Positions 1 through 64,000 of a stretch of DNA of 64,000 nt are shown piece after piece. Where the stretch lies: contig NZ_CP042913.1 of the NCBI RefSeq assembly GCF_008065115.1, positions 71,211 to 135,210 on the forward strand, given 5' to 3'. The notes beneath the pieces were generated by a model. That model was not told where the DNA came from, did not search any database, and was given only the letters and a program-made list of their open reading frames with translations. This stretch comes from Bythopirellula goksoeyrii (lineage in GTDB: Bacteria; Planctomycetota; Planctomycetia; Pirellulales; Lacipirellulaceae). The position numbers were made by a program, and so were the translations under genes. Within the stretch, counting starts at the first letter, position 1, and every line of letters begins with the position of its first letter.

Positions 1-12
1 TTGGAGAACACT

Positions 13-717
13 ATGAACAGCATTCTGCGAGCGATGATTGTATTGACCGTTTGTAAAGTCGGAACCGTGTGTGGAGAGGAGAATCACAGTAAATTTAGCG
101 AAGAGATCACGAAAGAAGTGGGATGCCCCTATCTGATAGTCAAGCCGGAGGATTTTGACGAACAGAAAAAGTATCCTCTGATCATCTTTCTCCATGGCAG
201 AGGAGAGAGTGGCGACGACTTGAAACTCGTAAATGTGCATGGCCCTTTCGATTTTGTAAAGCAGCACAAATTGCCAGTAATGATCGTTGCTCCACAAACG
301 CCCATCGGAGTGAACTGGGACATCGACATGCTTTCCGCATTTGTCGATCATGTGCTCGAAGAGTTGCCTGTCGATCGTGGGCAAGTCTATTTGACGGGAC
401 TCAGCTTGGGTGGCTTTGGCACCTGGGAACTGGCGGCCCGCCGGCCCGAAGTGTTCGCCGCGATAGCGCCGATCTGCGGAGGTGGCAAGCCAGTTCAGGC
501 CGAGTTAATTCAGGAGATTCCCCTGTGGGCCTTTCATGGCGCAAAAGATCCAGTGGTACCCCTCAAGAGTACCACCGATATGATCAACGCTCTCTACAAC
601 CTGGGCAGCGCTCCTCGCCTAACTGTTTATCCCGATGCGGGCCATGACAGCTGGACCGAGACCTACAACAATCTCATGCTTTACGATTGGTTGTTGAGCC
701 AGAAGAAGGAGAAATGA
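13..717 (+). CDS. Secreted alpha/beta hydrolase (prolyl oligopeptidase/esterase type)
   Basis: Secreted serine hydrolase of the alpha/beta fold, probably an esterase or peptidase acting outside the cytoplasm; the substrate cannot be told. The 234-residue product opens with a short signal peptide (about residues 1-20). An oxyanion-type HGRGESG motif follows at 61-67, then the nucleophile elbow GLSLGG with Ser131. Asp179 (in GAKDP) and His211 (in AGHDSW) complete a plausible catalytic triad. The ATG at 13 is chosen because GGAG lies 6 nt upstream; an in-frame TTG at base 1 is also open, so an upstream extension outside the window cannot be excluded. It has the length of a minimal single-domain hydrolase. 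Glutaminyl-tRNA synthetase follows after about 120 bp and looks functionally unrelated. Confidence 0.85.
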
Positions 718-835
718 AGGCAGAGGTTTCACAGCGGATTCTCCTCGTTGCAACAAGAGTCATCTACCGGGGAGAGACCGGAATTTGCTACACTGGGGGA
801 TGAACCCACCGCCACATGAATTCGCAGGAACCTTC

Positions 836-2503
836 ATGCCCACCGATCCCTCCCCCACCGCAGAAAAGCCCGCCTCGCGGAACTTTATTGAGCAGATTAT
901 CGACGCCGACCTCGCTGATAACAAGAACGTCGAGGTCCATACGCGGTTTCCCCCTGAGCCAAACGGCTATTTGCATATTGGTCACGCTAAAAGCATCTGC
1001 TTGAATTTTGGCCTGGCCCAGGAATACAACGGAAAATTCAATCTGCGATTCGACGACACGAATCCTGCAAAGGAGGAGCAAGAGTACGTCGATTCCATAC
1101 TCGACGACGTCCGCTGGCTGGGTGCCAATTGGGAGGATCGGCTGTTCTTTGCATCGGATTATTTTGATCAACTCCACGACTGGGCAGTGGAACTGATCAA
1201 AGCCGGTAAGGCATACGTATGCGACCTGACAGCCGACCAGATGCGTGATTATCGTGGCACGCTCACTGAGCCTGGCAAAAACAGCCCTTTTCGAGACCGT
1301 ACCGTCGAGGAGAATCTCGAACTCTTTGCGAAGATGAAGGCTGGAGAGTTTGCCGATGGCACGCACACTCTGCGGGCAAAGATCGACATGGCCGCGCCGA
1401 ATATCAACCTACGCGATCCGGTGATGTACCGTATCAAACACGCACATCATCATCGCACCGGAGACACGTGGTGCATTTATCCGTCCTACGACTACACCCA
1501 TGGTCAAAGCGACTCGATCGAGGGGATCACTTACTCAATCTGCACACTAGAGTTTGAAAACCATCGTCCGTTATACGATTGGTTTTGCGAATCACTTGCA
1601 ATTCACCACCCCCGACAGATCGAGTTTGCTCGGCTCAATCTGACGTACACCGTCATGAGCAAGCGAAAGCTGCTGCAGCTGGTCAACGAAGGACACGTAT
1701 CGGGCTGGGACGACCCGCGAATGCCAACGATTCGGGGTCTGCGCCGCCGGGGCTACACTCCCGAAGCAATCCAGGCATTCTGTGAGCGAATCGGCGTCGC
1801 CAAATTTAATAGCACCATCGACATGGCTTGGCTGGAAGACGCCATCCGCGAGGACCTCAACGAAAAGGCACTGCGAGCTCTGGCGGTACTCAATCCGATC
1901 AAGGTAATACTCACAAACATCGAACCAGGCTCGTCAATCGACGTCGAGGCCCCAAATCACCCTCAAAACCCCGAGGCCGGAATGCGTAAGGTGCCGCTGA
2001 TGCGAGAGATTCTGATTGAAGCCGAGGACTTCATGGAAGACGCCCCTAAGAAGTTCTTCCGACTTCGACCAGGAGGCGAGGTGCGACTAAGATGTGCGGG
2101 CATCATCAGATGCGACGAGGTCATCAAAGACGACGCTGGCAATGTGACTGAACTTCGCTGCACGTTCGACCCTGATCACTCACGCAAGGTCAAAGGAACC
2201 ATCCATTGGGTTTCAGCCGAGCGAGCACTTAGCGCCGAGGTTCGCTTGTATGACCACTTGTGTGCAGTAGAAAATCCGGAAAACGTATCAGAGGGCCAAA
2301 CATTTCTCGACAACCTCAATCCCAACTCGCTGCAAACAATCACGGCATTCGTGGAGCCCTCACTGAATGAGGCAATGCCTGGCACCCATATTCAATTCGA
2401 GCGATTGGGGTATTTCTTCGTGGACCCGGTAGACTCCGCTCCAGAGAAGCCCGTCTTCAACCGCACTGCAACACTGCGCGATAGTTGGGCGAAGATGAAG
2501 TAA
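836..2503 (+). CDS. glnS: Glutaminyl-tRNA synthetase
   Basis: Charges tRNA-Gln with glutamine in the cytoplasm. The 555-residue product matches the length of the E. coli enzyme. It carries the class I signatures HIGH at residues 47-50 (in [10 protein letters not shown]) and the KMSKS variant MSKRK at 274-278, separated by the GlnRS/GluRS-type catalytic domain, and then a C-terminal beta-barrel anticodon-binding region. In-frame starts further upstream (TTG 785, ATG 800) would add 12-17 residues not expected for the family, so ATG 836 is preferred. A tRNA-Gln(CUG) gene lies far away in the same window (45225-45295). Direct charging by GlnRS implies that this organism does not depend solely on the Glu-tRNA(Gln) amidotransferase route. 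Confidence 0.97.
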
Positions 2504-2516
2504 CTGCATCTGGCGA

Positions 2517-2532
2517 GCCCGCTTCAGCGGGC
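2517..2532 (+). terminator. Short GC hairpin after glnS
   Basis: A 6-bp perfect stem (gcccgc/gcgggc) with a ttca tetraloop begins 14 nt after the glnS stop codon. No U-tract follows, so it may only be a weak terminator or an RNA-stabilising hairpin. The rest of the 226-bp interval up to the next gene shows nothing else clear. Confidence 0.4.
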
Positions 2533-2729
2533 GGGACGGCTAGGGCGGGAACACATGATTCCAATTCGCCCTGATTTTGCTACAATCCATGCCAAGTCCA
2601 AGCGAATCAGCATAATATCGCGAAGCCAGATCGAAGGAATTCGCGGGTATCACCGCTTCGAGCATTGGCAAATCGACAATTAGGTGTACTTCACCGTCTT
2701 CCTCGTTAGAAGACACATCAGGAGGTTTT

Positions 2730-4451
2730 ATGTTCCACACGAATCGAACACACACTCATTTTCTTTGCTGGTTTCTCACGGGGTTGATGCTGTTCACTCC
2801 GGGTTCCTCTCTGATTGCTCAGGAGGCAGATGAACGTACCACGCTCCTTGCCGATCCAGCGGCTGTGCCAGTGCCGGATGTTGTCGACACTCCCTTGGAC
2901 GTGACCTACTTGTTGCCGCAAGCTTGTCTCGTCATTTCATTGCGTCCACAGGCGATTCTCGCCTCGCCGTTTGCCAAGATGATGCCCATTGAAGTCTTGC
3001 AAGCAGCATCGCTCCACCAATCAGGGCTTGACCCTTTGCAGCTGGATCGACTGCTATTGACGGTGGAACCACCCGCCGCAGGGGCACCCAACTATGCCGT
3101 CATGGGGAGTTTCATTTCCCCCGTGGTTGGCAAACTGCATCCGCAGCTTACTCAGCACACCACACCCAACGAGCAATCTGAACAACCTCACTTGAAGAGC
3201 AATCACCCACTCATGCCGAGCATGTATTTTCCGAGTGAGACGGTGCTACTGGCTACGCCGGAGGTGACGCTTCAGAAGTTTCTTACCGGCAAATTCAAGC
3301 CCGCCGAGAGCTCACTGCACGAGCACTTAATGGCAGCTGCCAGTGATGATGTCTATCTGGCAATTGATGTCGTGCCGCTGCGGCCTCTGATCAATGGATT
3401 GTTGATGCAGAATCCCACTCCACCCAAATTTGAGTATCTCAATGTAGCTCCCGATCTGGTGAAAACGATAGAGTTGCGAATGAACCTGTCCCATCCGGGA
3501 ACCAACGAACTAGTCATCGAGTCCAATAATGAGCAAGACGCGCAGGAATTGTTGGGCCTAGTCGATAAGTCTTTCGATCTGGTCCGCTCCCAGGCCACCG
3601 AAGAGATCACCCGACTCAAACAGAATAGCGATCCCGTTCAGCAAGCAATGGGACGTTATCAGGAGCGGATGATGAATGACATGAGCACGGCATTGGCACC
3701 ACAGCGAGAAGGTACTCGTTTGGTGATCTTCCGCCAGTCAGGCGAGCATGGCCAGATGGGAATGCTCACGATGACGGCCGTCTCGGGTGTGTTGGTTGCG
3801 TTGCTTTTGCCCGCGGTGCAGGCGGCTAGAGAAGCGGCACGGCGAAATACTTCAATGAACAACATGAAGATGATCAACTTAGCACTTCACAATTATGCTG
3901 ATCAAAATGAAATATCATTTCCAGCTCAAGCGAATTTTGACGACAATGACAAACCACTTCTGAGTTGGCGGGTACATATCCTTCCCTTTCTCGAACAGAA
4001 TGAACTCTACAAACAATTTCATCTCGACGAACCGTGGGACAGTGAGCACAACAAGGCTCTAATCGCCAAGATGCCAGCCGTTTTTGCCGAACCAAGTTCT
4101 AGCTTTGCTCAGACAGAGGGTCGCACCAACTATCTCGGTGTACAAGGAGACGGCATGTTCTTTGACGGATCAAAGGAAGGAAAGAGATTCATGGACCTAC
4201 GAGACGGCACAGCAGCTACAATCATGATGGTACAAGTCAACGACGAGAGTGCTGTTCCCTGGACAAAACCTGAGGATTGGGAATTTGACGAAAAAAAACC
4301 ACTCAAGGGGTTGATTCCTCCGCTACATGCTGGTGTTTTCTTAGCGAGTTTTGCTGATGCCCACGTCAAATCTATCAGCAAAGACATTGATCCTGGTGTT
4401 TTCAAGAAGCTCTTGACGGTTGATGGTGGGGAAGTGGTTGAGATTCCTTGA
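2730..4451 (+). CDS. DUF1559-like secreted protein
   Basis: Planctomycete-specific exported protein of unknown function, 573 residues. It has a long signal peptide (hydrophobic stretch about 10-30). Residues 30-330 form a region with no recognised motif. A helix reading LLLPAVQAAREAARR follows, which is the hallmark that usually sits near the N-terminus of DUF1559 proteins, and then a DUF1559-like domain (WRVHILPFLEQ, NYLGVQGDG and a late GVFLASFADAHVKSI). Most DUF1559 proteins start with a prepilin-like leader; here the domain is C-terminal to a large unrelated region, so this is an unusual architecture. The start is well supported by a perfect AGGAGG four bases before ATG 2730. It stands alone between glnS and a sugar kinase. 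Confidence 0.8.
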   Translation: MFHTNRTHTHFLCWFLTGLMLFTPGSSLIAQEADERTTLLADPAAVPVPDVVDTPLDVTYLLPQACLVISLRPQAILASPFAKMMPIEVLQAASLHQSGLDPLQLDRLLLTVEPPAAGAPNYAVMGSFISPVVGKLHPQLTQHTTPNEQSEQPHLKSNHPLMPSMYFPSETVLLATPEVTLQKFLTGKFKPAESSLHEHLMAAASDDVYLAIDVVPLRPLINGLLMQNPTPPKFEYLNVAPDLVKTIELRMNLSHPGTNELVIESNNEQDAQELLGLVDKSFDLVRSQATEEITRLKQNSDPVQQAMGRYQERMMNDMSTALAPQREGTRLVIFRQSGEHGQMGMLTMTAVSGVLVALLLPAVQAAREAARRNTSMNNMKMINLALHNYADQNEISFPAQANFDDNDKPLLSWRVHILPFLEQNELYKQFHLDEPWDSEHNKALIAKMPAVFAEPSSSFAQTEGRTNYLGVQGDGMFFDGSKEGKRFMDLRDGTAATIMMVQVNDESAVPWTKPEDWEFDEKKPLKGLIPPLHAGVFLASFADAHVKSISKDIDPGVFKKLLTVDGGEVVEIP

Positions 4452-4520
4452 CGACTCGGCGTTGGGGGTTGTCACCAGGCAGCTCTACTGCACATAATCC
4501 TCGGTTCAATTTCCATCAAA

Positions 4521-4578
4521 GCGAGCCGGCTCGTCCCCGAGCCTGTAGGAATTCGGGGTCGAGGACGACCCGGCTCGC
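4521..4578. repeat. Long imperfect palindrome upstream of the PfkB kinase gene
   Basis: Bases 4521-4536 pair with 4563-4578 (16 bp, one mismatch). The inner part continues as ccccga/tcgggg (4535-4540 with 4553-4558), giving a long GC-rich hairpin. A further partial copy of the arm (ggctcgcc) lies at about 4610-4617. This looks like a dispersed intergenic palindromic element rather than a simple terminator, as no T-tract follows. It could still limit read-through from the upstream DUF1559-like gene. Confidence 0.6.
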
Positions 4579-4641
4579 CACGTTGTTTACTCCGGGCGCT
4601 TACGCTTCCGGCTCGCCTTTCGTTAACCCCATTGAAGAACC

Positions 4642-5544
4642 ATGCCACTTGTTGTTGTCGGGTCCGTTGCCATTGATCACGTCGAAACTCCCACGGAACG
4701 TAGGGATAACATGCTCGGGGGGTCAGCGACTCATTTCTCCTATGCCGCAAGTTTCTTCACCAGCGTGCGGCTCGTAGGGGTCGTTGGCGAAGACTGGCCT
4801 GCGGAACATACGGCTGTGCTGGATGAGCAGGGGATTGATACTTCGGGATTACAGCAGGTTCCAGGTGGCAAGACCTTTACCTGGACGGGTCGCTACCACG
4901 ACAACATGAACGACCGCGACACACTCGACGTGCAGCTGAACGTGTTCGGCGAGTTCGATCCCGTGCTGCCTGAAAGCTATCGCAGGGCAAAGTATGTGTT
5001 TCTCGCCAACGGCGTGCCTGCCGTTCAAATGAAAGTTCTCTCGCAAGTGCCAGGTCGGCGGCTGGCCGTGGCCGACACGATGGATCTCTGGATTAAGACT
5101 ACCCGCAACGACCTCAATCAGCTGCTCAAGCAACTCGATGGCTTGGTACTGAACGACAGTGAGGCCAAGTTGATTGCCGAGACTGAGAATCTGGTCACGG
5201 CTGGCCACCGCGTAAGAGAAATGGGCCCCAAGTTCGTCATTATCAAGAAGGGCGAGCATGGAGCGATGTTCTTTAGCGAATATGAAACTTATGTTCTCCC
5301 CGCTTTTCCAACCGAGCAGGTCGTCGACCCCACTGGTGCGGGCGACAGCTTTGCCGGCGGCATGATGGGGTATCTAGCCGAGTGCGATAACTTTGAACCC
5401 GAGACACTCAAGATGGCGATGGCCTATGGCATTCTCGTGGCAAGCTTCAATGTGGAAGGGTTCGGTCTCGAGCGGATGCAACAGATCTCCCGCAAAGACA
5501 TTGACGAGCGGATGACTGAGTACAAGAAGATGCTCAATTTCTGA
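4642..5544 (+). CDS. PfkB-family carbohydrate/nucleoside kinase
   Basis: ATP-dependent ribokinase-type sugar or nucleoside kinase of 300 residues, cytoplasmic. It has the N-terminal glycine-rich region GGSATHFSYAA, where PfkB enzymes bind substrate, and the C-terminal PfkB signature DPTGAGDSFAGG with the catalytic Asp and anion-hole GAGD. The substrate cannot be assigned; the protein looks closer to the ribokinase/adenosine kinase group than to phosphofructokinase. Start ATG 4642 follows a weak GAAG. The 3' end overlaps by 11 bp the end of the convergent ComEA-like gene. Confidence 0.88.
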   Translation: MPLVVVGSVAIDHVETPTERRDNMLGGSATHFSYAASFFTSVRLVGVVGEDWPAEHTAVLDEQGIDTSGLQQVPGGKTFTWTGRYHDNMNDRDTLDVQLNVFGEFDPVLPESYRRAKYVFLANGVPAVQMKVLSQVPGRRLAVADTMDLWIKTTRNDLNQLLKQLDGLVLNDSEAKLIAETENLVTAGHRVREMGPKFVIIKKGEHGAMFFSEYETYVLPAFPTEQVVDPTGAGDSFAGGMMGYLAECDNFEPETLKMAMAYGILVASFNVEGFGLERMQQISRKDIDERMTEYKKMLNF

Positions 5545-5971
5545 TTTCGATTTCATCCGTCGAATTCACGGCCCAATCAGTATCCACGGGGATCGGCATC
5601 AAGAAGGGTCGCAACCGCTCCATAGTTCGCGGTCCAATACCGTTGACGCGGTCCAACTGCTCAACACTGCGAAACGGCCCGTGCTGTAACCGGTCGCTGA
5701 TAATACGCCGTGCCATCGTTTCTCCCAATCCGGGTAACTGGAGCAATTCAGGCCAATCAGCTTCGTTAACGTTCACCAAGTAGCTCGCCTGCAGCGGGTC
5801 TGCTCGATCGATATCGATTAGCCTTCCCTCGTGCCCACCTTTGTACACCCAGTAGCTTGCCATCATCACCAGCAGACTTGCCACCACGGCAAGCAGGCTT
5901 GCTTGATCGCGGGGCTTAATCCACGGCCGTGGTGTCGAATCGGTCAAAGATTTTTCTCTGCCGGGTTGCAT
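5534..5971 (-). CDS. ComEA-like membrane-anchored helix-hairpin-helix protein
   Basis: Small DNA-binding protein of 145 residues, starting at the ATG that reads MQPGREK (a second ATG lies 9 bp upstream). One N-terminal transmembrane segment (LLAVVASLLVMMASYWVY) is followed by a C-terminal tandem HhH module: VNVNEADWPELLQLPGLGE, then a second hairpin around FRSVEQLDRVNGIGPRTMERL. This is the architecture of ComEA, the DNA receptor of natural transformation, although short HhH proteins of this type also occur without competence. No comEC or pilus assembly genes are in the window, but a pseudopilin gene lies 7 kb away. It is divergent from nadC, with a 92-bp gap. Confidence 0.8.
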   Translation of the reverse strand: MQPGREKSLTDSTPRPWIKPRDQASLLAVVASLLVMMASYWVYKGGHEGRLIDIDRADPLQASYLVNVNEADWPELLQLPGLGETMARRIISDRLQHGPFRSVEQLDRVNGIGPRTMERLRPFLMPIPVDTDWAVNSTDEIEIRN

Positions 5972-6063
5972 GGCGTGCATTGAAAAGGGGATATTTGACA
6001 ATGAAACATCAACGCTCTGCCCCCAGTATAACCGTTTGCCCTCTCCCAAATCGAGAACTAGCC

Positions 6064-6987
6064 ATGAGAGAATTCCAGCAGATCGAATGGGATAGTGAGC
6101 TTCAGCACGATTGTCGGCAGATTGTGCGTCTTGCCCTCGCTGAAGACTTGAATGGCCAACAGGACTGGACCACCGTCGCCCTGGTACCTGCAGAGCGACA
6201 GGGAGCTGCCAGTATTGTAGCTCGTGATCCAGGAGTCGCAGCCGGTCTGGTAACGATCGAACTCGTTCTCTCGGAAGCAAAAGCTGAGATGGAAGTAGAG
6301 CTTCGTGTCCAAGATTCTCAAAGTTTCACCGCAGGAACAACTCTAGCGGTGTTGAGCGGCAACGTTCGTGACATACTCACTCTGGAGCGGACAATACTGA
6401 ATCTCCTGGGTCGGATGATGGGCATCGCAACACTCACAAGCCGCTTTGTCCAAGAGGTCGCCGACACCAAGGCAAAGGTTTACGACACTCGAAAAACGAC
6501 TCCTGGGTGGCGCCGTTTGGAGAAATACGCAGTTCATTGTGGAGGAGGTTCCAATCACCGCATGGGTCTCTACGATGCAGTACTGATCAAAGACAATCAT
6601 CTGGCCCAGCGTTCAGGAAAGCCGGTTGCCACTGCCGAGGATGCCGCAGCAGCAGTCCTGGAAGCAAGTCAATTTCTTGAGTCGTCACAAAACGCGGCTC
6701 AATCGAATCTGATTGTAGAAATCGAAGTTGACAGTCTTGAACAGCTTGCCGCCGTCTTGCCAATGCATCCTGACGTCATTTTGTTGGACAACATGGATTC
6801 AAGTCAACTTCGCACGGCCGTTACGATGCGTGACGATATCGCCCCAACGGTCGAACTGGAAGCCTCCGGAGGAGTGCGCTTGGAAACCATTCGAGAGCTT
6901 GCGGAGACGGGAGTCGACAGAATCAGCTCAGGCGCTTTAACCCATTCAGCCCGCGGGCTCGACATTGGCTTAGACTGGCACCCCTAG
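6064..6987 (+). CDS. nadC: Nicotinate-nucleotide pyrophosphorylase (carboxylating)
   Basis: Quinolinate phosphoribosyltransferase, converting quinolinate and PRPP to nicotinate mononucleotide in de novo NAD synthesis. The 307-residue product contains the family motifs YDTRKTTPGWR, VHCGGGSNHRMGLYDAVLIK and the C-terminal ASGGVRLETI/GVDRISSGALTHS region. Of several in-frame starts (ATG 6001 would give 328 residues), ATG 6064 best fits the usual family length of about 280-300. The other de novo NAD genes (nadA, nadB) are not in the window. Confidence 0.95.
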   Translation: MREFQQIEWDSELQHDCRQIVRLALAEDLNGQQDWTTVALVPAERQGAASIVARDPGVAAGLVTIELVLSEAKAEMEVELRVQDSQSFTAGTTLAVLSGNVRDILTLERTILNLLGRMMGIATLTSRFVQEVADTKAKVYDTRKTTPGWRRLEKYAVHCGGGSNHRMGLYDAVLIKDNHLAQRSGKPVATAEDAAAAVLEASQFLESSQNAAQSNLIVEIEVDSLEQLAAVLPMHPDVILLDNMDSSQLRTAVTMRDDIAPTVELEASGGVRLETIRELAETGVDRISSGALTHSARGLDIGLDWHP

Positions 6988-7630
6988 GATGTGGGGTGGG
7001 TGGAGAGCACTAATGGGTGAGTCCGAAGACTCCGCACACAAATTCTTCGCAATCCGTACAAATTTAATTGACAGCACTGCCAGGGGTGGTTAGAATCAGG
7101 GAAGCTGCGGTAGATTTACCGCTTTTTAACACACATTTTTACTTTTTCGATTGGGTTGTGGACCTCATGAACATTCGATCGGCGACGAGTCGAGTTGACT
7201 CTTCGTTGTCCGGACAGGTGAAATTGGTAGCCTGGGTTCACAACACCATCTTTGCTTGCTGAGAAGCATTCCTGCCTAACGGTTTTTCGTTTCAGGAATC
7301 AATAGCACTCAGCTCTCCCCTGATGGGTTTGTCTCTGGGTTTCCTGCATGAGGTCATTCTGCGCATCACCAAGGCAGGATCACCAACGCTTCGGTCAGGG
7401 CACGCGGTCAATTCGGCACGCTACAGGTGCGCGAATACTTCTTGAAGACAGCTAAATAGCTGCCCGCAAGCCCCTGCATTTTTGCATCTCTCGTCAATCG
7501 AATGCTGCCAAACGTGAATAGCGTTTGGCACTTGTTCTGACAGGTCTCCTCCCTGATTTAGACCCATCACACCAGAGATCATTGCCCCTGCCGCTACGGA
7601 AGGCACGTGCGGTTGACCTTGGAGACAACT
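6988..7630. other. Intergenic stretch between nadC and a PEP-CTERM gene
   Basis: No convincing gene is seen over about 640 bp. The frame ending at the TAG at 7457-7459 reads ITNASVRARGQFGTLQVREY, which looks protein-like, but it is stopped in frame at 7349 and no family was recognised. A GGAG Shine-Dalgarno sequence for the following gene begins at 7621. Confidence 0.4.
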
Positions 7631-8500
7631 ATGAAAAAGACATCAACAAATCGTTTCAGTTCGACCGCAGCACTCATTCGCTACTCGTGTGCCGCATTCG
7701 CGATACTCTTGCTAGCCGGAGCACTTGCCAACACATCACAGGCGGTTGTCATCGGCAACTACAAGTTCATGATTGGCGAAAGCGAACGCTATTTGAAAGC
7801 AATTTTGGACTTCAACCGTGGCGAGATCAATCAAGCTCAACTCGATGCGATCCACCACGAAGAGTCCTGCAAGAACCCGTCGATCCGCCTTCAGCAGCGT
7901 AATCGTCCGGCTATACTCATTCAGAACGTTTCCTCCCAGGAAAACGACCTCAGCAGTTTTGTAATCGATATGAAGCAGGCTGGTTTCGAGTTCGGACTGG
8001 GCGATGCTCCCTCCCAGGGATTCAACGGCACGCCTGTCTCTGCTTCAAATTACTCTGATGCTGGAGTGGGAGTTTCTGGTTCGCTTGACCCAACAAACAT
8101 GATATTGACCCTTGACTTTACAGGCCTTACTTCGACAGCTTCGCTTCAAAACGCCGCAATTTTCCGTGTTGATCTGGATCCTTCTCCCATGATCAATACG
8201 CTCTACCCTGATTACCGCGAAGTACTTCTCGGTGCAGACGCTGGTAACGGCCCCACCGATCCCGCAACGGTTCAGGCAACTTTTGGCATGGCAGGAATGC
8301 CAGATGTCACAACAAGTGCAATCGAGTTGAACGGCCCAGATACCGTCTCAAACGCTGGCCTCTTAGAGGTCTATCATGCCCAAACACCTACGGACATGTT
8401 TGAAACAGACGGGGGAATCCCTGAGCCTGCTACAGCTTCCCTCCTGGGAATTGTCTCCCTTGCCATGCTCTGCCGAAGACGCACATTCAGCCGTAGCTGA
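7631..8500 (+). CDS. PEP-CTERM sorting domain protein
   Basis: Exported protein of 289 residues with an N-terminal signal peptide (hydrophobic stretch in CAAFAILLLAGALANTSQA). The classical C-terminal PEP-CTERM tail follows: PEPATASLLGIVSLAML, then an Arg-rich end. Such tails are recognised by an exosortase that processes or anchors the protein at the cell surface, often together with exopolysaccharide. The middle (about 35-265) is predicted beta-rich and was not recognised. ATG 7631 is preferred over an upstream in-frame start because GGAG sits 6 nt before it. No exosortase gene is in the window. A second PEP-CTERM protein is encoded at about 36.2-37.2 kb. Confidence 0.85.
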   Translation: MKKTSTNRFSSTAALIRYSCAAFAILLLAGALANTSQAVVIGNYKFMIGESERYLKAILDFNRGEINQAQLDAIHHEESCKNPSIRLQQRNRPAILIQNVSSQENDLSSFVIDMKQAGFEFGLGDAPSQGFNGTPVSASNYSDAGVGVSGSLDPTNMILTLDFTGLTSTASLQNAAIFRVDLDPSPMINTLYPDYREVLLGADAGNGPTDPATVQATFGMAGMPDVTTSAIELNGPDTVSNAGLLEVYHAQTPTDMFETDGGIPEPATASLLGIVSLAMLCRRRTFSRS

Positions 8501-8514
8501 GTGCGTCTCTGTAG

Positions 8515-8569
8515 TAGCCGTTGGCGGGGGGAGCAAATGGTTTGAACCGCGGGCTCCCGCCGGCGGCTA
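8515..8569. repeat. Intergenic palindromic repeat (tagccg family)
   Basis: Arms 8515-8534 (tagccgttggcgggggg...) and 8553-8569 (gctcccgccggcggcta) are inverted copies enclosing a short loop. A related unit lies at 10983-11044, sharing the arm tagccgNNGGCNGG and a loop-side aaccgcRggct. It begins 14 bp after the stop of the PEP-CTERM gene and could act as its terminator. The remaining bases up to 8837 hold only the leader of the next gene, including a G-rich aaagggggg Shine-Dalgarno. Confidence 0.55.
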
Positions 8570-8837
8570 TAATGTGGAAAATCCATCCGCTTAGGCGTCC
8601 CAACTTCTCTTGGCAAGCTTTGCCGAATGCGTAAATCCCCTGGATTGTACCCAATACTCGGATAATTCTGAAAAAAGTGAAAGTAACGGTAGTACGGGGT
8701 CCGATTCTCTTCTGTGTACGAATAATCGAACAGGCGGACAGCACTGGAAGGTGATCCGGTGCTCGTCAAATGCTTCCATAGCAGGCAGTGCGCCCGCAAG
8801 CGTCGTCCTGTTCGAAATTTCAAAGGGGGGATCCAAG

Positions 8838-10121
8838 ATGAAGTTTCGTTTTAGGAGGGCTGCTGCGCTCGCAGTGAGCCTTGCACTCTTGGCGGCACAG
8901 ACCGCCGACGCCGCCAATCCACGAGAGTACCAAACGGCAAGTTCTGCAGCTAATCAAGCTAGCGATTCGTGGTCAAATTACAATGAAATCGAGCAGTGCG
9001 ACTATTTTGGCACGTGCAACGCTGGAAGCTGCAACACGGGTTGCTCCGGCGGAAGCGGTGGCAACCTAGGACTCGGCAATGCCCTGTGTTGCCATGATAG
9101 CCAGCTCTTTTTCTACGGTGATTACATCTACGCCCGGGCCTGCTTCAGCGAAGCCCTCGCGTACATTGTCAGTGATCCCAACGATCCTCAAGGGGGTCAG
9201 AGCATCGTCGAATACGACATGGACTATGTTTCGTCGTATCGCTTTGGTGGTGGTATCAACTTCTGCGACTGTGGTGGTGCGATCGTTTTCAACTTCGCTC
9301 GCTACCAAAGTGAAGGGGATTTTGATGTCACGGATACTTCCGCCTCGACAGGGACCACCATCTTTGGCCCCTATGAAGTAGACGCTCCCGGCGACAATGG
9401 TTCCCTGCAAGGGAATTTGGACGTCGATGTGAAGTCTTACGACCTGGGCGTAGCCAAGACGATTCCACTAGGTTGTCCGCTCGGTTGCTGTAGCAGTGGC
9501 TGCTGCGACTCGTGTTGCGGCGACACATGCTGCGATACCTGCTGCGGCGGTGGTTCCTCGTGTGGTTGTGGCAGTGGCTGTGGTTGCTGCCCATGCCCCG
9601 CTTGGGACATTACCTGGACGGCTGGCGTTCGCTTTGCTGAAGTCGATTGGGCACGCAACAATCTGGCAATCGCTAACAACGGTGATGAGATCGATAGCGC
9701 CACAACTCGACTGGACTTTAATGGTGCAGGTGCTCGAGTGGGCTTCATGGGTCGGCGATACTTTGGACGTAGCGGGTGCGTTAGCGCCTATGCCAAAGGA
9801 GATATCTCTCTGCTGGTCGGTGATATGAACATTAGCACCTACACGACAGACGATCCCGACGGTTCGGCCCCACTGACGTTGCGTTCTTATAGCAACTCGG
9901 GGTGCCGTGTTATTCCAGTCACCGAGATCGAAGCCGGTGTGAGTGCCCAGGTCACGAACAATATCCAGCTAAGCTCTGGATATTTCATCGCCGCCTGGCA
10001 TGACCTTGGTATTCGTGACGAGTACGACTGGACCACTCCAGGTCTTCAGTTGAACAATTTCGACGATGCCAACATTCTAGGTTTTGATGGTTTCTTCGCT
10101 CGGGCCGTGGTGTCCTACTGA
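8838..10121 (+). CDS. Porin-like outer-membrane beta-barrel protein with Cys-rich insert (Lpg1974 type)
   Basis: Predicted outer-membrane beta-barrel of 427 residues, resembling the Lpg1974-type pore-forming proteins common in planctomycetes. The start is a signal peptide (AAALAVSLALLAAQTADAA). Alternating beta strands and a final segment ILGFDGFFARAVVSY with a terminal aromatic residue fit a barrel inserted by the BAM machinery. An extremely Cys-rich, Gly-rich insert (about bases 9475-9600, roughly 20 Cys in pairs such as CCDSCC) sits between two strands, and a second Cys/Gly stretch lies near the N-terminus. ATG 8838 follows a G-rich Shine-Dalgarno; long in-frame extension upstream to 8610 covers non-coding leader. 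An excellent intrinsic terminator follows. Confidence 0.8.
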   Translation: MKFRFRRAAALAVSLALLAAQTADAANPREYQTASSAANQASDSWSNYNEIEQCDYFGTCNAGSCNTGCSGGSGGNLGLGNALCCHDSQLFFYGDYIYARACFSEALAYIVSDPNDPQGGQSIVEYDMDYVSSYRFGGGINFCDCGGAIVFNFARYQSEGDFDVTDTSASTGTTIFGPYEVDAPGDNGSLQGNLDVDVKSYDLGVAKTIPLGCPLGCCSSGCCDSCCGDTCCDTCCGGGSSCGCGSGCGCCPCPAWDITWTAGVRFAEVDWARNNLAIANNGDEIDSATTRLDFNGAGARVGFMGRRYFGRSGCVSAYAKGDISLLVGDMNISTYTTDDPDGSAPLTLRSYSNSGCRVIPVTEIEAGVSAQVTNNIQLSSGYFIAAWHDLGIRDEYDWTTPGLQLNNFDDANILGFDGFFARAVVSY

Positions 10122-10152
10122 GAAGAAGCAAACTTTGTTTGATCTATCTCCG

Positions 10153-10188
10153 ACACGCCAGCCGTTTTACGGCTGGCGTGTTTTTTTG
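10153..10188 (+). terminator. Intrinsic terminator of the porin-like gene
   Basis: A perfect 12-bp stem (10153-10164 with 10170-10181; arm acacgccagccg) with a 5-nt loop is followed immediately by a run of T residues. It begins 31 nt after the stop codon at 10121. This is the clearest rho-independent terminator in the window. Confidence 0.92.
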
Positions 10189-10407
10189 TTCAAGATGCTC
10201 TAACTTCCCAGCGGCATCGCGGATAATGCTTGTGCCGAATGTCGAGCTATCTACACTGGCTCGGGAGTCAAAGACTGAAGAAGAGGCGCCGGAGCAATAC
10301 CGCCGAGTGCGCGACGAAAAACGCGACTTTGCTGAGCGCTTGCCAGATGTCCTGAGCGACTCTGGTGCATAGAACTCTACGAAAGAGTAAGTACTAATTC
10401 TTCTTCC

Positions 10408-10463
10408 TAGCCGGAGGCACACCTGCCTCAGGGAATGTCCGGAGGCAGGTGTGCCTCCGGCTA
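10408..10463. repeat. 22-bp perfect inverted repeat downstream of rpsU
   Basis: Bases 10408-10429 and 10442-10463 are exact reverse complements (arm tagccggaggcacacctgcc plus tc) around a 12-nt loop. It lies 14 bp beyond the rpsU stop and about 220 bp beyond the terminator of the porin-like gene, so it could terminate rpsU on the minus strand. Its perfection and GC content resemble a recently copied palindromic element. The flanking sequence from 10189 to 10407 shows nothing else. Confidence 0.7.
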
Positions 10464-10476
10464 AGATAGGGCATGA

Positions 10477-10692
10477 TTATCCGCGGCGACCAGCGGGGCT
10501 GGTGAGCATCAGACGATCACGGCGAGCGCGCCGCTGGGCACGTAGACGAGCGCGACGTTTGGTTTCGCTTGGTTTCTCGTAAAACTCTCGGACGCGAATC
10601 TCTTTCTTAATCCCACTTCTTTCTACTAACTTCCGAAACCGCCGAACGGCTTCCTGAGCAGATTCTCTTTCCCGCAACGTCAACTTTACCAA
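10477..10692 (-). CDS. rpsU: Small ribosomal subunit protein bS21
   Basis: Component of the 30S subunit involved in early translation initiation. The 71-residue, highly basic product shows the S21 pattern: [20 protein letters not shown], then [20 protein letters not shown] and an Arg-rich tail ([15 protein letters not shown]). The start codon is TTG at 10692, supported by an AGGAG about 7 nt upstream and by the conserved N-terminus. It is monocistronic; in many bacteria rpsU is co-transcribed with dnaG, but that is not the case here. Confidence 0.96.
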
Positions 10693-11082
10693 GGGTATCT
10701 CCTAATCTTGTTTGGTGGATGGGCTTATTGCGAAGCCTAACCTCTTATGGGCAAACGCTTAAAGTAGCATCGACCGGCGAGCGAGTCTAGCCCACGGCCC
10801 GATGATTTGCCTACGCAGACGGCAAATTCGGCAGATTCTCTCGGATTTAACAACCTCAGCCTGCCTTGCGCGTCACAATCTGCATTTCCCTACTTACGAC
10901 GCGAAGACGCAAGCGAAATGAGTCCTTCTCGGCTCCACCCAGCCCAATCCTGTTGCCGATTGCTTAGGGTGGCCTTAAATGGTAGCCGTCGGCTGGAGCT
11001 GATGGTTGAAATCCGAAAAAACCGCAGGCTTCCGCCAGCGGCTATCAACTAATGACGAACAGCTAATAGCTAACAACCTTCC
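10693..11082. other. Intergenic stretch upstream of rpsU
   Basis: No gene is seen over 390 bp. The region should hold the minus-strand promoter of rpsU, although no clear -35/-10 pair stands out. It includes the palindromic unit at 10983-11044. Confidence 0.5.
10983..11044. repeat. Second copy of the tagccg palindromic repeat
   Basis: Arms 10983-10999 (tagccgtcggctggagc) and 11028-11044 (gcttccgccagcggcta) are imperfect inverted copies. Both arms and the right loop edge match the unit at 8515-8569, showing that this is a dispersed family rather than a gene-specific terminator. Confidence 0.55.
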
Positions 11083-11235
11083 ATGTCTGAACTTGCCAGC
11101 AGCGAATCGCTCCGCCAACTTGACCAGCGCCATGCGGAGGTCCTCCAGGCGCTCGACTCGCTGTGCCTGGATATTGAAGAGGTCCTCCAGCAAATCTCTC
11201 CGCAACGTGAGCCTGAACTTCAGCAAGCTGCTTGA
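11083..11235 (+). CDS. Small acidic helical protein, unknown function
   Basis: A 50-codon ORF (ATG 11083, TGA 11233-11235) encoding MSELASSESLRQLDQRHAEV and onward, rich in Leu, Glu and Gln with heptad-like spacing, so probably one amphipathic helix or coiled coil. It ends 2 bp before the end of the convergent ABC1 kinase gene. No Shine-Dalgarno is obvious. Codon use resembles neighbouring genes and the composition is not that of a random shadow frame. The family was not recognised, and it could still be a chance ORF. Confidence 0.5.
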   Translation: MSELASSESLRQLDQRHAEVLQALDSLCLDIEEVLQQISPQREPELQQAA

Positions 11236-11237
11236 GG

Positions 11238-12896
11238 CTATTTCCGGCTGTCGAGGCTGCCCGACTTGCTGATCGCACGCAGTAGCCGCAGGCCCAATAC
11301 TGCGCTGAGTAAGAAACCCGCCGTCCCGGGGACCGAGACGCCCCAGAGTGGCCATGCCTGGTTGGTGACCAACAGTGCCGATCCCAGGAAGAGTGCACTG
11401 GTCAACATTCCCAACACCAGCCGATTGACCGAGGGTTCTAATCCCCGGTGATCGAGATGCACATCGAACCGGCCTGCCTGCACTTGCTGCAAGATGTCGC
11501 GTAAGCGTCGGGGGACCACTTCCGCCAGTAGTTGCATCTCGTACGCCATACGCCGTGCTTTGCGGAGTTGTCGCGTGGGTGACATCCGTCTGGCAACGAC
11601 CTTCTGGCGATACGGCTCTAGGACTTCCATCAAGCTAAAGCTTGGCTCGAGGCGCTTGGCGGTCCCCTCAAGCATGATCAGCACTTTCAAGAGCAGTGAC
11701 ATGGGCGACGGTAGCATGATGTGATACTGCAGCATGATGTCGATCATCTCGGAGAGTGCCGCTCCCAACTCAAACCGATCGAGCGACTGATTGGCATAGT
11801 GCGAAACAAAATCTGACAGATCTAGATTCAAGCTCGTCTCATCAAGCCCCGCCGGCACGGCACCCATCCGAACTACCACGGAGCCAAGGCGGTTGGCGTC
11901 TTGCTCGACGATTGCCAGCAGCATGTCTTCGATTGCTTCGCGCATCGAGTCGTCCAGACGCACGACCATGCCGAAATCCAAGAGGCCGATCTTGCCATCG
12001 GGCATCAAGAGCAGATTTCCTGGATGCGGATCGGCATGATAGATCCCATGCTGGAATATCATCTCGAGATACGCTTCGGCCCCGCTGCGAGCCACTTCAG
12101 CCAGATCGACTCCCGAAGCTCGCACCTGCTGGAGATCGGAAATTGGCACGCCTTCGAGCCATTCCATCACGAGCACCTGCTCGGTACTCATCTCGGGATA
12201 CGACTTGGGTATTTTTACCTGATCGCTCTCTGCAAAGGCACGGACAAAATGATCGAGGTGTCGCCGCTCGCAGGTAAAATCCAACTCGCGACGGAGCATC
12301 CGTTGAAACTCGCTCACGATCGTGACCGGTCGATAGGGCCGCAGTTCCGGTAGCCGTTCGGCAAGTTGCGCCAATCCGGTGAGAATCTCCAAGTCGACCC
12401 GCATGCGTTGTTTGATCTGTGGATGTTGCACCTTCACCGCCACATCTTCGCCGGAGTGTAAGCGGGCTCGATGGACTTGCCCGATCGAAGCCGAGGCGAC
12501 GGGTTTCTCAGAGAATTCCGCGAACAACTCGGAGAGCGACTGGCCTAGTTCCTCTTCGACGATTTCAGCAACTTCTTCGAGCGAGTCAGCAGGCACGTCG
12601 GTCTGCAGTTTTTGTAGTTCGTTGGCAAGCTCTGTGCCAACCACGTCGGGTCGGGTGCTCATGATCTGGCCGAACTTGATAAAAGAGGGGCCAAGTTCTT
12701 CCATGGCGAGCCGAATGCGGGTCTCTCGGCTCTCGGTAGCCAGCACCTGCCCGTTGCGGTTTTTCAACAGCGACTTGCCCAACGAAAAGTCAAACCTGCT
12801 CAGCCAACCTGCCAAGCCATACTTGCTGAGGATCGAAAAGATCTCGCCCCAGCGATTGACGTTGCGATAAATTTGCGGGATGGAGCTGATGCGCAT
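11238..12896 (-). CDS. ABC1/UbiB family protein kinase-like protein
   Basis: Atypical kinase of the ABC1/ADCK/UbiB family, 552 residues, probably supporting isoprenoid-quinone biosynthesis or membrane lipid homeostasis. Family motifs are present: the KxGQ-type region GPSFIKFGQIMSTRPD, the ASASIGQVHRA loop with VAVKVQHP carrying the nucleotide-binding Lys, and HADPHPGNLL plus LLDFGM (the DFG-like metal site). Two C-terminal hydrophobic segments (LVLGMLTSALFLGSALLV and TAGFLLSAVLGLRLLRAI) anchor it in the membrane, as in UbiB/COQ8. Other ubiquinone or menaquinone genes are absent nearby, so the pathway is not established. Confidence 0.92.
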   Translation of the reverse strand: MRISSIPQIYRNVNRWGEIFSILSKYGLAGWLSRFDFSLGKSLLKNRNGQVLATESRETRIRLAMEELGPSFIKFGQIMSTRPDVVGTELANELQKLQTDVPADSLEEVAEIVEEELGQSLSELFAEFSEKPVASASIGQVHRARLHSGEDVAVKVQHPQIKQRMRVDLEILTGLAQLAERLPELRPYRPVTIVSEFQRMLRRELDFTCERRHLDHFVRAFAESDQVKIPKSYPEMSTEQVLVMEWLEGVPISDLQQVRASGVDLAEVARSGAEAYLEMIFQHGIYHADPHPGNLLLMPDGKIGLLDFGMVVRLDDSMREAIEDMLLAIVEQDANRLGSVVVRMGAVPAGLDETSLNLDLSDFVSHYANQSLDRFELGAALSEMIDIMLQYHIMLPSPMSLLLKVLIMLEGTAKRLEPSFSLMEVLEPYRQKVVARRMSPTRQLRKARRMAYEMQLLAEVVPRRLRDILQQVQAGRFDVHLDHRGLEPSVNRLVLGMLTSALFLGSALLVTNQAWPLWGVSVPGTAGFLLSAVLGLRLLRAISKSGSLDSRK

Positions 12897-12922
12897 GTTT
12901 TGTGTGGGCTAAGTTTCTCGAT

Positions 12923-13044
12923 AAGAAATAGCACGCGGATGAACGCGGATTCAGCGGATCGGCGCGGATTTTAGAGAGATAAGAATTCCAATTTCCTATC
13001 AGCGAAAATCCGTACAATCTGCGTTCATCCGCGTTCTATTTCTT
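12923..13044. repeat. Gene-less inverted repeat unit, family A (acgcggatgaacgcgg)
   Basis: Left arm 12923-12972 reads aagaaatagcacgcggatg and onward; right arm 13002-13044 is its imperfect inverse. No gene lies between. The same arm sequence flanks the GxxExxY gene at 15.5 kb, forms another unit at 17178-17264 and a half-copy at 33184-33217. It looks like a MITE-like, non-coding member of a dispersed family. The rest of the interval to 13315 is leader of the pseudopilin gene with no clear feature. Confidence 0.75.
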
Positions 13045-13315
13045 CTCTTCTGGATGGACCTACATAAAAGAATATATGCCAACCTGTATTGTAACACGCC
13101 ACCAGGCACCCCGGCAGTGAGGCACAATCGAGCAGAATCGGCTGAAGAACGTTTTATAGTGCTGCATTTGCTCCCGGCACATTGCTCATTGGGCCTTAGT
13201 CCTTGGTCACTCTCTTACGGGTTCTGCTTGACTTTTTGGCCTCTGCGCGGTGCAATAGTAGTATTGAGACCGACTAATTCAGAGGCACCCGGTCCAGAGC
13301 GGAACACGAGTCAAC

Positions 13316-15070
13316 ATGCCGAAAACCAGCCCCTTCCACCCCGCGCCCATTTCACGCCGCGCGCTCACCCTGATCGAAATGCTCGTCGGCATGGCGATCA
13401 CGCTAGTGATGATGGCCGCCGTAGTGAACCTGTTCGCCAACATCAGCACCGGCGTCAACCGTCGCCAAGGAGCGATGGAGATAAGCTCTGAGCTGCGCAT
13501 CGCGCGGCAACGATTGTACAACGATCTGGCCGGGGCGACGGTGAAGACCGACGCGGTTGATTCGTCGGATGGGTATCTTGAAATCGTTGAGGGGCAGGCG
13601 TCGGATGAGAATCCGTTGGCCGGCAGCCTGATAATAAATCCTCCTAATAATGTGGATCCAGCCGTTTCCCTTATTCCCTCAAGCAACACGGTATCTGACG
13701 CAGAGGGTAATCTCATCGACCCAGCAACTGTCACCGATTTTCTCTCACTCGGAGATTATGACGACATTTTGGCGCTGACAGTGGAAAGCCGCGGAGCACC
13801 CTTTCGCGGAAGAGGGCGCGCGCTCGTTCCAGGCGGTACTCAAGCAAATCCAAACGATTGGGTGGGCACGTCGATTGAATCTCGATTTGCTGAGGTTATC
13901 TGGTTTGCCGTAGAAAATCCGGCCGACGGATCGCGTGGTGAGCCTGGCATGCGAACGATCTATCGGCGGGTATTGTTGATCGCTCCTTGGGTCACGACCT
14001 ATGACACTCCTTCGGGGACAGTTGATGATCCGATTTATGATTTGACGAATACGAACTTCCATCCAAATAGCGAGCCTCCATTCTTTTATGCAGCAAATCC
14101 GATTGCCAATACATATCATGCGCAACTCTTAGAAATGCTGAATTTTCAGAATGATTTTGATATTTCAGTCCGATTAGAGAATGACCGCATCGTGCCGAAT
14201 ACTCTGGCTGATCTTTCGCGTAGGGAACATCGCTTTGCTCACTTGCCAGACAATCTTATCGGAGGTAACCGTAAGTTTCCTCATCCTCTCTCATACAATG
14301 TAATTAATCGAAATCCATCGATAAGTATGCTAGCTGGAGTCGCCGACGCTTCTCTTAATCCCATTAGTTCACTCCAGCCCTTAAGTGGAGATCGCGCGGG
14401 GGCAGATATTGTTCTGTCAAATGTCTTGGGATTTGATGTCCAGGTGTTTGATCCCGGAGCACCATTATTCAATTATCAGGGAAACATCATCCAACCTAGT
14501 ACAGTCAGAGTTTCGACTAGTGGAGGAGACGGAGCATTCTTGCTCGCCATTCAGGACTTCATAGCCAATCCCGGCGGGCCAACTCAGATCACCGGCTTCG
14601 GAGCCTTTGCTGACTTGGGTTGGAACAACGGCCTACTTATTGGTTCGACATATGTTCCCGAGTACAACTATCTGAGTATCACTGGAGCCCCACGAACCTT
14701 GTATCAGCAAGAACGCGGGGCTGGTTGGCATCCGACATTTCCGGAGAGTTCAAGAGAAAGTCCATCTGTTTACGACTCTTGGACAGACTACTACGAAACG
14801 GATCAGATCAACCAGGAGAACTCGCCCTACTACGTCTCGACGAACCTAACGATCCAACCCTCGTGGGCTCCTTGGCAAATAGATAATCTCGACCAAGGCA
14901 CCAACGGTCTCGATGACGATGGGGTGAACGGCCCGGACGACCCGATGGAACGTGAGACCTCACCCCCTTACCCCACTCCGCTTAAGGGGGTCCAGGTCAA
15001 ACTGCGGATCTATGAACCCAATACCCGCGCTATCCGCGAAGCCAATGTCACGCGGGATATGACGGACTAG
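13316..15070 (+). CDS. Large pseudopilin with type II secretion/type IV pilus N-terminal methylation motif
   Basis: Protein of 584 residues with a prepilin leader and cleavage region RRALTLIEMLVGMAITLVMM. The leader is positively charged, Glu follows the cleavage site by the usual five residues, and a hydrophobic helix of about 20 residues comes next. Leu replaces the usual Phe at +1. The rest is a large extracytoplasmic domain without recognised motif, ending with a Pro/Asp-rich part (GLDDDGVNGPDDP). Size and position resemble PilW/GspJ-like minor pseudopilins that planctomycetes carry in large variety. A prepilin peptidase and assembly ATPase are not in the window. Confidence 0.82.
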   Translation: MPKTSPFHPAPISRRALTLIEMLVGMAITLVMMAAVVNLFANISTGVNRRQGAMEISSELRIARQRLYNDLAGATVKTDAVDSSDGYLEIVEGQASDENPLAGSLIINPPNNVDPAVSLIPSSNTVSDAEGNLIDPATVTDFLSLGDYDDILALTVESRGAPFRGRGRALVPGGTQANPNDWVGTSIESRFAEVIWFAVENPADGSRGEPGMRTIYRRVLLIAPWVTTYDTPSGTVDDPIYDLTNTNFHPNSEPPFFYAANPIANTYHAQLLEMLNFQNDFDISVRLENDRIVPNTLADLSRREHRFAHLPDNLIGGNRKFPHPLSYNVINRNPSISMLAGVADASLNPISSLQPLSGDRAGADIVLSNVLGFDVQVFDPGAPLFNYQGNIIQPSTVRVSTSGGDGAFLLAIQDFIANPGGPTQITGFGAFADLGWNNGLLIGSTYVPEYNYLSITGAPRTLYQQERGAGWHPTFPESSRESPSVYDSWTDYYETDQINQENSPYYVSTNLTIQPSWAPWQIDNLDQGTNGLDDDGVNGPDDPMERETSPPYPTPLKGVQVKLRIYEPNTRAIREANVTRDMTD

Positions 15071-15141
15071 CTATTAGCTGTTAGGCATTAGCTATTAGCC
15101 ATTCAAATTCCGCATTCCCCAATCCGAATTCCGCATTCCCT
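15071..15141 (+). repeat. Short direct repeats forming a gene leader
   Basis: Bases 15071-15100 consist of near-copies of agctattag/ctgttag. Bases 15106-15119 and 15127-15140 are exact direct repeats of aattccgcattccc. The following ATG at 15143 comes directly after them, so the whole 5' leader of the next gene is repeat. Similar agctaatagc strings occur at about 11062 and 53528. Confidence 0.6.
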
Positions 15142-15142
15142 A

Positions 15143-15442
15143 ATGCCTGACATCCACTCGATTCGACTTCGCGAACCTTGGCAATGTGAGCCTTGTGAAT
15201 CGGGGGTCCGGTGGTCGCGCTCTTTTAATTGGCCCGCGGGGCTGACGCCGCGGGAGAAAGTGTGGATCGTTGTCGATCCCTTGCCCGCCGACGCGCGGGT
15301 GACACTCAATGGGCAATCGCTTGGCGAAGGCTTAGAGATTACGCGTCTGATTGGGCTCACCAACCGCGTGGAGATCGAACTCCCGCAGGGGAGGGCAGGG
15401 GAGTTGCCCTTTGCGGTGCGGATTGATATCGATGAGGGGTAG
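15143..15442 (+). CDS. Small beta-rich hypothetical protein
   Basis: A 99-residue protein that was not recognised. The core VWIVVDPLPADARVTLNGQ, followed by a LTNRVEIELP strand, resembles the edge of a galactose-binding-like jelly roll such as those in glycosidase accessory domains. There is no signal peptide or membrane segment. It starts with no visible Shine-Dalgarno straight after repeats, and its TAG stop (15440-15442) is contiguous with the left arm of the GxxExxY cassette. It could be co-transcribed with the upstream pseudopilin gene (72-bp gap). Confidence 0.6.
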   Translation: MPDIHSIRLREPWQCEPCESGVRWSRSFNWPAGLTPREKVWIVVDPLPADARVTLNGQSLGEGLEITRLIGLTNRVEIELPQGRAGELPFAVRIDIDEG

Positions 15443-15993
15443 GAAGAAATGGGACGCGGATTCGGCGGATTGTCGCTGATTTTTAAGAAAGGATCCGGGC
15501 TGTGCCTGAGGGATTAATTCGCGGTGATCTCACCGATAGAATCATTCATGGTTTCTATCATGTTTACAATTCGCTCGGATATGGATTTCTGGAAAAGGTT
15601 TATGAGAATTCTTTAGGTATCACCCTTTCGAAGTCAGGATGTACGGTCAAGCAACAATGGCCGATTGCTGTGATGTTCGAAGAGGAAATCGTTGGAGAGT
15701 ATTTTGCCGACTTGCTAGTAAATGAATCGGTAATCATCGAAGTGAAGGCAGCTGAATCGATTGCGAAAGAACATGAAGCTCAACTCGTAAACTATCTCAA
15801 GGCAACTGGCTATCAAGTCGGTCTTATACTAAACTTTGGACCGAAGGCTGAGTTTCGTCGCAAGGTATTTTCCCATTAAACAAAACTATCGCTGTCAGTA
15901 GCTTGGTTTCCGTTTCTGTCGAATGCCTAATTGAAACCTGTCTGATCTGCGAACATCCGCCAAATCAGCGTTCCTCCGCGTTCCATTTCTTCC
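15442..15993. mobile_element. GxxExxY cassette 1 bounded by family A inverted repeats
   Basis: Left arm 15442-15484 (ggaagaaatgggacgcgg and onward) and right arm 15944-15993 are imperfect inverse copies of each other and of the gene-less units at 12.9 and 17.2 kb. The only gene inside is the GxxExxY gene. The left arm begins on the last base of the upstream gene's stop codon. No transposase or target duplication is seen, so calling this a mobile element is inference from the symmetric repeats. Confidence 0.6.
15502..15879 (+). CDS. GxxExxY family protein (PD-(D/E)XK nuclease-like)
   Basis: Member of the GxxExxY family, 125 residues from a GTG start at 15502. The name-giving motif is GYGFLEKVY at 26-34. 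Asp70 and Glu80-Val-Lys82 (in YFADLLVNESVIIEVKA) give the D-x9-ExK core of a PD-(D/E)XK nuclease fold, and KATGYQVGLILNFG is the conserved C-terminal block. The function is unknown; family members are often multicopy and surrounded by repeats. A second copy lies at 46068-46436 with different flanking repeats. The two proteins share the same motif spacing but are clearly diverged, so this is not a recent local duplication. Confidence 0.88.
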   Translation: MPEGLIRGDLTDRIIHGFYHVYNSLGYGFLEKVYENSLGITLSKSGCTVKQQWPIAVMFEEEIVGEYFADLLVNESVIIEVKAAESIAKEHEAQLVNYLKATGYQVGLILNFGPKAEFRRKVFSH

Positions 15994-16019
15994 TTCGTAG
16001 CTCTCAATCTCACCACATC

Positions 16020-17186
16020 ATGACTAAAATCGTTTGCACACTATGTCTGCTCCTATCCTATTCCATTTCGCATGCAGCGGAGAATGTCCTCACACCCAAA
16101 CAAATAGACGACGGTTGGATTGCACTCTTTGATGGCGAGACGCTCTTTGGTTGGGAGGCGACAAGCGATGCCAACTGGCGCGTCGAAGATGGTGCGATTA
16201 CGGTCGACTCCGGTGATGAGGGCTGGCTGATGAGTACCAGCGAGTTTGCGGACTATGCGTTGCACGTTGAGTTCCAAGCCCCCAAGACGACCAACAGCGG
16301 AGTCTTTCTGCGCACTCCCCTCAATCCGACGGACCCAGCACAGGATTGCTACGAAGTAAACATCGCTCCAGCGGAGAATCCGTTTCCGACTGCTTCGATC
16401 GTGGGGCGTAGGCGTTTTGGAGGCCCACTGAAGTGGGCACCGCCGTCGTGGCATGTTTTTGAGATCACCGTCGAAGGGCCCCAGGTTAGAGTCGTACTCG
16501 ATGGGGCAGAAGCGGTTTCGTACACCGATCCCCACCCTGTCGCCCGCGGCCACATCGGCTTGCAACACCGCGAAGGCAAGATCGCATTTCGCAACATTCG
16601 GCTCAAACCGTTAGGATTGAAACCGATTTTCAACGGCCGCGATCTTACCGGTTGGAGCACAAAAGGAACGGACCAAAGTGAGTTCTCGGTGAACGCAGAA
16701 GATGACCTCACGGTGCAAAACGGCCCCGGTCATTTGGAGAGTGTCGACAGTTATGGCGACTTTGTCCTGCAACTCGAATGCAAAGTCAACGGTGACGGAC
16801 TCAACTCGGGCATCTTCTTCCGCTGCATCCCCGGGGACAAGATGATGGGCTATGAGAGCCAGATTCACAACGGGATGGTCGATGGTGATCCCACCAAACC
16901 GGTCGACTGCGGCACGGGCGGCATCTTCCGCCGGCAGAATGCCCGCCGCATCGTAGCGAGCGATCACGAGTGGTTCGCCAAAACTATCATCGCCAACGGT
17001 CCCCACGTGGCAGTGTGGGTCAACGGCTATCAAGTGAGCGACTGGACCGACGATCGGAAGCCCGACGTAAACCCTCGCCGTGGCCTCAGGCTTGAAGCGG
17101 GTACGCTCATGATTCAGGGGCACGATCCGACGACTGATCTAGAGTTTCGCAATCTACGGATCGCGGAGTTGCCTGGAAAGAAATAG
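16020..17186 (+). CDS. Secreted protein with two DUF1080 domains
   Basis: Exported protein of 388 residues with a signal peptide (IVCTLCLLLSYSISHAAE), probably acting on extracellular or periplasmic carbohydrate. Two DUF1080 (3-keto-disaccharide hydrolase-type, concanavalin-like) modules follow: one from WIALFDGETLFGWE to AFRNIRLKPL, and a second from PIFNGRDLTGW to LEFRNLRIAELP. DUF1080 domains are often coupled with Gfo/Idh/MocA oxidoreductases; here the neighbours are argG and a GxxExxY cassette. ATG 16020 is chosen since the upstream in-frame part encodes the repeat arm. The last codons and TAG stop lie inside the left arm of the repeat unit 17178-17264. Confidence 0.85.
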   Translation: MTKIVCTLCLLLSYSISHAAENVLTPKQIDDGWIALFDGETLFGWEATSDANWRVEDGAITVDSGDEGWLMSTSEFADYALHVEFQAPKTTNSGVFLRTPLNPTDPAQDCYEVNIAPAENPFPTASIVGRRRFGGPLKWAPPSWHVFEITVEGPQVRVVLDGAEAVSYTDPHPVARGHIGLQHREGKIAFRNIRLKPLGLKPIFNGRDLTGWSTKGTDQSEFSVNAEDDLTVQNGPGHLESVDSYGDFVLQLECKVNGDGLNSGIFFRCIPGDKMMGYESQIHNGMVDGDPTKPVDCGTGGIFRRQNARRIVASDHEWFAKTIIANGPHVAVWVNGYQVSDWTDDRKPDVNPRRGLRLEAGTLMIQGHDPTTDLEFRNLRIAELPGKK

Positions 17187-17264
17187 GCCGCGGATGAACG
17201 CTGATTTTGCGGATTTACGTAGATGAGAAGTTCCGTGAGCATCCGCTTAATCCGTGTTCTTCCT
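17178..17264. repeat. Gene-less family A inverted repeat overlapping a stop codon
   Basis: Left arm 17178-17219 (aagaaataggccgcggatga and onward) supplies the last Lys codon and the TAG stop of the DUF1080 gene. Right arm 17237-17264 is its degenerate inverse. It has the same composition as the unit at 12923-13044 and the arms of cassette 1. Confidence 0.65.
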
Positions 17265-17327
17265 TGGCCCATTTCTCCCTGTGAACCGCTTGCCAGTCTT
17301 GCGGTGTCCATCCACAATGGGTTTCCT

Positions 17328-17344
17328 GCGACTCGTAGAGTCGC
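17328..17344. repeat. Short perfect hairpin upstream of argG
   Basis: A 7-bp perfect stem gcgactc/gagtcgc with a gta loop, followed by ggctaa. Related hairpins with the gactcNNNgagtc core occur at 22937-22951 and 45427-45468, suggesting another small dispersed palindrome family. Confidence 0.5.
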
Positions 17345-17408
17345 GGCTAATATTTGTACGCCGTGCGGTGCGTTGCATCGAGGCTTTGTCTGTTAACTAT
17401 TTTGGAAA

Positions 17409-18629
17409 ATGATTATGCCCAGTTGTGTGTTGGCTTATTCGGGAGGTTTAGATACCTCGGTAATTCTCGGTTGGCTTCAGGACGAAGGCTACGATGTGCA
17501 TGCCGTGTATGTCGATCTGGGGCAACCTTGTGAAGACCGTGAGGCGATTCTACAGAAGGCTCGCGACAACGGAGCAAAATCCTCGCAACTCATTGACGCC
17601 CGTGAGGAGTTATGCCGCGACTTTGCCTTCCCGGTGCTCCAATGGCAAGCGAAATACGAAGGGATTTATTTGCTGGGTACTTCGATCGCGCGGCCGTTGA
17701 TCTCGAAGATCTGCTTGCAGGTTGCCCGCGAGGTGGGTGCCGAGGCCTATGCCCATGGGGCGACCGGCAAAGGTAATGATCAATGTCGCTTCCAACTTGC
17801 CGCCGAAGCCCTCGATCCGAATGTCCAGATCATCGCCCCGTGGCGGATCAAGCAGTTCCGCGATTTGTTCCCCGGCCGTACCGAGATGATCGACTACTGC
17901 GACGCGAAGAAAATCCCCGTCAAAGCTTCTGCGGCGAAACCTTACAGCAGCGATGAGAATTGCCTGCACATCAGCTACGAGGCAGGCAAGCTCGAAGACC
18001 CCACGGTCAATGGTGTGGCAATCGTTGATTTCGGCATGTCTGTTTCGCCTCAAGAGGCTCCAGACAAGGTGGAAGAGGTCACCATTGAGTTTGAGAGCGG
18101 TGTGCCAACGAGCGTGAATGGCAAGAAGCTCAGCCCGCTTGCGATAGTCGAGACGATGAACGAAATCGCTGGCCGCAATGGGGTAGGGCGGATCGACATC
18201 ATCGAAAACCGCTTCGTCGGCATGAAGAGCCGCGGCGTGTACGAGGCCCCCGGCATGACGGCCCTGTACGCTGCCCATCTGGCGATGGAGCAACTCACGC
18301 TAGACCGCGAGACAGTTCACCTGCGCGACCGCATCGCTCCCGAGGTGGCAGAGATGGTCTACTACGGTTTCTGGTACGTCCCCAAAATGGACGCCCTGTT
18401 GGCTTTCATACGCGAAGTGCAGAAACCGGTCACCGGCAGCGTGACGCTTGGACTCTACAAAGGCAACGTGATGATCCAGAGCCGAGAAAGCCCCAACAGC
18501 CTCTACGACGAGGAGATCGCCAGCATGGAAGGTGGCGGCAGCTACGACCAGACGGACGCGGAAGGGTTTTTGAGGATCCAGGGGTTGCCGAGTCGGGTAC
18601 TAGGGGCGGCGCGGCCGAGAGCATATTAG
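17409..18629 (+). CDS. argG: Argininosuccinate synthase
   Basis: Condenses citrulline and aspartate with ATP in arginine biosynthesis. The 406-residue product begins with the PP-loop ATPase motif LAYSGGLDTSVILGWL, followed by YAHGATGKGNDQCRF and the tetramerisation-type C-terminal region (HLRDRIAPEVAEMVYYGFW). Either ATG 17409 or ATG 17415 may start it. The TAG stop is contiguous with the left repeat of the four-helix-bundle cassette. argH is not next to it. Confidence 0.97.
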   Translation: MIMPSCVLAYSGGLDTSVILGWLQDEGYDVHAVYVDLGQPCEDREAILQKARDNGAKSSQLIDAREELCRDFAFPVLQWQAKYEGIYLLGTSIARPLISKICLQVAREVGAEAYAHGATGKGNDQCRFQLAAEALDPNVQIIAPWRIKQFRDLFPGRTEMIDYCDAKKIPVKASAAKPYSSDENCLHISYEAGKLEDPTVNGVAIVDFGMSVSPQEAPDKVEEVTIEFESGVPTSVNGKKLSPLAIVETMNEIAGRNGVGRIDIIENRFVGMKSRGVYEAPGMTALYAAHLAMEQLTLDRETVHLRDRIAPEVAEMVYYGFWYVPKMDALLAFIREVQKPVTGSVTLGLYKGNVMIQSRESPNSLYDEEIASMEGGGSYDQTDAEGFLRIQGLPSRVLGAARPRAY

Positions 18630-19088
18630 GGGGCTGGGATTCGGGGGCTGGGGGGAAGAAACAATGAGCATTCTTAGCTATCGAGACTTGGTCGTTTGGC
18701 AGGAGGGAATGGCTATCGCCAAAGAGGTCTATAAAGCTAAGGAGCACTTCCCCAAACAGAAACTTTATGGATTGGTCAGCCAGATTCGTAGGTGCAGCGT
18801 CTCCATCCCTTCCAATATTGCCGAAGGACACGCGCGGACCTCAACCAAGGAGTATCTTCATCACATTTCTTTTGTGATGGGCTCGCTGGCCGAATTAGGA
18901 ACGCAACTCATCTTGTCCAACGAACTCCAATATCTTGACGAAATCATTATGAATTCTCTCCTCGAAAGGTGTGAGACTTTAGGAAGACGCTTGAGATCAC
19001 TCACAAGCTCCTTGAAATCCAGGGTTTTGCAATCGAAGGAAACTTAGTTTCTTCCCCCAGTCTCAAGCCCCCAGCTCCCAGTCCCCCC
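18629..19088. mobile_element. Four-helix-bundle cassette bounded by family C inverted repeats
   Basis: Left arm 18629-18662 (gggggctgggattcgggg, then ggaagaaac) and right arm 19047-19088 (gtttcttcccccagtctc, then C-rich) are imperfect inverse copies. Together with the enclosed gene they fill exactly the space between the argG stop codon and the ATG of the ABC-2 permease gene at 19089. There is no transposase; the mobile nature is inferred from symmetry and position. Confidence 0.6.
18664..19047 (+). CDS. Four-helix bundle protein (23S rRNA intervening-sequence protein family)
   Basis: Small protein of 127 residues of the TIGR02436/S23 family, first known from open reading frames within 23S rRNA intervening sequences and structurally a pentameric four-helix bundle; the Avd proteins of diversity-generating retroelements have the same fold. 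Hallmarks are YRDLVVWQEGM at the N-terminus, QIRRCSVSIPSNIAEGHAR in the centre and the helical FVMGSLAELGTQLIL. No 23S rRNA and no reverse transcriptase are nearby. Its ATG lies just after the left repeat and its TAG overlaps the right repeat. Confidence 0.92.
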   Translation: MSILSYRDLVVWQEGMAIAKEVYKAKEHFPKQKLYGLVSQIRRCSVSIPSNIAEGHARTSTKEYLHHISFVMGSLAELGTQLILSNELQYLDEIIMNSLLERCETLGRRLRSLTSSLKSRVLQSKET

Positions 19089-20711
19089 ATGTATCTCTTC
19101 GAAAACCCTGTGCTCCAGAAGGAACTCGTCAGCAACTTGCGGATGAACCGCACTTTTGTGCTGTTGTTTGCTTATGTGGCGCTGCTGGGGTTGTTGGTCT
19201 ATGCTGCGTGGCCTGCAGAGGAGCGGTTGGACATGTCGAACTCCGACAAGGCCAAGCCGCTGGTGAATCTATTGTTTCTGGGGCAGTACATGCTCATGTC
19301 GCTGATGGCTCCCAGCTTTGCTGCGGGGGCAATTACCGGCGAGAAGGAACGCGACAGCTTCGAGATGCTGATGGCCAGTCCGGTGAAGCCGGGGGCGATT
19401 GTGTTCGGCAAATTGGCGGCTTCGCTGTGCCCCCTGGCGGAGTTGATGATTGGTTCGTTGCCAGTTGTGATGCTTTGTTTGCCGTTGGGAGGGGTGCAGT
19501 TCTTCGAAGTAGTCGCGGCGTATGTAGCGATGATTTCGTCCGTGGCGCTGTTCACTGCCATCAGCCTGTGGTGCAGCAGCTATTTCTCGCGGACCTCTTC
19601 TTCGCTAGTAGTGTCGTATCTGTTGATTCTCCCTTTGGCCATGTTAGGGGTGTTTATCTGGCAGGCGCTTGAGCAGTTGGGCCCGGCGCGACTCGTGGTC
19701 GTCTGCGGGGTAGTGCCAGTAGCCTGCCTCTCCGTCACAGCGATGTTACTTTTCGACACTTCGCGGCGGTTGCTGGCTGCCCCTGATCTGGGAAGTGCCG
19801 GCCAACAGGCGATTGATCTTGGCACCGAAGCCGAATCTGCCGTTGGATTGTATATCAAGCGCGAAGAATTTCCCGACCGGTTGTTCGCACCTCCGAAGCG
19901 GACTACGTTTCTCCCCGAGGATGCCAATCCGATCTACGACAAGGAAATCCGCAGCGAAATTTTCAGCCAGGGGACCCTCATGCTTCGCCTGGTGATCCAG
20001 ATCAGCATGGGTTTGGCGCTACCGTTGATGGGCATTTTACTTTTTCTCAAACAGCATCTCGCCCCCTGGTATATTGCCTACGTGCTGCTCTTTAATATGC
20101 TTGTCGGCCCAGTTTTTACTGCTGGAAGTGTGACCAGCGAGCGGGAGCGCCAGACGCTCGACATGTTGCTGACCACGCTGATTTCTCCTTGGCAGATGAT
20201 GTGGGGAAAATTGCTTTCTGGGTTGCGGGTCTCAAGTGTGTTGACGGCATTCCTGATGTGGCCAGTCGTGCTGGCCTGCATAATGCCGCTGGACTTTTGG
20301 TACAATCTGCCGACGATGTTTGGTTACTTTGTCGTAGTCTTCCTCGCATGCTGTACGACGGCGATGACAGCGCTTTTCTGTTCGACCCTTTTCCAGAAAA
20401 CTTCGACCAGTTTGCTTGCCACATATCTGATCATCATTACCCTCTTTCTGGTACCGCTGGCTGCGGATCGATTCGTCCAGTTTTTTGGCAAATCCGGAAC
20501 TGCCGAGGACTTCGTGCAACTTGCCGGGATTGCGAGTCCCTTTGTGGCAATCTTTAATCTGCCGCTCGAGGTGGCAAGCTCGCCGGGGCCTCCTCAGGGT
20601 TCACTCCCTCTCTTTTTCGGTCATTTGGTGTTTGCCATCCTGTACAACGCCGCGCTCTTGTGTACGGTGATGTGGTTGTTCCAGGTCCGCTGGCGGGTGT
20701 CAGATAATTAG
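19089..20711 (+). CDS. ABC-2 type permease with internal duplication
   Basis: Polytopic membrane protein of 540 residues with about 12 hydrophobic segments, related to ABC-2 permease subunits. The two halves are clearly homologous: NPVLQKELVSNLRMNR with AGAITGEKERDSFEMLMASP in the first, and NPIYDKEIRSEIFSQG with AGSVTSERERQTLDMLLTTL in the second. It is thus a fused, tandemly duplicated permease. No ATP-binding partner is adjacent. The ATG directly follows the right arm of the four-helix-bundle cassette, leaving a C-rich leader without a Shine-Dalgarno, so its expression may have been altered by the insertion. Confidence 0.85.
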   Translation: MYLFENPVLQKELVSNLRMNRTFVLLFAYVALLGLLVYAAWPAEERLDMSNSDKAKPLVNLLFLGQYMLMSLMAPSFAAGAITGEKERDSFEMLMASPVKPGAIVFGKLAASLCPLAELMIGSLPVVMLCLPLGGVQFFEVVAAYVAMISSVALFTAISLWCSSYFSRTSSSLVVSYLLILPLAMLGVFIWQALEQLGPARLVVVCGVVPVACLSVTAMLLFDTSRRLLAAPDLGSAGQQAIDLGTEAESAVGLYIKREEFPDRLFAPPKRTTFLPEDANPIYDKEIRSEIFSQGTLMLRLVIQISMGLALPLMGILLFLKQHLAPWYIAYVLLFNMLVGPVFTAGSVTSERERQTLDMLLTTLISPWQMMWGKLLSGLRVSSVLTAFLMWPVVLACIMPLDFWYNLPTMFGYFVVVFLACCTTAMTALFCSTLFQKTSTSLLATYLIIITLFLVPLAADRFVQFFGKSGTAEDFVQLAGIASPFVAIFNLPLEVASSPGPPQGSLPLFFGHLVFAILYNAALLCTVMWLFQVRWRVSDN

Positions 20712-20724
20712 CCGGCACACGACT

Positions 20725-20797
20725 TGTCATTCCCGCGCAGGCGGGAACCCAGACGGCAGCGGTAAGAACCTGGATTCCCCCCTGCGCGGGAAAGACG
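20725..20797. repeat. Palindromic unit of the gtcattcccgc type
   Basis: Arms about 20725-20752 (tgtcattcccgcgcaggcgg and onward) and 20769-20797 (cctggattcccccctgcg and onward) are inverse imperfect copies. This sequence class is found dispersed in many bacterial genomes. It lies 13 bp after the permease stop and could form the transcript's 3' hairpin. Confidence 0.65.
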
Positions 20798-20926
20798 AGA
20801 AACCACTCTGTTGAAAAGACGAGCAACGGCAGCGCGGGAATAGCAGTGGAAGCTTGACGATCAATTCCTCGTTATGCGATAACGGACGTTGCCATCCTAT
20901 GCCGCCCAGTTTAAAGGTTTACCCTG

Positions 20927-22198
20927 ATGTCGCACGACCTGCCAGATGGTCCCGCTCCAACGCAAGACGAGTTGGATTTACTGCATTATGAGTCGCGGAT
21001 TGAGCGGCCAGTGCGGATGAAGCTCCCCGAATTCGAGCGGAACGAGCGTCTGCGGCACGTGATTTTCAGTGGCCAGTTTTCGGTTGCGATGCTCGAAGAC
21101 TTGGCCGAAACGGCCGACAAGATCCGCGTCCTTTCCAAGATGCGTGAAGGGCAGGATTTCCTGATCCGCCTCTTGAATCACAAACGGGCCATGTTGTATT
21201 TCACACAGCCCTCGACCCGCACGTTTCTCTCATTCATGGCTGCTTGCCAGATTCTTGGGATCACTTGTAACGAAGTCCGCGATCCGACGACCTCCTCGGA
21301 GACCAAAGGTGAGACCCGATTTGACTCACTGCGAATGTTCTCCAGCTATTTCGATCTGATTATCATGCGCAGCAAACTTGCCCGACTGGCAGAGTCGTGT
21401 GCCTACTTGATGAACGATCTAGAAGCCTCGGGCAACCGCAGTGTACCGATCATTAACGCGGGTTCCGGATCGGACGAACATCCGACCCAGGCACTGCTAG
21501 ACATTTACACGCTGCAACGCACTTTTCAATTCTCTCGCCCACAGGACTCGCCCGCCGCTACTCGTTTTGACGAACTACGCCGGGAGCATCCAGATCTGAC
21601 CAAAGGATTGTCGCACAAGGTCTACGGGTTCTGTGGAGACATTGGTCGGGGTCGGACCGTGCGATCACTGGCCAGCTTGCTGGGGAATTACGAGGGAGTA
21701 ACCCTAATTTTCGTCTCGCCCGACGATCCGACGCTTTCGCTCCGCGACGACTTGCGCCAGCGACTGGCCGACCGCGGGGTGCGAACAATAGAAGTGCAGT
21801 CGTTTGACGAACGGGTCGGGGGAGTACCCGTCATCGAGCAACTCGATGCGCTCTACATGACACGCATACAGAAGGAACACAATGCGGCCGACGAGGATGC
21901 GAAGTTTGCCGCGTTGGATTTGTCGCGCTACAAGTTGAATCTCGAACTTGTGAGCCGCATGAAACGCTATGCTCCCATTTTACACCCTTTCCCGCGCGAT
22001 CAGCATTTCGGCGAAATTCCACCCGAAATCGACAATGACCCGCGGGCCGTCTACTTCCGCCAGGCCCGCAATGGCATGTGGATCCGCGCCGCACTGTTGG
22101 CATCGGTATTCGGTGTCGATCACCAAATTTCGCGTTTCTTCCACGAAGAATACAGCGAATGGCATGACTATAATGAAAGTCCTTCCTCGGCGATTTGA
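20927..22198 (+). CDS. pyrB: Aspartate carbamoyltransferase catalytic chain, extended form
   Basis: Catalyses carbamoyl phosphate plus aspartate to N-carbamoylaspartate in pyrimidine synthesis. The 423 residues exceed the usual ~310 through an N-terminal extension and an insert before the aspartate domain. The active-site set is visible: STRTF (usually STRTR) in the phosphate loop, ETKGET with the 80s-loop Lys, IIMRS, DEHPTQALLD, GDIGRGRTVRSL, MTRIQKEH and HPFPR. The last Arg of STRTR is replaced by Phe. Because the other ligands are intact, it is assigned as ATCase rather than ornithine transcarbamoylase. The NYN gene follows after 36 bp. Confidence 0.9.
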   Translation: MSHDLPDGPAPTQDELDLLHYESRIERPVRMKLPEFERNERLRHVIFSGQFSVAMLEDLAETADKIRVLSKMREGQDFLIRLLNHKRAMLYFTQPSTRTFLSFMAACQILGITCNEVRDPTTSSETKGETRFDSLRMFSSYFDLIIMRSKLARLAESCAYLMNDLEASGNRSVPIINAGSGSDEHPTQALLDIYTLQRTFQFSRPQDSPAATRFDELRREHPDLTKGLSHKVYGFCGDIGRGRTVRSLASLLGNYEGVTLIFVSPDDPTLSLRDDLRQRLADRGVRTIEVQSFDERVGGVPVIEQLDALYMTRIQKEHNAADEDAKFAALDLSRYKLNLELVSRMKRYAPILHPFPRDQHFGEIPPEIDNDPRAVYFRQARNGMWIRAALLASVFGVDHQISRFFHEEYSEWHDYNESPSSAI

Positions 22199-22234
22199 AG
22201 AATTTAGCCGCTTCTTTCCTCCCCCATCTCAATC

Positions 22235-22858
22235 ATGCCTCTTCTCATTGATGGTTACAATTTGTTGCATGTGACGGGGTTTGGAGGGGGAGGCGGACCC
22301 AATTCATTCCAAAGATCACGAGAAGCGCTTCTGAGTTTTCTCGCCAACTCGATTCCGGATGAAGAACGTTCTCTGACCACCATTGTCTTCGATGCTGCTG
22401 AAGCACCGCCTGGGTTGCCTCGAACATTGACGTATCAGGGGATCATCGTTAGGTATGCGGCAGAGTATGCCGATGCCGATGCATTGATCGAAGAGTTGAT
22501 TCTCGCAGAGACAGCTCCACGGTCTTTACTGGTCGTATCGAGTGATCACCGCATCCAACGCGCAGCCCGCCGACGGCGGGCATCACATATCGATAGCGAT
22601 CGCTGGTATGGTGAAATCTGGCAAAGAAGACAGGAAGCTGAGAATCAGCCGGGTACTCTAGTTCCTGACAAGCCTGTCAGGTCGCTTACAGAGGCAGAGA
22701 TCGCATATTGGGTCGACAAGTTTTCCGAAGGCATGGCGGCAGAGGCTACCGACTCTGTCGAACCGACAAAACCGAGAACTCGCGAAGTGGAGACAGACCT
22801 CACAAACCCTTTTCCACCAGGCTACGGAGAAGATTTGCTGAGAGATGGCGAGCAATAG
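22235..22858 (+). CDS. NYN-domain (YacP-like) RNase-fold protein
   Basis: Predicted PIN-like ribonuclease of the YacP/NYN family, 207 residues. The N-terminal LLIDGYNLLHV supplies the first acidic residue, TIVFDAAEAPPG the second, and EYADADALIEELI with VVSSDHRIQRAAR the last acidic pair. The C-terminal third is low in motifs and charged. YacP (Rae1) of Bacillus is a ribosome-associated endoribonuclease; whether this protein shares that role is unknown. It is probably co-transcribed with pyrB. Confidence 0.85.
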   Translation: MPLLIDGYNLLHVTGFGGGGGPNSFQRSREALLSFLANSIPDEERSLTTIVFDAAEAPPGLPRTLTYQGIIVRYAAEYADADALIEELILAETAPRSLLVVSSDHRIQRAARRRRASHIDSDRWYGEIWQRRQEAENQPGTLVPDKPVRSLTEAEIAYWVDKFSEGMAAEATDSVEPTKPRTREVETDLTNPFPPGYGEDLLRDGEQ

Positions 22859-22861
22859 TAG

Positions 22862-22951
22862 GCCGGAACAAGTCATGCGCAGTTCCGGCAGATTGTAGCA
22901 CCACTCTCCGAGTGGTAAGTGCAGCAATCATGATTTCGACTCGCAGAGTCG
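22862..22951. repeat. Three consecutive hairpins between convergent genes
   Basis: Three perfect stems follow in a row: gccggaac/gttccggc (22862-22869 with 22882-22889), accact/agtggt (22900-22905 with 22911-22916) and cgactc/gagtcg (22937-22942 with 22946-22951). They separate the plus-strand NYN gene from the minus-strand histidine kinase and may serve as a bidirectional termination region. Confidence 0.6.
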
Positions 22952-22955
22952 GGGG

Positions 22956-23642
22956 CTACGATGCTGACTCAATCGGCAAACGCATGGTGATCGTCGCTCC
23001 TGACTCGCCTGCGCTTTCCACAACCACGCTGCCACCATGTTCGGAAACGATGCGCCAGCACTTGCTGAGTCCAAACCCCAGACCACGTCCCGCTTCTCGA
23101 CCTGAGTAGAAAGGATCGAACATGTGCTTGCGGACTTCGGCAGAGATGCCGGGACCGTCATCGGTCACCTCTATTGCTACTGATTCATCCGAGCAACTGA
23201 GCGCAACTAAAATATTTCCGTCGCGACCAATCGCCTCCAGTGCATTGTCCAAGACCGCACCTATTGCCACGGATAACTGCTGTCGATCTGCTTTGATCCG
23301 AATCGATTCCTCTGAGCTCTCTAGTTTCAACTGAATCTGGCGAGTATTGGTCTCAGCAGCTAGGTTTGAGATCACGCCGGAGATCAATTCCACCAAATCG
23401 AATGGTTCGCAAACTAGCTGAGGTGGCCGAGCAAATAGCATCAGATCGGAGATCATTTCGTGGGCGCGCATCGCCTGCTGATGAATCGCCTCGAGAGACC
23501 GTCGGCGATCAGGATGCGATTCTTCGCGCAGCAACGACTGCGCACGCGCGGCAATGTTGGCCAACGGGTTGTTGATCTCGTGACTTGCGCCGTACGCCAG
23601 CTCCTTCATCGCATCGAGCTTTTGCCGTTCGAGCTCATCCAT
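22956..23642 (-). CDS. Soluble histidine kinase without sensor domain
   Basis: Two-component kinase core of 228 residues. The H-box is ASHEINNPLANI (phospho-acceptor His near residue 21), with the N-box VLDNALEAI, G1 DDGPGI and G2 GLGFGLS following. There is no transmembrane segment or PAS/GAF sensor, so input must come from a partner protein. It lies 36 bp downstream of the response regulator in the same direction, suggesting an operon with the regulator first. Confidence 0.93.
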   Translation of the reverse strand: MDELERQKLDAMKELAYGASHEINNPLANIAARAQSLLREESHPDRRRSLEAIHQQAMRAHEMISDLMLFARPPQLVCEPFDLVELISGVISNLAAETNTRQIQLKLESSEESIRIKADRQQLSVAIGAVLDNALEAIGRDGNILVALSCSDESVAIEVTDDGPGISAEVRKHMFDPFYSGREAGRGLGFGLSKCWRIVSEHGGSVVVESAGESGATITMRLPIESAS

Positions 23643-23678
23643 CCGGCACGGCCCCCGCGAAAATTAGGCGAGTCGCAC

Positions 23679-24257
23679 TCAGGTTGAAGCGGTCTCGACA
23701 TCTAGCAATTGGCAGACCCGACCGACCAGATCATCGACGTCAAACGGCTTCTTCATGAAGTCGTTGGCACCTGCATCGCGAAGCTCTTGGATCTTGTCTT
23801 GTTCGACCATGCCCGAGATGCAGATGATCCGCACGTCGTCCATCGTCTTCTGGCTGCGAACTAGCGTACAGACTTCTTTACCATTGATGTCTGGAAGCAT
23901 GACATCCAGCACGATCATGTCGGGGCGAAATTCCTTGATCAACATGCCAGCGCCGAAGCCGTTGTTGACGCTACGGACATCGAATCGGCCATCGCGTTCA
24001 AGGGCGTCTACAATCAATTCGACCAGATCTTCGTCGTCGTCAACAACTAGAACCTTGCGGCGTCCACTGTCGAGGGCATCGGTAGGAATCCCATTGTCCC
24101 GCATAAAGGCATAGAGTTGCTCACGGGGAATCCGCCGGAATCTGCTGCCAGGCACCCGAAAACCCTTGAGTTGCCCCGAATCGAAGCAGCGGATAATCGT
24201 TTGCTGGCTGACCTTGCAAATCTTCGCGGCTTCGCCGGTAGTGAATACGGTCTTCAT
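23679..24257 (-). CDS. Response regulator with N-terminal excisionase/MerR-type HTH
   Basis: A 192-residue protein. Residues 1-50 form a MerR/excisionase-type winged helix (TTGEAAKICKVSQQTIIRCF, then RVPGSRFRRIPREQL). A receiver domain follows, with the acidic pair in VVDDDED, the phospho-acceptor Asp in IVLDVMLPD, the switch Ser in ICISGM and the Lys in FMKKPFD. DNA-binding followed by REC reverses the usual order. ATG 24257 is favoured over GTG 24269 because AGGAGAGAGG precedes it. Its partner kinase is encoded directly downstream. Confidence 0.92.
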   Translation of the reverse strand: MKTVFTTGEAAKICKVSQQTIIRCFDSGQLKGFRVPGSRFRRIPREQLYAFMRDNGIPTDALDSGRRKVLVVDDDEDLVELIVDALERDGRFDVRSVNNGFGAGMLIKEFRPDMIVLDVMLPDINGKEVCTLVRSQKTMDDVRIICISGMVEQDKIQELRDAGANDFMKKPFDVDDLVGRVCQLLDVETAST

Positions 24258-24709
24258 AGTTCGAACCACCTCTCTCCTTAGTCGATGGTGAAAGGACCAG
24301 TAGTACTTTCAAGGGAATTAAAAAGGCAAGCAGGATAAACTAGGGCAGCAGCAAGAACTAAGGTTGGACTATTCGGTGTGACAATTTGACATAGAAGTGT
24401 ATCCTGTCCAAATCACCTAGTTTTCAACAACACACAACCGAAGTGCGTAGTCTTCCCAACCATTGATTGCCGCCTCAAATAAGCAAGGCTATTTAGACGG
24501 CAATGTTCTCCGTGTCTGCCGATATCCCCTGAATTGCCAATTGAACGAATTATAGCCGCCCTTGAATTCCCGTCAACAGAGATCAATTCTCTGTAACGTA
24601 TTAGCTCATAACACCTTATGATCTCAAGCTAGCTAAAGCCGTATTTTTCTGCCGATGATGGTGCCCGCCTGCCTGGACTTCCAATTCAGGATGATCGGTA
24701 GAAAACCAA
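24258..24709. other. Intergenic stretch between mnmG and the two-component operon
   Basis: About 450 bp without a gene; AT-richer than the flanks. It must hold the promoter of the response regulator gene (minus strand), but no clear -35/-10 pair, operator or terminator hairpin for mnmG was identified. Confidence 0.5.
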
Positions 24710-26542
24710 CTACCTCACAGGTGCTTTCCCCTCAAAATGCACCATCAACAAAGCAATGTCAGCAGGCGTAATACCACTGATTCGACTTGCTTGGGCAAGA
24801 CTCACCGGTTGCACCTTTTGGAATTTTTCCCGCGCTTCGGCGCGAAGCTGCGTGAGACGGGCATAGTCGAAACTCTGGGGGATACGCTTTTCCGCAAGTC
24901 GCTGCTGCCGGTCGACCTCGACAGTTTGTCGTGCGATATAGCCAGCATACTTTAGGTCATTCATCACTTGCTCGGCGACTTGCTTGCCCAGGCCCGCCAA
25001 TTGGGGCAGCCTTCCTACAATGTCCGACCACGCGATCTCGGGGCGACGCACGATTTGAGCCAGCGGCGTTCCATCGCAACGGGTGTTTTCAATCAACTCC
25101 GTCGCGGCCTCAATTTCGAGACGTTTCTGTTCAAAGTGATCAAACCGGTTGAGATCGACCAATCCTAGCTCATGGGCCAGCGCCGTGAGTCGCCGATCTG
25201 CATTGTCCTGCCGAAGGAGCAGGCGATACTCAGCCCGACTGGTAAACATACGGTAGGGTTCATCGACGCCGCATGTGACCAGATCGTCAATGAGTACGCC
25301 GATGTAGGCCTGATCGCGGTCGAGTACTAAGGGAGGATCACCTCGCAATGCCAGCACTGCATTGGCACCCGCCACGAGCCCTTGGGCAGCGGCTTCTTCG
25401 TAGCCGGTAGTACCGTTGATCTGCCCAGCAAAGTACAGACCCTTAACCAGCTTCGATTCCAGGCTTACGCGTAGCTGATCGGGGGGAGCGTAGTCGTATT
25501 CCACCGCGTAGCCATAGCGCATGATCTCGGCGTGTTCCAAACCCGGTATCAGGCGAAAGATCGCGTCTTGCACATCTCGTGGCAGGCTGGTCGAGACACC
25601 ATTCACATAAACTTCCTGCGTGTTTCGGCCTTCTGGTTCGAGAAACAATTGATGCTGCGACTTGTCGGCAAACCGCACGACCTTGTCTTCGATCGACGGA
25701 CAATAGCGCGGACCGGAAGAATTGATTTGTCCGCTGTACATGGGGGCTCGTTCGAGGTTTGCGCGGATTAAATCATGCACCTGCTCGTTGGTGTAGGTGA
25801 TGAAGCAGGGAAGTTGCTCGACCTCGATGCGGTCATTGAGAAACGAAAACGGTTGTGGCTCATCGTCGCCTGGCTGCAACTCGGTGCGGCTGGTGTCGAT
25901 GGTGCGGCCATTCAGGCGAGGCGGCGTCCCGGTCTTGAATCGCTCGAGGCGAATTCCCAATCGGTCAAGCGCCCCACTAATTCCCCCCGTGGTTCCTTCC
26001 CCCGCGCGACCTCCTGCGGTCTTCGTCTCACCGGTGTGCATTAAGGCTTGGAGGAATGTACCGGTGGTGAGCACGACAGCGCATGCACGATAGACCGCGT
26101 CGCCTCGAACCTGGACGCCGACGATGCGGGGCACCTCGCCACTTTTTTCGGTCAGAAGATCCTCGACCACCTCCTGCCGTAGCGAAAGATTTGGTTGCTC
26201 TTCGCAGAACCGCTTAATTTCGGCTTGATAGAGTTTCTTGTCGGCTTGGGCTCGTGGGCTGTGCATGGCCGGGCCTTTGCGCCGGTTGAGCATGCGGAAC
26301 TGGATGCCTGTCGCATCGATCGCACATCCCATCGCGCCTCCGAGGGCATCGATCTCGCGGACAATCTGCCCCTTGCCCACGCCGCCGATCGCCGGGTTAC
26401 AACTCATTTGACCGACGGTATCGCAGTTGGTGGTGAGAAGAACCGTCTTAGCCCCCATACGTGCAGCGGCCAACGCCGCCTCGGTCCCCGCGTGACCTGC
26501 GCCGACGACAATTACATCGAAATCATAGGTGCATGTTGCCAT
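24710..26542 (-). CDS. mnmG: tRNA uridine-5-carboxymethylaminomethyl modification enzyme, FAD subunit
   Basis: With MnmE, this FAD- and NADH-dependent enzyme installs the cmnm5 group on U34 of certain tRNAs. The 610-residue length is typical. It contains the FAD-binding [17 protein letters not shown], the [20 protein letters not shown] block with the essential Cys, [11 protein letters not shown], and the C-terminal tRNA-binding region. mnmE is not adjacent. Confidence 0.97.
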
Positions 26543-26790
26543 TTCCCTAGCGTACTGGAGTCCCAGGGCGAATGCGAGTCATCCAGGTGAGAGATGCGGG
26601 GAATCATTGGAAATGCTGTTTCCCCAAGGGTCAGGAACGATTTCCTCAACACTCACGAACTCTCGACCCCGCGGTCCCGTAAACGTAGTTGGGCTGCTGG
26701 GCCCGAAGGAGTACAATCCACGCTAGCTAATTGTCCCGCCCACCATCTGCTTTTGGGACATCGGCTAATCCCCAGGAAGAGGAGCCAATC

Positions 26791-27810
26791 ATGAAAAGTA
26801 CCCGCCAACACCACCACTTCGCCGCTCTTGTAATCGAGAGCCTGTTCTTTCTAACTCTTCTGGCAGCATATGCGAACGCCGAGCCGGCACTCTTTGGCAT
26901 TGGCAGCCAGACTCTCGGCGGCCGATTCGTCTGGTCTGATGAGGTAATCTATGACGGCTGGCGGATTCAAAGGCACTCCAGTATTGGGCATTACCGGTTG
27001 ATCGATGCCAATGATCGACGGCGAACTTTTGGCACTTTCGAAAACTGCCTTGCCGAATTGGAGCGAGCCAAGCAAGTCGAGAAACTTCCGGCACTCCCTA
27101 AGGAAGTCGTTGTGTTAGTTCATGGTCTCGGAGCGGCCCGCCAAATGATGGATGGCCTAGCTGAGTATCTTGTGGAAGAGGGCGGTTTCAATGTAGTAAA
27201 TTTTGGCTATCCCTCGACGGTAGGAGATATCGACCAACATGCGAAGTCTCTTACCAGCGTTTTACGACATTTGGACGGCGTGGAGACGGTCAATTTTGTC
27301 GCCCACAGCATGGGCAATATCGTCATCCGTTTGGCGCTGACCGATTTGGCATCGTTGCCTGCCTCAGAGCAGCCAGACTTTACCTACAATCGATTCGTCA
27401 TGATCGCCCCGCCGAATCATGGAGCCTCAATGGCCGACAATTTTTCTGAAAGCAAGATCGCTCAGCTATTCGCCGGCGAGCCGCTGCAACAACTTGCTCC
27501 AGGCAAAGGCTGGCAAACGTTGGAGCAGCGACTCACGACGCCCAGTTTCGAATTCGGCATCATCGCAGGTGGTCACGGTGACGGCGAAGGCTACCTCGCC
27601 GCCATCCCTGGCGACGACGATGGACTCTTATCAGTCGAGACGACTCAACTGGCAGGTGCCAGTGATTTCGTTTTGGCAAAAGGGATCCATCAACTCATGC
27701 CGAAGAATGAACAAGTACGCGAATATACACTGCGATTCTTGCAGCATGGGTACTTCCTACCTTCGGGAACCAAACACCCCATTACGGCGGTGGCTGGAAC
27801 GACTCCCTGA
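26791..27810 (+). CDS. Secreted lipase-like alpha/beta hydrolase
   Basis: Exported hydrolase of 339 residues with a signal peptide (ALVIESLFFLTLLAAYANAE). It has VVVLVHGLGA (oxyanion region), the nucleophile motif AHSMGN with Ser in the position of a lipase G/A-x-S-x-G, PNHGASMAD, and a late His in KGIHQLMP. This pattern resembles EstA/PGAP1-like lipases that act on acyl esters. ATG 26791 follows the GA-rich Shine-Dalgarno aggaagaggag. Its 3' end overlaps 54 bp with the convergent lipase-like gene. Confidence 0.87.
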   Translation: MKSTRQHHHFAALVIESLFFLTLLAAYANAEPALFGIGSQTLGGRFVWSDEVIYDGWRIQRHSSIGHYRLIDANDRRRTFGTFENCLAELERAKQVEKLPALPKEVVVLVHGLGAARQMMDGLAEYLVEEGGFNVVNFGYPSTVGDIDQHAKSLTSVLRHLDGVETVNFVAHSMGNIVIRLALTDLASLPASEQPDFTYNRFVMIAPPNHGASMADNFSESKIAQLFAGEPLQQLAPGKGWQTLEQRLTTPSFEFGIIAGGHGDGEGYLAAIPGDDDGLLSVETTQLAGASDFVLAKGIHQLMPKNEQVREYTLRFLQHGYFLPSGTKHPITAVAGTTP

Positions 27811-29028
27811 TCTCGAAGTCTTTGAGCTTGCCACACGGTTGGAGGGAGCTTGCTTCTCCTCAGCCACTTCCTCGGTGTCTGCAGCGGACTGGGCTTCGAT
27901 GGCCAAGTCATCTATAGCAGGCAGCGGCTCTTCCTCTTTCGCCGTTTCTTTAGACGCATTGGCCAACTCGGTAGCCACATTTACCTTAGCGATCATTGGC
28001 TTGCTTCCGCCAAAAGCGATGCAGCAGAGAGCTGAAACAAAGCGGTTATTCTTCAAGTGAGCTGACAGATAATGCGATTTTTTATTCTCAGGGTAGGTAT
28101 TCATCTGACAGAGCTTATGACGATACTCACCCAGGCAACGTGCTGGCATTCCTATGAAGCCTAGGGCCTGGCGACCATGCCATGAAGTGTCGGGCCATTT
28201 CTTGAGTGTCTTGTCGTGACAGTTGAACGTGGAGAATATTTTTTCCGCTGCAACAAATGCCTGACCGTATCGGTGTCCTGGCAATAGCATGTCGTAGTCA
28301 AACGCACCGGAAATCATCGCTGCACGTAAGTTGTGCCGCTCGACGGGCTCAGCCCCTGCCAGGGTCAAGCCGCGGGTACAGCCGCCGCCCATCAAGTGCA
28401 GTGCCACTGAGCAGCTGATCGCACCATAACTATGGCCCGAAAGAGTTACGCGTTGAGTGAGGCTCATTTGATCAACGAGCTTTGCCAAGTAGTATCCTTG
28501 ATATTCGGAATATACATACTTGATCCGAAGATTCTTTTGAACCATCTCTCGGAACCGCAACCCCTTCATTTTATACACACGTTGCGCAGGCCATGACCAG
28601 CAGACTAGCCGTTTGCAACCGGGGCAACATCTCATTTTGTCGTACAGATCCCAAAACCCTTTCATCGCACCTTTGTGCTTTAGAGTATTGCCATGCAGAT
28701 AGAACATGGTAGGCATCGATGCCTCTTGAGCCAGGAACGACTCACGGGATTCCTTCACGAAGCAACCTCGACAACGGTCGTACCGCTGATAGGTGATGCA
28801 CTCGAATCCTCGGTCGAGGTTCGAACACTTGGGGACATGGCGGGTGTTGATTACCCACAATTCAGGGGCCGAATTGCAACAATTCAGACAGCTGTTGCAC
28901 ATGCTGCATTCGTCGCATTGGACTTGGGCCGAGGCAAACGCGGCCATGGCAACACAGGACAGCAAAGCGACCGTAGCAAGTCGCAGGAACTTGCTAAAAC
29001 TAAAATCGTGGGGGAAAGTGGTGTTCAT
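27757..29028 (-). CDS. Cys-rich secreted alpha/beta hydrolase
   Basis: Exported protein of 423 residues. A signal peptide (LATVALLSCVAMAAFASAQ) leads into a Cys cluster (CDECSMCNSCLNCC) and then a hydrolase domain with FYLHGNT and the nucleophile motif LSGHSYGAIS. More Cys pairs (CCPGCKR, CRGCF) fall within the domain. The C-terminal about 70 residues are Glu- then Ser/Arg-rich and probably disordered. ATG 29028 is preferred to a start at 29097, because the signal peptide follows it. The tail overlaps the end of the convergent lipase gene. The enzyme type is inferred from GHSYG; the catalytic acid and His were not pinned. Confidence 0.78.
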   Translation of the reverse strand: MNTTFPHDFSFSKFLRLATVALLSCVAMAAFASAQVQCDECSMCNSCLNCCNSAPELWVINTRHVPKCSNLDRGFECITYQRYDRCRGCFVKESRESFLAQEASMPTMFYLHGNTLKHKGAMKGFWDLYDKMRCCPGCKRLVCWSWPAQRVYKMKGLRFREMVQKNLRIKYVYSEYQGYYLAKLVDQMSLTQRVTLSGHSYGAISCSVALHLMGGGCTRGLTLAGAEPVERHNLRAAMISGAFDYDMLLPGHRYGQAFVAAEKIFSTFNCHDKTLKKWPDTSWHGRQALGFIGMPARCLGEYRHKLCQMNTYPENKKSHYLSAHLKNNRFVSALCCIAFGGSKPMIAKVNVATELANASKETAKEEEPLPAIDDLAIEAQSAADTEEVAEEKQAPSNRVASSKTSRSGSRSSHRRNGVFGSRR

Positions 29029-29483
29029 TTCAGTGCCTTCTTCGAACTGGGATTTGAAAGACTGACTACCGCAGGACTGCTTGACCTTGCCCGTCACGGG
29101 GGCAATTTAGGTTGGGCAAAATCTGCGGGTCTGGAAAACAATACAACGCGTTGCGTAAATGCAACGTGCTCCAGAGCGAAGATGTGGCAGAAAATCATCA
29201 CCTGCCGCCGCTACAACCGTTACCATTGAGAAAATGAGAATATTTCGGCGGAATGAAAGTAACGGCTTCTTCTAGAACCTAAATTCTTGCCCAGTAGAGA
29301 GAGGGGGGCAGACCAGAATATTCCTTGCAACCTCGTTTCCTGCAATTCATTCCTGCGAAATGGGTATCTTCCTGGCCAGCTTGGGCCGAGATTGGATAGA
29401 ATATGGGTAAGATTCCGCACCCTGAAAGCGACTGACTCATCAGTAGGCGAACGCTTTTATCGGTTAACTGGAGGAAATCCTCA
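29029..29483. other. Divergent promoter region
   Basis: About 455 bp between two divergently transcribed genes. No ORF, hairpin or operator stands out. An aGGAGGaaa Shine-Dalgarno precedes the plus-strand gene at 29484. Confidence 0.5.
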
Positions 29484-30614
29484 ATGAAGTTACAATGTGT
29501 TCTCTTCGGTACACTGGTGCTGTTGGCAGTTCCGCTTGTCGCGGCGGCTCGGGCTCCGGCTGAACTTGGGCAATACGAAAGTCTGATTCCGCGTCATTTG
29601 TTGAGCATTGTGCACGCCCCAGAAGTTCACCAGGAACTGGGATTGTCCGATGTCCAAGTCACCGATTTAGAGAAACTCTTCTCGGAAATCGACAGTCGCT
29701 GGTTTGCCGCGAGGATCCTGCCGTGGCAGCAACAATCTGCAATTGTTGCTGAACTAGAAGGCCGCATCTGGGATTGGTTTAGCACCAATACCAGGCCTGA
29801 CCAACAGGAGCGGCTCCAGCAACTTGAATACTACTCCCAAGCCGGACGGATGCTCTTAAGAGTTGATCTTGCCAAGCAGATCGGTTTGCAACCCGCCGAA
29901 CAGGAAAGTCTCGCCAAGTTAGCGAGTGATGTCCAAGTTGCCGAACAGAAACTGCAAAACACCCAATACGGCGACCCTGAGATCCCCGCATATCAATCCG
30001 AATTGCTAAAAGCTACGGAAGCAGAGCGAGAAGGTCTGACCAAGTACCTCACCCCCTCCCAACAAGAGCAACTCAGCGAAATTCTCGGCGATGCATTCGA
30101 TACGACGAAACTCAAACGCATTTATCCGATGGCTCCCGAATTCGTCGATGTCAAACATTGGCTCAATTCAGAACCACTGAAGATGGCCGAACTGCGAGGC
30201 AAAGTCGTATTGGTTCATTTTTACGCCTTTCAATGCCACAATTGTCATGCCAATTTTGACATCTATCGACGTTGGCACAAAGATTTGGCCGACAAGGGCG
30301 TAGTAGTGGTTGGTATTCAGACCCCCGAAACAAGTTCCGAACGTGATCCACTTGCGGTTAGATCTGCTGCACAAGATCAAGAACTCGAATTCCCGATCTT
30401 GATCGACTTGGAGTCCAAAAACTGGAAAGCTTGGGGTAACACGATGTGGCCAACCGTCTATGTCGTGGACAAGAACGGCTACATTCGCCACTGGTGGCAA
30501 GGTGAGTTGAACTGGAAGGGTGCAACCAGCGACAAAGTCATCGAGGACCTGGTCGACAACCTGCTTGTCGAAGGCGAGCAGCGTGCCACTTCCAATATCA
30601 CCAGTTCTAAGTAG
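29484..30614 (+). CDS. Secreted thioredoxin-fold (redoxin) protein
   Basis: Exported protein of 376 residues with a signal peptide (VLFGTLVLLAVPLVAAARA). A helical, Gln- and Leu-rich N-terminal region of about 200 residues reads like a heat-resistant/Spy-type helical segment. A C-terminal redoxin domain follows: LRGKVVLVHFYAFQCHNCHA with the CxxC active site CHNC, GVVVVGIQTPE, and the cis-Pro MWPTVYVVD. Probably an extracytoplasmic thiol-disulfide oxidoreductase. This is interesting beside several Cys-rich secreted proteins in the window, one of them encoded immediately upstream in divergent orientation. Confidence 0.85.
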   Translation: MKLQCVLFGTLVLLAVPLVAAARAPAELGQYESLIPRHLLSIVHAPEVHQELGLSDVQVTDLEKLFSEIDSRWFAARILPWQQQSAIVAELEGRIWDWFSTNTRPDQQERLQQLEYYSQAGRMLLRVDLAKQIGLQPAEQESLAKLASDVQVAEQKLQNTQYGDPEIPAYQSELLKATEAEREGLTKYLTPSQQEQLSEILGDAFDTTKLKRIYPMAPEFVDVKHWLNSEPLKMAELRGKVVLVHFYAFQCHNCHANFDIYRRWHKDLADKGVVVVGIQTPETSSERDPLAVRSAAQDQELEFPILIDLESKNWKAWGNTMWPTVYVVDKNGYIRHWWQGELNWKGATSDKVIEDLVDNLLVEGEQRATSNITSSK

Positions 30615-30645
30615 GCAGATTGGGCCCTCAAAACATCCGCCCTAT

Positions 30646-32031
30646 TCAACATGCGATCGAGTTGACCGATAACCCGCCCTGCGATGTTTCCTTGTACTTT
30701 GAAAGCATGTCTGCGCCTGTCTGACGCATGATTTCGATGACATGGTCTAGAGATACACGGTGCTGACCGTCTTCGCGCAATGCCAATCGTGCCGCATGAA
30801 TCGCGTGGGAAGCAGCCATCGCATTGCGTTCAATACAAGGAATCTGCACAAGGCCACCGACGGGATCGCAAGTAAGTCCCAAGTGATGCTCCATGGCGAT
30901 CTCGGCCGCCTGCTCCACCTGAGCCGGGCTGCCACCAAGCACCTCCGCCAAAGCACCTGCCGCCATCGAACAAGCAGCCCCCACCTCACCCTGGCAACCT
31001 ACCTCTGCGCCTGAGATTGAGGCGTTCTGCTTGTAGAGAATCCCGATCGCTCCAGCCGTTAACAGGAAACGTCGAACAGATTCTTGATCGGCCCCCTGAC
31101 AAAAACGATGGAAATAGTGCAACACAGCCGGGATGATTCCGGCAGCCCCATTGGTGGGAGCGGTAACGACGCGACCGCCACAAGCATTTTCCTCACTCAC
31201 GGCCAAGGCAAACACATCCACCCAATCGATAGGAGACAGGGGATCACCGTTCGAAGCAAGTGGAGCTGACTGCAATTTCTGATAGAGTTGTGGCGCTCGC
31301 CGACGCACCCTCAGGGGACCTGGCAAATAGCTCGTCTGTTGGTCTTGCTTTCGGCAACCCCGCACAACACATTGCTGCATGACCATCCAGATTTCATCCA
31401 ATCGCGTCTCGAGTTCATCAGGACTGCGGAAGGATCTCTCATTCTCTCTCGCTATTTCGCTTATCCGCAAACCTGATTCACTGGCAAACGAAAGCAGCTC
31501 TGCTGCCGATTGATAAGGGAAGGCCAGCGGACGGCGCAGCTCGGTTTGCTTCAAGGGCTGGCCATCGCCATCGACAACAAATCCGCCACCAACCGAGTAG
31601 TAAACTCGCTGCAGCAACTCGGAGCCAGCGCTGTCAAAAGCTGAGAAGCGTATCCCGTTACTGTGTAAGGGGAGTTGCTCATTCGTCAAGTACTCAAGAT
31701 GCTCCTGCTGAGAAAAAGGAATCTTGTGGCCAAGCACTGCCAACTCTCCCGTCGATTCCACCTCGACGAGAAATGACTCCATTTTCTCCGGTTCCACCGT
31801 TTCGGGAGTCTCGCCGGCGAGCCCCTGCAGGATGGCCCGGTTCGTCCCGTGTCCCAGGCCAGTCAGTGCTAGTGATCCGTACAAGGCGACTTCAATTTTG
31901 TGAGCTTTTGCCAATACCCCAAAGTCCTGCATTTGCTCGGCAAAGAACCGCGCTGCGCGCATCGGCCCAACGCAGTGAGAACTCGAGGGTCCAATGCCAA
32001 TGGTGAACAAATCGAGAACGCTGGTAGCCAC
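30646..32031 (-). CDS. sdaA: L-serine ammonia-lyase, single-chain iron-sulfur type
   Basis: Deaminates L-serine to pyruvate and ammonia. The 461-residue product starts at a GTG giving [20 protein letters not shown], the diagnostic N-terminus of the beta domain. The alpha domain carries [37 protein letters not shown] and [20 protein letters not shown], supplying the Cys ligands of the 4Fe-4S cluster. An upstream TTG (32076) would add 15 residues before the conserved start and is unlikely. Serine synthesis genes serA/serC lie elsewhere in the window. Confidence 0.95.
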
Positions 32032-32119
32032 GATACGAGCCCTACAATGAAAAGCTAGAATTGGGAACGAAACCAATGCATTCTATGCCTGTCACCGAAA
32101 ACAGGCACCGTGGAAACCC

Positions 32120-33103
32120 CTAGACCCATTTGCCAGAACTTGCACTGGCCCTAATCGCCTCGATGACACGCATATTCGCCACTGCATCGCTCAAGGGAGT
32201 CGGCACTGGGGTATCGTTCAGAATTGCCGATGAAAACAAGTCACATTGGACAGTGTATTGGTCACAAACGTCGAGCACGACCTCATTTGTTGCACCCTCT
32301 TTCTCGTGCCATATTCTGCAGGGTAGATCCGGCGGAGCATTGAATGGAATCTCGATCTCGATGCGTCCCTCGGTACCGAAAACATTTACACGCTGGTAAG
32401 GGACCATCTGGGTCGAGCAAACGAACGATGCCTGTCCTGTTCCAAAATCCAGAATGGCAGAAGCTAGCCGGTCCGTGCCAAAATTCGGATCGTTTTCTAC
32501 TAGACCACAAACCTTTTTCGGTTCGGTGTCGAAGAGAAATCTCGCAAGCGAAATGCAGTAACAACCGATGTCCATCAACCCTCCGCCGCCGATCTCCGCG
32601 ACGTTGCGCACATTCTTGGGGTCCACGTTGTAGTAGGAAAACGCCACTTGGATGGCTCGCAAAGCGCCGATCTCCTCATCCTCGACAAGTCGCTTCGCAG
32701 CTTGCCATTGGGGATGGTGGCGATACATGAAGGCTTCCATCACCTTGAGTTCAGGATGCCGGGAAGCCGTAGCGAGCAATTTCTCCCCTTCAGCCGCCGA
32801 TAGTCCGATGGGTTTTTCACATAGCACGTGCTTCCCCGCGTCGAGGGCACGGATGGACCACGGTACATGCAGATGATTTGGCAGGGGATTGTAGACGGCG
32901 TCGATATCCGGATCGGCCAGCAAGGCCTCGTAGCTGCCGTAGGCCCGGGGAACTCCCAATTTCGTGGCTGCTTCGTCGGCAGTAGCTTGATTCCGCGATG
33001 CAATCGCCAGCACCTCGCACAAATCGCTTTGCTGCATGGCTGGAATCACTTTTTGGGTGCCAATCTTGGCGGTACTCAGTATTCCCCAGCGGACAAGTTG
33101 CAT
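32120..33103 (-). CDS. Gfo/Idh/MocA family oxidoreductase
   Basis: NAD(P)-dependent dehydrogenase of 327 residues, cytoplasmic (no signal). The Rossmann start is RWGILSTAKIG. The conserved HVLCEKPIGLSAAEGEKL carries the EKP motif with the catalytic-site Lys, and GGGLMDIGCYCISLARFL matches the sugar dehydrogenase subgroup close to glucose-fructose oxidoreductase/dihydrodiol dehydrogenase. The substrate is unknown. Confidence 0.9.
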   Translation of the reverse strand: MQLVRWGILSTAKIGTQKVIPAMQQSDLCEVLAIASRNQATADEAATKLGVPRAYGSYEALLADPDIDAVYNPLPNHLHVPWSIRALDAGKHVLCEKPIGLSAAEGEKLLATASRHPELKVMEAFMYRHHPQWQAAKRLVEDEEIGALRAIQVAFSYYNVDPKNVRNVAEIGGGGLMDIGCYCISLARFLFDTEPKKVCGLVENDPNFGTDRLASAILDFGTGQASFVCSTQMVPYQRVNVFGTEGRIEIEIPFNAPPDLPCRIWHEKEGATNEVVLDVCDQYTVQCDLFSSAILNDTPVPTPLSDAVANMRVIEAIRASASSGKWV

Positions 33104-33183
33104 AGGTCCCTCGATGCTTGAAAAAGGAGATGAAAATTGTCACCCAATTGTATATGCTGAAAGCCTGAATCCTACCGTCATTG

Positions 33184-33217
33184 AGGAAGAAATAGAACGT
33201 AGATGAACTCGGATCAA
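33184..33217 (+). repeat. Half copy of family A repeat supplying a start codon
   Basis: The string gaagaaatagaacgtagatg, continuing aactcggatcaa, matches the left arm at 12923. No inverted partner is found nearby. The ATG of trhO (33203) lies inside it, so the first codons (MNSDQA) are repeat-derived. Confidence 0.6.
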
Positions 33218-34117
33218 GCAGAATTTTGCGGAGGTACTCCACAATCGCAGTTTCTCAATGTGGCTGCCTACAAGTTTGTCCCGCTTACGGATTTATTCGA
33301 GCGACGGGAGCAATTGCGGGAGCTGGCGCGCAGACTTGGCCTAAAAGGGACAATTCTGCTCAGCCCGGAAGGGATCAACCTCTTCGTAGCAGGGCTGTCA
33401 GCCGACGTTCGGCAGTTGCTCGACACCCTAACGAGCGACAAGGAAATCGGTTCGCTCGAAGTAAAAGAAAGCACCAGCGACACACAACCGTTCAGCCGGA
33501 TGTTGGTGAAGGTCAAGAAAGAGATCATTGCCTTCGGCATGCCGGATATTGATCCCGTGAATGCTCCGGCCAAAAAGATATCACCGACCGAACTCAAGTC
33601 TTGGCTCGACGAGGGCAAACCATGCCTGCTTCTTGATGTGCGGAATGATTACGAAGTCGGACTCGGTACGTTTGAGAATGCCAAGCCAATCGGCGTTGAC
33701 CACTTTCGGAACTTCCCCACCGCTGTGGAGAAATTGCCACCCGAAACGAAAGCCCAGCCGATCGTCATGTTCTGTACGGGTGGCATCCGCTGCGAAAAGG
33801 CGGGACCTTTCATGCAGCAGGCCGGCTTCCGTGAAGTGTACCAGCTATCCGGCGGAATCCTCAAATATTTCGAAGAATGTGGCAACGAACACTACAACGG
33901 TGAATGCTTCGTCTTCGACAAACGCGTGGCCCTAGACGCCAATCTCCAGGAGACGGACACTGAGATGTGCTTCGTATGTCAGGAACTGCTCTCAAAGGAA
34001 GATCAGCAGTCGCCCGACTACATCATCGGCGAGCAATGCCCATATTGCTGCAAGAAGTCGGTTGATCTAGCAACTCCGAGGGAGCCCAGCGACAGAGGTA
34101 TTGGACATTCTAATTGA
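33203..34117 (+). CDS. trhO: tRNA uridine hydroxylase (rhodanese-type, UPF0176)
   Basis: Oxygen-dependent U34 hydroxylation of tRNA (ho5U formation) is the known role of TrhO. The 304-residue product has the N-terminal acylphosphatase-like part ([27 protein letters not shown]), then a rhodanese domain with [13 protein letters not shown] and the catalytic Cys in [13 protein letters not shown], and a C-terminal Cys-rich zinc-like part ([13 protein letters not shown]). ATG 33203 adds about 17 residues ahead of the conserved start, and lies in a repeat with only a weak Shine-Dalgarno, so translation may begin elsewhere. Confidence 0.93.
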
Positions 34118-34266
34118 GAGCCTAGCGTCAGCAGAGTGGTTCTGGACACTCAGCTGACTGCTCTCGACTTTTCGCTTGCCAATATTGCTGCTGCCCCTAT
34201 TGCCGATTTTGATTACACTTGCCGTCTCGGCCCCCAATTCTATCATCCTGACACTCTGGATTTTCG

Positions 34267-35679
34267 ATGAGCAAAGAAATCCCTCCCGTGCCCACACCTA
34301 CCAGCAAATATCTCATAGAGCCCTTACTCTCTGACAAGATGCCAAGCGGCATTCCCTATATCGTGGGCAACGAAATTGCAGAGAGATTTAGCTTTTACGG
34401 GATGAGGGCTATCTTGGCAGTCTTCTTGACCACTCATCTGCTCGATTCCAGTGGCAATCTGGATCCTATGGACGACAACACAGCAAATGTGTGGCAACAT
34501 AATTTTGTGGCTGCCGTCTACTTCTTGCCCTTGATTGGAGCAATTCTCTCCGACTGGCTCCTGGGCAAGTATCGCACAATACTGTGGCTGTCTATGTTTT
34601 ATTGCTTAGGCCATGCGGTTATGGCCCTTGCTGATTACCCGGCCATGACTGGTATTAGTCCCAAAGCAACCATGGCCGTCGCGTTGGGGCTGATTGCTTT
34701 CGGAGCGGGCGGAATAAAACCGTGTGTCTCTGCCCACGTTGGCGATCAATTTGGCGCAAAGAATCAACACCTGCTCTCGAATGTGTACAGTTGGTTCTAC
34801 TTCGCGATCAATTTTGGCTCCACCTTTTCTACGCTACTCACCCCCTGGCTCTTGGTACATTACGGACCTGGAGTCGCTTTTGGAGTGCCAGGCGTCTTGA
34901 TGGCTATCGCAACATTTACGTTTTGGCTAGGTAGGAACAAGTTTGTTCATATTCCGGCAGGTGGCAGAAAGTTTTTCACCGAAACAATCAGCAAGGATGG
35001 TCTGTTGGCCATTGCGAATCTTGCTCCCCTGTATTTAATGCTTGCACCTTTCTGGGCCCTGTTCGACCAAACGCAATCTTCCTGGGTTCACCAGGCACGC
35101 GATCTGAATTGCAACATGCTAGGATATGAAGTCTTGCCCGCTCAGATTCAGGCGGCGAACCCCATCTTGGTAATGCTTTTTATCCCTCTTTTTGCGTATG
35201 TCATTTACCCTGCAATAAACAAGGTTTGGCGATTAACCCCATTAAGGAAAATTGGCTTGGGCCTGCTGCTCACCGGACCTGCTTTCGCCGTTGTTGCCTG
35301 GACTCAAATGCGAATTGATGCGGGAGAGACACCCCATTTGAGCTGGCAGTTGCTCGCTTATGTCTTAATGACGGCTGCCGAGATTATGGTCTCAATTACT
35401 GCGCTAGAATTTTCTTACACCCAAGCACCCAAGAAAATGAAATCCTTTATCATGGGAGTCTATTTCTTGTCGATCACCCTTGGAAATGTTTTTACCTCAG
35501 GCGTCAACTCGTTCATTAAGAGTCAAAGAGACAGTGGAAATGACATTCTAGTTGGTGCGGATTATTTCTGGTTCTTTACCTGGGTCATGATAGTAACTGC
35601 ACTCATCTATGTCGCTTGGTCAAACTTCTATAAAGGAAAAACCTATATCCAGGGGGCAGAAGAGACAACGACCATCTGA
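34267..35679 (+). CDS. POT/PTR2 family proton-coupled oligopeptide transporter
   Basis: Major-facilitator permease importing di- and tripeptides with protons, 470 residues and about 12-14 transmembrane segments. The family fingerprints are [15 protein letters not shown] (ExxERFxYYG) in the first helix, [18 protein letters not shown], and [19 protein letters not shown] (the PTR2 signature). The C-terminal half holds [18 protein letters not shown], where the helix-10 Glu sits. It stands alone, downstream of trhO. Confidence 0.95.
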
Positions 35680-35907
35680 GAGTAGTCTCCCTGTTTAATC
35701 TATGCGCATGAAGTGGATGCTTGATGGTCACCCTTTCTGTGGTTTTTCCAGTGAGCTGACTCGAGAACTGATACCGGAGCACTCTGCTCAAACATACAAC
35801 TCGAATCTGTTGAGCCCTATTTGCAAGCCAACTCCGCACCTTAGTATACAGAGGCGCACCACCGATTTCCCCATACTTGGAAGACGTTATGGATAACCTG
35901 TCCTCTG
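35680..35907. other. Gene-poor stretch before the carbonic anhydrase relic
   Basis: No intact gene, hairpin or repeat is visible. It may belong to the same decayed gene as the relic that follows, but no motif was recognised. Confidence 0.4.
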
Positions 35908-36021
35908 AAAACTTCAAGCTTTTACTGCAACCAACGAGCCAACAGTCTCTTTGAGATTCGGGTGGCAGGAAATGTGCTTACCGACGAGTGGAAGGGCAGC
36001 GTCAACTTTGCTCTCTGGAAA
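35908..36021 (+). pseudogene. Relic of a beta-carbonic anhydrase
   Basis: One frame reads NQRANSLFEIRVAGNVL, then DEWKGSVNFAL (centre about 35930-36010), which matches the block of beta-carbonic anhydrases and related zinc enzymes running from a loop into the RVAGNVL strand and the GS-x-x-x-AL helix. The conserved CSDSR zinc motif upstream and the HSxCG zinc motif downstream are absent, and the frame beyond 36021 reads unrelated sequence. The rest of the stretch up to 36177 is uninformative, though another frame gives TPKEAVDYFSKVLEHAYF. The assignment rests on about 30 residues. Confidence 0.5.
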
Positions 36022-36177
36022 CTCCCAAGGAGGCAGTGGACTACTTTTCGAAGGTGTTGGAGCACGCCTATTTTGTCCCTAGGACTTTCCTATGCTCCGG
36101 ACAGCGTCGACACCCTTGAGCAACTCGGTTTCCCCACTACCTTCGCGTTCGGCAATAGTAGGATTCGCTAGTAAAAC

Positions 36178-36205
36178 ACCGAGCCCAACAATTGCTGGGC
36201 TCGGT
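36178..36205 (-). terminator. Hairpin terminating the DUF4394 PEP-CTERM gene
   Basis: A 10-bp perfect stem (36178-36187 with 36196-36205, arm accgagccca) lies 29 nt beyond the stop codon on the minus strand. It is followed in that direction by gttttac, a short U-tract. A plausible intrinsic terminator. Confidence 0.7.
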
Positions 36206-36234
36206 ATCGTTTGCTTCAGGCTATCTGGTATAGC

Positions 36235-37155
36235 CTAGGCTCTCCTCTGTCGTAATGAAATCACTCCAACTAATCCTGTGAGAACGAGAACCATAGAAGT
36301 CGGTTCCGGAATATCGGGCTGCACAATCCTGTCTGGAGCGACAGCCAACGACGAGATGAATAGACCACCATCGATCTCACCGACTTGCGTAGCTAGACCT
36401 GTCCCTAGATTAATCGTGTAGAGTCGTGAATTCGTGGCATTCGCAGGCAAGAGTGCTGCGTACGCGATTTGGTTACCAATCGGAGAGATATCGAATCCCC
36501 CTACAGAAACTACATCCAAACCGAGTCCTCCTACTGTCCCCAAAGTTCCCGCCGAGTTGGCTTGGGTCACGAGAATATCCAGCCCCGTATCGATGCCATA
36601 GAGCTGCGTCGTCCTAGCTGGAGTCTGGGGGTTGGGTGGGCCAGAAAAACTGTTGGTATAGGCTGAGTCAACAACGTTAGGATCAACTCCGAAATTTGGA
36701 TCACCAGCACCATAAAACAAATTGGTAACGCCGGTTCCTGTGCCATCGTTCGGATTCAACACGGTATTCGTATTTGTTTCCGCAACGACCCTTATACGGT
36801 CGATTGCAGGGTTGAAATCGAAACCAAAGCTTGTCCCATTCAGCGTGGGAGTGAATGGAGTACCCACGGCAAATACCTGGCCTGTGTTGGTATTCACCTG
36901 ATACAAGCGACTTGAGCTTCCCAGGGCGTAGAGTTGATTCGTCGCGGGACGGAAGTCTATTCCTTTGATTGACTCATTGGCCTGCAATCCAGAAATTGCA
37001 ATGCTCGAAATAATACTTCCAGGCGAGGTAGAGTCATACCTCACAAGATTCTGGGAGCCCAATTCGGCAATCCCATAGATCATTTCAGCGGACGATTGAG
37101 AAGATAGGCTTACGAAACCCATTACAATGGCAAGCATATAAATTGTGGATCTCAT
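36235..37155 (-). CDS. DUF4394-type PEP-CTERM protein
   Basis: Exported protein of 306 residues. A signal peptide (MLAIVMGFVSLSSQSSAE) leads into a DUF4394-type beta-propeller-like region: GIDFRPATNQLYALGSSSRL, GFDFNPAIDRIRVVAE and DPNVVDSAYTNSF. The C-terminal PEP-CTERM tail is PEPTSMVLVLTGLVGVI, then RQRRA. An ATG 12 bp further upstream (37167) is possible, but GAGG lies directly against it, so 37155 is preferred. Probably sorted by an exosortase encoded elsewhere. Confidence 0.85.
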   Translation of the reverse strand: MRSTIYMLAIVMGFVSLSSQSSAEMIYGIAELGSQNLVRYDSTSPGSIISSIAISGLQANESIKGIDFRPATNQLYALGSSSRLYQVNTNTGQVFAVGTPFTPTLNGTSFGFDFNPAIDRIRVVAETNTNTVLNPNDGTGTGVTNLFYGAGDPNFGVDPNVVDSAYTNSFSGPPNPQTPARTTQLYGIDTGLDILVTQANSAGTLGTVGGLGLDVVSVGGFDISPIGNQIAYAALLPANATNSRLYTINLGTGLATQVGEIDGGLFISSLAVAPDRIVQPDIPEPTSMVLVLTGLVGVISLRQRRA

Positions 37156-37830
37156 CACAGTAGGCATCCTCTAGTCTTTTTGGTGGGCTCTTGTTACACG
37201 GTTCGCACTTTGATCTCTCGACTCAGCAGTACGACAGATTCAGCTGCAAACCGTTCCGTATGCTTGAAACTACGGAACTCCTCCCGACAGTAGATTTAAG
37301 AATTGCTAGAGAATCTGTGGGACTGAGGCAAATCCTCAAGAAATCGTCGCATGAGCGTTCCAATTGTCTTTACAAGAGTAGACAATTTGTCGCGTTGGAT
37401 CCCTATTTCTCTCTGTGCAGGGCCATCCAGCATTCCTTATTGAAGCGCCGTTAAATCAAGCAGCCAAAGACTTTACAACACGGGATGTGAGATCCACGAC
37501 CCTCCATCTGCTTGCAATGACCGCAGCCTTGTGTACGATGAGGGGTGGTTGGACTTTTCCTCTATTCATCTAGATTTGTTTTCTTTGACTCGTAAGTTTC
37601 GCGATCTTGATCGGCAGTCTTGCAGTCTTCTTTTCAAACTTCGCAACTCGGTTCCTGCAATACCTGCCGCAACCAATAGTTCCGCCGGGCAACCGGCTCA
37701 CAGCCAATAGAATCTTCCCCACGCTGGCCAGCGCAATCGGCGCTCGGTTCGCTTGGGATTCCCCACCGTAATAAGTTGATCGGGGGAGGGGGGAAGAAAC
37801 TCTGGGCGAAACTCTTGCGGAGGAATTTGT
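37156..37830. other. Intergenic stretch upstream of the PFOR genes
   Basis: About 670 bp without a convincing gene; an 87-codon frame at 37191-37454 lacks any recognisable pattern. A GGAGGAA Shine-Dalgarno at about 37821 precedes the PFOR start. No operator for oxygen or redox control was recognised. Confidence 0.5.
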
Positions 37831-39834
37831 ATGGCGACGGATTCTGTTGATCGTGCCACAGACTTCACGCTGGATGAAGCGAAAGGCTTTCCCTACCCAG
37901 GAATTCCCACAACTTGCGACGGAGCTGAGGCCGTCGTCTGGGTCGAGATCCATATCAGCCAGGGATCAGGGGCCTACCCGATCACTAGCTCCACCACAAT
38001 GGGAGGCGGGTTCAACCAAGCGGTCACAAATGGAGAGACCAACCTGTGGGGTGACCCGCTCTTGTTCTTCGAACCGGAGAGCGAGCACTCGGCGGCCACG
38101 TTCTGCGAAGGCTTTGCAGTAGCCGGGGGACGCGTTACCAATTTCACCTCGGGACAGGGCCTCGTTCTGATGAAAGAAGTGCTCTACACCATATCAGGCA
38201 AGCGTTTGCCCGTGGTGTTCAATATCGGTGCACGGGCACTCACTAGCCACAGTTTGAATGTCCATGCAGGTCACGACGATGTGATGAGCGTGGCCGATTG
38301 TGGTTGGGGTGTCTTATTTGGCCGAAATGCCCAGGAGGCAGGTGACCTGTGTCTGATTGCCCGTCGTGCAGCAGAGGCTTCTCAGACTCCGTTCTTCAAT
38401 GTGCAGGACGGGTTTCTTACGACCCACACGGTCGAAAGTGCGCGACTCATTGAACCGGAATTCATGAAAGAATTCATCGGTCGCCCTGAAGACAAACTGA
38501 TGAACCTGATGGACCCCTCCAGTCCGCTTATGTCAGGAGTCGTGCAGAATCAGGATTCATACATGAAAGGCAAGATCGCCCAGCGGTGGTACTACGACCA
38601 GGTCGCACCGGCACTCATGGACGCATTTGCTGAGTTCTATCGCAACACTGGCCGGTATTACGACATGGTGATCCCGTACCGTTGTGAAGATGCCGAGTAC
38701 ATCCTGGTAGGTATCGGTTCCTACATGGAAACCGCCCAGATAACAATCGACTATCTGCGTGAGAAGCGCGGAATCAAGGCAGGGTGTCTGAATATTCACT
38801 GTTTCCGTCCCTTCCCCGCGAGACAAATCGTCGAATCCTTGAAAAACTGCAAGGCGTTTGCGGTCCTGGAGCGGATGGACGATCCGCTTTCTACCACTGG
38901 GAATCATCTGACCCGTGAAATCAAAGCGGCGTTCTGTGATGCGGTCACCGGACAGAATGGTCAGGAGGAAATTGATCGAGTTCCGATGATCTATTCCGGC
39001 TCTGCCGGACTGGGAAGTCGCGATGTACGTCCTGGTGATATCAACGCTATCTTCGACAATATGATCGAGGAAGGCCAAGATTACTTCTGCGTCGGCATCA
39101 AGCATCCCCTGGCGATCACTTCCGATGACGATCCCGATCTGCGGCCGCCGCATGCTTTTTCTATGCGAGGCCATTCGGTCGGCGGGTTTGGATCGGTCAC
39201 CACCAACAAAGTGATCGCCACAATAGCCGGCCAAGTCTTTGGCAAAGACGTGCAGGCTTACCCGAAGTATGGCTCCGAGAAAAAAGGGCTCCCAACGACG
39301 TACTATCTCACGATTGCCGATAGCCATATCTACTCGCACAGCGAGCTGGAATATGTCAACCTCGCGGTACTCAATGACACGAACGCCCTCTTCAACGGCA
39401 ACCCACTCAAGGGGATGGTCGATGGTGGAGCGATCTTCATGCAGAGCACCTACAACAATCCAGCCGACGTGTGGGCGCGCATCCCAGAGGCGCACAAAAA
39501 CACCATTCGCGAGAAACGAATCCACATCTACTACATCGATATGGTCTCAATCGCACGGGAGGTGGCGACCGCCTCTGACCTGCAGATGCGTATGCAAGGT
39601 ATCGTTTTGCTCGGTGCATTCCTGAAACTCACTCCATATCGTGAAATGAGTGGCATGGACGATCAAGCAGTCTACGCAGGCGTGGAAAAGGCACTGCGCA
39701 AATACTTTGGCAAGCGGGGCGAGCAAGTTGTCCAGGACAATCTCACCTGCGTCAAACGTGGGTACAGCGAAATCCAGGAAGTGCCATCTGAATACATACG
39801 TTCAGAAACGAACGGACAGGTTAAGCTTCAATAG
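37831..39834 (+). CDS. Pyruvate:ferredoxin oxidoreductase, N-terminal chain (domains I-III)
   Basis: Large chain (667 residues) of a 2-oxoacid:ferredoxin oxidoreductase that decarboxylates pyruvate to acetyl-CoA. It holds domain I (GSGAYPITSSTTMGGGFNQA, SEHSAATFCEGFAVAGGRV and TSGQGLVLM), domain II (AEYILVGIGSYMETAQITI, GCLNIHCFRPFPARQIVE, AVLERMDDPLS) and a gamma-like domain III (RGHSVGGFGSVTTNKVIATI, PTTYYLTIADSHI). In the common single-chain NifJ enzyme these are fused to the iron-sulfur and TPP domains; here they are split at that boundary, with the second chain 44 bp downstream. ATG 37831 has a GGAGGAA Shine-Dalgarno. Confidence 0.92.
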   Translation: MATDSVDRATDFTLDEAKGFPYPGIPTTCDGAEAVVWVEIHISQGSGAYPITSSTTMGGGFNQAVTNGETNLWGDPLLFFEPESEHSAATFCEGFAVAGGRVTNFTSGQGLVLMKEVLYTISGKRLPVVFNIGARALTSHSLNVHAGHDDVMSVADCGWGVLFGRNAQEAGDLCLIARRAAEASQTPFFNVQDGFLTTHTVESARLIEPEFMKEFIGRPEDKLMNLMDPSSPLMSGVVQNQDSYMKGKIAQRWYYDQVAPALMDAFAEFYRNTGRYYDMVIPYRCEDAEYILVGIGSYMETAQITIDYLREKRGIKAGCLNIHCFRPFPARQIVESLKNCKAFAVLERMDDPLSTTGNHLTREIKAAFCDAVTGQNGQEEIDRVPMIYSGSAGLGSRDVRPGDINAIFDNMIEEGQDYFCVGIKHPLAITSDDDPDLRPPHAFSMRGHSVGGFGSVTTNKVIATIAGQVFGKDVQAYPKYGSEKKGLPTTYYLTIADSHIYSHSELEYVNLAVLNDTNALFNGNPLKGMVDGGAIFMQSTYNNPADVWARIPEAHKNTIREKRIHIYYIDMVSIAREVATASDLQMRMQGIVLLGAFLKLTPYREMSGMDDQAVYAGVEKALRKYFGKRGEQVVQDNLTCVKRGYSEIQEVPSEYIRSETNGQVKLQ

Positions 39835-39878
39835 TGAATTATACTGCCGACTCTGTCGGCAAGAGAAAGGGATATTTC

Positions 39879-41525
39879 ATGGCTACTGTCAACCATCCTA
39901 GCTCGATGAACGAGGCTCATCCCCGCGATCCGCACAATAACAATTGCTACGGCACGTTAGTCGACAAGAGTTATATCGATGTCGAATTGCCAGTCCTGGA
40001 TGCGCGCGAGTTCAACGAGCGAGTGATCCGCGGTTATGAAGAAGGGAATGGGGCAACACAACTACCTGCCGATCTATCACTGGCTCGTTCACTAGTTCCC
40101 GCTGGTACGGCGACACTACGTGATTTCAGCTATGTTTCTCCTGAGATCCCTGAGTATATCCCCGACAACTGCACGGGCTGTATGGATTGCGTGACGCAGT
40201 GCCCCGATACGGCAATTCTGGCTAAGGTGATCGCTGAACCCGATCTAGAGGAAAAACTAGGACACTTCTCTGACGAAGAGGACCGCACGATGTTCGAGTC
40301 GCAGTGGTCCCGTCCGCGCAAGTACTACGACGGCCCCAAAAAGAAAGGAAAAGAAGGAGGGCGTTTTGCTATCATCATCGATCCCAGTAAGTGCAAGGGC
40401 TGCGCTGAATGTGTGAAAGTCTGCGATGATCTGGCTCTGGAGATGATTCCCAAGACCGAACCCGTAATGGAACAAATCCGCCGAAGTCATCGCTACTTCA
40501 AGGAAGTCGGTCCCTCAGATGAAACTTATATCAACGACAACCTACTAATCGACATGATGCTCCGCGAGCAAACCCACATCTATGTGGGCGGGGCAGGCTC
40601 CTGTGCTGGTTGCGGCGAAGGGACTGCGCTGCGGATGCTGTGTGCTGCCACCGGTGCGAAGTACAAAGACCAATGGGGAATCGTTGCGGCTACGGGCTGC
40701 AACACAGTCTATACCTCTACCTATCCATATAACCCTTATCTAGTTCCCTGGACCAACTCACTCTTTGAAAATGCTCCGGCCGATGCAATGGGTGTTCGCC
40801 TTCGCTGGAATCAGATGGGATGGCAAGATAGACCGCTCTGGTGCATCGGGGGCGATGGGGCGATGTTCGACATTGGCTTCCAATCCCTTTCTCGCTTGCT
40901 CGCTTCAGGTCTGCATGTGAAAGTGTTTGTACTTGATACGCAGGTCTACTCGAACACGGGAGGCCAGGCTTCGACGAGCAGTTTCACCGGACAGAACACC
41001 AAGATGAGCAATCACGGTAAGATGCTTGATGGCAAACAAGAAAGGCGCAAAGAGATCGCTCAGATCGCGATGATGCATCCTCACACGTTTGTGGCTCAGA
41101 CAACTGCTGCACACTCGAATCACTTCTACAAAGCAGTGTTAGGGGCCTTGGAATTCGATGGCCCAGCAATCGTCAATTGCTACACCACCTGTCAGCCCGA
41201 GCACGGCGTGGGAGACAACATGGCCGGCGAGCAGGCCCGGCTAGCAGTCGACACCAGAGCATTCCCTCTCTTGGTGTACGATCCCAACAAGGGCACAAAA
41301 ATCAAGGAAAGACTTTCTCTTCAAGGCAATCCCTCGATGAAAGATGATTGGTTCACCAATCCCAAGACAGGAGAAACGGTCGACTTTCTCGACTTCGCCC
41401 GCAGCGAAGGCCGCTTTGTCAAGCATTTCGATGCCAAAGGCAATCCGTCGGAGACCCTGCTCCGCGCCAAACAAGACCGCCTCGAAAATTGGCACGTGCT
41501 GCAGGAATTGGCGGGCGTGATTTAG
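39879..41525 (+). CDS. Pyruvate:ferredoxin oxidoreductase, C-terminal chain (ferredoxin and TPP domains)
   Basis: Second chain, 548 residues. Two 4Fe-4S sites are visible, C98TGCMDCVTQC108 and C172KGCAECVKVC182. A TPP domain follows, with GSCAGCGEGTALRML (Cys242, Cys245, proximal cluster), GDGAMFDIGFQSLSRLL (metal-TPP motif) and VYSNTGGQASTSS, then NCYTTCQPEHG with a further cluster Cys. It ends with a short tail and lacks the long C-terminal extension of some NifJ enzymes. ATG 39879, with a GA-rich Shine-Dalgarno, is preferred to a GTG overlapping the upstream stop. The two genes form a translationally tight pair. Confidence 0.93.
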   Translation: MATVNHPSSMNEAHPRDPHNNNCYGTLVDKSYIDVELPVLDAREFNERVIRGYEEGNGATQLPADLSLARSLVPAGTATLRDFSYVSPEIPEYIPDNCTGCMDCVTQCPDTAILAKVIAEPDLEEKLGHFSDEEDRTMFESQWSRPRKYYDGPKKKGKEGGRFAIIIDPSKCKGCAECVKVCDDLALEMIPKTEPVMEQIRRSHRYFKEVGPSDETYINDNLLIDMMLREQTHIYVGGAGSCAGCGEGTALRMLCAATGAKYKDQWGIVAATGCNTVYTSTYPYNPYLVPWTNSLFENAPADAMGVRLRWNQMGWQDRPLWCIGGDGAMFDIGFQSLSRLLASGLHVKVFVLDTQVYSNTGGQASTSSFTGQNTKMSNHGKMLDGKQERRKEIAQIAMMHPHTFVAQTTAAHSNHFYKAVLGALEFDGPAIVNCYTTCQPEHGVGDNMAGEQARLAVDTRAFPLLVYDPNKGTKIKERLSLQGNPSMKDDWFTNPKTGETVDFLDFARSEGRFVKHFDAKGNPSETLLRAKQDRLENWHVLQELAGVI

Positions 41526-41638
41526 AGTCAATCTGCCAAGTCAAGATCGTTTTCCTGGGCGAATGCACATCTGCATTCGTGATTCCCTCAACACATGGCG
41601 TTTTAACTAGCGAGGATGTTCATAGTTTTGAGACCTAT

Positions 41639-42772
41639 TCACACCAACTCCTCCTCAACCCGCAAACTCCGGCCATACGGTTCTTCGGCAGTTCTCGGCT
41701 CGAAGAGATGAATTTCCTCAGGGTCCACCCGCAATGCAACCGATTTCCCCTCGGCAAGGGATTGAGCAGGAACCCGGCACACTATTCGAGCCCCTGATTT
41801 GAGCACCAGATACACATCCATCTGGCTCCCCAATGGTTCGACAATTTGGACAGTCGCAGAAATCGACTTGCCCTCGGAGGCCGCTTCCGATCCATTAAAT
41901 TGAAAACTTTCGGGACGGATTCCCGCTACGATATCACGCCGATTTTCGCTCCCAAGCCACTCACTCAGCGCACCCTCCGTGCGTAGTCGGACATCAACAT
42001 TGTCGAACCAAATTTGCCCGTCCGTCCGTTCAAGATGCCCCTCAAAAAAATTCATCGAAGGCATACCAAGGAAACCAGCCACGAATCGGTCTGCAGGATT
42101 GCGATAGATCTCTAACGGAGGAGCACATTGACGTTGCAAGCCGTCGCACATGACACAGACCCGATCACCCAGCGTCATCGCTTCTTCCTGATCATGGGTT
42201 ACATAGATGGTAGTCGTACCGAGTTCACGGTGTAGCCGTTTGATTTCCGCCCGTGTTTCAATACGTAGTTTCGCATCGAGATTCGACAGGGGTTCATCGA
42301 AAAGAAATACTGCTGGCTTCCGCACGATAGCTCTTCCCAGCGCCACCCTTTGACGCTGTCCGCCTGAAAGCGCCTTGGGTTTGCGGGCCATGAGAGGTTC
42401 CAAGCCCAGCAAACCTGCTGCCCAGGCAACTCGCTCTTTGATCTCCGCTTTGGGCGTCTTACGCATTTTGAGGGCAAATGCCATGTTATCGAATACAGTC
42501 ATGTGGGGATAAAGTGCATAATTTTGAAACACCATCGCGATGTCTCGGCTGCGGGGATGAACGTCGTTGACCACACGATCGCCGATCTTCAAAGTGCCTG
42601 CTGAAATCGTCTCCAGCCCTGCTATCATCCGGAGGGTCGTGCTCTTGCCACACCCCGAGGGGCCAACCAATACGAGGAATTCACCATCCCGAATCTGTAG
42701 GTCGAAATCCCGGACTCCATACACATCGCCGGGAAAGATCTTGGAAACATTTTCTAGGGTAACAGAAGCCAT
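41639..42772 (-). CDS. ugpC: ABC transporter ATP-binding protein, UgpC/MalK type
   Basis: ATPase of a CUT1-family sugar or glycerol-phosphate importer, 377 residues. Walker A GPSGCGKST, the Q-loop FQNYALYPHMTV, signature LSGGQRQRVALGRAI, Walker B FLFDEPLSNLDAKLR and H-loop THDQ are present. The C-terminal OB/TOBE regulatory domain contains GIRPESFQF. Such ATPases are often shared by several importers, which fits the lack of permease and binding-protein genes here. Confidence 0.92.
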   Translation of the reverse strand: MASVTLENVSKIFPGDVYGVRDFDLQIRDGEFLVLVGPSGCGKSTTLRMIAGLETISAGTLKIGDRVVNDVHPRSRDIAMVFQNYALYPHMTVFDNMAFALKMRKTPKAEIKERVAWAAGLLGLEPLMARKPKALSGGQRQRVALGRAIVRKPAVFLFDEPLSNLDAKLRIETRAEIKRLHRELGTTTIYVTHDQEEAMTLGDRVCVMCDGLQRQCAPPLEIYRNPADRFVAGFLGMPSMNFFEGHLERTDGQIWFDNVDVRLRTEGALSEWLGSENRRDIVAGIRPESFQFNGSEAASEGKSISATVQIVEPLGSQMDVYLVLKSGARIVCRVPAQSLAEGKSVALRVDPEEIHLFEPRTAEEPYGRSLRVEEELV

Positions 42773-42953
42773 AGATCAGCCTTCGAGTTCGGGAATTCAG
42801 CGTAATGTGCGATGGAATACTTGATTATAACGAGAGGTTACTATTCTGGCTGCCAATACGCCCAATGGGCCCACAACCGCTTTTCTGGCAAACTTTGCGG
42901 GCCAGGTAAATATTACAGCTGAGGTAAGAGGTTACGGTTTTTCGGGTATTTCC

Positions 42954-43109
42954 ATGTCAATTGTGAAGATTGTGTTAATTGTAGGAGTCTTAACCGTTTT
43001 GCCGGGAACGGTCGTACCGATTATTCCCTTTGTAGGGGATCTATGTCGCTTGCTGGGGCAAGTGTGCCCTCACTTCTCAGTCCCGATCAAACAAGTCGTT
43101 GAAACATGA
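42954..43109 (+). CDS. Small hydrophobic ORF overlapping the porin start
   Basis: A 51-codon ORF, MSIVKIVLIVGVLTVLPGTV and onward, with one hydrophobic N-terminal segment and two Cys. Its TGA (43107-43109) overlaps the ATG of the porin gene (43106) as ATGA, a layout typical of translational coupling. The Shine-Dalgarno is weak. It might be a membrane peptide or a leader that regulates porin translation. No family was recognised; chance occurrence is possible. Confidence 0.45.
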   Translation: MSIVKIVLIVGVLTVLPGTVVPIIPFVGDLCRLLGQVCPHFSVPIKQVVET

Positions 43110-44635
43110 GAAACATCAATAGAACGTCTGGGCAGATTCTTCGAAGAGTGCAGTCGTGTCTCTTCGTGATCTTGTTTGCCAGTAGTCTGATGCTTTCCTC
43201 TTCAGTGGCAATTGAAGATTCTAGATTAGACCCGCTTTCTTCCGGAGAAGACGAAGCAGTTGTTCAACCATCTGCGTTTGATTCTTTCCTCCTCGACGAA
43301 CCTCCCAAAGAACTATCGCTCGAAGAACGGTTTGCGAAGCTCGAGAAAAACTTTACTGAATTGAATGAAAACTACGAAGAGCTCGAGGAAAATTATTCTG
43401 GTGTAAAAGAGAAGCTGAAGAGTTACGTCGTCATGGGCCACGGTGAAGAGAGCATGAAACTCAGTGGTCGAATCCATGTGGATCAGTGGAGTTTTCCAGG
43501 GAACTCTCCCGGGACGAACGCGTTCGAAACAGGGGACCCCAATCTTACACCACAGGATCGGTTAGGATTTCGCCGTGTTCGATTCGGAGTCGCGGGCAGC
43601 TTGTGGAAGACGATGGAGTACAAGATCGAGATGGAGTTCGCTGCGGGTAACGACTCCGAGTTTCGAGACGTCTATCTCGGATGGAATGACATCCCAATGG
43701 TACAAACGCTACTGGTCGGCAACCAGAAAAGACCCTATGGCTTGGATCACTTGAACAGTAGTCGCTACAACGTCTTCTTGGAACGGCCTTTTGTTATCGA
43801 AGGCTTCAACCAAGATGCTCGTCGATTGGGCGTCTGTGCTTATGGATACTCTGACGATCTCGTTTGGAACTGGCGTTATGGTGTGTTTAACCAACGACTA
43901 ATCCAAGATGAAGGAGTTTATGTGGGCGACCATTTCCAAGGCGAAGGTGCAGGAAGATTGGCAACCACCTTCTGGTACGACGAGCCTTCCGATGGTCGAG
44001 GCTATGGCCATTTTGCTGTTGCCGGTACACTGGCAAACCCGGATGGCTCCGGTACTCCAGGTCGTGGGCCGAACGAGGCCCAGTTCAGGACTCGCCCTGA
44101 AGCACGATCAACGAGGCGTTGGCTTGACACGGGGCAGATCGCTGGCGCAGACAATTATCAATTGATTGGGTTGGAAAACGTCTGGAATTTTGGGCCTGTG
44201 CAACTTGTGGGTGAGTATCAACACAATTGGGTTGATCGGGATGGGTTTGAAGATGTTCGTTTCCACGGCGGCTACGCGTACATCGCTTATTTTCTCACTG
44301 GGGACTACATGCCCTGGGATCGTGAGTCGGGAACGCTCGACCGCATAAAACCACTTGAGAATTTCTTTCTTGTCGACACCTGCAACGATGGAGTCCGTGG
44401 TGGATGGGGGGCCTGGCAGATCGCTTATCGCTGGTCCCACGCCGACTTTTCCGATCAAGACGTCCTTGGCGGAGTTGGTACAAGCCACACTCTGGGGTTA
44501 AATTGGTACTGGAACGCTTACGCTCGTATGCAATTCAACGCCATCTATGGAGAAATCGACGATCATTTCCCCATTGCTGGCTTGACTGCTGGCCATTACA
44601 CAATCCTTGGAACCCGCTTCATGGTGGATTTTTAG
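43106..44635 (+). CDS. OprP/OprO-like porin with coiled-coil N-terminus
   Basis: Outer-membrane porin of 509 residues. A signal peptide (RVQSCLFVILFASSLMLSSS) is followed by a Glu/Leu-rich coiled coil (KLEKNFTELNENYEELEENY), which could trimerise or bind peptidoglycan as in SLH/OmpM-like porins. The rest is a 16-strand-type barrel: GRIHVDQWSF, GFRRVRFGVAGSLWKTMEYK, KRPYGLDHLNSSRYNVFLER, and a final GHYTILGTRFMVDF ending in Phe. It resembles phosphate-selective porin O/P. The Cys-rich secreted protein gene follows after 88 bp. Confidence 0.87.
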   Translation: MRNINRTSGQILRRVQSCLFVILFASSLMLSSSVAIEDSRLDPLSSGEDEAVVQPSAFDSFLLDEPPKELSLEERFAKLEKNFTELNENYEELEENYSGVKEKLKSYVVMGHGEESMKLSGRIHVDQWSFPGNSPGTNAFETGDPNLTPQDRLGFRRVRFGVAGSLWKTMEYKIEMEFAAGNDSEFRDVYLGWNDIPMVQTLLVGNQKRPYGLDHLNSSRYNVFLERPFVIEGFNQDARRLGVCAYGYSDDLVWNWRYGVFNQRLIQDEGVYVGDHFQGEGAGRLATTFWYDEPSDGRGYGHFAVAGTLANPDGSGTPGRGPNEAQFRTRPEARSTRRWLDTGQIAGADNYQLIGLENVWNFGPVQLVGEYQHNWVDRDGFEDVRFHGGYAYIAYFLTGDYMPWDRESGTLDRIKPLENFFLVDTCNDGVRGGWGAWQIAYRWSHADFSDQDVLGGVGTSHTLGLNWYWNAYARMQFNAIYGEIDDHFPIAGLTAGHYTILGTRFMVDF

Positions 44636-44723
44636 TCTGGTAGTTCCTATCAGCCGAGCCGCAACGCAGCTCTGCGCTTTCCTTTCTACCTAAACCGATT
44701 CTCAAGACATTGGAATCAATAAC

Positions 44724-45197
44724 ATGAAACACACGAACCATCCAACCGCATTTATGCTTGCCATCGCAATACTCTTGAGCAGCATAGGCTTGATGAATCA
44801 AGGCAAAGCAACTGATACAGCGACGCGACTCGTTCCCGGCAAACCCTCAGCCACCATCCAAGACAATCTGGTAAATCCTGTCGGCTGTCGCCATTGTCGC
44901 ACCATACCCTGCACTTGCTGCGAGCCGGTATGCTGCCCGAAACGGGTGGAAGATAAAGAAGAGAAATCTTGTTGGAAAGTGGCCTGCGAATATGTGTGCG
45001 TCCCCGGCTTTCGCTTCCCCTGGGAAAAATGCTGTGGCCCCGTTTGTGGCTGGGTACGTTGTGTAAACGTTTTGGAAGAACACAAATACGAGTGCGACAC
45101 CTGCGGCTACGAATGGGAAGTAAAATGCGTCTGCACGAGACAGGGGAACAGCCGTCACCACTGCAAATGCCCCCGCTGCCAGCGCAATTGCCGCTAG
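44724..45197 (+). CDS. Secreted Cys-rich protein
   Basis: Exported protein of 157 residues: signal peptide (FMLAIAILLSSIGLMNQGKA), then a domain with more than 20 Cys in patterns such as CRHCRTIPCTCCEPVCCP, ECDTCGYEWEVKCVC and CKCPRCQRNC. The spacing is compatible with disulfides or metal sites, but matches no family recognised here. It lies downstream of the porin gene in the same direction and may share its transcript. Planctomycete cell envelopes are rich in Cys proteins, so a structural wall role is a reasonable guess. Confidence 0.75.
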   Translation: MKHTNHPTAFMLAIAILLSSIGLMNQGKATDTATRLVPGKPSATIQDNLVNPVGCRHCRTIPCTCCEPVCCPKRVEDKEEKSCWKVACEYVCVPGFRFPWEKCCGPVCGWVRCVNVLEEHKYECDTCGYEWEVKCVCTRQGNSRHHCKCPRCQRNCR

Positions 45198-45224
45198 TCG
45201 GAAAAGCAGGTCAGCCAAGTAAAG

Positions 45225-45295
45225 CTGGGGAACTAGGATTTGAACCTAGACTGACGGAGTCAGAGTCCGGAGTGCTACCGTTACACTATTCCCCA
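45225..45295 (-). tRNA. tRNA-Gln (anticodon CUG)
   Basis: On the minus strand the sequence folds as a cloverleaf: acceptor TGGGGAA/TTCCCCA, a D-arm around TAACGGTAGC, the anticodon arm CGGA-CTCTGAC-TCCG with anticodon CTG at 45261-45263, and the T-arm CTAGGTTCAAATCCTAG. The discriminator base is G and CCA is not encoded. The anticodon decodes CAG glutamine codons. Confidence 0.95.
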
Positions 45296-45426
45296 AAATG
45301 TCGAGTATAGATGTTTTCTCCAGGCTTTAGCAGGCCTTGAATTGACCACCTCTCCTCTTCAATACCGTACGATTAGGCGGGTGAATCGTCAAGTTGAAAC
45401 TCTGAGGCCCTCTATTTACTGCTGCT

Positions 45427-45468
45427 CGACTCTCCAAGTCGGGATATCCAATCCGACTCGGAGAGTCG
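45427..45468 (-). terminator. Hairpin downstream of the SRAP-like gene
   Basis: Arms 45427-45445 and 45451-45468 pair nearly perfectly (core cgactctccRagtcgg). The unit begins 9 bp beyond the stop codon of the minus-strand gene that ends at 45478. It shares the gactc/gagtc core with hairpins at 17328 and 22937. Confidence 0.55.
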
Positions 45469-45477
45469 GCTAACCTT

Positions 45478-45951
45478 CTAGATTTCCTGGTCAATCAAAA
45501 TCGGCATGCGCTCGTGGCGGGTCATCGTCTGGTAGTAATGGCTGGCAGGTTGGGTGAGCATGTAGGCGTGGGGGCGTTCCTGTTCATCGTGGACCACCAC
45601 GCCTTGCATTCCCTCGTTGATTTGAAACCACACAGATTTCTCCAGGCCGAAATTGGCGGGGATGATGATTTTCTCTGGTGAGAGCCAGCGCCACTTGCCG
45701 GCCTTCAAACTCTCCAGACGACACCAGCCGGTGCGAGGGAGTTTTGATTCCTTGTTGCCTCGATTGCCCCATTCGTAGATCACCAATTGGCCGTCGTGGA
45801 TCACCGGGAGCTGCACCACCGGGTCGGTGTACATGAAATGCAATTCCGGCTGGGCACCGGCGCCCCGCGAAGTGATCCGCTGTTCCAGTTCGTATTGGTC
45901 AAACAACTCTTGCTTCAACCGAGCCTTAAGTATCGAGATGCCTTTGCACAT
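45478..45951 (-). CDS. SRAP-like protein (SOS response-associated peptidase fold, divergent)
   Basis: A 157-residue protein resembling the SRAP/YedK/HMCES family, which cross-links to abasic sites in single-stranded DNA through Cys2. Met-Cys begins the protein. DPVVQLPVIHDGQLVIYEWG parallels the 'PTQPVPVV...WGL' block, IIIPANFGLEKSVWF parallels 'CLIPADGFYEW' with its Glu, and MTRHERMPILI parallels the 'IHDRMPVIL' block with the catalytic His. The usual NARAET element seems degenerate (WCRLES), and the protein is shorter than typical SRAP (about 200-220). It is third in a minus-strand run after a Y-family polymerase gene and a GxxExxY gene. Confidence 0.62.
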   Translation of the reverse strand: MCKGISILKARLKQELFDQYELEQRITSRGAGAQPELHFMYTDPVVQLPVIHDGQLVIYEWGNRGNKESKLPRTGWCRLESLKAGKWRWLSPEKIIIPANFGLEKSVWFQINEGMQGVVVHDEQERPHAYMLTQPASHYYQTMTRHERMPILIDQEI

Positions 45952-45977
45952 TGAATGAGTCCAACCTGAGATGTTTT

Positions 45978-46530
45978 TTAGCCACAGATTGACACGGATG
46001 AAACACGGAAAATATTGATGTCGAAACCTAATCTGCGTTCAATCCGTGGCTAATTCATACCAATCTTTCAATACACCATTCGTTTGAATTCAACTTTACT
46101 CCTTCCAAAGTTGAATATGATGCCGACTTTGATTCCAGTTGCTTTGAGTTCGTTTAATAGCTGGGGCTCGTCCTCTGGGTGATATGTTTTGGCGATCTTT
46201 AGTTCTACGAGGACGCATTCTTCTACAAAGAGATCCGCTGAATAGTCTCCGACGAGTGCATCCTTGTATCGGACCTTGATCTTGCTCTCAAGTTCGGATT
46301 TTAGACCTCGCAACTGCAATTCGACCTGCATTGCTTTCTGATACACTTTCTCAAGAAATCCGTAGCCCAGTACATTGTACACTTCGAACGCCGCCCCGAT
46401 GATTTCCTCGGTTATATCTTTATGCTGCAAATTCATGTTCTTTCACTGCCTCAAATTGAGAAGCGATTGGGTTTGTTGAGAAACATACTCGCTCGGCATC
46501 TGTGTTTCATCCGTGTCAATCCGTGGCTAA
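45978..46530. mobile_element. GxxExxY cassette 2 bounded by family B inverted repeats
   Basis: Bases 45978-46006 (ttagccacagattgacacgg and onward) and 46502-46530 are inverse copies with 28 of 29 matches. A third, inverted partial copy at 46030-46053 makes the left end itself a hairpin. The only gene inside is GxxExxY. The size (553 bp) is nearly that of cassette 1 (552 bp), but the repeat sequence is a different family. Confidence 0.65.
46068..46436 (-). CDS. GxxExxY family protein, second copy
   Basis: A 122-residue member of the GxxExxY family. GYGFLEKVY lies at 24-32 and the nuclease-like core Asp68 with Glu78-Leu-Lys80 (SADLFVEECVLVELK) has the same spacing as in the copy at 15502. NELKATGIKVGIIFNFG is the C-terminal conserved block. 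It lies between the Y-family polymerase and SRAP-like genes in the same direction. It may be an inserted cassette or a functional third member of that group. Confidence 0.9.
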   Translation of the reverse strand: MNLQHKDITEEIIGAAFEVYNVLGYGFLEKVYQKAMQVELQLRGLKSELESKIKVRYKDALVGDYSADLFVEECVLVELKIAKTYHPEDEPQLLNELKATGIKVGIIFNFGRSKVEFKRMVY

Positions 46531-46545
46531 AGAATTCGCTTCTCT

Positions 46546-47733
46546 TCAAAAACAACTCTTTCCATAAATATCACAAATGTCGTACTCGTTCGCTGCATCG
46601 CCATAGACGTCGACCAGGGGGAGGGTGGCCCCACTGCGCAGAACAAACCGGCCCATCTCATTATTGATCCTGTGCTTGATATCTACCAGTTGCGATTGCT
46701 CAAAAAGGCTCCGCTGCCGGTTGGCGAGTGGGCGGAGGCCGTCGGCGATCACATGCATATAGTGAACATAGGCTGAGCGGGGCTGCCAAACCCGAGGGAG
46801 CAGGTACATGGCGGCTTCAAGTAGGGCCTCGAAGTCGGCTCGGCTTCCCAACAGGCTGCTGCGGAGCGACCGCTCTGGTTCGTTGGTAAATAGTAGCGTG
46901 AGGATCAGTGAGTCGCAGCAAATACGGTAGTGGGTGAGTGCTTCAACCAGCCGTTCGACATTCCGCACGACAAAAGCGTGCACCCGCTGGGGATCGCAAC
47001 TCGCCTTGCCGATGCTCCCCCCTCGAGAGACAAACTTGTGTCGAGGGCGAGCTATCAGGATCGGGATCACCGGTGTCCCATTCAATTCCCACCATAAATC
47101 CTCGCCCCGCTTGGTGAGCAGCCAGCGGACAAATGCCCGGTCGGCGTTGGCAAAATCTTCGCAAGTATGAATGCCGTGCTCGGCCAGTCGCTTGGCGCTA
47201 CGCCGAGCGATGCCGGTAATATCCGTGACGGGGCGATCACGAAGCAAGGCGAGGCGTTCGCGATCGTTGTGGATCACTCCGCAGCCAAACGGTTTGGAGG
47301 AATCGGAGATCAATTTAGCCAGCGTTTTGGTGGGGGCAATGCCAATCGACACCGGCACGCCGACCCGCTGGAGAATTTCTCCTTGGAGTCGCCCGGCAAA
47401 CTCTTGTGTGTGTTCGGTCGTGGTGAAGAATTGTTCGTCGATGGAATAAAACTCCACACGGGGGCTGGCCTCTTGAACGATGGCCAGCATCTTGCGCGAC
47501 AGCGCCTCGTACCAGCGGAAGTCCCGCTTCACAAACACCCCCTTGGGGCAAATCGGCGTCGCTTCCCAAATCGGCATCCCGGTGGGCACCCCGGCGGCCT
47601 TCATTTCGTAGCTCTTGGCGATGATGCAGGCCCCGTGGTTGCCCAACACACCAACAGGCATCCCCTGCAGGTGTGGATAGCGCACCCGTTCGGCTGAGAC
47701 ATAAAAACAATCGGCGTCAACGTGACCAATCAT
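46546..47733 (-). CDS. Y-family (translesion) DNA polymerase
   Basis: Error-prone polymerase of the DinB/UmuC superfamily, 395 residues. Motif I is MIGHVDADCFYVSAERVR with the first catalytic Asp; CIIAKSYEMKAAGVPTGMPI is the finger region; EFYSIDEQFF carries the second acidic pair (the usual small residue after SIDE is Gln). VSIGIAPTKTLAKLISDSSK and TDITGIARRSAKRLAEHGI (HhH) follow, then a little-finger region around RPRHKFVSRGGSIGK. It is shorter than UmuC (about 420) and its exact subfamily is open. Probably first gene of an operon with GxxExxY and SRAP-like genes; the intergenic region upstream may hold damage-response control. Confidence 0.9.
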   Translation of the reverse strand: MIGHVDADCFYVSAERVRYPHLQGMPVGVLGNHGACIIAKSYEMKAAGVPTGMPIWEATPICPKGVFVKRDFRWYEALSRKMLAIVQEASPRVEFYSIDEQFFTTTEHTQEFAGRLQGEILQRVGVPVSIGIAPTKTLAKLISDSSKPFGCGVIHNDRERLALLRDRPVTDITGIARRSAKRLAEHGIHTCEDFANADRAFVRWLLTKRGEDLWWELNGTPVIPILIARPRHKFVSRGGSIGKASCDPQRVHAFVVRNVERLVEALTHYRICCDSLILTLLFTNEPERSLRSSLLGSRADFEALLEAAMYLLPRVWQPRSAYVHYMHVIADGLRPLANRQRSLFEQSQLVDIKHRINNEMGRFVLRSGATLPLVDVYGDAANEYDICDIYGKSCF

Positions 47734-47807
47734 GGTGTGGGAGGATAGTCAAGAGCTAAGGGGTCGAGAGTCCAGAGCCAAACTTCAGGCTTCGCCCTCC
47801 AAGAATA

Positions 47808-47830
47808 ATGTACATAAGTATACTATACAA
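47808..47830. promoter_or_regulatory. AT-rich partial dyad between divergent genes
   Basis: The string tgtacataagtatactatac has a partial gta/tac symmetry and lies 75-97 bp before the polymerase start. It could be part of a promoter or a regulator site for the polymerase operon or the divergent hydrolase gene. It does not match a known LexA box, so this is only a candidate. Confidence 0.25.
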
Positions 47831-47933
47831 GCCTGCCATATATTTGGGGCTCCAGGCATTCACCGGGACACAATTGCGTTACACTTACCAGTGCCGAAAG
47901 GAAAGCATGGTCAAGAACAATAAGGAAAACGCT

Positions 47934-48479
47934 ATGAGTCGGGCACTGCTGGTAATCGACGTCCAGAATGAATACTTTCCCGGGGGAGCGCTCCCCATCA
48001 CGCATCCGGCGGGGCACCTAGGCCAGATACTCAAGGCGATGGACGCCGCGGAGGGTCGCGTGCCCACACTTGTCGTGCAGCACCACTTTCCCGATCCTGC
48101 AATGCCTTTTTTTCAAAAAGGAACGCTTGGCTGGGAACTCCACCCAGAGGTGGCCGACCGACCTCGCGATCTGCTAGTTGAGAAAACGCTGCCAGGGAGT
48201 TTTACCAACACGAATCTAGAAAACTGGCTCCGTGAACACGATGTGAACACGGTCACCATCGCCGGTTACATGACCCACATGTGTTGCGACACCACGGCCC
48301 GCCAAGCAGTCCACCGCGGATTGACCGTCGAGTTTCTGCAAGATGCCACCGGGACGCTGGCCCTGGAGAACTCCGCCGGCAAGGTGACTGCCGAAGAGCT
48401 GCACCGCTCCATTCTGTGCGCCCAACAGATGCTGCTCAGCGAAGTGTTGGACTTAGACAGCTGGATTGCTCGGCTATAA
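47934..48479 (+). CDS. Isochorismatase-family cysteine hydrolase
   Basis: A 181-residue hydrolase of the isochorismatase/nicotinamidase superfamily. The Asp of LLVIDVQNEYF, the Lys of VEKTLPGSF and the Cys of YMTHMCCDTTARQA form the expected catalytic triad. The cis-peptide region (VTIAGYMTHM) is intact. ATG 47934 with a TAAGGA Shine-Dalgarno is favoured, though ATG 47907 is possible. The substrate is unknown; nicotinamide or a related amide is the commonest in this fold. It is divergent from the polymerase operon. Confidence 0.9.
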   Translation: MSRALLVIDVQNEYFPGGALPITHPAGHLGQILKAMDAAEGRVPTLVVQHHFPDPAMPFFQKGTLGWELHPEVADRPRDLLVEKTLPGSFTNTNLENWLREHDVNTVTIAGYMTHMCCDTTARQAVHRGLTVEFLQDATGTLALENSAGKVTAEELHRSILCAQQMLLSEVLDLDSWIARL

Positions 48480-48506
48480 GCCGTACACTTATACCTTCAC
48501 CATTGA

Positions 48507-49520
48507 TTACGGTTCACGTCGAACTTCAGGGTCACTCATCAAGTGCTGCAAGACTTCATTCTCGCGGATTCCTTCTTCGGCATACTTTCTTCCAATTGCG
48601 TTGTTGTGCAGATCCATTTCGCGCTCGGCCTCAGTATTTCCTGTGTCACCCATTTCGTGTGCACTTCCTACTTGTTCGGCGAACTCGACACCATAAGCCT
48701 CCTTCAGGAGATAGCTCCAGAGAATGTGCCGATAAGCGTCTTGAGGGACTGAAGGGTCTTTTTCACTAGATCTAGACGATTTCGTTTCCGCTTCGTCTTT
48801 GAGTTGCAACAGCCGCGAGGCACGCAAGGGATGTGATGAAATGAGTTTGACTTCTGCTTGTGTAAGTTTCTCCCCAAACAGCGGCGACAACGCGACCACA
48901 TCCTCCTCTATGAGGGCCAGCGAGTTCTCATCTCCTTTTGGCACGACATTCAACCGCAATTCGACAGGCTTGTTCTTAACGCTGCAGATGATTTTTCCGT
49001 CGATCTCCAGAGGCCAAATCGTAGTCCCGTCCGAGACAATACGTTCACCCTCTTGTAACACTTCTAAAATCACCGCATTGGGGTGAAATACGTTGAAGGG
49101 CAACTGGCAGTTAATGCGATCTATCACAATCTTGCGATCAGTAAACTTTCGATCTTCAGGAACTTCTGAAATCTCGGAAAGTGTCATTCCCCAAACTATC
49201 AAGTTAGCTCGACTGTCGAACCCCCAGCCAAGAGTTGCCCGTTCTACCTGCAGATCCCACTCGGGACCTCGTTCGTGGGGACTGCCAGATACTATTGCGC
49301 GTAAACCTGACCAGGCTGGCGAAAGAGTACCAGAAAGCCGAACCGAATCGAAGGAAGGCTGCGCAACACCAAGCCCCTTTTTTTCTGCTTTCGCAGCTAC
49401 ATCTGTCATAAGTCGACGAGATACGCGATCCAACGCTACGTTGGCAGCTACATACAAAATGACGGCTAAAACCACGAGAGTGACGAACAAACTGCAAATT
49501 ATCTTCTTTTTGCGAGTCAT
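48507..49520 (-). CDS. Membrane-anchored protein with DUF6973-like C-terminal domain
   Basis: A 337-residue protein. A Lys-rich start and one transmembrane helix (ICSLFVTLVVLAVILYVAAN) lead into an extracytoplasmic beta-rich part of about 200 residues that reads like an AsmA-type repeat. The C-terminal domain DAYRHILWSYLLKEAYG, AHEMGDTGNTEAEREMDLHN and NAIGR resembles DUF6973, whose His/Asp/Asn-rich motifs suggest an enzyme or metal site, known from some secreted toxins and lipoproteins. ATG 49520 is chosen over TTG 49538. The activity is unknown. Confidence 0.62.
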   Translation of the reverse strand: MTRKKKIICSLFVTLVVLAVILYVAANVALDRVSRRLMTDVAAKAEKKGLGVAQPSFDSVRLSGTLSPAWSGLRAIVSGSPHERGPEWDLQVERATLGWGFDSRANLIVWGMTLSEISEVPEDRKFTDRKIVIDRINCQLPFNVFHPNAVILEVLQEGERIVSDGTTIWPLEIDGKIICSVKNKPVELRLNVVPKGDENSLALIEEDVVALSPLFGEKLTQAEVKLISSHPLRASRLLQLKDEAETKSSRSSEKDPSVPQDAYRHILWSYLLKEAYGVEFAEQVGSAHEMGDTGNTEAEREMDLHNNAIGRKYAEEGIRENEVLQHLMSDPEVRREP

Positions 49521-49831
49521 GAATTTTTTGTGAGCCAACTTTCAGTCGCGGAGACAAGTAAGAGGTAGCTAAATTCTAGGTCTCATTCTCCGGCTTTGAA
49601 AGTCATGCCCCCAGAACTGCCTACGGCACGTTCTCTATACAAGCTGCATCGGTAGTACCATTGGGTCAATTTGCTGATTCGCTCGCATTGCTTGACGCCC
49701 CCCAATCCCCCCCCTTAAAATCATCAGTTCACACTACATGCTGATTCGATAGCCAAGGAAGGTTCCTTGAGCATCGAACGGCACTTCGCCTTTCTGAGTA
49801 AACAGGCTGCAGGCGAGCCTGCGGGGCAATC
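49521..49831. other. Intergenic stretch, divergent promoters
   Basis: About 310 bp between two divergent genes. A C-rich string at about 49699-49716 is the only notable feature. No ORF, terminator or operator is recognised. Confidence 0.45.
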
Positions 49832-51523
49832 ATGGCTGGATTGAAAATCGTGCAGGGTGGCGAAATTGGCCGTGTCTATGATTTAGACGAGGGCGAACAC
49901 TGGGTCATGGGGCGGAGCCCCGAGTGCGACCTGGTGCTCGACGTGGCTGCGGTCAGTCGCCGGCATATCATTCTCACTAAAGAAAATGGACACATCTTTG
50001 TCAAAGACCTGGGAAGTCGTAACGGCACGTACATCAACAACGTCCGGGTCGAGGATCGAGGAGAACTCAAGAACGGCGACCAGATGCTTATCTGCGATAT
50101 CTTGTTTGTCTTCGAGGATGGCTCACCGTCGAAATCCTTAGGAGGTGCTGGCCCCACGAACTCGTCGCTACTGCAAACACTTGCTGAAGAATCCGAGGAA
50201 GATCCGAACGCCACCTCGGAAATTATGGCAACTTTAGATGTCAGTAAAGGCTCAGCTTCAGTTTGGAATCTTTCAGCCCGGCCCGAGACTCAGCTGCAAG
50301 CCTTGGTGGAAATCTCTAACAATTTGGGCAGCACACTCACTGTCAAAGAGATACTTCCCAAGATTCTTGACAGTTTGTTCAAGATTTTTGTGCAGGCCGA
50401 TCGTGGATTCATCGTCATGCGTCCGCAACCAACCGCACCCTTGGTGGCTGTAGCCTCCAAGGCGCGAAAAACGAGCGACGAGGAAAACATGCGTTTCAGC
50501 CGCACCATCGTCCGACAGGCGATGGAAGGCAAACGTGCGATCCTTTCTGCTGACGCCTCTTCCGACGAGCGATTTGGCATGGCCGAAAGCATTGCCGACT
50601 TTCAAATCCGCTCGCTCATCTGCGCCCCGATGATCTCCAGCGCAGGTGAATCGCTGGGTGTTGTTCAGATCGACACGAACAATCAGAGAAGCCGATTCAC
50701 CGACCAAGATTTGCAATTGTTGGCAGGAATTGCTAACCAGGCCTCAATCGCACTCGACAACGCCCGATTGCATCAAGAAGCGATGAGCCAAATGGCACTG
50801 CAGCGAGACATGGAAGCCGCCAAACTGATGCAGCGTGCCCTGTTGCCGCATCACTCTCCAGAAGTGACCGGCTATCATTTCTTTGCTTACTACGAGTCGG
50901 CCTTTCAGGTGGGTGGAGACTACTATGACTACGTATCACTCCCCGACAATCGGTTTGCCGTTGTGCTGGGAGACGTTGCCGGCAAGGGAGTCCCCGCCGC
51001 TATTCTGATGGCAAAGTTGTCGAGTGACGTACGACTATGGTTGGCGATTGAACCCGATCCGGCCAAGGCTTTGGGTAAGATCAATTCGATCTTCTCTGGA
51101 TATGGCTGGGACGACCGGTTCGTTACGATGGTGGTTGCCGTGGTAGACCCTGCGACGAATAAACTCATCTTGGTCAATGCCGGACACATGCCTCCCATTC
51201 TGCGGAACGCCAAGGGCGAGATTCTCGAGATCGGCGGCGAAGAAGCCGGATTGCCGGTAGGTGTCATCGACGACTTCGAATTCGAGGCCTACGAGCGTGT
51301 TCTCGAGCCGGGCGACTTTGTAACCATCTACACCGACGGCTTCAGCGAGGCGATGAATTCCGAGCGTGACCTTTACGGCGTGGAACGTATGATCGAACTC
51401 ATCAGCGACAAGACCATCATCAACACCGATCTCGGCAACCGTCTGCTGGACGACGTGCGTGGATTCGCAGGGGACTACCCCCAGAGCGACGATATGTGTC
51501 TGGTATGCATCGGGCGGGATTGA
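49832..51523 (+). CDS. FHA-GAF-PP2C (SpoIIE/RsbU-type) serine phosphatase
   Basis: Signalling phosphatase of 563 residues, cytoplasmic. The FHA domain (about 1-100) has GRSPECDLVL, SRRHIILT and DLGSRNGTYINN, which bind phosphothreonine. A GAF domain (about 150-310) includes RSLICAPMISSAGESLGVVQ. The SpoIIE/PP2C domain (about 340-563) shows GGDYYDYV, VVLGDVAGKGVPAAILMA, VNAGHMPPIL and FVTIYTDGFSEAMN with the metal-binding Asp residues. RsbU-type proteins dephosphorylate anti-anti-sigma factors; no STAS or RsbW partner is in the window. The gene is convergent with the following outer-membrane protein gene (12-bp gap). Confidence 0.94.
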   Translation: MAGLKIVQGGEIGRVYDLDEGEHWVMGRSPECDLVLDVAAVSRRHIILTKENGHIFVKDLGSRNGTYINNVRVEDRGELKNGDQMLICDILFVFEDGSPSKSLGGAGPTNSSLLQTLAEESEEDPNATSEIMATLDVSKGSASVWNLSARPETQLQALVEISNNLGSTLTVKEILPKILDSLFKIFVQADRGFIVMRPQPTAPLVAVASKARKTSDEENMRFSRTIVRQAMEGKRAILSADASSDERFGMAESIADFQIRSLICAPMISSAGESLGVVQIDTNNQRSRFTDQDLQLLAGIANQASIALDNARLHQEAMSQMALQRDMEAAKLMQRALLPHHSPEVTGYHFFAYYESAFQVGGDYYDYVSLPDNRFAVVLGDVAGKGVPAAILMAKLSSDVRLWLAIEPDPAKALGKINSIFSGYGWDDRFVTMVVAVVDPATNKLILVNAGHMPPILRNAKGEILEIGGEEAGLPVGVIDDFEFEAYERVLEPGDFVTIYTDGFSEAMNSERDLYGVERMIELISDKTIINTDLGNRLLDDVRGFAGDYPQSDDMCLVCIGRD

Positions 51524-51535
51524 TCTGCTCGTCTC

Positions 51536-52417
51536 TTAGCGAACTAACATGAACCCGAACAGCAACGATGCCGTACCTAAACCACCCTCTGCGAAGTTCG
51601 AATACTCGATCCAGTCCTGGGCAAATTCGCCATCGATTGTCCACTGCAAGTCTCCCAGAGGGGAATTACGCTTCAATATGAGCGCTTCCACATCTAAGTA
51701 GAGTCCTCCTGCCATGTCTGATCGTTCATTGATCGGTGTGAGAGTACTACCTGCTGGTGGAGTCACCAGTCGCTGGGATCGAAACACGCCATGCATGTGA
51801 GAGAGCCTTCCTCCAAAGACCAGGCCAAGTCGGGCTTGAGGATCCTCGGTGCGGTCGTCTAGAAGCGAACCAAAATAGCACCCGACCCCCGCATGGGCAC
51901 CCGCGCGACGTACTTCGTTAAGTGTCACACTGAATGCATCATCAACAATCATGGATGTATTTGTAGCCGTGTTGGTCTGTTTGCCACTTACATCGCGTGT
52001 AGTTTCCCCTTCCGCCGACAGATAAGAACCGCCAACATCGAAAAACAACCGTCGCCCTCCCATCCCTGGGCCAAGGGGTTGCCGACCACCCATAGAAATG
52101 GTGTAGCTGGTACCTCGATTCTCCTCCAAGAGGCCCGTCCCCAACACGGAAGTTAACCCCAGCTTGAAATATGGACCCGAGAGCCAGCCGACGGTCTGTG
52201 GGCAAGGTGCATACGAATTGCAATCCATGCAGGAGTAGCAATCCATGCATGTTTGGCCACCATACCCAGCGGGTTGGACAGCCGAATCCTCGATCATTGG
52301 CTCTTCCAGGGAAGTTTCATAGTATTGGTCGAGCGTAAACTGAGTATCTTCCGCCGCGCAATAGCAGCAGGAACACCCCCAAATTAGAAGAAGATAGACA
52401 TTAGCAGCGAATCGCAT
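51536..52417 (-). CDS. Secreted beta-barrel-like protein with short Cys cluster
   Basis: Exported protein of 293 residues. The signal peptide (VYLLLIWGCSCCYCAAE) is unusually Cys-rich. A cluster CMDCYSCMDCNSYAPCP (about 58-74) precedes a beta-strand-rich domain (FKLGLTSVLGTGLLEE, FFDVGGSYLSAEGE, LGLVFGGRLSHM, GGLYLDVEALILKR) and a C-terminal strand ending SLLFGFMLVR. It resembles the planctomycete outer-membrane barrel proteins, related in design to the 8838 product, but has no assigned function. Confidence 0.7.
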   Translation of the reverse strand: MRFAANVYLLLIWGCSCCYCAAEDTQFTLDQYYETSLEEPMIEDSAVQPAGYGGQTCMDCYSCMDCNSYAPCPQTVGWLSGPYFKLGLTSVLGTGLLEENRGTSYTISMGGRQPLGPGMGGRRLFFDVGGSYLSAEGETTRDVSGKQTNTATNTSMIVDDAFSVTLNEVRRAGAHAGVGCYFGSLLDDRTEDPQARLGLVFGGRLSHMHGVFRSQRLVTPPAGSTLTPINERSDMAGGLYLDVEALILKRNSPLGDLQWTIDGEFAQDWIEYSNFAEGGLGTASLLFGFMLVR

Positions 52418-52629
52418 GGCAATCTCGACGTCGAAGCGCGCAGGAAAAGAGAAGACTCTCTATCCATGTTCGGCGAGAACGTTGGCAAAGTTTAACGATT
52501 CCGCAGCACCTACCAGCTAGCATCGACTGCAAGAAGTCATGGCCGCTGGTCACGCAAGGTCCCCTATTCCGCTTGCGTTGTCCCTCTATACTGAATGGTC
52601 ACTTTTCATTTTCTCAATGAGGCCCATCC

Positions 52630-53436
52630 ATGATGCATTACAACCGAAAAACATTCACTACCCCACTCTTTATCCTGTTTTTGTTGGCATCTTACTCCCC
52701 AGCAGCCGAGCCCTCTACAAACGACGAAGAATGGATCAGACTCTTCAACGGTCAGGACCTCACAGGCTGGACGCCCAAGATTAAAGGCCACGGTTCAGGA
52801 GATAACTTTGCGGACACGTTTCGAGTCGAAGATGGTGTATTGAAGGTGGCTTACGATAAATATGTTGGCGATTTCAACGACCGCTTTGGTCATCTTTTTT
52901 ACGAGAAACCGTTTTCCAACTACATCTTGCGACTTGAGTACCGAGTCGTTGGCGAGCAATCTCCTAATGCCCCTGCCTGGGCGTTTCGCAATAGTGGGAT
53001 CATGATCCATGGCCAAACGCCCGAGTCAATGATTCTCGATCAAGACTTTCCCGTGTCGATCGAAGTGCAACTACTCGGTGGCGACGGTACACATCCACGC
53101 CACACCGGCAACCTCTGCACTCCTGGTACTCATGTCGTGATGGATGGTAAACTAATCAGCCAACATTGTACAAACAGCAGCAGCCCCACTTATCACGGTG
53201 ACCAATGGGTAACCGCCGAGATAGAAGTCCACGGCGACAAACTTATTCGCCACAGAATCAACGGTCAGGTCGTACTTGAATACAGCGATCCCCAACTCGA
53301 CGGTTCTGACCCTGACGCGAAACGACTGCTCGACGCCGGAGCAGAAAAGATGCTTACCGAGGGAACGATCTCGTTGCAATCAGAAGGACATCCGGTAGAG
53401 TTTCGGAATGTGGAGCTGATGGAGCTGGGGGAGTAG
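52630..53436 (+). CDS. Secreted DUF1080 protein, single domain
   Basis: Exported protein of 268 residues: signal peptide (PLFILFLLASYSPAAE), then one DUF1080 (3-keto-disaccharide hydrolase-type) domain from EEWIRLFNGQDLTGWTPKIK through FRVEDGVLKVAYD, RNSGIMIHGQTPESM and HPVEFRNVELMEL. Compared with the two-domain protein at 16020 it has one module with a longer loop. Presumably it handles oxidised or keto-sugars in the periplasm; no oxidoreductase is adjacent. Confidence 0.87.
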   Translation: MMHYNRKTFTTPLFILFLLASYSPAAEPSTNDEEWIRLFNGQDLTGWTPKIKGHGSGDNFADTFRVEDGVLKVAYDKYVGDFNDRFGHLFYEKPFSNYILRLEYRVVGEQSPNAPAWAFRNSGIMIHGQTPESMILDQDFPVSIEVQLLGGDGTHPRHTGNLCTPGTHVVMDGKLISQHCTNSSSPTYHGDQWVTAEIEVHGDKLIRHRINGQVVLEYSDPQLDGSDPDAKRLLDAGAEKMLTEGTISLQSEGHPVEFRNVELMELGE

Positions 53437-53555
53437 CCCATCTCAGAGAGTAGATTTTTTCTGCTGGAAAGAAGTTTTCTCGCTAAGCGGCAAGCCAACA
53501 GTTCAGAAAGCAATCCCCTCTGGCTACCAGCTAATAGCAATCGGCTAACAGCTTC

Positions 53556-53867
53556 TTATGACCAGCTCACCTGCAGCTGATTCTCTATTCCCTGCACGCC
53601 ATCCAAACGGCGGACCACCTCTTGAGCCATTTGCTTTTGGTAGAAGGAACCAACGGTCCCTTCCAACCGGACCATGCCGTCATTGGTTTCGACGCGAAAT
53701 TGCTTGACTGCAAAGTAGGGATTACCCGTCAGAGCGCCCTGAACTTGCTCAAAGAGTGGACATAGAGTTGCCATGGCTTGCCTGCTTGCATAGACCTGAT
53801 TGGAGGGGGATACGGCGGGAGGGCTTTGAACTCCGGCAAGATCATGGCCCGAAAGAATATGGGTCAT
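53556..53867 (-). CDS. BON-domain protein
   Basis: Small protein of 103 residues. The C-terminal about 60 residues form a BON domain (VQGALTGNPYFAVKQFRVET, GMVRLEGTVGSFYQKQMA, VRRLDGVQGIENQLQV), which binds phospholipids or interacts with outer-membrane partners. The N-terminal 40 residues carry no signal peptide. It lacks an operon partner; the region downstream (53437-53555) includes more agctaatagc strings. Confidence 0.85.
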   Translation of the reverse strand: MTHILSGHDLAGVQSPPAVSPSNQVYASRQAMATLCPLFEQVQGALTGNPYFAVKQFRVETNDGMVRLEGTVGSFYQKQMAQEVVRRLDGVQGIENQLQVSWS

Positions 53868-54040
53868 AAATTTGGTCTAGGATGAAAATCTGAGGGAATC
53901 CGCATCCGGTTTGCGGAAAAACGCGTCGGGTCGTGCGGAGTCTACCGTTTGGATGCAGATAGCGAGAGGTCAAATTCATGCAGTCTGAGAACTATTTCAC
54001 GCACCAAATCCAGTCCGCGAGATCCAAACTGTGAACATTC

Positions 54041-55669
54041 TCAACCCTGAAGCCAGGAAGGCAATTCTCCAGCAGGTGGGAGGTGAATCACTTTGGCACT
54101 GCCGATGGCAGTCAACTGGCGGACCCCTTCCAGCGCCTCGCCAGAGGGGGGGGCGTCGAGATTTAAGATGCCGATAGCATCACCTCCCGCCGTGTCACCA
54201 GCCCGACCGACTGCCATCTGGCCAATGTTGACTCCATGTTGGCCGAAGACAGTCCCCACGCCACCAATGATGCCTGGTACATCCTCATGAGTGAATACCA
54301 GCAAACAGCCGTCGAGATAAGCTTCAAGCCGATATCCATCAATTGCGACCAGCCGTGGCATCGACTGGCCGAAAACGGTTCCAGCAACTTTGTGTTTCCC
54401 GGCGTCGGTTTCCAACTCAGCCGACATCGAAGAGCGGAACGATCCCATTTCGCTATGCGATTCGGTCGTGAGTTCAATCCCCCGCTCGCGGAGCATCAAC
54501 TCAGCATTCACCAGATTTATCTCTTGGTCGAGGGCGTGCTTAAGCAAACCGGCGGCGAATGTGGCATTGAGTACCTTGATATCCCGATCAGCTATCTCAC
54601 CACGATAAACGAGTCGGCACTGCCGAGCCACACCTTCCTGCAAGCCGGCCAGTAACATGCCCAACCGGTATGCGACATCCAAATAACCCCGTAGCGATTC
54701 GATCGTTTTGGCATCAAGCGGTGCAACATTCACCGCATGTCGAATCGTGCCGTTGGCCAAGTAATCTGTCAGCAGGCCGACCGCTTCCACGGCGACCTGT
54801 GTCTGAGCTTCTTCCGTACTGGCTCCCAGGTGTGGTGTGCAAATCACGCCGGGTTTTCCGAACAAAGGGCTGTCCGTACAAGGCTCGTCGACATAGACGT
54901 CGAGTGCTACTCCGGCAATTTTTCCCGAATCTAATCCTTGCAGGAGTGCCGCCTCGTTGTAAATCCCGCCCCGAGCACAGTTCACCAACCGCACCCCTTG
55001 CTTCATAATTTCCAGTTGAGGCACATCGATTAGATTCCGTGTCTCATCTGTAAGCGGAGTATGTACTGTAAGATAGTCAACTCTTGGGAGCATCGCTGCC
55101 ACGGTATCCACCAGTTCGATGCCCAATTCTTGCGCTCGCTCCTTGGATAAAAACGGATCGTAGCCGATCACCTTCATCTCCAAAGCAATTGCCCGTTCGG
55201 CAACTGCCAGACCGATGCGCCCCAATCCGACAATACCAAGCGTCTTGCCGGCAACCTGCGAACCCATGTAGAGCTTGCGGTCCCATCGTCCTTCACAAAG
55301 ACTTTGGTACGCCGGGGCCACGTTTCGCGACATCGCCAGCATCAAAGTGATCGTGTGTTCGGCAGTGCTAAGTGTGTTGCCAGCCGGCGTGTTCATCACT
55401 ACGACTCCGGCTCGAGTGGCAGCTGCTTTGTCGATATTATCGGTCCCGACTCCAGCCCGCACGACGGCCTTTAGTCGCCGCGAACCCTCCAGCACTTCAG
55501 GCGTGAGCTTCACACCACTTCGACAGATTGCACCATCGAATTGCCCCAGGGCTTCGCGAAGATCGTCGCCTTTGAGCCCCGTACGGACTTCGTATTCGAA
55601 ACCCGGTGCGGCTTTCAATAGATCGAGACCTTCTTGAGACAAATCGTCGAGAACTATTACTTTGTGCAT
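54041..55669 (-). CDS. serA: D-3-phosphoglycerate dehydrogenase
   Basis: First enzyme of serine biosynthesis, oxidising 3-phosphoglycerate with NAD. The 542-residue product is the long SerA type: the split substrate domain, the Rossmann GKTLGIVGLGRIG with the downstream Asp, RGGIYNEAALLQGL and TPHLGASTEEAQ carrying the catalytic His, an intervening ASB domain, and a C-terminal ACT domain (FTHEDVPGIIGGVGTVFGQH) for serine feedback. It is 80 bp downstream of serC in the same direction, an operon for the first two steps. A phosphoserine phosphatase gene is not seen here. Confidence 0.96.
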   Translation of the reverse strand: MHKVIVLDDLSQEGLDLLKAAPGFEYEVRTGLKGDDLREALGQFDGAICRSGVKLTPEVLEGSRRLKAVVRAGVGTDNIDKAAATRAGVVVMNTPAGNTLSTAEHTITLMLAMSRNVAPAYQSLCEGRWDRKLYMGSQVAGKTLGIVGLGRIGLAVAERAIALEMKVIGYDPFLSKERAQELGIELVDTVAAMLPRVDYLTVHTPLTDETRNLIDVPQLEIMKQGVRLVNCARGGIYNEAALLQGLDSGKIAGVALDVYVDEPCTDSPLFGKPGVICTPHLGASTEEAQTQVAVEAVGLLTDYLANGTIRHAVNVAPLDAKTIESLRGYLDVAYRLGMLLAGLQEGVARQCRLVYRGEIADRDIKVLNATFAAGLLKHALDQEINLVNAELMLRERGIELTTESHSEMGSFRSSMSAELETDAGKHKVAGTVFGQSMPRLVAIDGYRLEAYLDGCLLVFTHEDVPGIIGGVGTVFGQHGVNIGQMAVGRAGDTAGGDAIGILNLDAPPSGEALEGVRQLTAIGSAKVIHLPPAGELPSWLQG

Positions 55670-55749
55670 GTGTGTTGAGCAGTGGTCAGTGGATAGTAGT
55701 CAGAGGTGATCATAACCGCGATGCAATGCATCGCCAGTCCTTCGAATTA

Positions 55750-56847
55750 TTACTTTGCGTGCTTATCTCTAAAATCGATCATGAAATCTCGCAGTGCCTC
55801 GACTCCCGCGACTGGCATCGCGTTGTAGATCGAAGCTCGAACGCCGCCGACCGAACGGTGACCAGCCAATGCAGTAAGGTCCGCCGCGTCGGCCTGATCA
55901 ATAAACTGGGTCGTAAGTTCCTCGCTGGGCAGACGGAACGAAACGTTCATCAGCGACCGCGAATCCTTCCGTGCATGCCCATCATAGAATCCATTGCTAG
56001 AGTCGATTGTATCGTAGAGCATTTTGGCTTTGGCTTGGTTGATGGAATACATCTTATCCAACCCGCCAATATCATTGAGCAGCCAATCCGTTACAAGCCT
56101 TACGACATAGATAGCAAACGTGGGTGCCGTGTTCATCAGAGAGCCCTGGTCCGCATGCAGCTTGAAATCGAGATAGCTGCCGAGTTCATCGCTGGATCGC
56201 TCCAAGAGGTTCTTGCGGACGACAACGATCGACACACCCGCAGGGCCCATGTTTTTCTGGGCACAAGCGTAGATCATGCCGTAGCGATCTATAGGGAGTG
56301 GCTTGTGCATGAAGTCACTTGAAGCATCGCAAACTAGTGGCACTTGGCCCGCTTGGGGTTCGGCAGCAAATTGCACCCCTTCGATAGTTTCATTGCAGGT
56401 GTAGTGCACGTAAGCTGCGTTGGGGTCGAGTTTCAAATCTGTATCGGAGGGCGTGTAAGTATATTTGTCGTCGGCCCCATCCCAAGCTACATTCATCGAA
56501 CCCAGCTTCTTAGCTTCTTTGATAGCGGCCTTGCCCCACGAACCCGTGAGAATATAGTCGGCGCTCGGTTGCGATTCAGTAAGCAGATTCATGGGAATCA
56601 TCGAGAACAACAGCCGTCCGCCTCCTTGTAGAAACAATACAGAATAGTCGTCCGAGATGCCCAGCAGTGTGCGGATGTTTTTCTCGGCAGCCTCGATGAT
56701 TTCTTTGAAGGTCGGTGACCGATGGCTGATCTCTAAAATCGAGGCCTTCGGTCCTGGCAATGCCATCATCTCACGCTGTACCTGTTCTAATACTGTCTCA
56801 GGTAGCGTTGCCGGTCCTGCTGCAAAATTGTAAGCCCGTTGGGTCAT
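55750..56847 (-). CDS. serC: Phosphoserine aminotransferase
   Basis: PLP-dependent transaminase making phosphoserine from 3-phosphohydroxypyruvate and glutamate. The 365-residue product begins AYNFAAGPATLPETVL, the diagnostic SerC N-terminus. VCDASSDFMHKPLPI supplies the Asp of the PLP site, and YACAQKNMGPAGVSIVVV the Schiff-base Lys. ATG 56847 gives the normal length; an in-frame start 42 bp upstream is unlikely. First gene of the serC-serA pair. Confidence 0.96.
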   Translation of the reverse strand: MTQRAYNFAAGPATLPETVLEQVQREMMALPGPKASILEISHRSPTFKEIIEAAEKNIRTLLGISDDYSVLFLQGGGRLLFSMIPMNLLTESQPSADYILTGSWGKAAIKEAKKLGSMNVAWDGADDKYTYTPSDTDLKLDPNAAYVHYTCNETIEGVQFAAEPQAGQVPLVCDASSDFMHKPLPIDRYGMIYACAQKNMGPAGVSIVVVRKNLLERSSDELGSYLDFKLHADQGSLMNTAPTFAIYVVRLVTDWLLNDIGGLDKMYSINQAKAKMLYDTIDSSNGFYDGHARKDSRSLMNVSFRLPSEELTTQFIDQADAADLTALAGHRSVGGVRASIYNAMPVAGVEALRDFMIDFRDKHAK

Positions 56848-57100
56848 CTTATTTGAGTAATCCTTTGTAACTGCGAGAGGGACGCCCACACGTCGTGAGC
56901 GGCAATTGACTCTAAAATCCGCTCCTCAAAAGGGGCCATTTTAGTGACTCCTCCCATACTTGGCGATGGGTCAACTTCACACTAAAACGACTCATCCGGG
57001 GGACAATAGTTCACCTGATACTCAAATTGCTATTGCGCGGTCCACAACTTGTGGCAACCCCTGGGGAGAAGTAGACTGAAATATCGCAGAGAGTCTCCGT

Positions 57101-58918
57101 TTGGAATTGAGGGTGGGTGTGTTTCAGCATATTCGGCGGTATTTTACTTCCATTTTCGATACCGAGTCTTCTGGAAGGCTTGTCTTTTTCAGCCCCTTAG
57201 TGGGGATTGTTGCCGGTCTTGGCGCTGTTCTATTCTTCTTCCTCCTGATGTGGTTCCAAGGGGCCGTGCTGGGAGGTATCGCAGGCTATTATCCCCCGGC
57301 AGCCGGGAGTGAAGCGATAGAGCATGTGCCTCAGAATCCTTCGCAGTGGTGGGTGGTTCTGTTGGTACCAACTATAGGTGGCTTGGTTTGTGGAATGATA
57401 GTCTATGGTCTCGCACCCGAGGCGGAAGGCCATGGTACCGATGCCCTTGTGCGAGCATTTCATCGACTCAGCGGCCGAATCCGAGGGCGAGTCCCCTTTG
57501 TGAAGACTGTGGCCTCGATCATCACTATCGGAACCGGAGGCTCGGCGGGCCGTGAAGGGCCAATTGCTCAGATTGGTGCCGGATTCGGCTCGTTTCTGGC
57601 CACCAAGCTGAGTTTGAGCGAACGCGACCGAAGATTGCTCATGCTTGCTGGTGCTGCCGGAGGAATTGGGGCAATTTTTCGCGCCCCTTTAGGCGGGGCT
57701 TTATTCGTGAGCGAGGTACTCTACAGCTCTACGGCCTTAGAAACCGCGGCAGTAATTCCCTGTTTCATCGCCTCGATTACGGCCTACACCGTCTTCGCGA
57801 CCATCTATGGCCCCGGTTTGGCATTCAAGACGACCCCTGGCTTGGAGTTTGGCGGGGCTGAAGAGATCCCCCTGTATCTGGTTTTTGCCATACTTTGCGC
57901 AATCGTCGGCTACATCTATGTGTTGGTGTTCTATTGCATGCGCGATCGCGTTTTTCGTCGGCTACCCATTCCCAATTTTGTGAAACCTGCTGTCGGAGGG
58001 CTGATGCTTGGCGTCCTGGCGATCTGGCTGCCCCACTTAATGTCGGGTGGGTACGGCTGGATTCAAAGAGCCATTGATGGCAAGTTGACCATCTGGATCA
58101 TGGTCGTCCTCTGCTTTGGGAAAATCTTCGCCACGTCATTCACGATTTCATCTGGCGGTAGCGGTGGCGTGTTTGCTCCATCACTTTTCATCGGTGCGAT
58201 GCTTGGTGGGGCTTTTGGCATGGCCTGCCAGCAATTGTTCCCAAATCTGATCACCCATCCTGAAGCATTCATTCTCGTGGGAATGGGAGGATTCTTTGCT
58301 GGCGTCGCCCGGGTTCCCCTCACAGCCATGCTGATGGTTTGTGAAATGAGCGGGACTTACAATCTGCTCATCCCGCTGATGTTGGTCTGCATCATAAACG
58401 TCGCGGTCCTTTCATCACGATGGAGCCTCTATGAAGAACAAGTACCCGGTTTGGTCGATAGCCCTGCCCACCAAGGGGACTTTGTGGTCGATGTGCTAGA
58501 ACAAATGTTTGTTCGTGACGTGATGCATCTGGATCGCAAAGTCGATTTGATCCCAGAAGACATGCCGCTCACCGAGATTCTCCGACTTGCTTCCTACTCC
58601 AACAACAGTTACTACCCAGTAGTCGACCAGGAGAAACAATTGGCCGGCATTTTTTCCCTGCGAGATCTGCGGGCAGTCCTCACCGGCAACGGCTCTGGCC
58701 CACTCATCGTAGCGGCCGACATTGCTACCCAACCCGTGCTGACGGTCAAAGCGGAAGACGACCTACATACTGCCCTACGCCGCTTCACCCAAAAAAATGT
58801 CGACTACCTCCCAATCGTGGAAACAGAAGCCCCGCGCCATGTCATCGGCATGTTAAGCCGACATGACGTGATTGGCGCCTATCACGACCGGGTCTCTAAG
58901 ATGCAGCACCATGAATGA
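57101..58918 (+). CDS. ClC-family chloride channel/transporter with CBS domains
   Basis: Membrane protein of about 605 residues with about 10-11 hydrophobic segments. ClC selectivity motifs are GSAGREGPIAQIG, with the gating Glu (GREGP), and GGSGGVFAPSLF (GxFxP). GHGTDALV replaces the usual first motif, as in other planctomycete-like ClC proteins. A cytoplasmic pair of CBS domains follows (VRDVMHLDRKVDLIPEDMPL, then ATQPVLTVKAEDDL). The gating Glu points to a Cl-/H+ exchanger rather than a channel. The start is uncertain: TTG 57101, GTG 57113 and GTG 57119 are in frame, the last with GAGGGTG before it. Confidence 0.93.
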   Translation: MELRVGVFQHIRRYFTSIFDTESSGRLVFFSPLVGIVAGLGAVLFFFLLMWFQGAVLGGIAGYYPPAAGSEAIEHVPQNPSQWWVVLLVPTIGGLVCGMIVYGLAPEAEGHGTDALVRAFHRLSGRIRGRVPFVKTVASIITIGTGGSAGREGPIAQIGAGFGSFLATKLSLSERDRRLLMLAGAAGGIGAIFRAPLGGALFVSEVLYSSTALETAAVIPCFIASITAYTVFATIYGPGLAFKTTPGLEFGGAEEIPLYLVFAILCAIVGYIYVLVFYCMRDRVFRRLPIPNFVKPAVGGLMLGVLAIWLPHLMSGGYGWIQRAIDGKLTIWIMVVLCFGKIFATSFTISSGGSGGVFAPSLFIGAMLGGAFGMACQQLFPNLITHPEAFILVGMGGFFAGVARVPLTAMLMVCEMSGTYNLLIPLMLVCIINVAVLSSRWSLYEEQVPGLVDSPAHQGDFVVDVLEQMFVRDVMHLDRKVDLIPEDMPLTEILRLASYSNNSYYPVVDQEKQLAGIFSLRDLRAVLTGNGSGPLIVAADIATQPVLTVKAEDDLHTALRRFTQKNVDYLPIVETEAPRHVIGMLSRHDVIGAYHDRVSKMQHHE

Positions 58919-59090
58919 GTTGATGCCAATTGCCGAACCAGAACAACCGATGCGAAACCTCCCTGATTCCATCTTGGATAACTTGGCTTTGTTGGCCACG
59001 GATTTTTCTCTGGTCTCACCGTTAGGGCGGTCTCTCTTTGACCCTTGGGCTGAGGAGTCCAAGTTGCGGGTCAAGATAGACGTATTGTGA
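58911..59090 (+). CDS. Possible small ORF overlapping the ClC gene stop
   Basis: A 59-codon frame beginning MNELMPIAEPEQP at an ATG that overlaps the ClC stop codon by 8 bp, the layout seen in translationally coupled genes. It is acidic, has no membrane segment and no recognised family. There is no independent Shine-Dalgarno, so it may be a chance ORF. Confidence 0.3.
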   Translation: MNELMPIAEPEQPMRNLPDSILDNLALLATDFSLVSPLGRSLFDPWAEESKLRVKIDVL

Positions 59091-59343
59091 CCGGTAGAAT
59101 GGGCATTTTCTTGCAGAATTGAAGTCTGCTTCAAATCAATATGTCTTGGCAAAGCACTTGCAAATAGCACCTTGCCGAATCATGGGCGCGCACAACTCGC
59201 CGATTCTACTCTCCGAAATCACGAAACGGCACTCCATATATCAAACTATCAAAGAGCTTGCCTAATGTGTCGCAAGCTCCATTATCAGGATTGAGCTGGT
59301 AGAATCCACACCGATCTTTGTGCCATTTATAAGATTCTCTGTG

Positions 59344-60546
59344 TCAGTTCTCGAACTCGATGACCTGTAGATCTTCTCGGGAATCAGATAGTTCGTCGAT
59401 CACATCGAACCCGATCCGCGTATTCGCGACGTTCATCTTTTTTAATCTCGGGAGTTTCCCGAGTGCAAGAAAGCTGTCGTCGCTAAGTTGAGTGCCGGCG
59501 ACGTCAAGATCGACTAGATTCGTCATTTTCAGCAGTGCGGGCAACGACTGGTCGCTGATATTGGTTGCCTTGAGAATGAGTGTTTGGAGATTGCGTAAGT
59601 TACCCAATGATTCCATCGTTGCGTCGTTTGTCTTGGTTTCCCAAAGTGAAAGATATTCTAGTCCCGGAAGTTTGCCAATTTTTGCGATCCCCTCTGGAGT
59701 CGCTAAGCGACATTCACTGATGTCTAAGTAATTGATCTTTGGCATGGCAGAAATCACCTCCAGTCCAGCGTCGTCCACCGAAGAGTCGCGCAGGTTCAAC
59801 CTCGCAATTTCAGTCAGGTTGGAGAGGTGAGCAAGCCCCTCACCGGTGACGTCGGTGCCCCGGATGCGGAGTCGCTTAAGTCGTTTTGCATTGGCCAATG
59901 CGGCCATTCCTTTATCGTCGATCTTTGTATAGTCCAACTGAATCTGCTCGATCGTGGGAATGGCACCAATTACTCTGAGAGATTCATTACTGATGGTCGT
60001 ACAGTAATTAAAATTGATAGATTTCAATTTCAAGTCAGCCAGTTTGGCTACTCCAGAGTCCGTTATCTTTGATTTCTCAAGTTGAATGTCGACCAAGGAT
60101 TTGAGTTTTGCCAGGCTACTCAAACCTTCATCCGTAATATTGGTGTTGCGCAAGTCGATCATTCTCAGCCTTGTGAGTCCTTCCAACTTACCAAGGTCTT
60201 CATCACTGATATTCGTGCGGCGTAGTCGGAGTATCCCAAGATTCTCAAGCTCGGCTAGTGCATCGACGATTTGCGAGTCGATTTGAGCATCGGTGAGGTC
60301 CACTTCAGAGACCTCGCCATTGGCGGCTCGCTTGAGTTTGAATCCGGCCTTCAAGAGAATGTCAACCGAGTCTTGATCGGCTAGAGAGGCCTTGGAATCG
60401 AAACTTTCTACTGGCAGCTTTTCATCAGCCGGAAAAGTTGATTCGCTAGCTTTTGCTTGAGTTCTGTGGGTACATATGTGGTACCCAGCCAGTAGTATCA
60501 AGGCGATCGAAAAAGAAAATGTTCGAATAGAGCGGAATTGGTACAC
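59344..60546 (-). CDS. Leucine-rich repeat protein, secreted or anchored
   Basis: A 400-residue protein. The N-terminal hydrophobic stretch (FSFSIALILLAGYHICTH) is a signal peptide or anchor. From about residue 80 it carries about 12 leucine-rich repeats of 23-24 residues with consensus LxxLxxLRxLxLRxTxIxDexL (for example LTRLRMIDLRNTNITDEGL), the cysteine-free LRR class frequent in planctomycetes. Probably a protein-protein interaction scaffold outside the cytoplasm. The start is a GTG at 60546; an ATG was not found closer to the signal segment. Confidence 0.87.
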   Translation of the reverse strand: MYQFRSIRTFSFSIALILLAGYHICTHRTQAKASESTFPADEKLPVESFDSKASLADQDSVDILLKAGFKLKRAANGEVSEVDLTDAQIDSQIVDALAELENLGILRLRRTNISDEDLGKLEGLTRLRMIDLRNTNITDEGLSSLAKLKSLVDIQLEKSKITDSGVAKLADLKLKSINFNYCTTISNESLRVIGAIPTIEQIQLDYTKIDDKGMAALANAKRLKRLRIRGTDVTGEGLAHLSNLTEIARLNLRDSSVDDAGLEVISAMPKINYLDISECRLATPEGIAKIGKLPGLEYLSLWETKTNDATMESLGNLRNLQTLILKATNISDQSLPALLKMTNLVDLDVAGTQLSDDSFLALGKLPRLKKMNVANTRIGFDVIDELSDSREDLQVIEFEN

Positions 60547-60767
60547 TTTTATGCCAGTGGGTTTCGGAGGGTAACTTCAGTAATGGTGCAGTGCGAGACT
60601 GGTAGTTTACTTATTACTTGAAGCAATGACAACGATTTGATAAGTTTGGGTGTTGCGGCGATCTGCGGGCATAGAGTTTGCTAAGCTGGGGATTGATCGC
60701 GCATTACTTCCGTGGCCAACAATCAGGTTGTGACCTTTTTTGCCGTCCTTTCTCTCTTGGAATACAA

Positions 60768-62174
60768 ATGTCTAGAAAATCGACTCGCAGGGATTTTATC
60801 GGGCAAGCTGCAACCTTTGGCGCAAGCCTGGGTGTTTGGTCCAGTGGTAGTTCATTATTGCGTGCTGACACTTCTGCCCTCCAAGGATTAAGTGCGGCCT
60901 GCATCGGTGTGGGGGGAAAGGGAAGTAGCGATACCAGTCATATCGCGGAGCAAGGAGTTGCAATAGTTGGCCTCTGTGATGTCGACCAAGGGACGCTAAA
61001 TAAGAAGGGTCGAGAGTTTCCCGATGCAGCAAAGTTCTCAGATTTCAGAGAGATGCTGGATCGGCTGGGAGACAAAGCTGACATTGTTACTGTCAGTACT
61101 CCGGATCATACTCACGCCGCTGCGGCAGTACGCGCGATGCGAATGAAGAAACACGTCTACTGCCAGAAGCCTCTGACATGGTCAATCGCCGAAGCGCGAA
61201 AGATGCGTGAGGTTGCCGAAGAGACGGGTGTTGTTACTCAAATGGGTAATCAAGGAACCAGTGAAGATGGGCTCCGCGAGGCAGTTGAAGTTGTTCGCAG
61301 TGGAGCCATCGGTGATGTATCTGAAGTTCACATCTGGTCGAATCGACCGATTTGGCCACAAGGTCAGGGTCGCCCGGAAGGGGAGGATCCCATTCCGGAA
61401 GATTTGAACTGGGAAGCCTGGATCGGACCATCTCCAATGCGTCCGTTCAAGAAGGGGATTTACCATGCTTTTAATTGGCGAGGGTGGACCGATTTCGGGA
61501 CTGGTGCTCTGGGTGATATGGCATGCCACACGACCAACATGCCAGTGATGGCGCTGAACCTGTTCGACGCGATGGCTGTAACTCCCCTCAAGAACCCAGG
61601 CCTGACCGAAGGTGAAACTTACCCGGCCAGTTCAGCATTACTGTTTGAATTTTCTGAGCGCGATGGTTTAGCCCCATGTAAATTCTACTGGTACGATGGA
61701 GGAGAACTGCCAGGCGACGAAGTAGTAAGACAATTGCCTGCTTCGTTTCAAAAGCGTGTCCAACAGCAAAGAGAGGGTGGCAACAAGACAAGCGGCTCTG
61801 TACTGATTGGTAGCAAGGGGACCCTCTTTTCCCCAGATGATTACGGAGCAAAGTACTATCTGCTCCCAAAGGAAGACTTCGTTGACTATCATCCGCCAGA
61901 GCCAACCTTGCCCAGAATTCCCTACAATTCAGGGGGCGACCAACGCCAGAAGTGGGAGTTCGTCAATGCGATCAAGGGAGATTATGCTCCCGGAACGATG
62001 TCCAACTTTGGCTACGGAGGCCGCCTGACTGAAACTATCTTGATTGGGAATCTGGCGCTGCGTATGCCCGAAGGTACCCGAATTGAATGGGATGCTGCGC
62101 AACTCAAAAGCCCCAATGTTTCAGAAGTCAATCAGTTTGTACAGCGCGACTGCCGACCGGGTTGGGAGATCTGA
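60768..62174 (+). CDS. Tat-exported Gfo/Idh/MocA family oxidoreductase
   Basis: NAD(P)-dependent sugar-type oxidoreductase of 468 residues exported folded by the Tat pathway: STRRDFIGQAATFGASLG is a twin-arginine signal. A Rossmann fold (ACIGVGGKGSSD, IVGLCDVDQGTLN) and HVYCQKPLTWSIAEARKMRE (the KP motif) mark the family, followed by GNQGTSEDGLREAVEVV, typical of planctomycete paralogs. ATG 60768 is chosen because it gives the Tat signal; the upstream in-frame part has no such pattern. Often associated with DUF1080 proteins, which are present elsewhere in the window. Confidence 0.9.
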   Translation: MSRKSTRRDFIGQAATFGASLGVWSSGSSLLRADTSALQGLSAACIGVGGKGSSDTSHIAEQGVAIVGLCDVDQGTLNKKGREFPDAAKFSDFREMLDRLGDKADIVTVSTPDHTHAAAAVRAMRMKKHVYCQKPLTWSIAEARKMREVAEETGVVTQMGNQGTSEDGLREAVEVVRSGAIGDVSEVHIWSNRPIWPQGQGRPEGEDPIPEDLNWEAWIGPSPMRPFKKGIYHAFNWRGWTDFGTGALGDMACHTTNMPVMALNLFDAMAVTPLKNPGLTEGETYPASSALLFEFSERDGLAPCKFYWYDGGELPGDEVVRQLPASFQKRVQQQREGGNKTSGSVLIGSKGTLFSPDDYGAKYYLLPKEDFVDYHPPEPTLPRIPYNSGGDQRQKWEFVNAIKGDYAPGTMSNFGYGGRLTETILIGNLALRMPEGTRIEWDAAQLKSPNVSEVNQFVQRDCRPGWEI

Positions 62175-62215
62175 GATAGATCAGGCAAATGTGTGGAGAG
62201 CTGCTCAGTTCTGCG

Positions 62216-62602
62216 TCGCGGCTCAAGCGGTGGTGAGTACCTTGCCAGAGCGTGCGACGTGGCCCAGTGGAGCTGTGGGTTCCCAAGGGGCATGCCGACA
62301 ATCCGGTGAATGTGCTTGAGATCGGTGGCACGACGGGCATTCCCAAGAGCCGGATTGCCATGCAAGACTTTCTCACCGCCTACGCACTCCTCAGCGATAC
62401 CTCGCCGGACGAGTACTTTCCGCGCTGTAGCAATCGGTTGATGCTTGGCCCCTCGAAGACGCGAGGCGGAGGGGACGGAAAAGTACTGCTATACACCTCG
62501 TTTCAGCCCGTTACCTTGCGGTCGATGCTAGCAGGAAGTCGCAGTTTTATTGACCAACTCCATTGGTATTGCGATAGCCCCATGTCTGGGTCTATATTTT
62601 GA
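62216..62602 (+). pseudogene. Relic of an AMP-binding (phenylacetate-CoA ligase-like) enzyme
   Basis: The frame from about 62252 reads VELWVPKGHADNPVNVLEIG then GTTGIPKSRI, where GGTTGxPK is the ATP-binding P-loop of AMP-dependent ligases, followed by NRLMLGPSKTRG, recognisable from the same family. Another frame just upstream (SSGGEYLARACDVAQW) appears to be the preceding portion, so there is a frameshift. In-frame stops and missing N- and C-terminal parts make it a decayed fragment between the Tat oxidoreductase gene and blaI. Confidence 0.55.
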
Positions 62603-62628
62603 CAAACCAAATTTGGTTAAACAAATAT
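62599..62628 (+). promoter_or_regulatory. blaI promoter with perfect palindromic operator
   Basis: TTGACA at 62599-62604 (-35) and AAATAT at 62623-62628 (-10-like) are spaced by 18 bp. The spacer begins with the perfect 14-bp palindrome AACCAAATTTGGTT (62605-62618). The palindrome lies 20 bp before the BlaI ATG at 62639. An operator overlapping the promoter is what autoregulation by a BlaI/MecI dimer requires. Confidence 0.7.
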
Positions 62629-62638
62629 TGAGGTAATT

Positions 62639-63025
62639 ATGGGTCGTCCGCCAAAGAATGAACTTACTGAACGAGAGTTGGAGGTGATGCATGTCTTCTG
62701 GAAGCGAAGTGATATCACTGCGAGCGAGGCACGTGCAAACCTTGCCAAAAGCGGGGTGGATCGAGCCTATGTTACGGTCGCCAACCTGGTCAGAATATTG
62801 GTGGACAAAGGATTTCTGAAACCCACCAATGAGGAACGCCCGTTTCGTTATCGTCCTATGCGCACCTTTGAAGAGGTGTCTCAAAGCTTGGTGGGAGATC
62901 TGGTTCAACGCGTGTTTCAAGGGTCTCGTAAACAGTTGCTGGTCAACCTGCTCGGGAGTGAAAAGAAACTCACCAAACAGGAAAGAACGCTTCTCAAAGA
63001 AGTTTTACGGGAGCAAGAGAAATGA
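62639..63025 (+). CDS. blaI: BlaI/MecI/CopY family transcriptional repressor
   Basis: Winged-helix repressor of 128 residues. The conserved start LTERELEVMHVFWKRSDITA leads into the recognition-helix region (SGVDRAYVTVANLVRILVDK) and a dimerisation tail. In BlaI/MecI systems the repressor is cleaved when the BlaR1 metalloprotease senses a signal. The stop codon overlaps the ATG of the downstream M56 peptidase gene (ATGA), indicating coupling. Planctomycetes carry many such pairs whose signals are unknown; a beta-lactam role is not implied. Confidence 0.93.
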   Translation: MGRPPKNELTERELEVMHVFWKRSDITASEARANLAKSGVDRAYVTVANLVRILVDKGFLKPTNEERPFRYRPMRTFEEVSQSLVGDLVQRVFQGSRKQLLVNLLGSEKKLTKQERTLLKEVLREQEK

Positions 63026-64000
63026 CTACATCCTACCTATGGTGTGTCATGCAGGTCACCTTGATATCGGCGACCGGGCTAGGTTTAACATGTAGTCTAT
63101 GTCGCCGCTACCCTGGGATAGGTGCCCAAGTAGCAAGCACAGCGACGGCGACAATCCTCGTGATAACCATCCTTATACCGATCTCGCTCCCAAGAATCTT
63201 CACTCCACAATCCAATGTGGAAATGACTGCAGACTCGACCGGCTCAGAAGAAACTACCAACTTCAAATCTGTGGAGGATCGCTCTCACGGCCAAGGATCT
63301 CCGGTCTTCTTCAATGCAATGGCATTGTTGTCGGATGTTGGACCTCTTTCAATCGGCAATACTACATCAAGAACAACGCTCGGATGGATTCTCACCAGTC
63401 TGGTAACTCTTGCTGTAGCATTCATGGTCTGGGGGATGCTGCGATTCATTGTTTCCCTAAGATACATCGTTAAACTGATCCGAGCGAGCGTGCCGATAGA
63501 GGACCGCCATGTTCTTCACAGAATTCTTCAACTCGCAGAGCATATTGAAGTTCAAAGGACAATAATACTTTGTGAATCGGCGGAAGTTGCTAGCGCGACA
63601 GTCGTCGGTTGGCGAAAACCGAGGATCATCCTTCCGCTCGATTGGCGCCAGTGGACCAACGATCAACTGCTGGCGGTGCTTGCGCATGAGTTGGCACATA
63701 TTAAGCACAAGGATTTCATATGGCGTTTGCTGAGCAGTCTTGCTGGTGCCATCCATTTCTACCATCCCTTGATTCACTCTCTAGTGAAAAGATTAGCTCT
63801 GTCGCAAGAATTGGCAGCCGATCAATTAGCTGCTGCTACCGTTGGGGGACGAACTAGATATTTGAAGGCGTTGTCACAGTTGGCAATCAGCAGAGACGAT
63901 TCTGTATGGCTTCGCACGGAGCCAATCGTTTTGCCTGCCTTGTCGACTAACTTGATCAGGAGGATCAACATGTTACGAGCAAAGGATTGCGAACAGGAAC
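63022..64000 (+). CDS. BlaR1/MecR1-type M56 metallopeptidase, 5' part
   Basis: Membrane metalloprotease that senses a signal and inactivates the BlaI repressor. The reading frame from ATG 63022 is open to the window end, so only the first 326 residues are seen. Two or more N-terminal transmembrane segments (TATATILVITILIPISL and WILTSLVTLAVAFMVWGML) precede the zinc motif HELAH at 63685-63699 (AHELAHIKHKD), with a downstream Glu in LSQELAADQLA as likely third ligand, all typical of M56. The C-terminal sensor part lies outside the window. Confidence 0.93.
   Translation, partial: MTTSYLWCVMQVTLISATGLGLTCSLCRRYPGIGAQVASTATATILVITILIPISLPRIFTPQSNVEMTADSTGSEETTNFKSVEDRSHGQGSPVFFNAMALLSDVGPLSIGNTTSRTTLGWILTSLVTLAVAFMVWGMLRFIVSLRYIVKLIRASVPIEDRHVLHRILQLAEHIEVQRTIILCESAEVASATVVGWRKPRIILPLDWRQWTNDQLLAVLAHELAHIKHKDFIWRLLSSLAGAIHFYHPLIHSLVKRLALSQELAADQLAAATVGGRTRYLKALSQLAISRDDSVWLRTEPIVLPALSTNLIRRINMLRAKDCEQE

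Follow-up and report, generated by a model that had tools for sequence, protein, structure and literature searches.

The GxxExxY gene studied here lies alone between two inverted arms of short tandem units and is most likely a self-spreading genetic cassette of a widespread kind that had not been described before. We regard it as probable that the unit is a short transposase-free element, in which a GxxExxY nuclease gene sits between tandem-unit arms, is accompanied by many geneless copies of these arms and encodes an enzyme that recognises its own arms. The window, i.e. the whole stretch of DNA that was analysed, comprises 64,000 nucleotides of Bythopirellula goksoeyrii (contig NZ_CP042913.1, positions 71,211 to 135,210).

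Architecture of the cassette

The features of the window are listed in Table 1. The arms that the earlier note had placed around the gene were recovered with outer blocks (15441-15460 and 15975-15994) that are 95% complementary over 20 nt and inner blocks (15451-15480 and 15945-15974) that are 80% complementary over 30 nt. The score of the pair was 35, while the maximum among 3000 shuffles was 30. The 99-aa gene ends with the stop codon TAG (15440-15442), into which the left arm reaches, and between the arms the GxxExxY gene is without a second gene; both points had been claimed and both hold. A scan of the full window at the spacing of the cassette yielded scores of at least 30 at two places only, each occupied by a GxxExxY gene (15.3 kb and 45.9 kb). 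Comparisons that comprised just 4-5 control genes were set aside.

The window also contains strong geneless palindromes at 10405-10466 (GCCGGAGGCA...), 20723-20799 (GTCATTCCCGCGCAGGCGGGAA...) and 4521-4578 (GCGAGCCGGCTCGTCC...), which probably belong to other dispersed repeat families.

Table 1. Cassettes, neighbouring genes and related hairpins in the window
Feature	Position	Strand	Remarks
Second geneless hairpin	12920-13047		arm class of the window cassette
Upstream neighbour, 99-aa conserved protein	15143-15442	+	stop codon touched by left arm; junction conserved in genus
Left inverted arm	15441-15484	+	class AGAAATGGAACGCGGATGAACGCTGATT...; starts on stop codon of upstream gene
GxxExxY protein gene, 125 aa, GTG start	15502-15879	+	predicted PD-(D/E)XK nuclease, RecB/Cas4-like type
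Right inverted arm	15944-15994	-	further copies elsewhere in the B. goksoeyrii genome
Downstream neighbour, 3-keto-disaccharide hydrolase (PF06439)	16020-17186	+	junction conserved
Geneless hairpin	17178-17275		arm class of the window cassette; follows stop codon of the hydrolase gene
Four-helix-bundle (TIGR02436/PF05635) cassette	18629-19088	+	gene 18664-19047 between arms of GGGGGCTGGG units; left arm starts on argG stop codon
Second GxxExxY cassette	45974-46534	-	gene 46071-46424 (-); arms 45974-46009 and 46499-46534; class TAGCCACAGATTGACACGGATGAAACACGGA

The GxxExxY protein

The protein matched TIGR04256 with 127 bits (curated cut-off 35) and PDDEXK_3, PF13366, with 131.6 bits (curated cut-off 22). 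The PD-(D/E)XK core that had been suggested from the sequence was borne out: among 48 relatives D70, E80 and K82 never vary, nor does E31, and the AF2 model (pLDDT 94.3) has a PD-(D/E)XK fold in agreement with the triad. Q94xxxY98 we take to be the QxxxY motif of the RecB family. No relative of the protein was found in the PDB by sequence. In a structure comparison the closest PDB entry was Cas4 (4ic1, Z 9.1 over 99 residues), and lambda exonuclease and archaeal Hjc were among the best Foldseek matches of the model. With these enzymes and the RecB-family nucleases the protein shares the fold and the active site (E, D, ExK, QxxxY), yet it is a minimal stand-alone domain of 125 aa, here outside a CRISPR or recombination operon. 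It is not a Cas4, as the four iron-sulphur cysteines are missing, a Cas4 profile gave weak matches only and no CRISPR gene was present among the neighbours read. The model is best described as that of a RecB/Cas4-like PD-(D/E)XK nuclease with an intact active site. The dN/dS ratios of GxxExxY genes ranged from 0.03 to 0.26, i.e. the protein is under purifying selection.

No GxxExxY match was detected in the phages searched, and in the plasmids searched the family was rare with 8 distant matches. Small PD-(D/E)XK enzymes in a mobile context are familiar from homing endonucleases of the I-SspI type. In contrast to these, GxxExxY does not reside in an intron or intein but between inverted repeat arrays.

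Arms around GxxExxY genes in other genomes

Arm pairs were located by a seed-and-align scan; a BLAST self-comparison had missed most of them. All ten GxxExxY genes of the B. goksoeyrii genome had inverted repeats, and eight of them had arms on both sides. Each of these eight pairs differs in sequence, and their common design is about 3-4 tandem units of 8-10 nt, e.g. CCACAGAGG-CACGGAGG, CGCAAAGG-CGCTAAGG or CGCGGATGAA-CGCTGATT; a period of 9-10 nt was found in 78 of 105 arms. The remaining two genes, L014 and L016, lie in units that are nearly identical to each other; these have outer terminal repeats and only a one-sided hairpin. The upstream hairpin of L016 is present twice. L014 and L016, and likewise L254 and L258 of genome G001, possess a further terminal inverted repeat (GGCCGAAAAACTACTTCCC; GGRACGGCTCAATARTAAC), which lies outward of the unit arms or takes their place.

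In a 464-kb sample of the genome, which included twenty 20-kb stretches of which eight were picked for containing GxxExxY genes, all seven arm pairs that scored at least 34 at a spacing of 200-700 bp enclosed GxxExxY genes; no other gene was so enclosed. Within the genus, 53 of 70 full-length GxxExxY genes with both flanks scored at least 30. Across phyla the same threshold was reached by 54 of 77 GxxExxY genes, leaving 23 without arms above it, versus 5 of 152 control ORFs from these loci; mismatched flanks reached it in 4% of cases. Judged by record titles the arm-positive loci represent at least 12 phylum-level groups, which include Bacteroidota, Proteobacteria, Chloroflexota, Acidobacteriota, Planctomycetota, Verrucomicrobiota, Nitrospirota, Gemmatimonadota and Fusobacteria. 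Literature searches, which covered open-access papers, returned no account of GxxExxY arms.

Arms follow the protein

Arm similarity was correlated with protein identity both across phyla (Mantel r 0.31, n = 59) and within the genus (Mantel r 0.41, n = 31), and in either case none of 5000 permutations reached the observed value. Window-like proteins of Bacteroidetes, Chloroflexi and Acidobacteria have AGAACGCGGATGACGCGGAT arms like that of the window, and other proteins have AGACAGGATTAACAGGAT or GCCACGGATTGAACACGG arms. A co-variation of palindromes and enzyme is also a property of RAYT systems.

Geneless hairpins of the window's arm class occurred three times in the sampled stretches of the B. 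goksoeyrii genome. Among 14 genomes of the genus the arm classes appeared in an on/off manner: the window class was matched 44 times in G001 and not once in six relatives, and the class CCACGGAG was absent from five genomes and reached 88 in G003. The reversed-pattern control was zero in all 14. In 43 genomes of the family the CCAC-class pattern was counted 0, 1, 1 and 0 times in the four without GxxExxY versus a median of 30 in the 39 with the gene (p = 0.001), with a Spearman coefficient of 0.56 and a reversed control of zero in 43 of 43. Many of the relatives' genomes are incomplete assemblies, and in some of these an arm class was present and the matching GxxExxY gene was not found.

Genome G015 has seventeen hairpin elements with closely similar 27-bp arms, which resemble the arms of the cassette of that genome, around unrelated interiors of 21-558 bp. 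An element at pyrH/frr that is common to G014 and G015 likewise has kept its arms and not its interior. Thus arms are maintained or homogenised and interiors not, and simple whole-unit copy-and-paste does not account for the G015 hairpins. The notion that geneless hairpins are deletion derivatives with one common interior was rejected on account of the unrelated G015 interiors. In one locus (L292, G015:C12:181950-182900) GxxExxY-class arms surround 558 bp in which another apparent reading frame is present, possibly other cargo.

Presence and absence at conserved junctions

At the conserved junctions of argF, gatA/gatB, gltB/gltD and argG, related species had a full cassette, a decayed cassette, a geneless hairpin, a scar or a clean empty site. 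The junction of the 99-aa gene with the hydrolase gene carried the cassette in G000 and G001 and lacked it in six relatives. Behind argF the cassette of G000 was matched by clean empty sites in G001 and G011. At the hydrolase/argG junction G003 had a full GxxExxY cassette of the window's arm class, and G000 and G001 had geneless hairpins. Behind argG we found four-helix-bundle cassettes in eight genomes, a GxxExxY cassette in G007 and a bare hairpin in G002. gltB/gltD had five intact and two decayed cassettes; hairpins, Y1-transposase elements and sites without any of these were each seen twice there. gatA/gatB had three cassettes and three remnants.

Comparison of the empty argF site of G001 with the cassette placed the insertion directly behind the stop codon with no clear duplication, the species being much diverged. 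None of the junction comparisons displayed an exact target duplication, and they involve species too diverged to read one. Finally, units at two loci within one genome were 83-92% identical with unrelated flanks (L014/L016, L254/L258 and L115/L117).

Two side observations concern mixed sites. At gltB/gltD a Y1/RAYT-type transposase with its own palindromes lies beside a GxxExxY-class arm remnant (L276, G002:C20, and L278, G007:C33), and at the argF junction of G009 (L264, C24) the loop of a GxxExxY-class hairpin harbours a second hairpin, of the four-helix-bundle class.

Four-helix-bundle genes with the same architecture

Genes for four-helix-bundle proteins of the S23/IVS-protein family have the same armed architecture as the GxxExxY cassettes. 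Their arms consist of units of about 10 nt (GGGGGCTGGG, TTAGCTGTTAGC, GAGTTGCGAGTT, GTCATTTGTCATT and AAATTGCAAATT in the window and in loci L083-L112) and were recognisable in nearly all of 27 complete loci of the genus, 19 of which scored at least 30. The protein had a weak match to Avd of diversity-generating retroelements; its single-sequence fold was poor (pLDDT 66), and no conclusion was drawn from the model. A TTAGCTGTTAGGCATTAGCTATTAGCC... repeat like the arms of this class is located at 15071-15148 of the window, shortly upstream of the 99-aa gene.

Comparison with known systems

REP/REPIN-RAYT systems consist of a small enzyme gene bracketed by inverted palindromes with many dispersed geneless intergenic copies (e.g. 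PMC3116915). The GxxExxY element resembles them in its single small enzyme gene between inverted palindromes, in the dispersed geneless copies and in the co-variation of enzyme and palindromes. The dependence of the palindromes on the enzyme gene is likewise seen in the family-wide counts, as a correlation; the resemblance is one of analogy, not homology. On the other hand, RAYT is a Y1/HUH transposase, while GxxExxY has the features of a RecB/Cas4-like PD-(D/E)XK nuclease, and the GxxExxY arms are arrays of 8-10-nt units that vary between elements. Because the defining RAYT transposase is absent from between the window arms, we do not class the element as REP-RAYT. By analogy, the best reading is that it works like REP-RAYT with an unrelated enzyme.

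The 23S rRNA intervening sequences (IVS) contain an S23 four-helix-bundle gene and have a 28-bp terminal stem (PMC4990558). They are similar in being short inverted-repeat-bounded units with one small non-transposase gene and a sporadic distribution. Yet, IVS reside within helices of the 23S rRNA, and their product is a four-helix bundle instead of a nuclease; the window cassette is intergenic and encodes a different protein. With MITEs and insertion sequences the cassettes share terminal inverted repeats, versions with and without gene and empty sites in sister species. They differ from these, and from DDE or Y1 transposons, in that the unit contains no transposase and no gene other than GxxExxY, that a target duplication was not recognised between the diverged species compared and that the arms are not a fixed terminal sequence. 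Unlike integron gene cassettes, which form arrays, the GxxExxY cassettes are single and have arms on both sides.

Alternative explanations

The main rival is that another transposase, above all one of the Y1/RAYT (IS200/IS605-like) enzymes, acts in trans and moves the arms and cassettes as REP/MITE-like palindromes, with GxxExxY as a passenger. Each of the 14 genomes of the genus had Y1_Tnp matches, with the lowest numbers in those with the fewest hairpins (G005 and G006), and at gltB/gltD the cassette of some species gives way in G002 and G007 to a Y1 transposase that has repeats of its own. However, the RAYT elements at this junction bear different palindromes (CCCAGCGATTTATCGCTGGG), and across phyla the arms change in step with the GxxExxY protein, a match for which a passenger would have no need. 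Y1 and arm counts within the genus were not significantly correlated (p 0.15-0.18), but neither were GxxExxY and arm counts (p 0.18). We consider this explanation unlikely, though it deserves to be taken seriously.

An RNA-level element in the manner of the IVS, whose arms form an RNA stem as a substrate of RNase III and which spreads via RNA and a reverse transcriptase in trans, would agree with the shared architecture of the S23 genes, which are known from IVS, in the window. It would also agree with the position of the cassettes, 100 of 107 of which lie behind co-directional genes at a median of 12 nt from stop codon to left arm. Yet, wobble pairs of the sense strand were in no clear excess among the arm mismatches (134 vs 115) and the nearest folds of the enzyme are DNA nucleases, making such an element improbable.

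Slightly less probable still is an immobile host device, i.e. arms that serve a useful nuclease gene of the host as its terminators or operators. Purifying selection on GxxExxY and the persistence of arms at the orthologous pyrH/frr site, where the interior drifts, fit such a device; clean empty sites, scars, decayed cassettes, the differing positions between sister species, duplicated units and the many geneless copies do not, and the series of junctions already disfavours it. That the arms are a coincidence has nothing in its favour beyond the imperfect complementarity of the window pair and is refuted by shuffles, control genes, genome scan and cross-phylum recurrence.

Proposed mechanism and implications

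In the earlier note the cassette had been suggested to be mobile and to carry a nuclease in place of a transposase. As far as sequence comparison can tell, mobility is well supported by the recurrence of the armed gene in the many phylum-level groups, by presence and absence at junctions and by the two-locus duplicates. The nuclease as the driver is supported indirectly, by arms that co-vary with the protein, solo arms that track the presence of the gene and an active site that is intact. The attribute 'self-contained' is unproven, because all 14 genomes of the genus have Y1/RAYT transposases and neither cutting nor movement was observed. Further points that weigh against our reading are the 23 cross-phylum genes short of the arm threshold, the arm classes of incomplete genomes for which a matching gene was not found, the unlike interiors of the G015 hairpins, and the rarity of GxxExxY on plasmids together with its absence from the phages searched.

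We infer binding and cutting by GxxExxY, the copying of the arms, and GxxExxY rather than another enzyme as the driver. The nuclease would most likely recognise the unit arrays of its own arms, probably extruded as a cruciform or as single-strand hairpins, and would nick or cut there. Host repair and recombination would then carry copies of the arms to new sites, either together with the gene or alone, and would keep both arms alike.

Tentatively, and with less confidence than for the element itself, we extend this view to the family. GxxExxY nucleases might be the engines of widespread transposase-free selfish elements, each reading, spreading and homogenising its own arms and explaining a large part of the intergenic hairpins that are dispersed in many phyla, with the four-helix-bundle (S23/Avd-like) cassettes as a second, convergent class. 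Dispersed intergenic hairpins like CCACGGAGGCACGGAGGACACGGAG or GCGCAAAGGCGCTAAGGCGC, which are common in bacterial genomes, would thereby be tied to a specific enzyme, and the S23/four-helix-bundle repeats separately to a second one. A nuclease-only route of DNA spread is thus proposed, and an uncharacterised nuclease family would gain a testable substrate together with dozens of natural enzyme-arm pairs of differing specificity.
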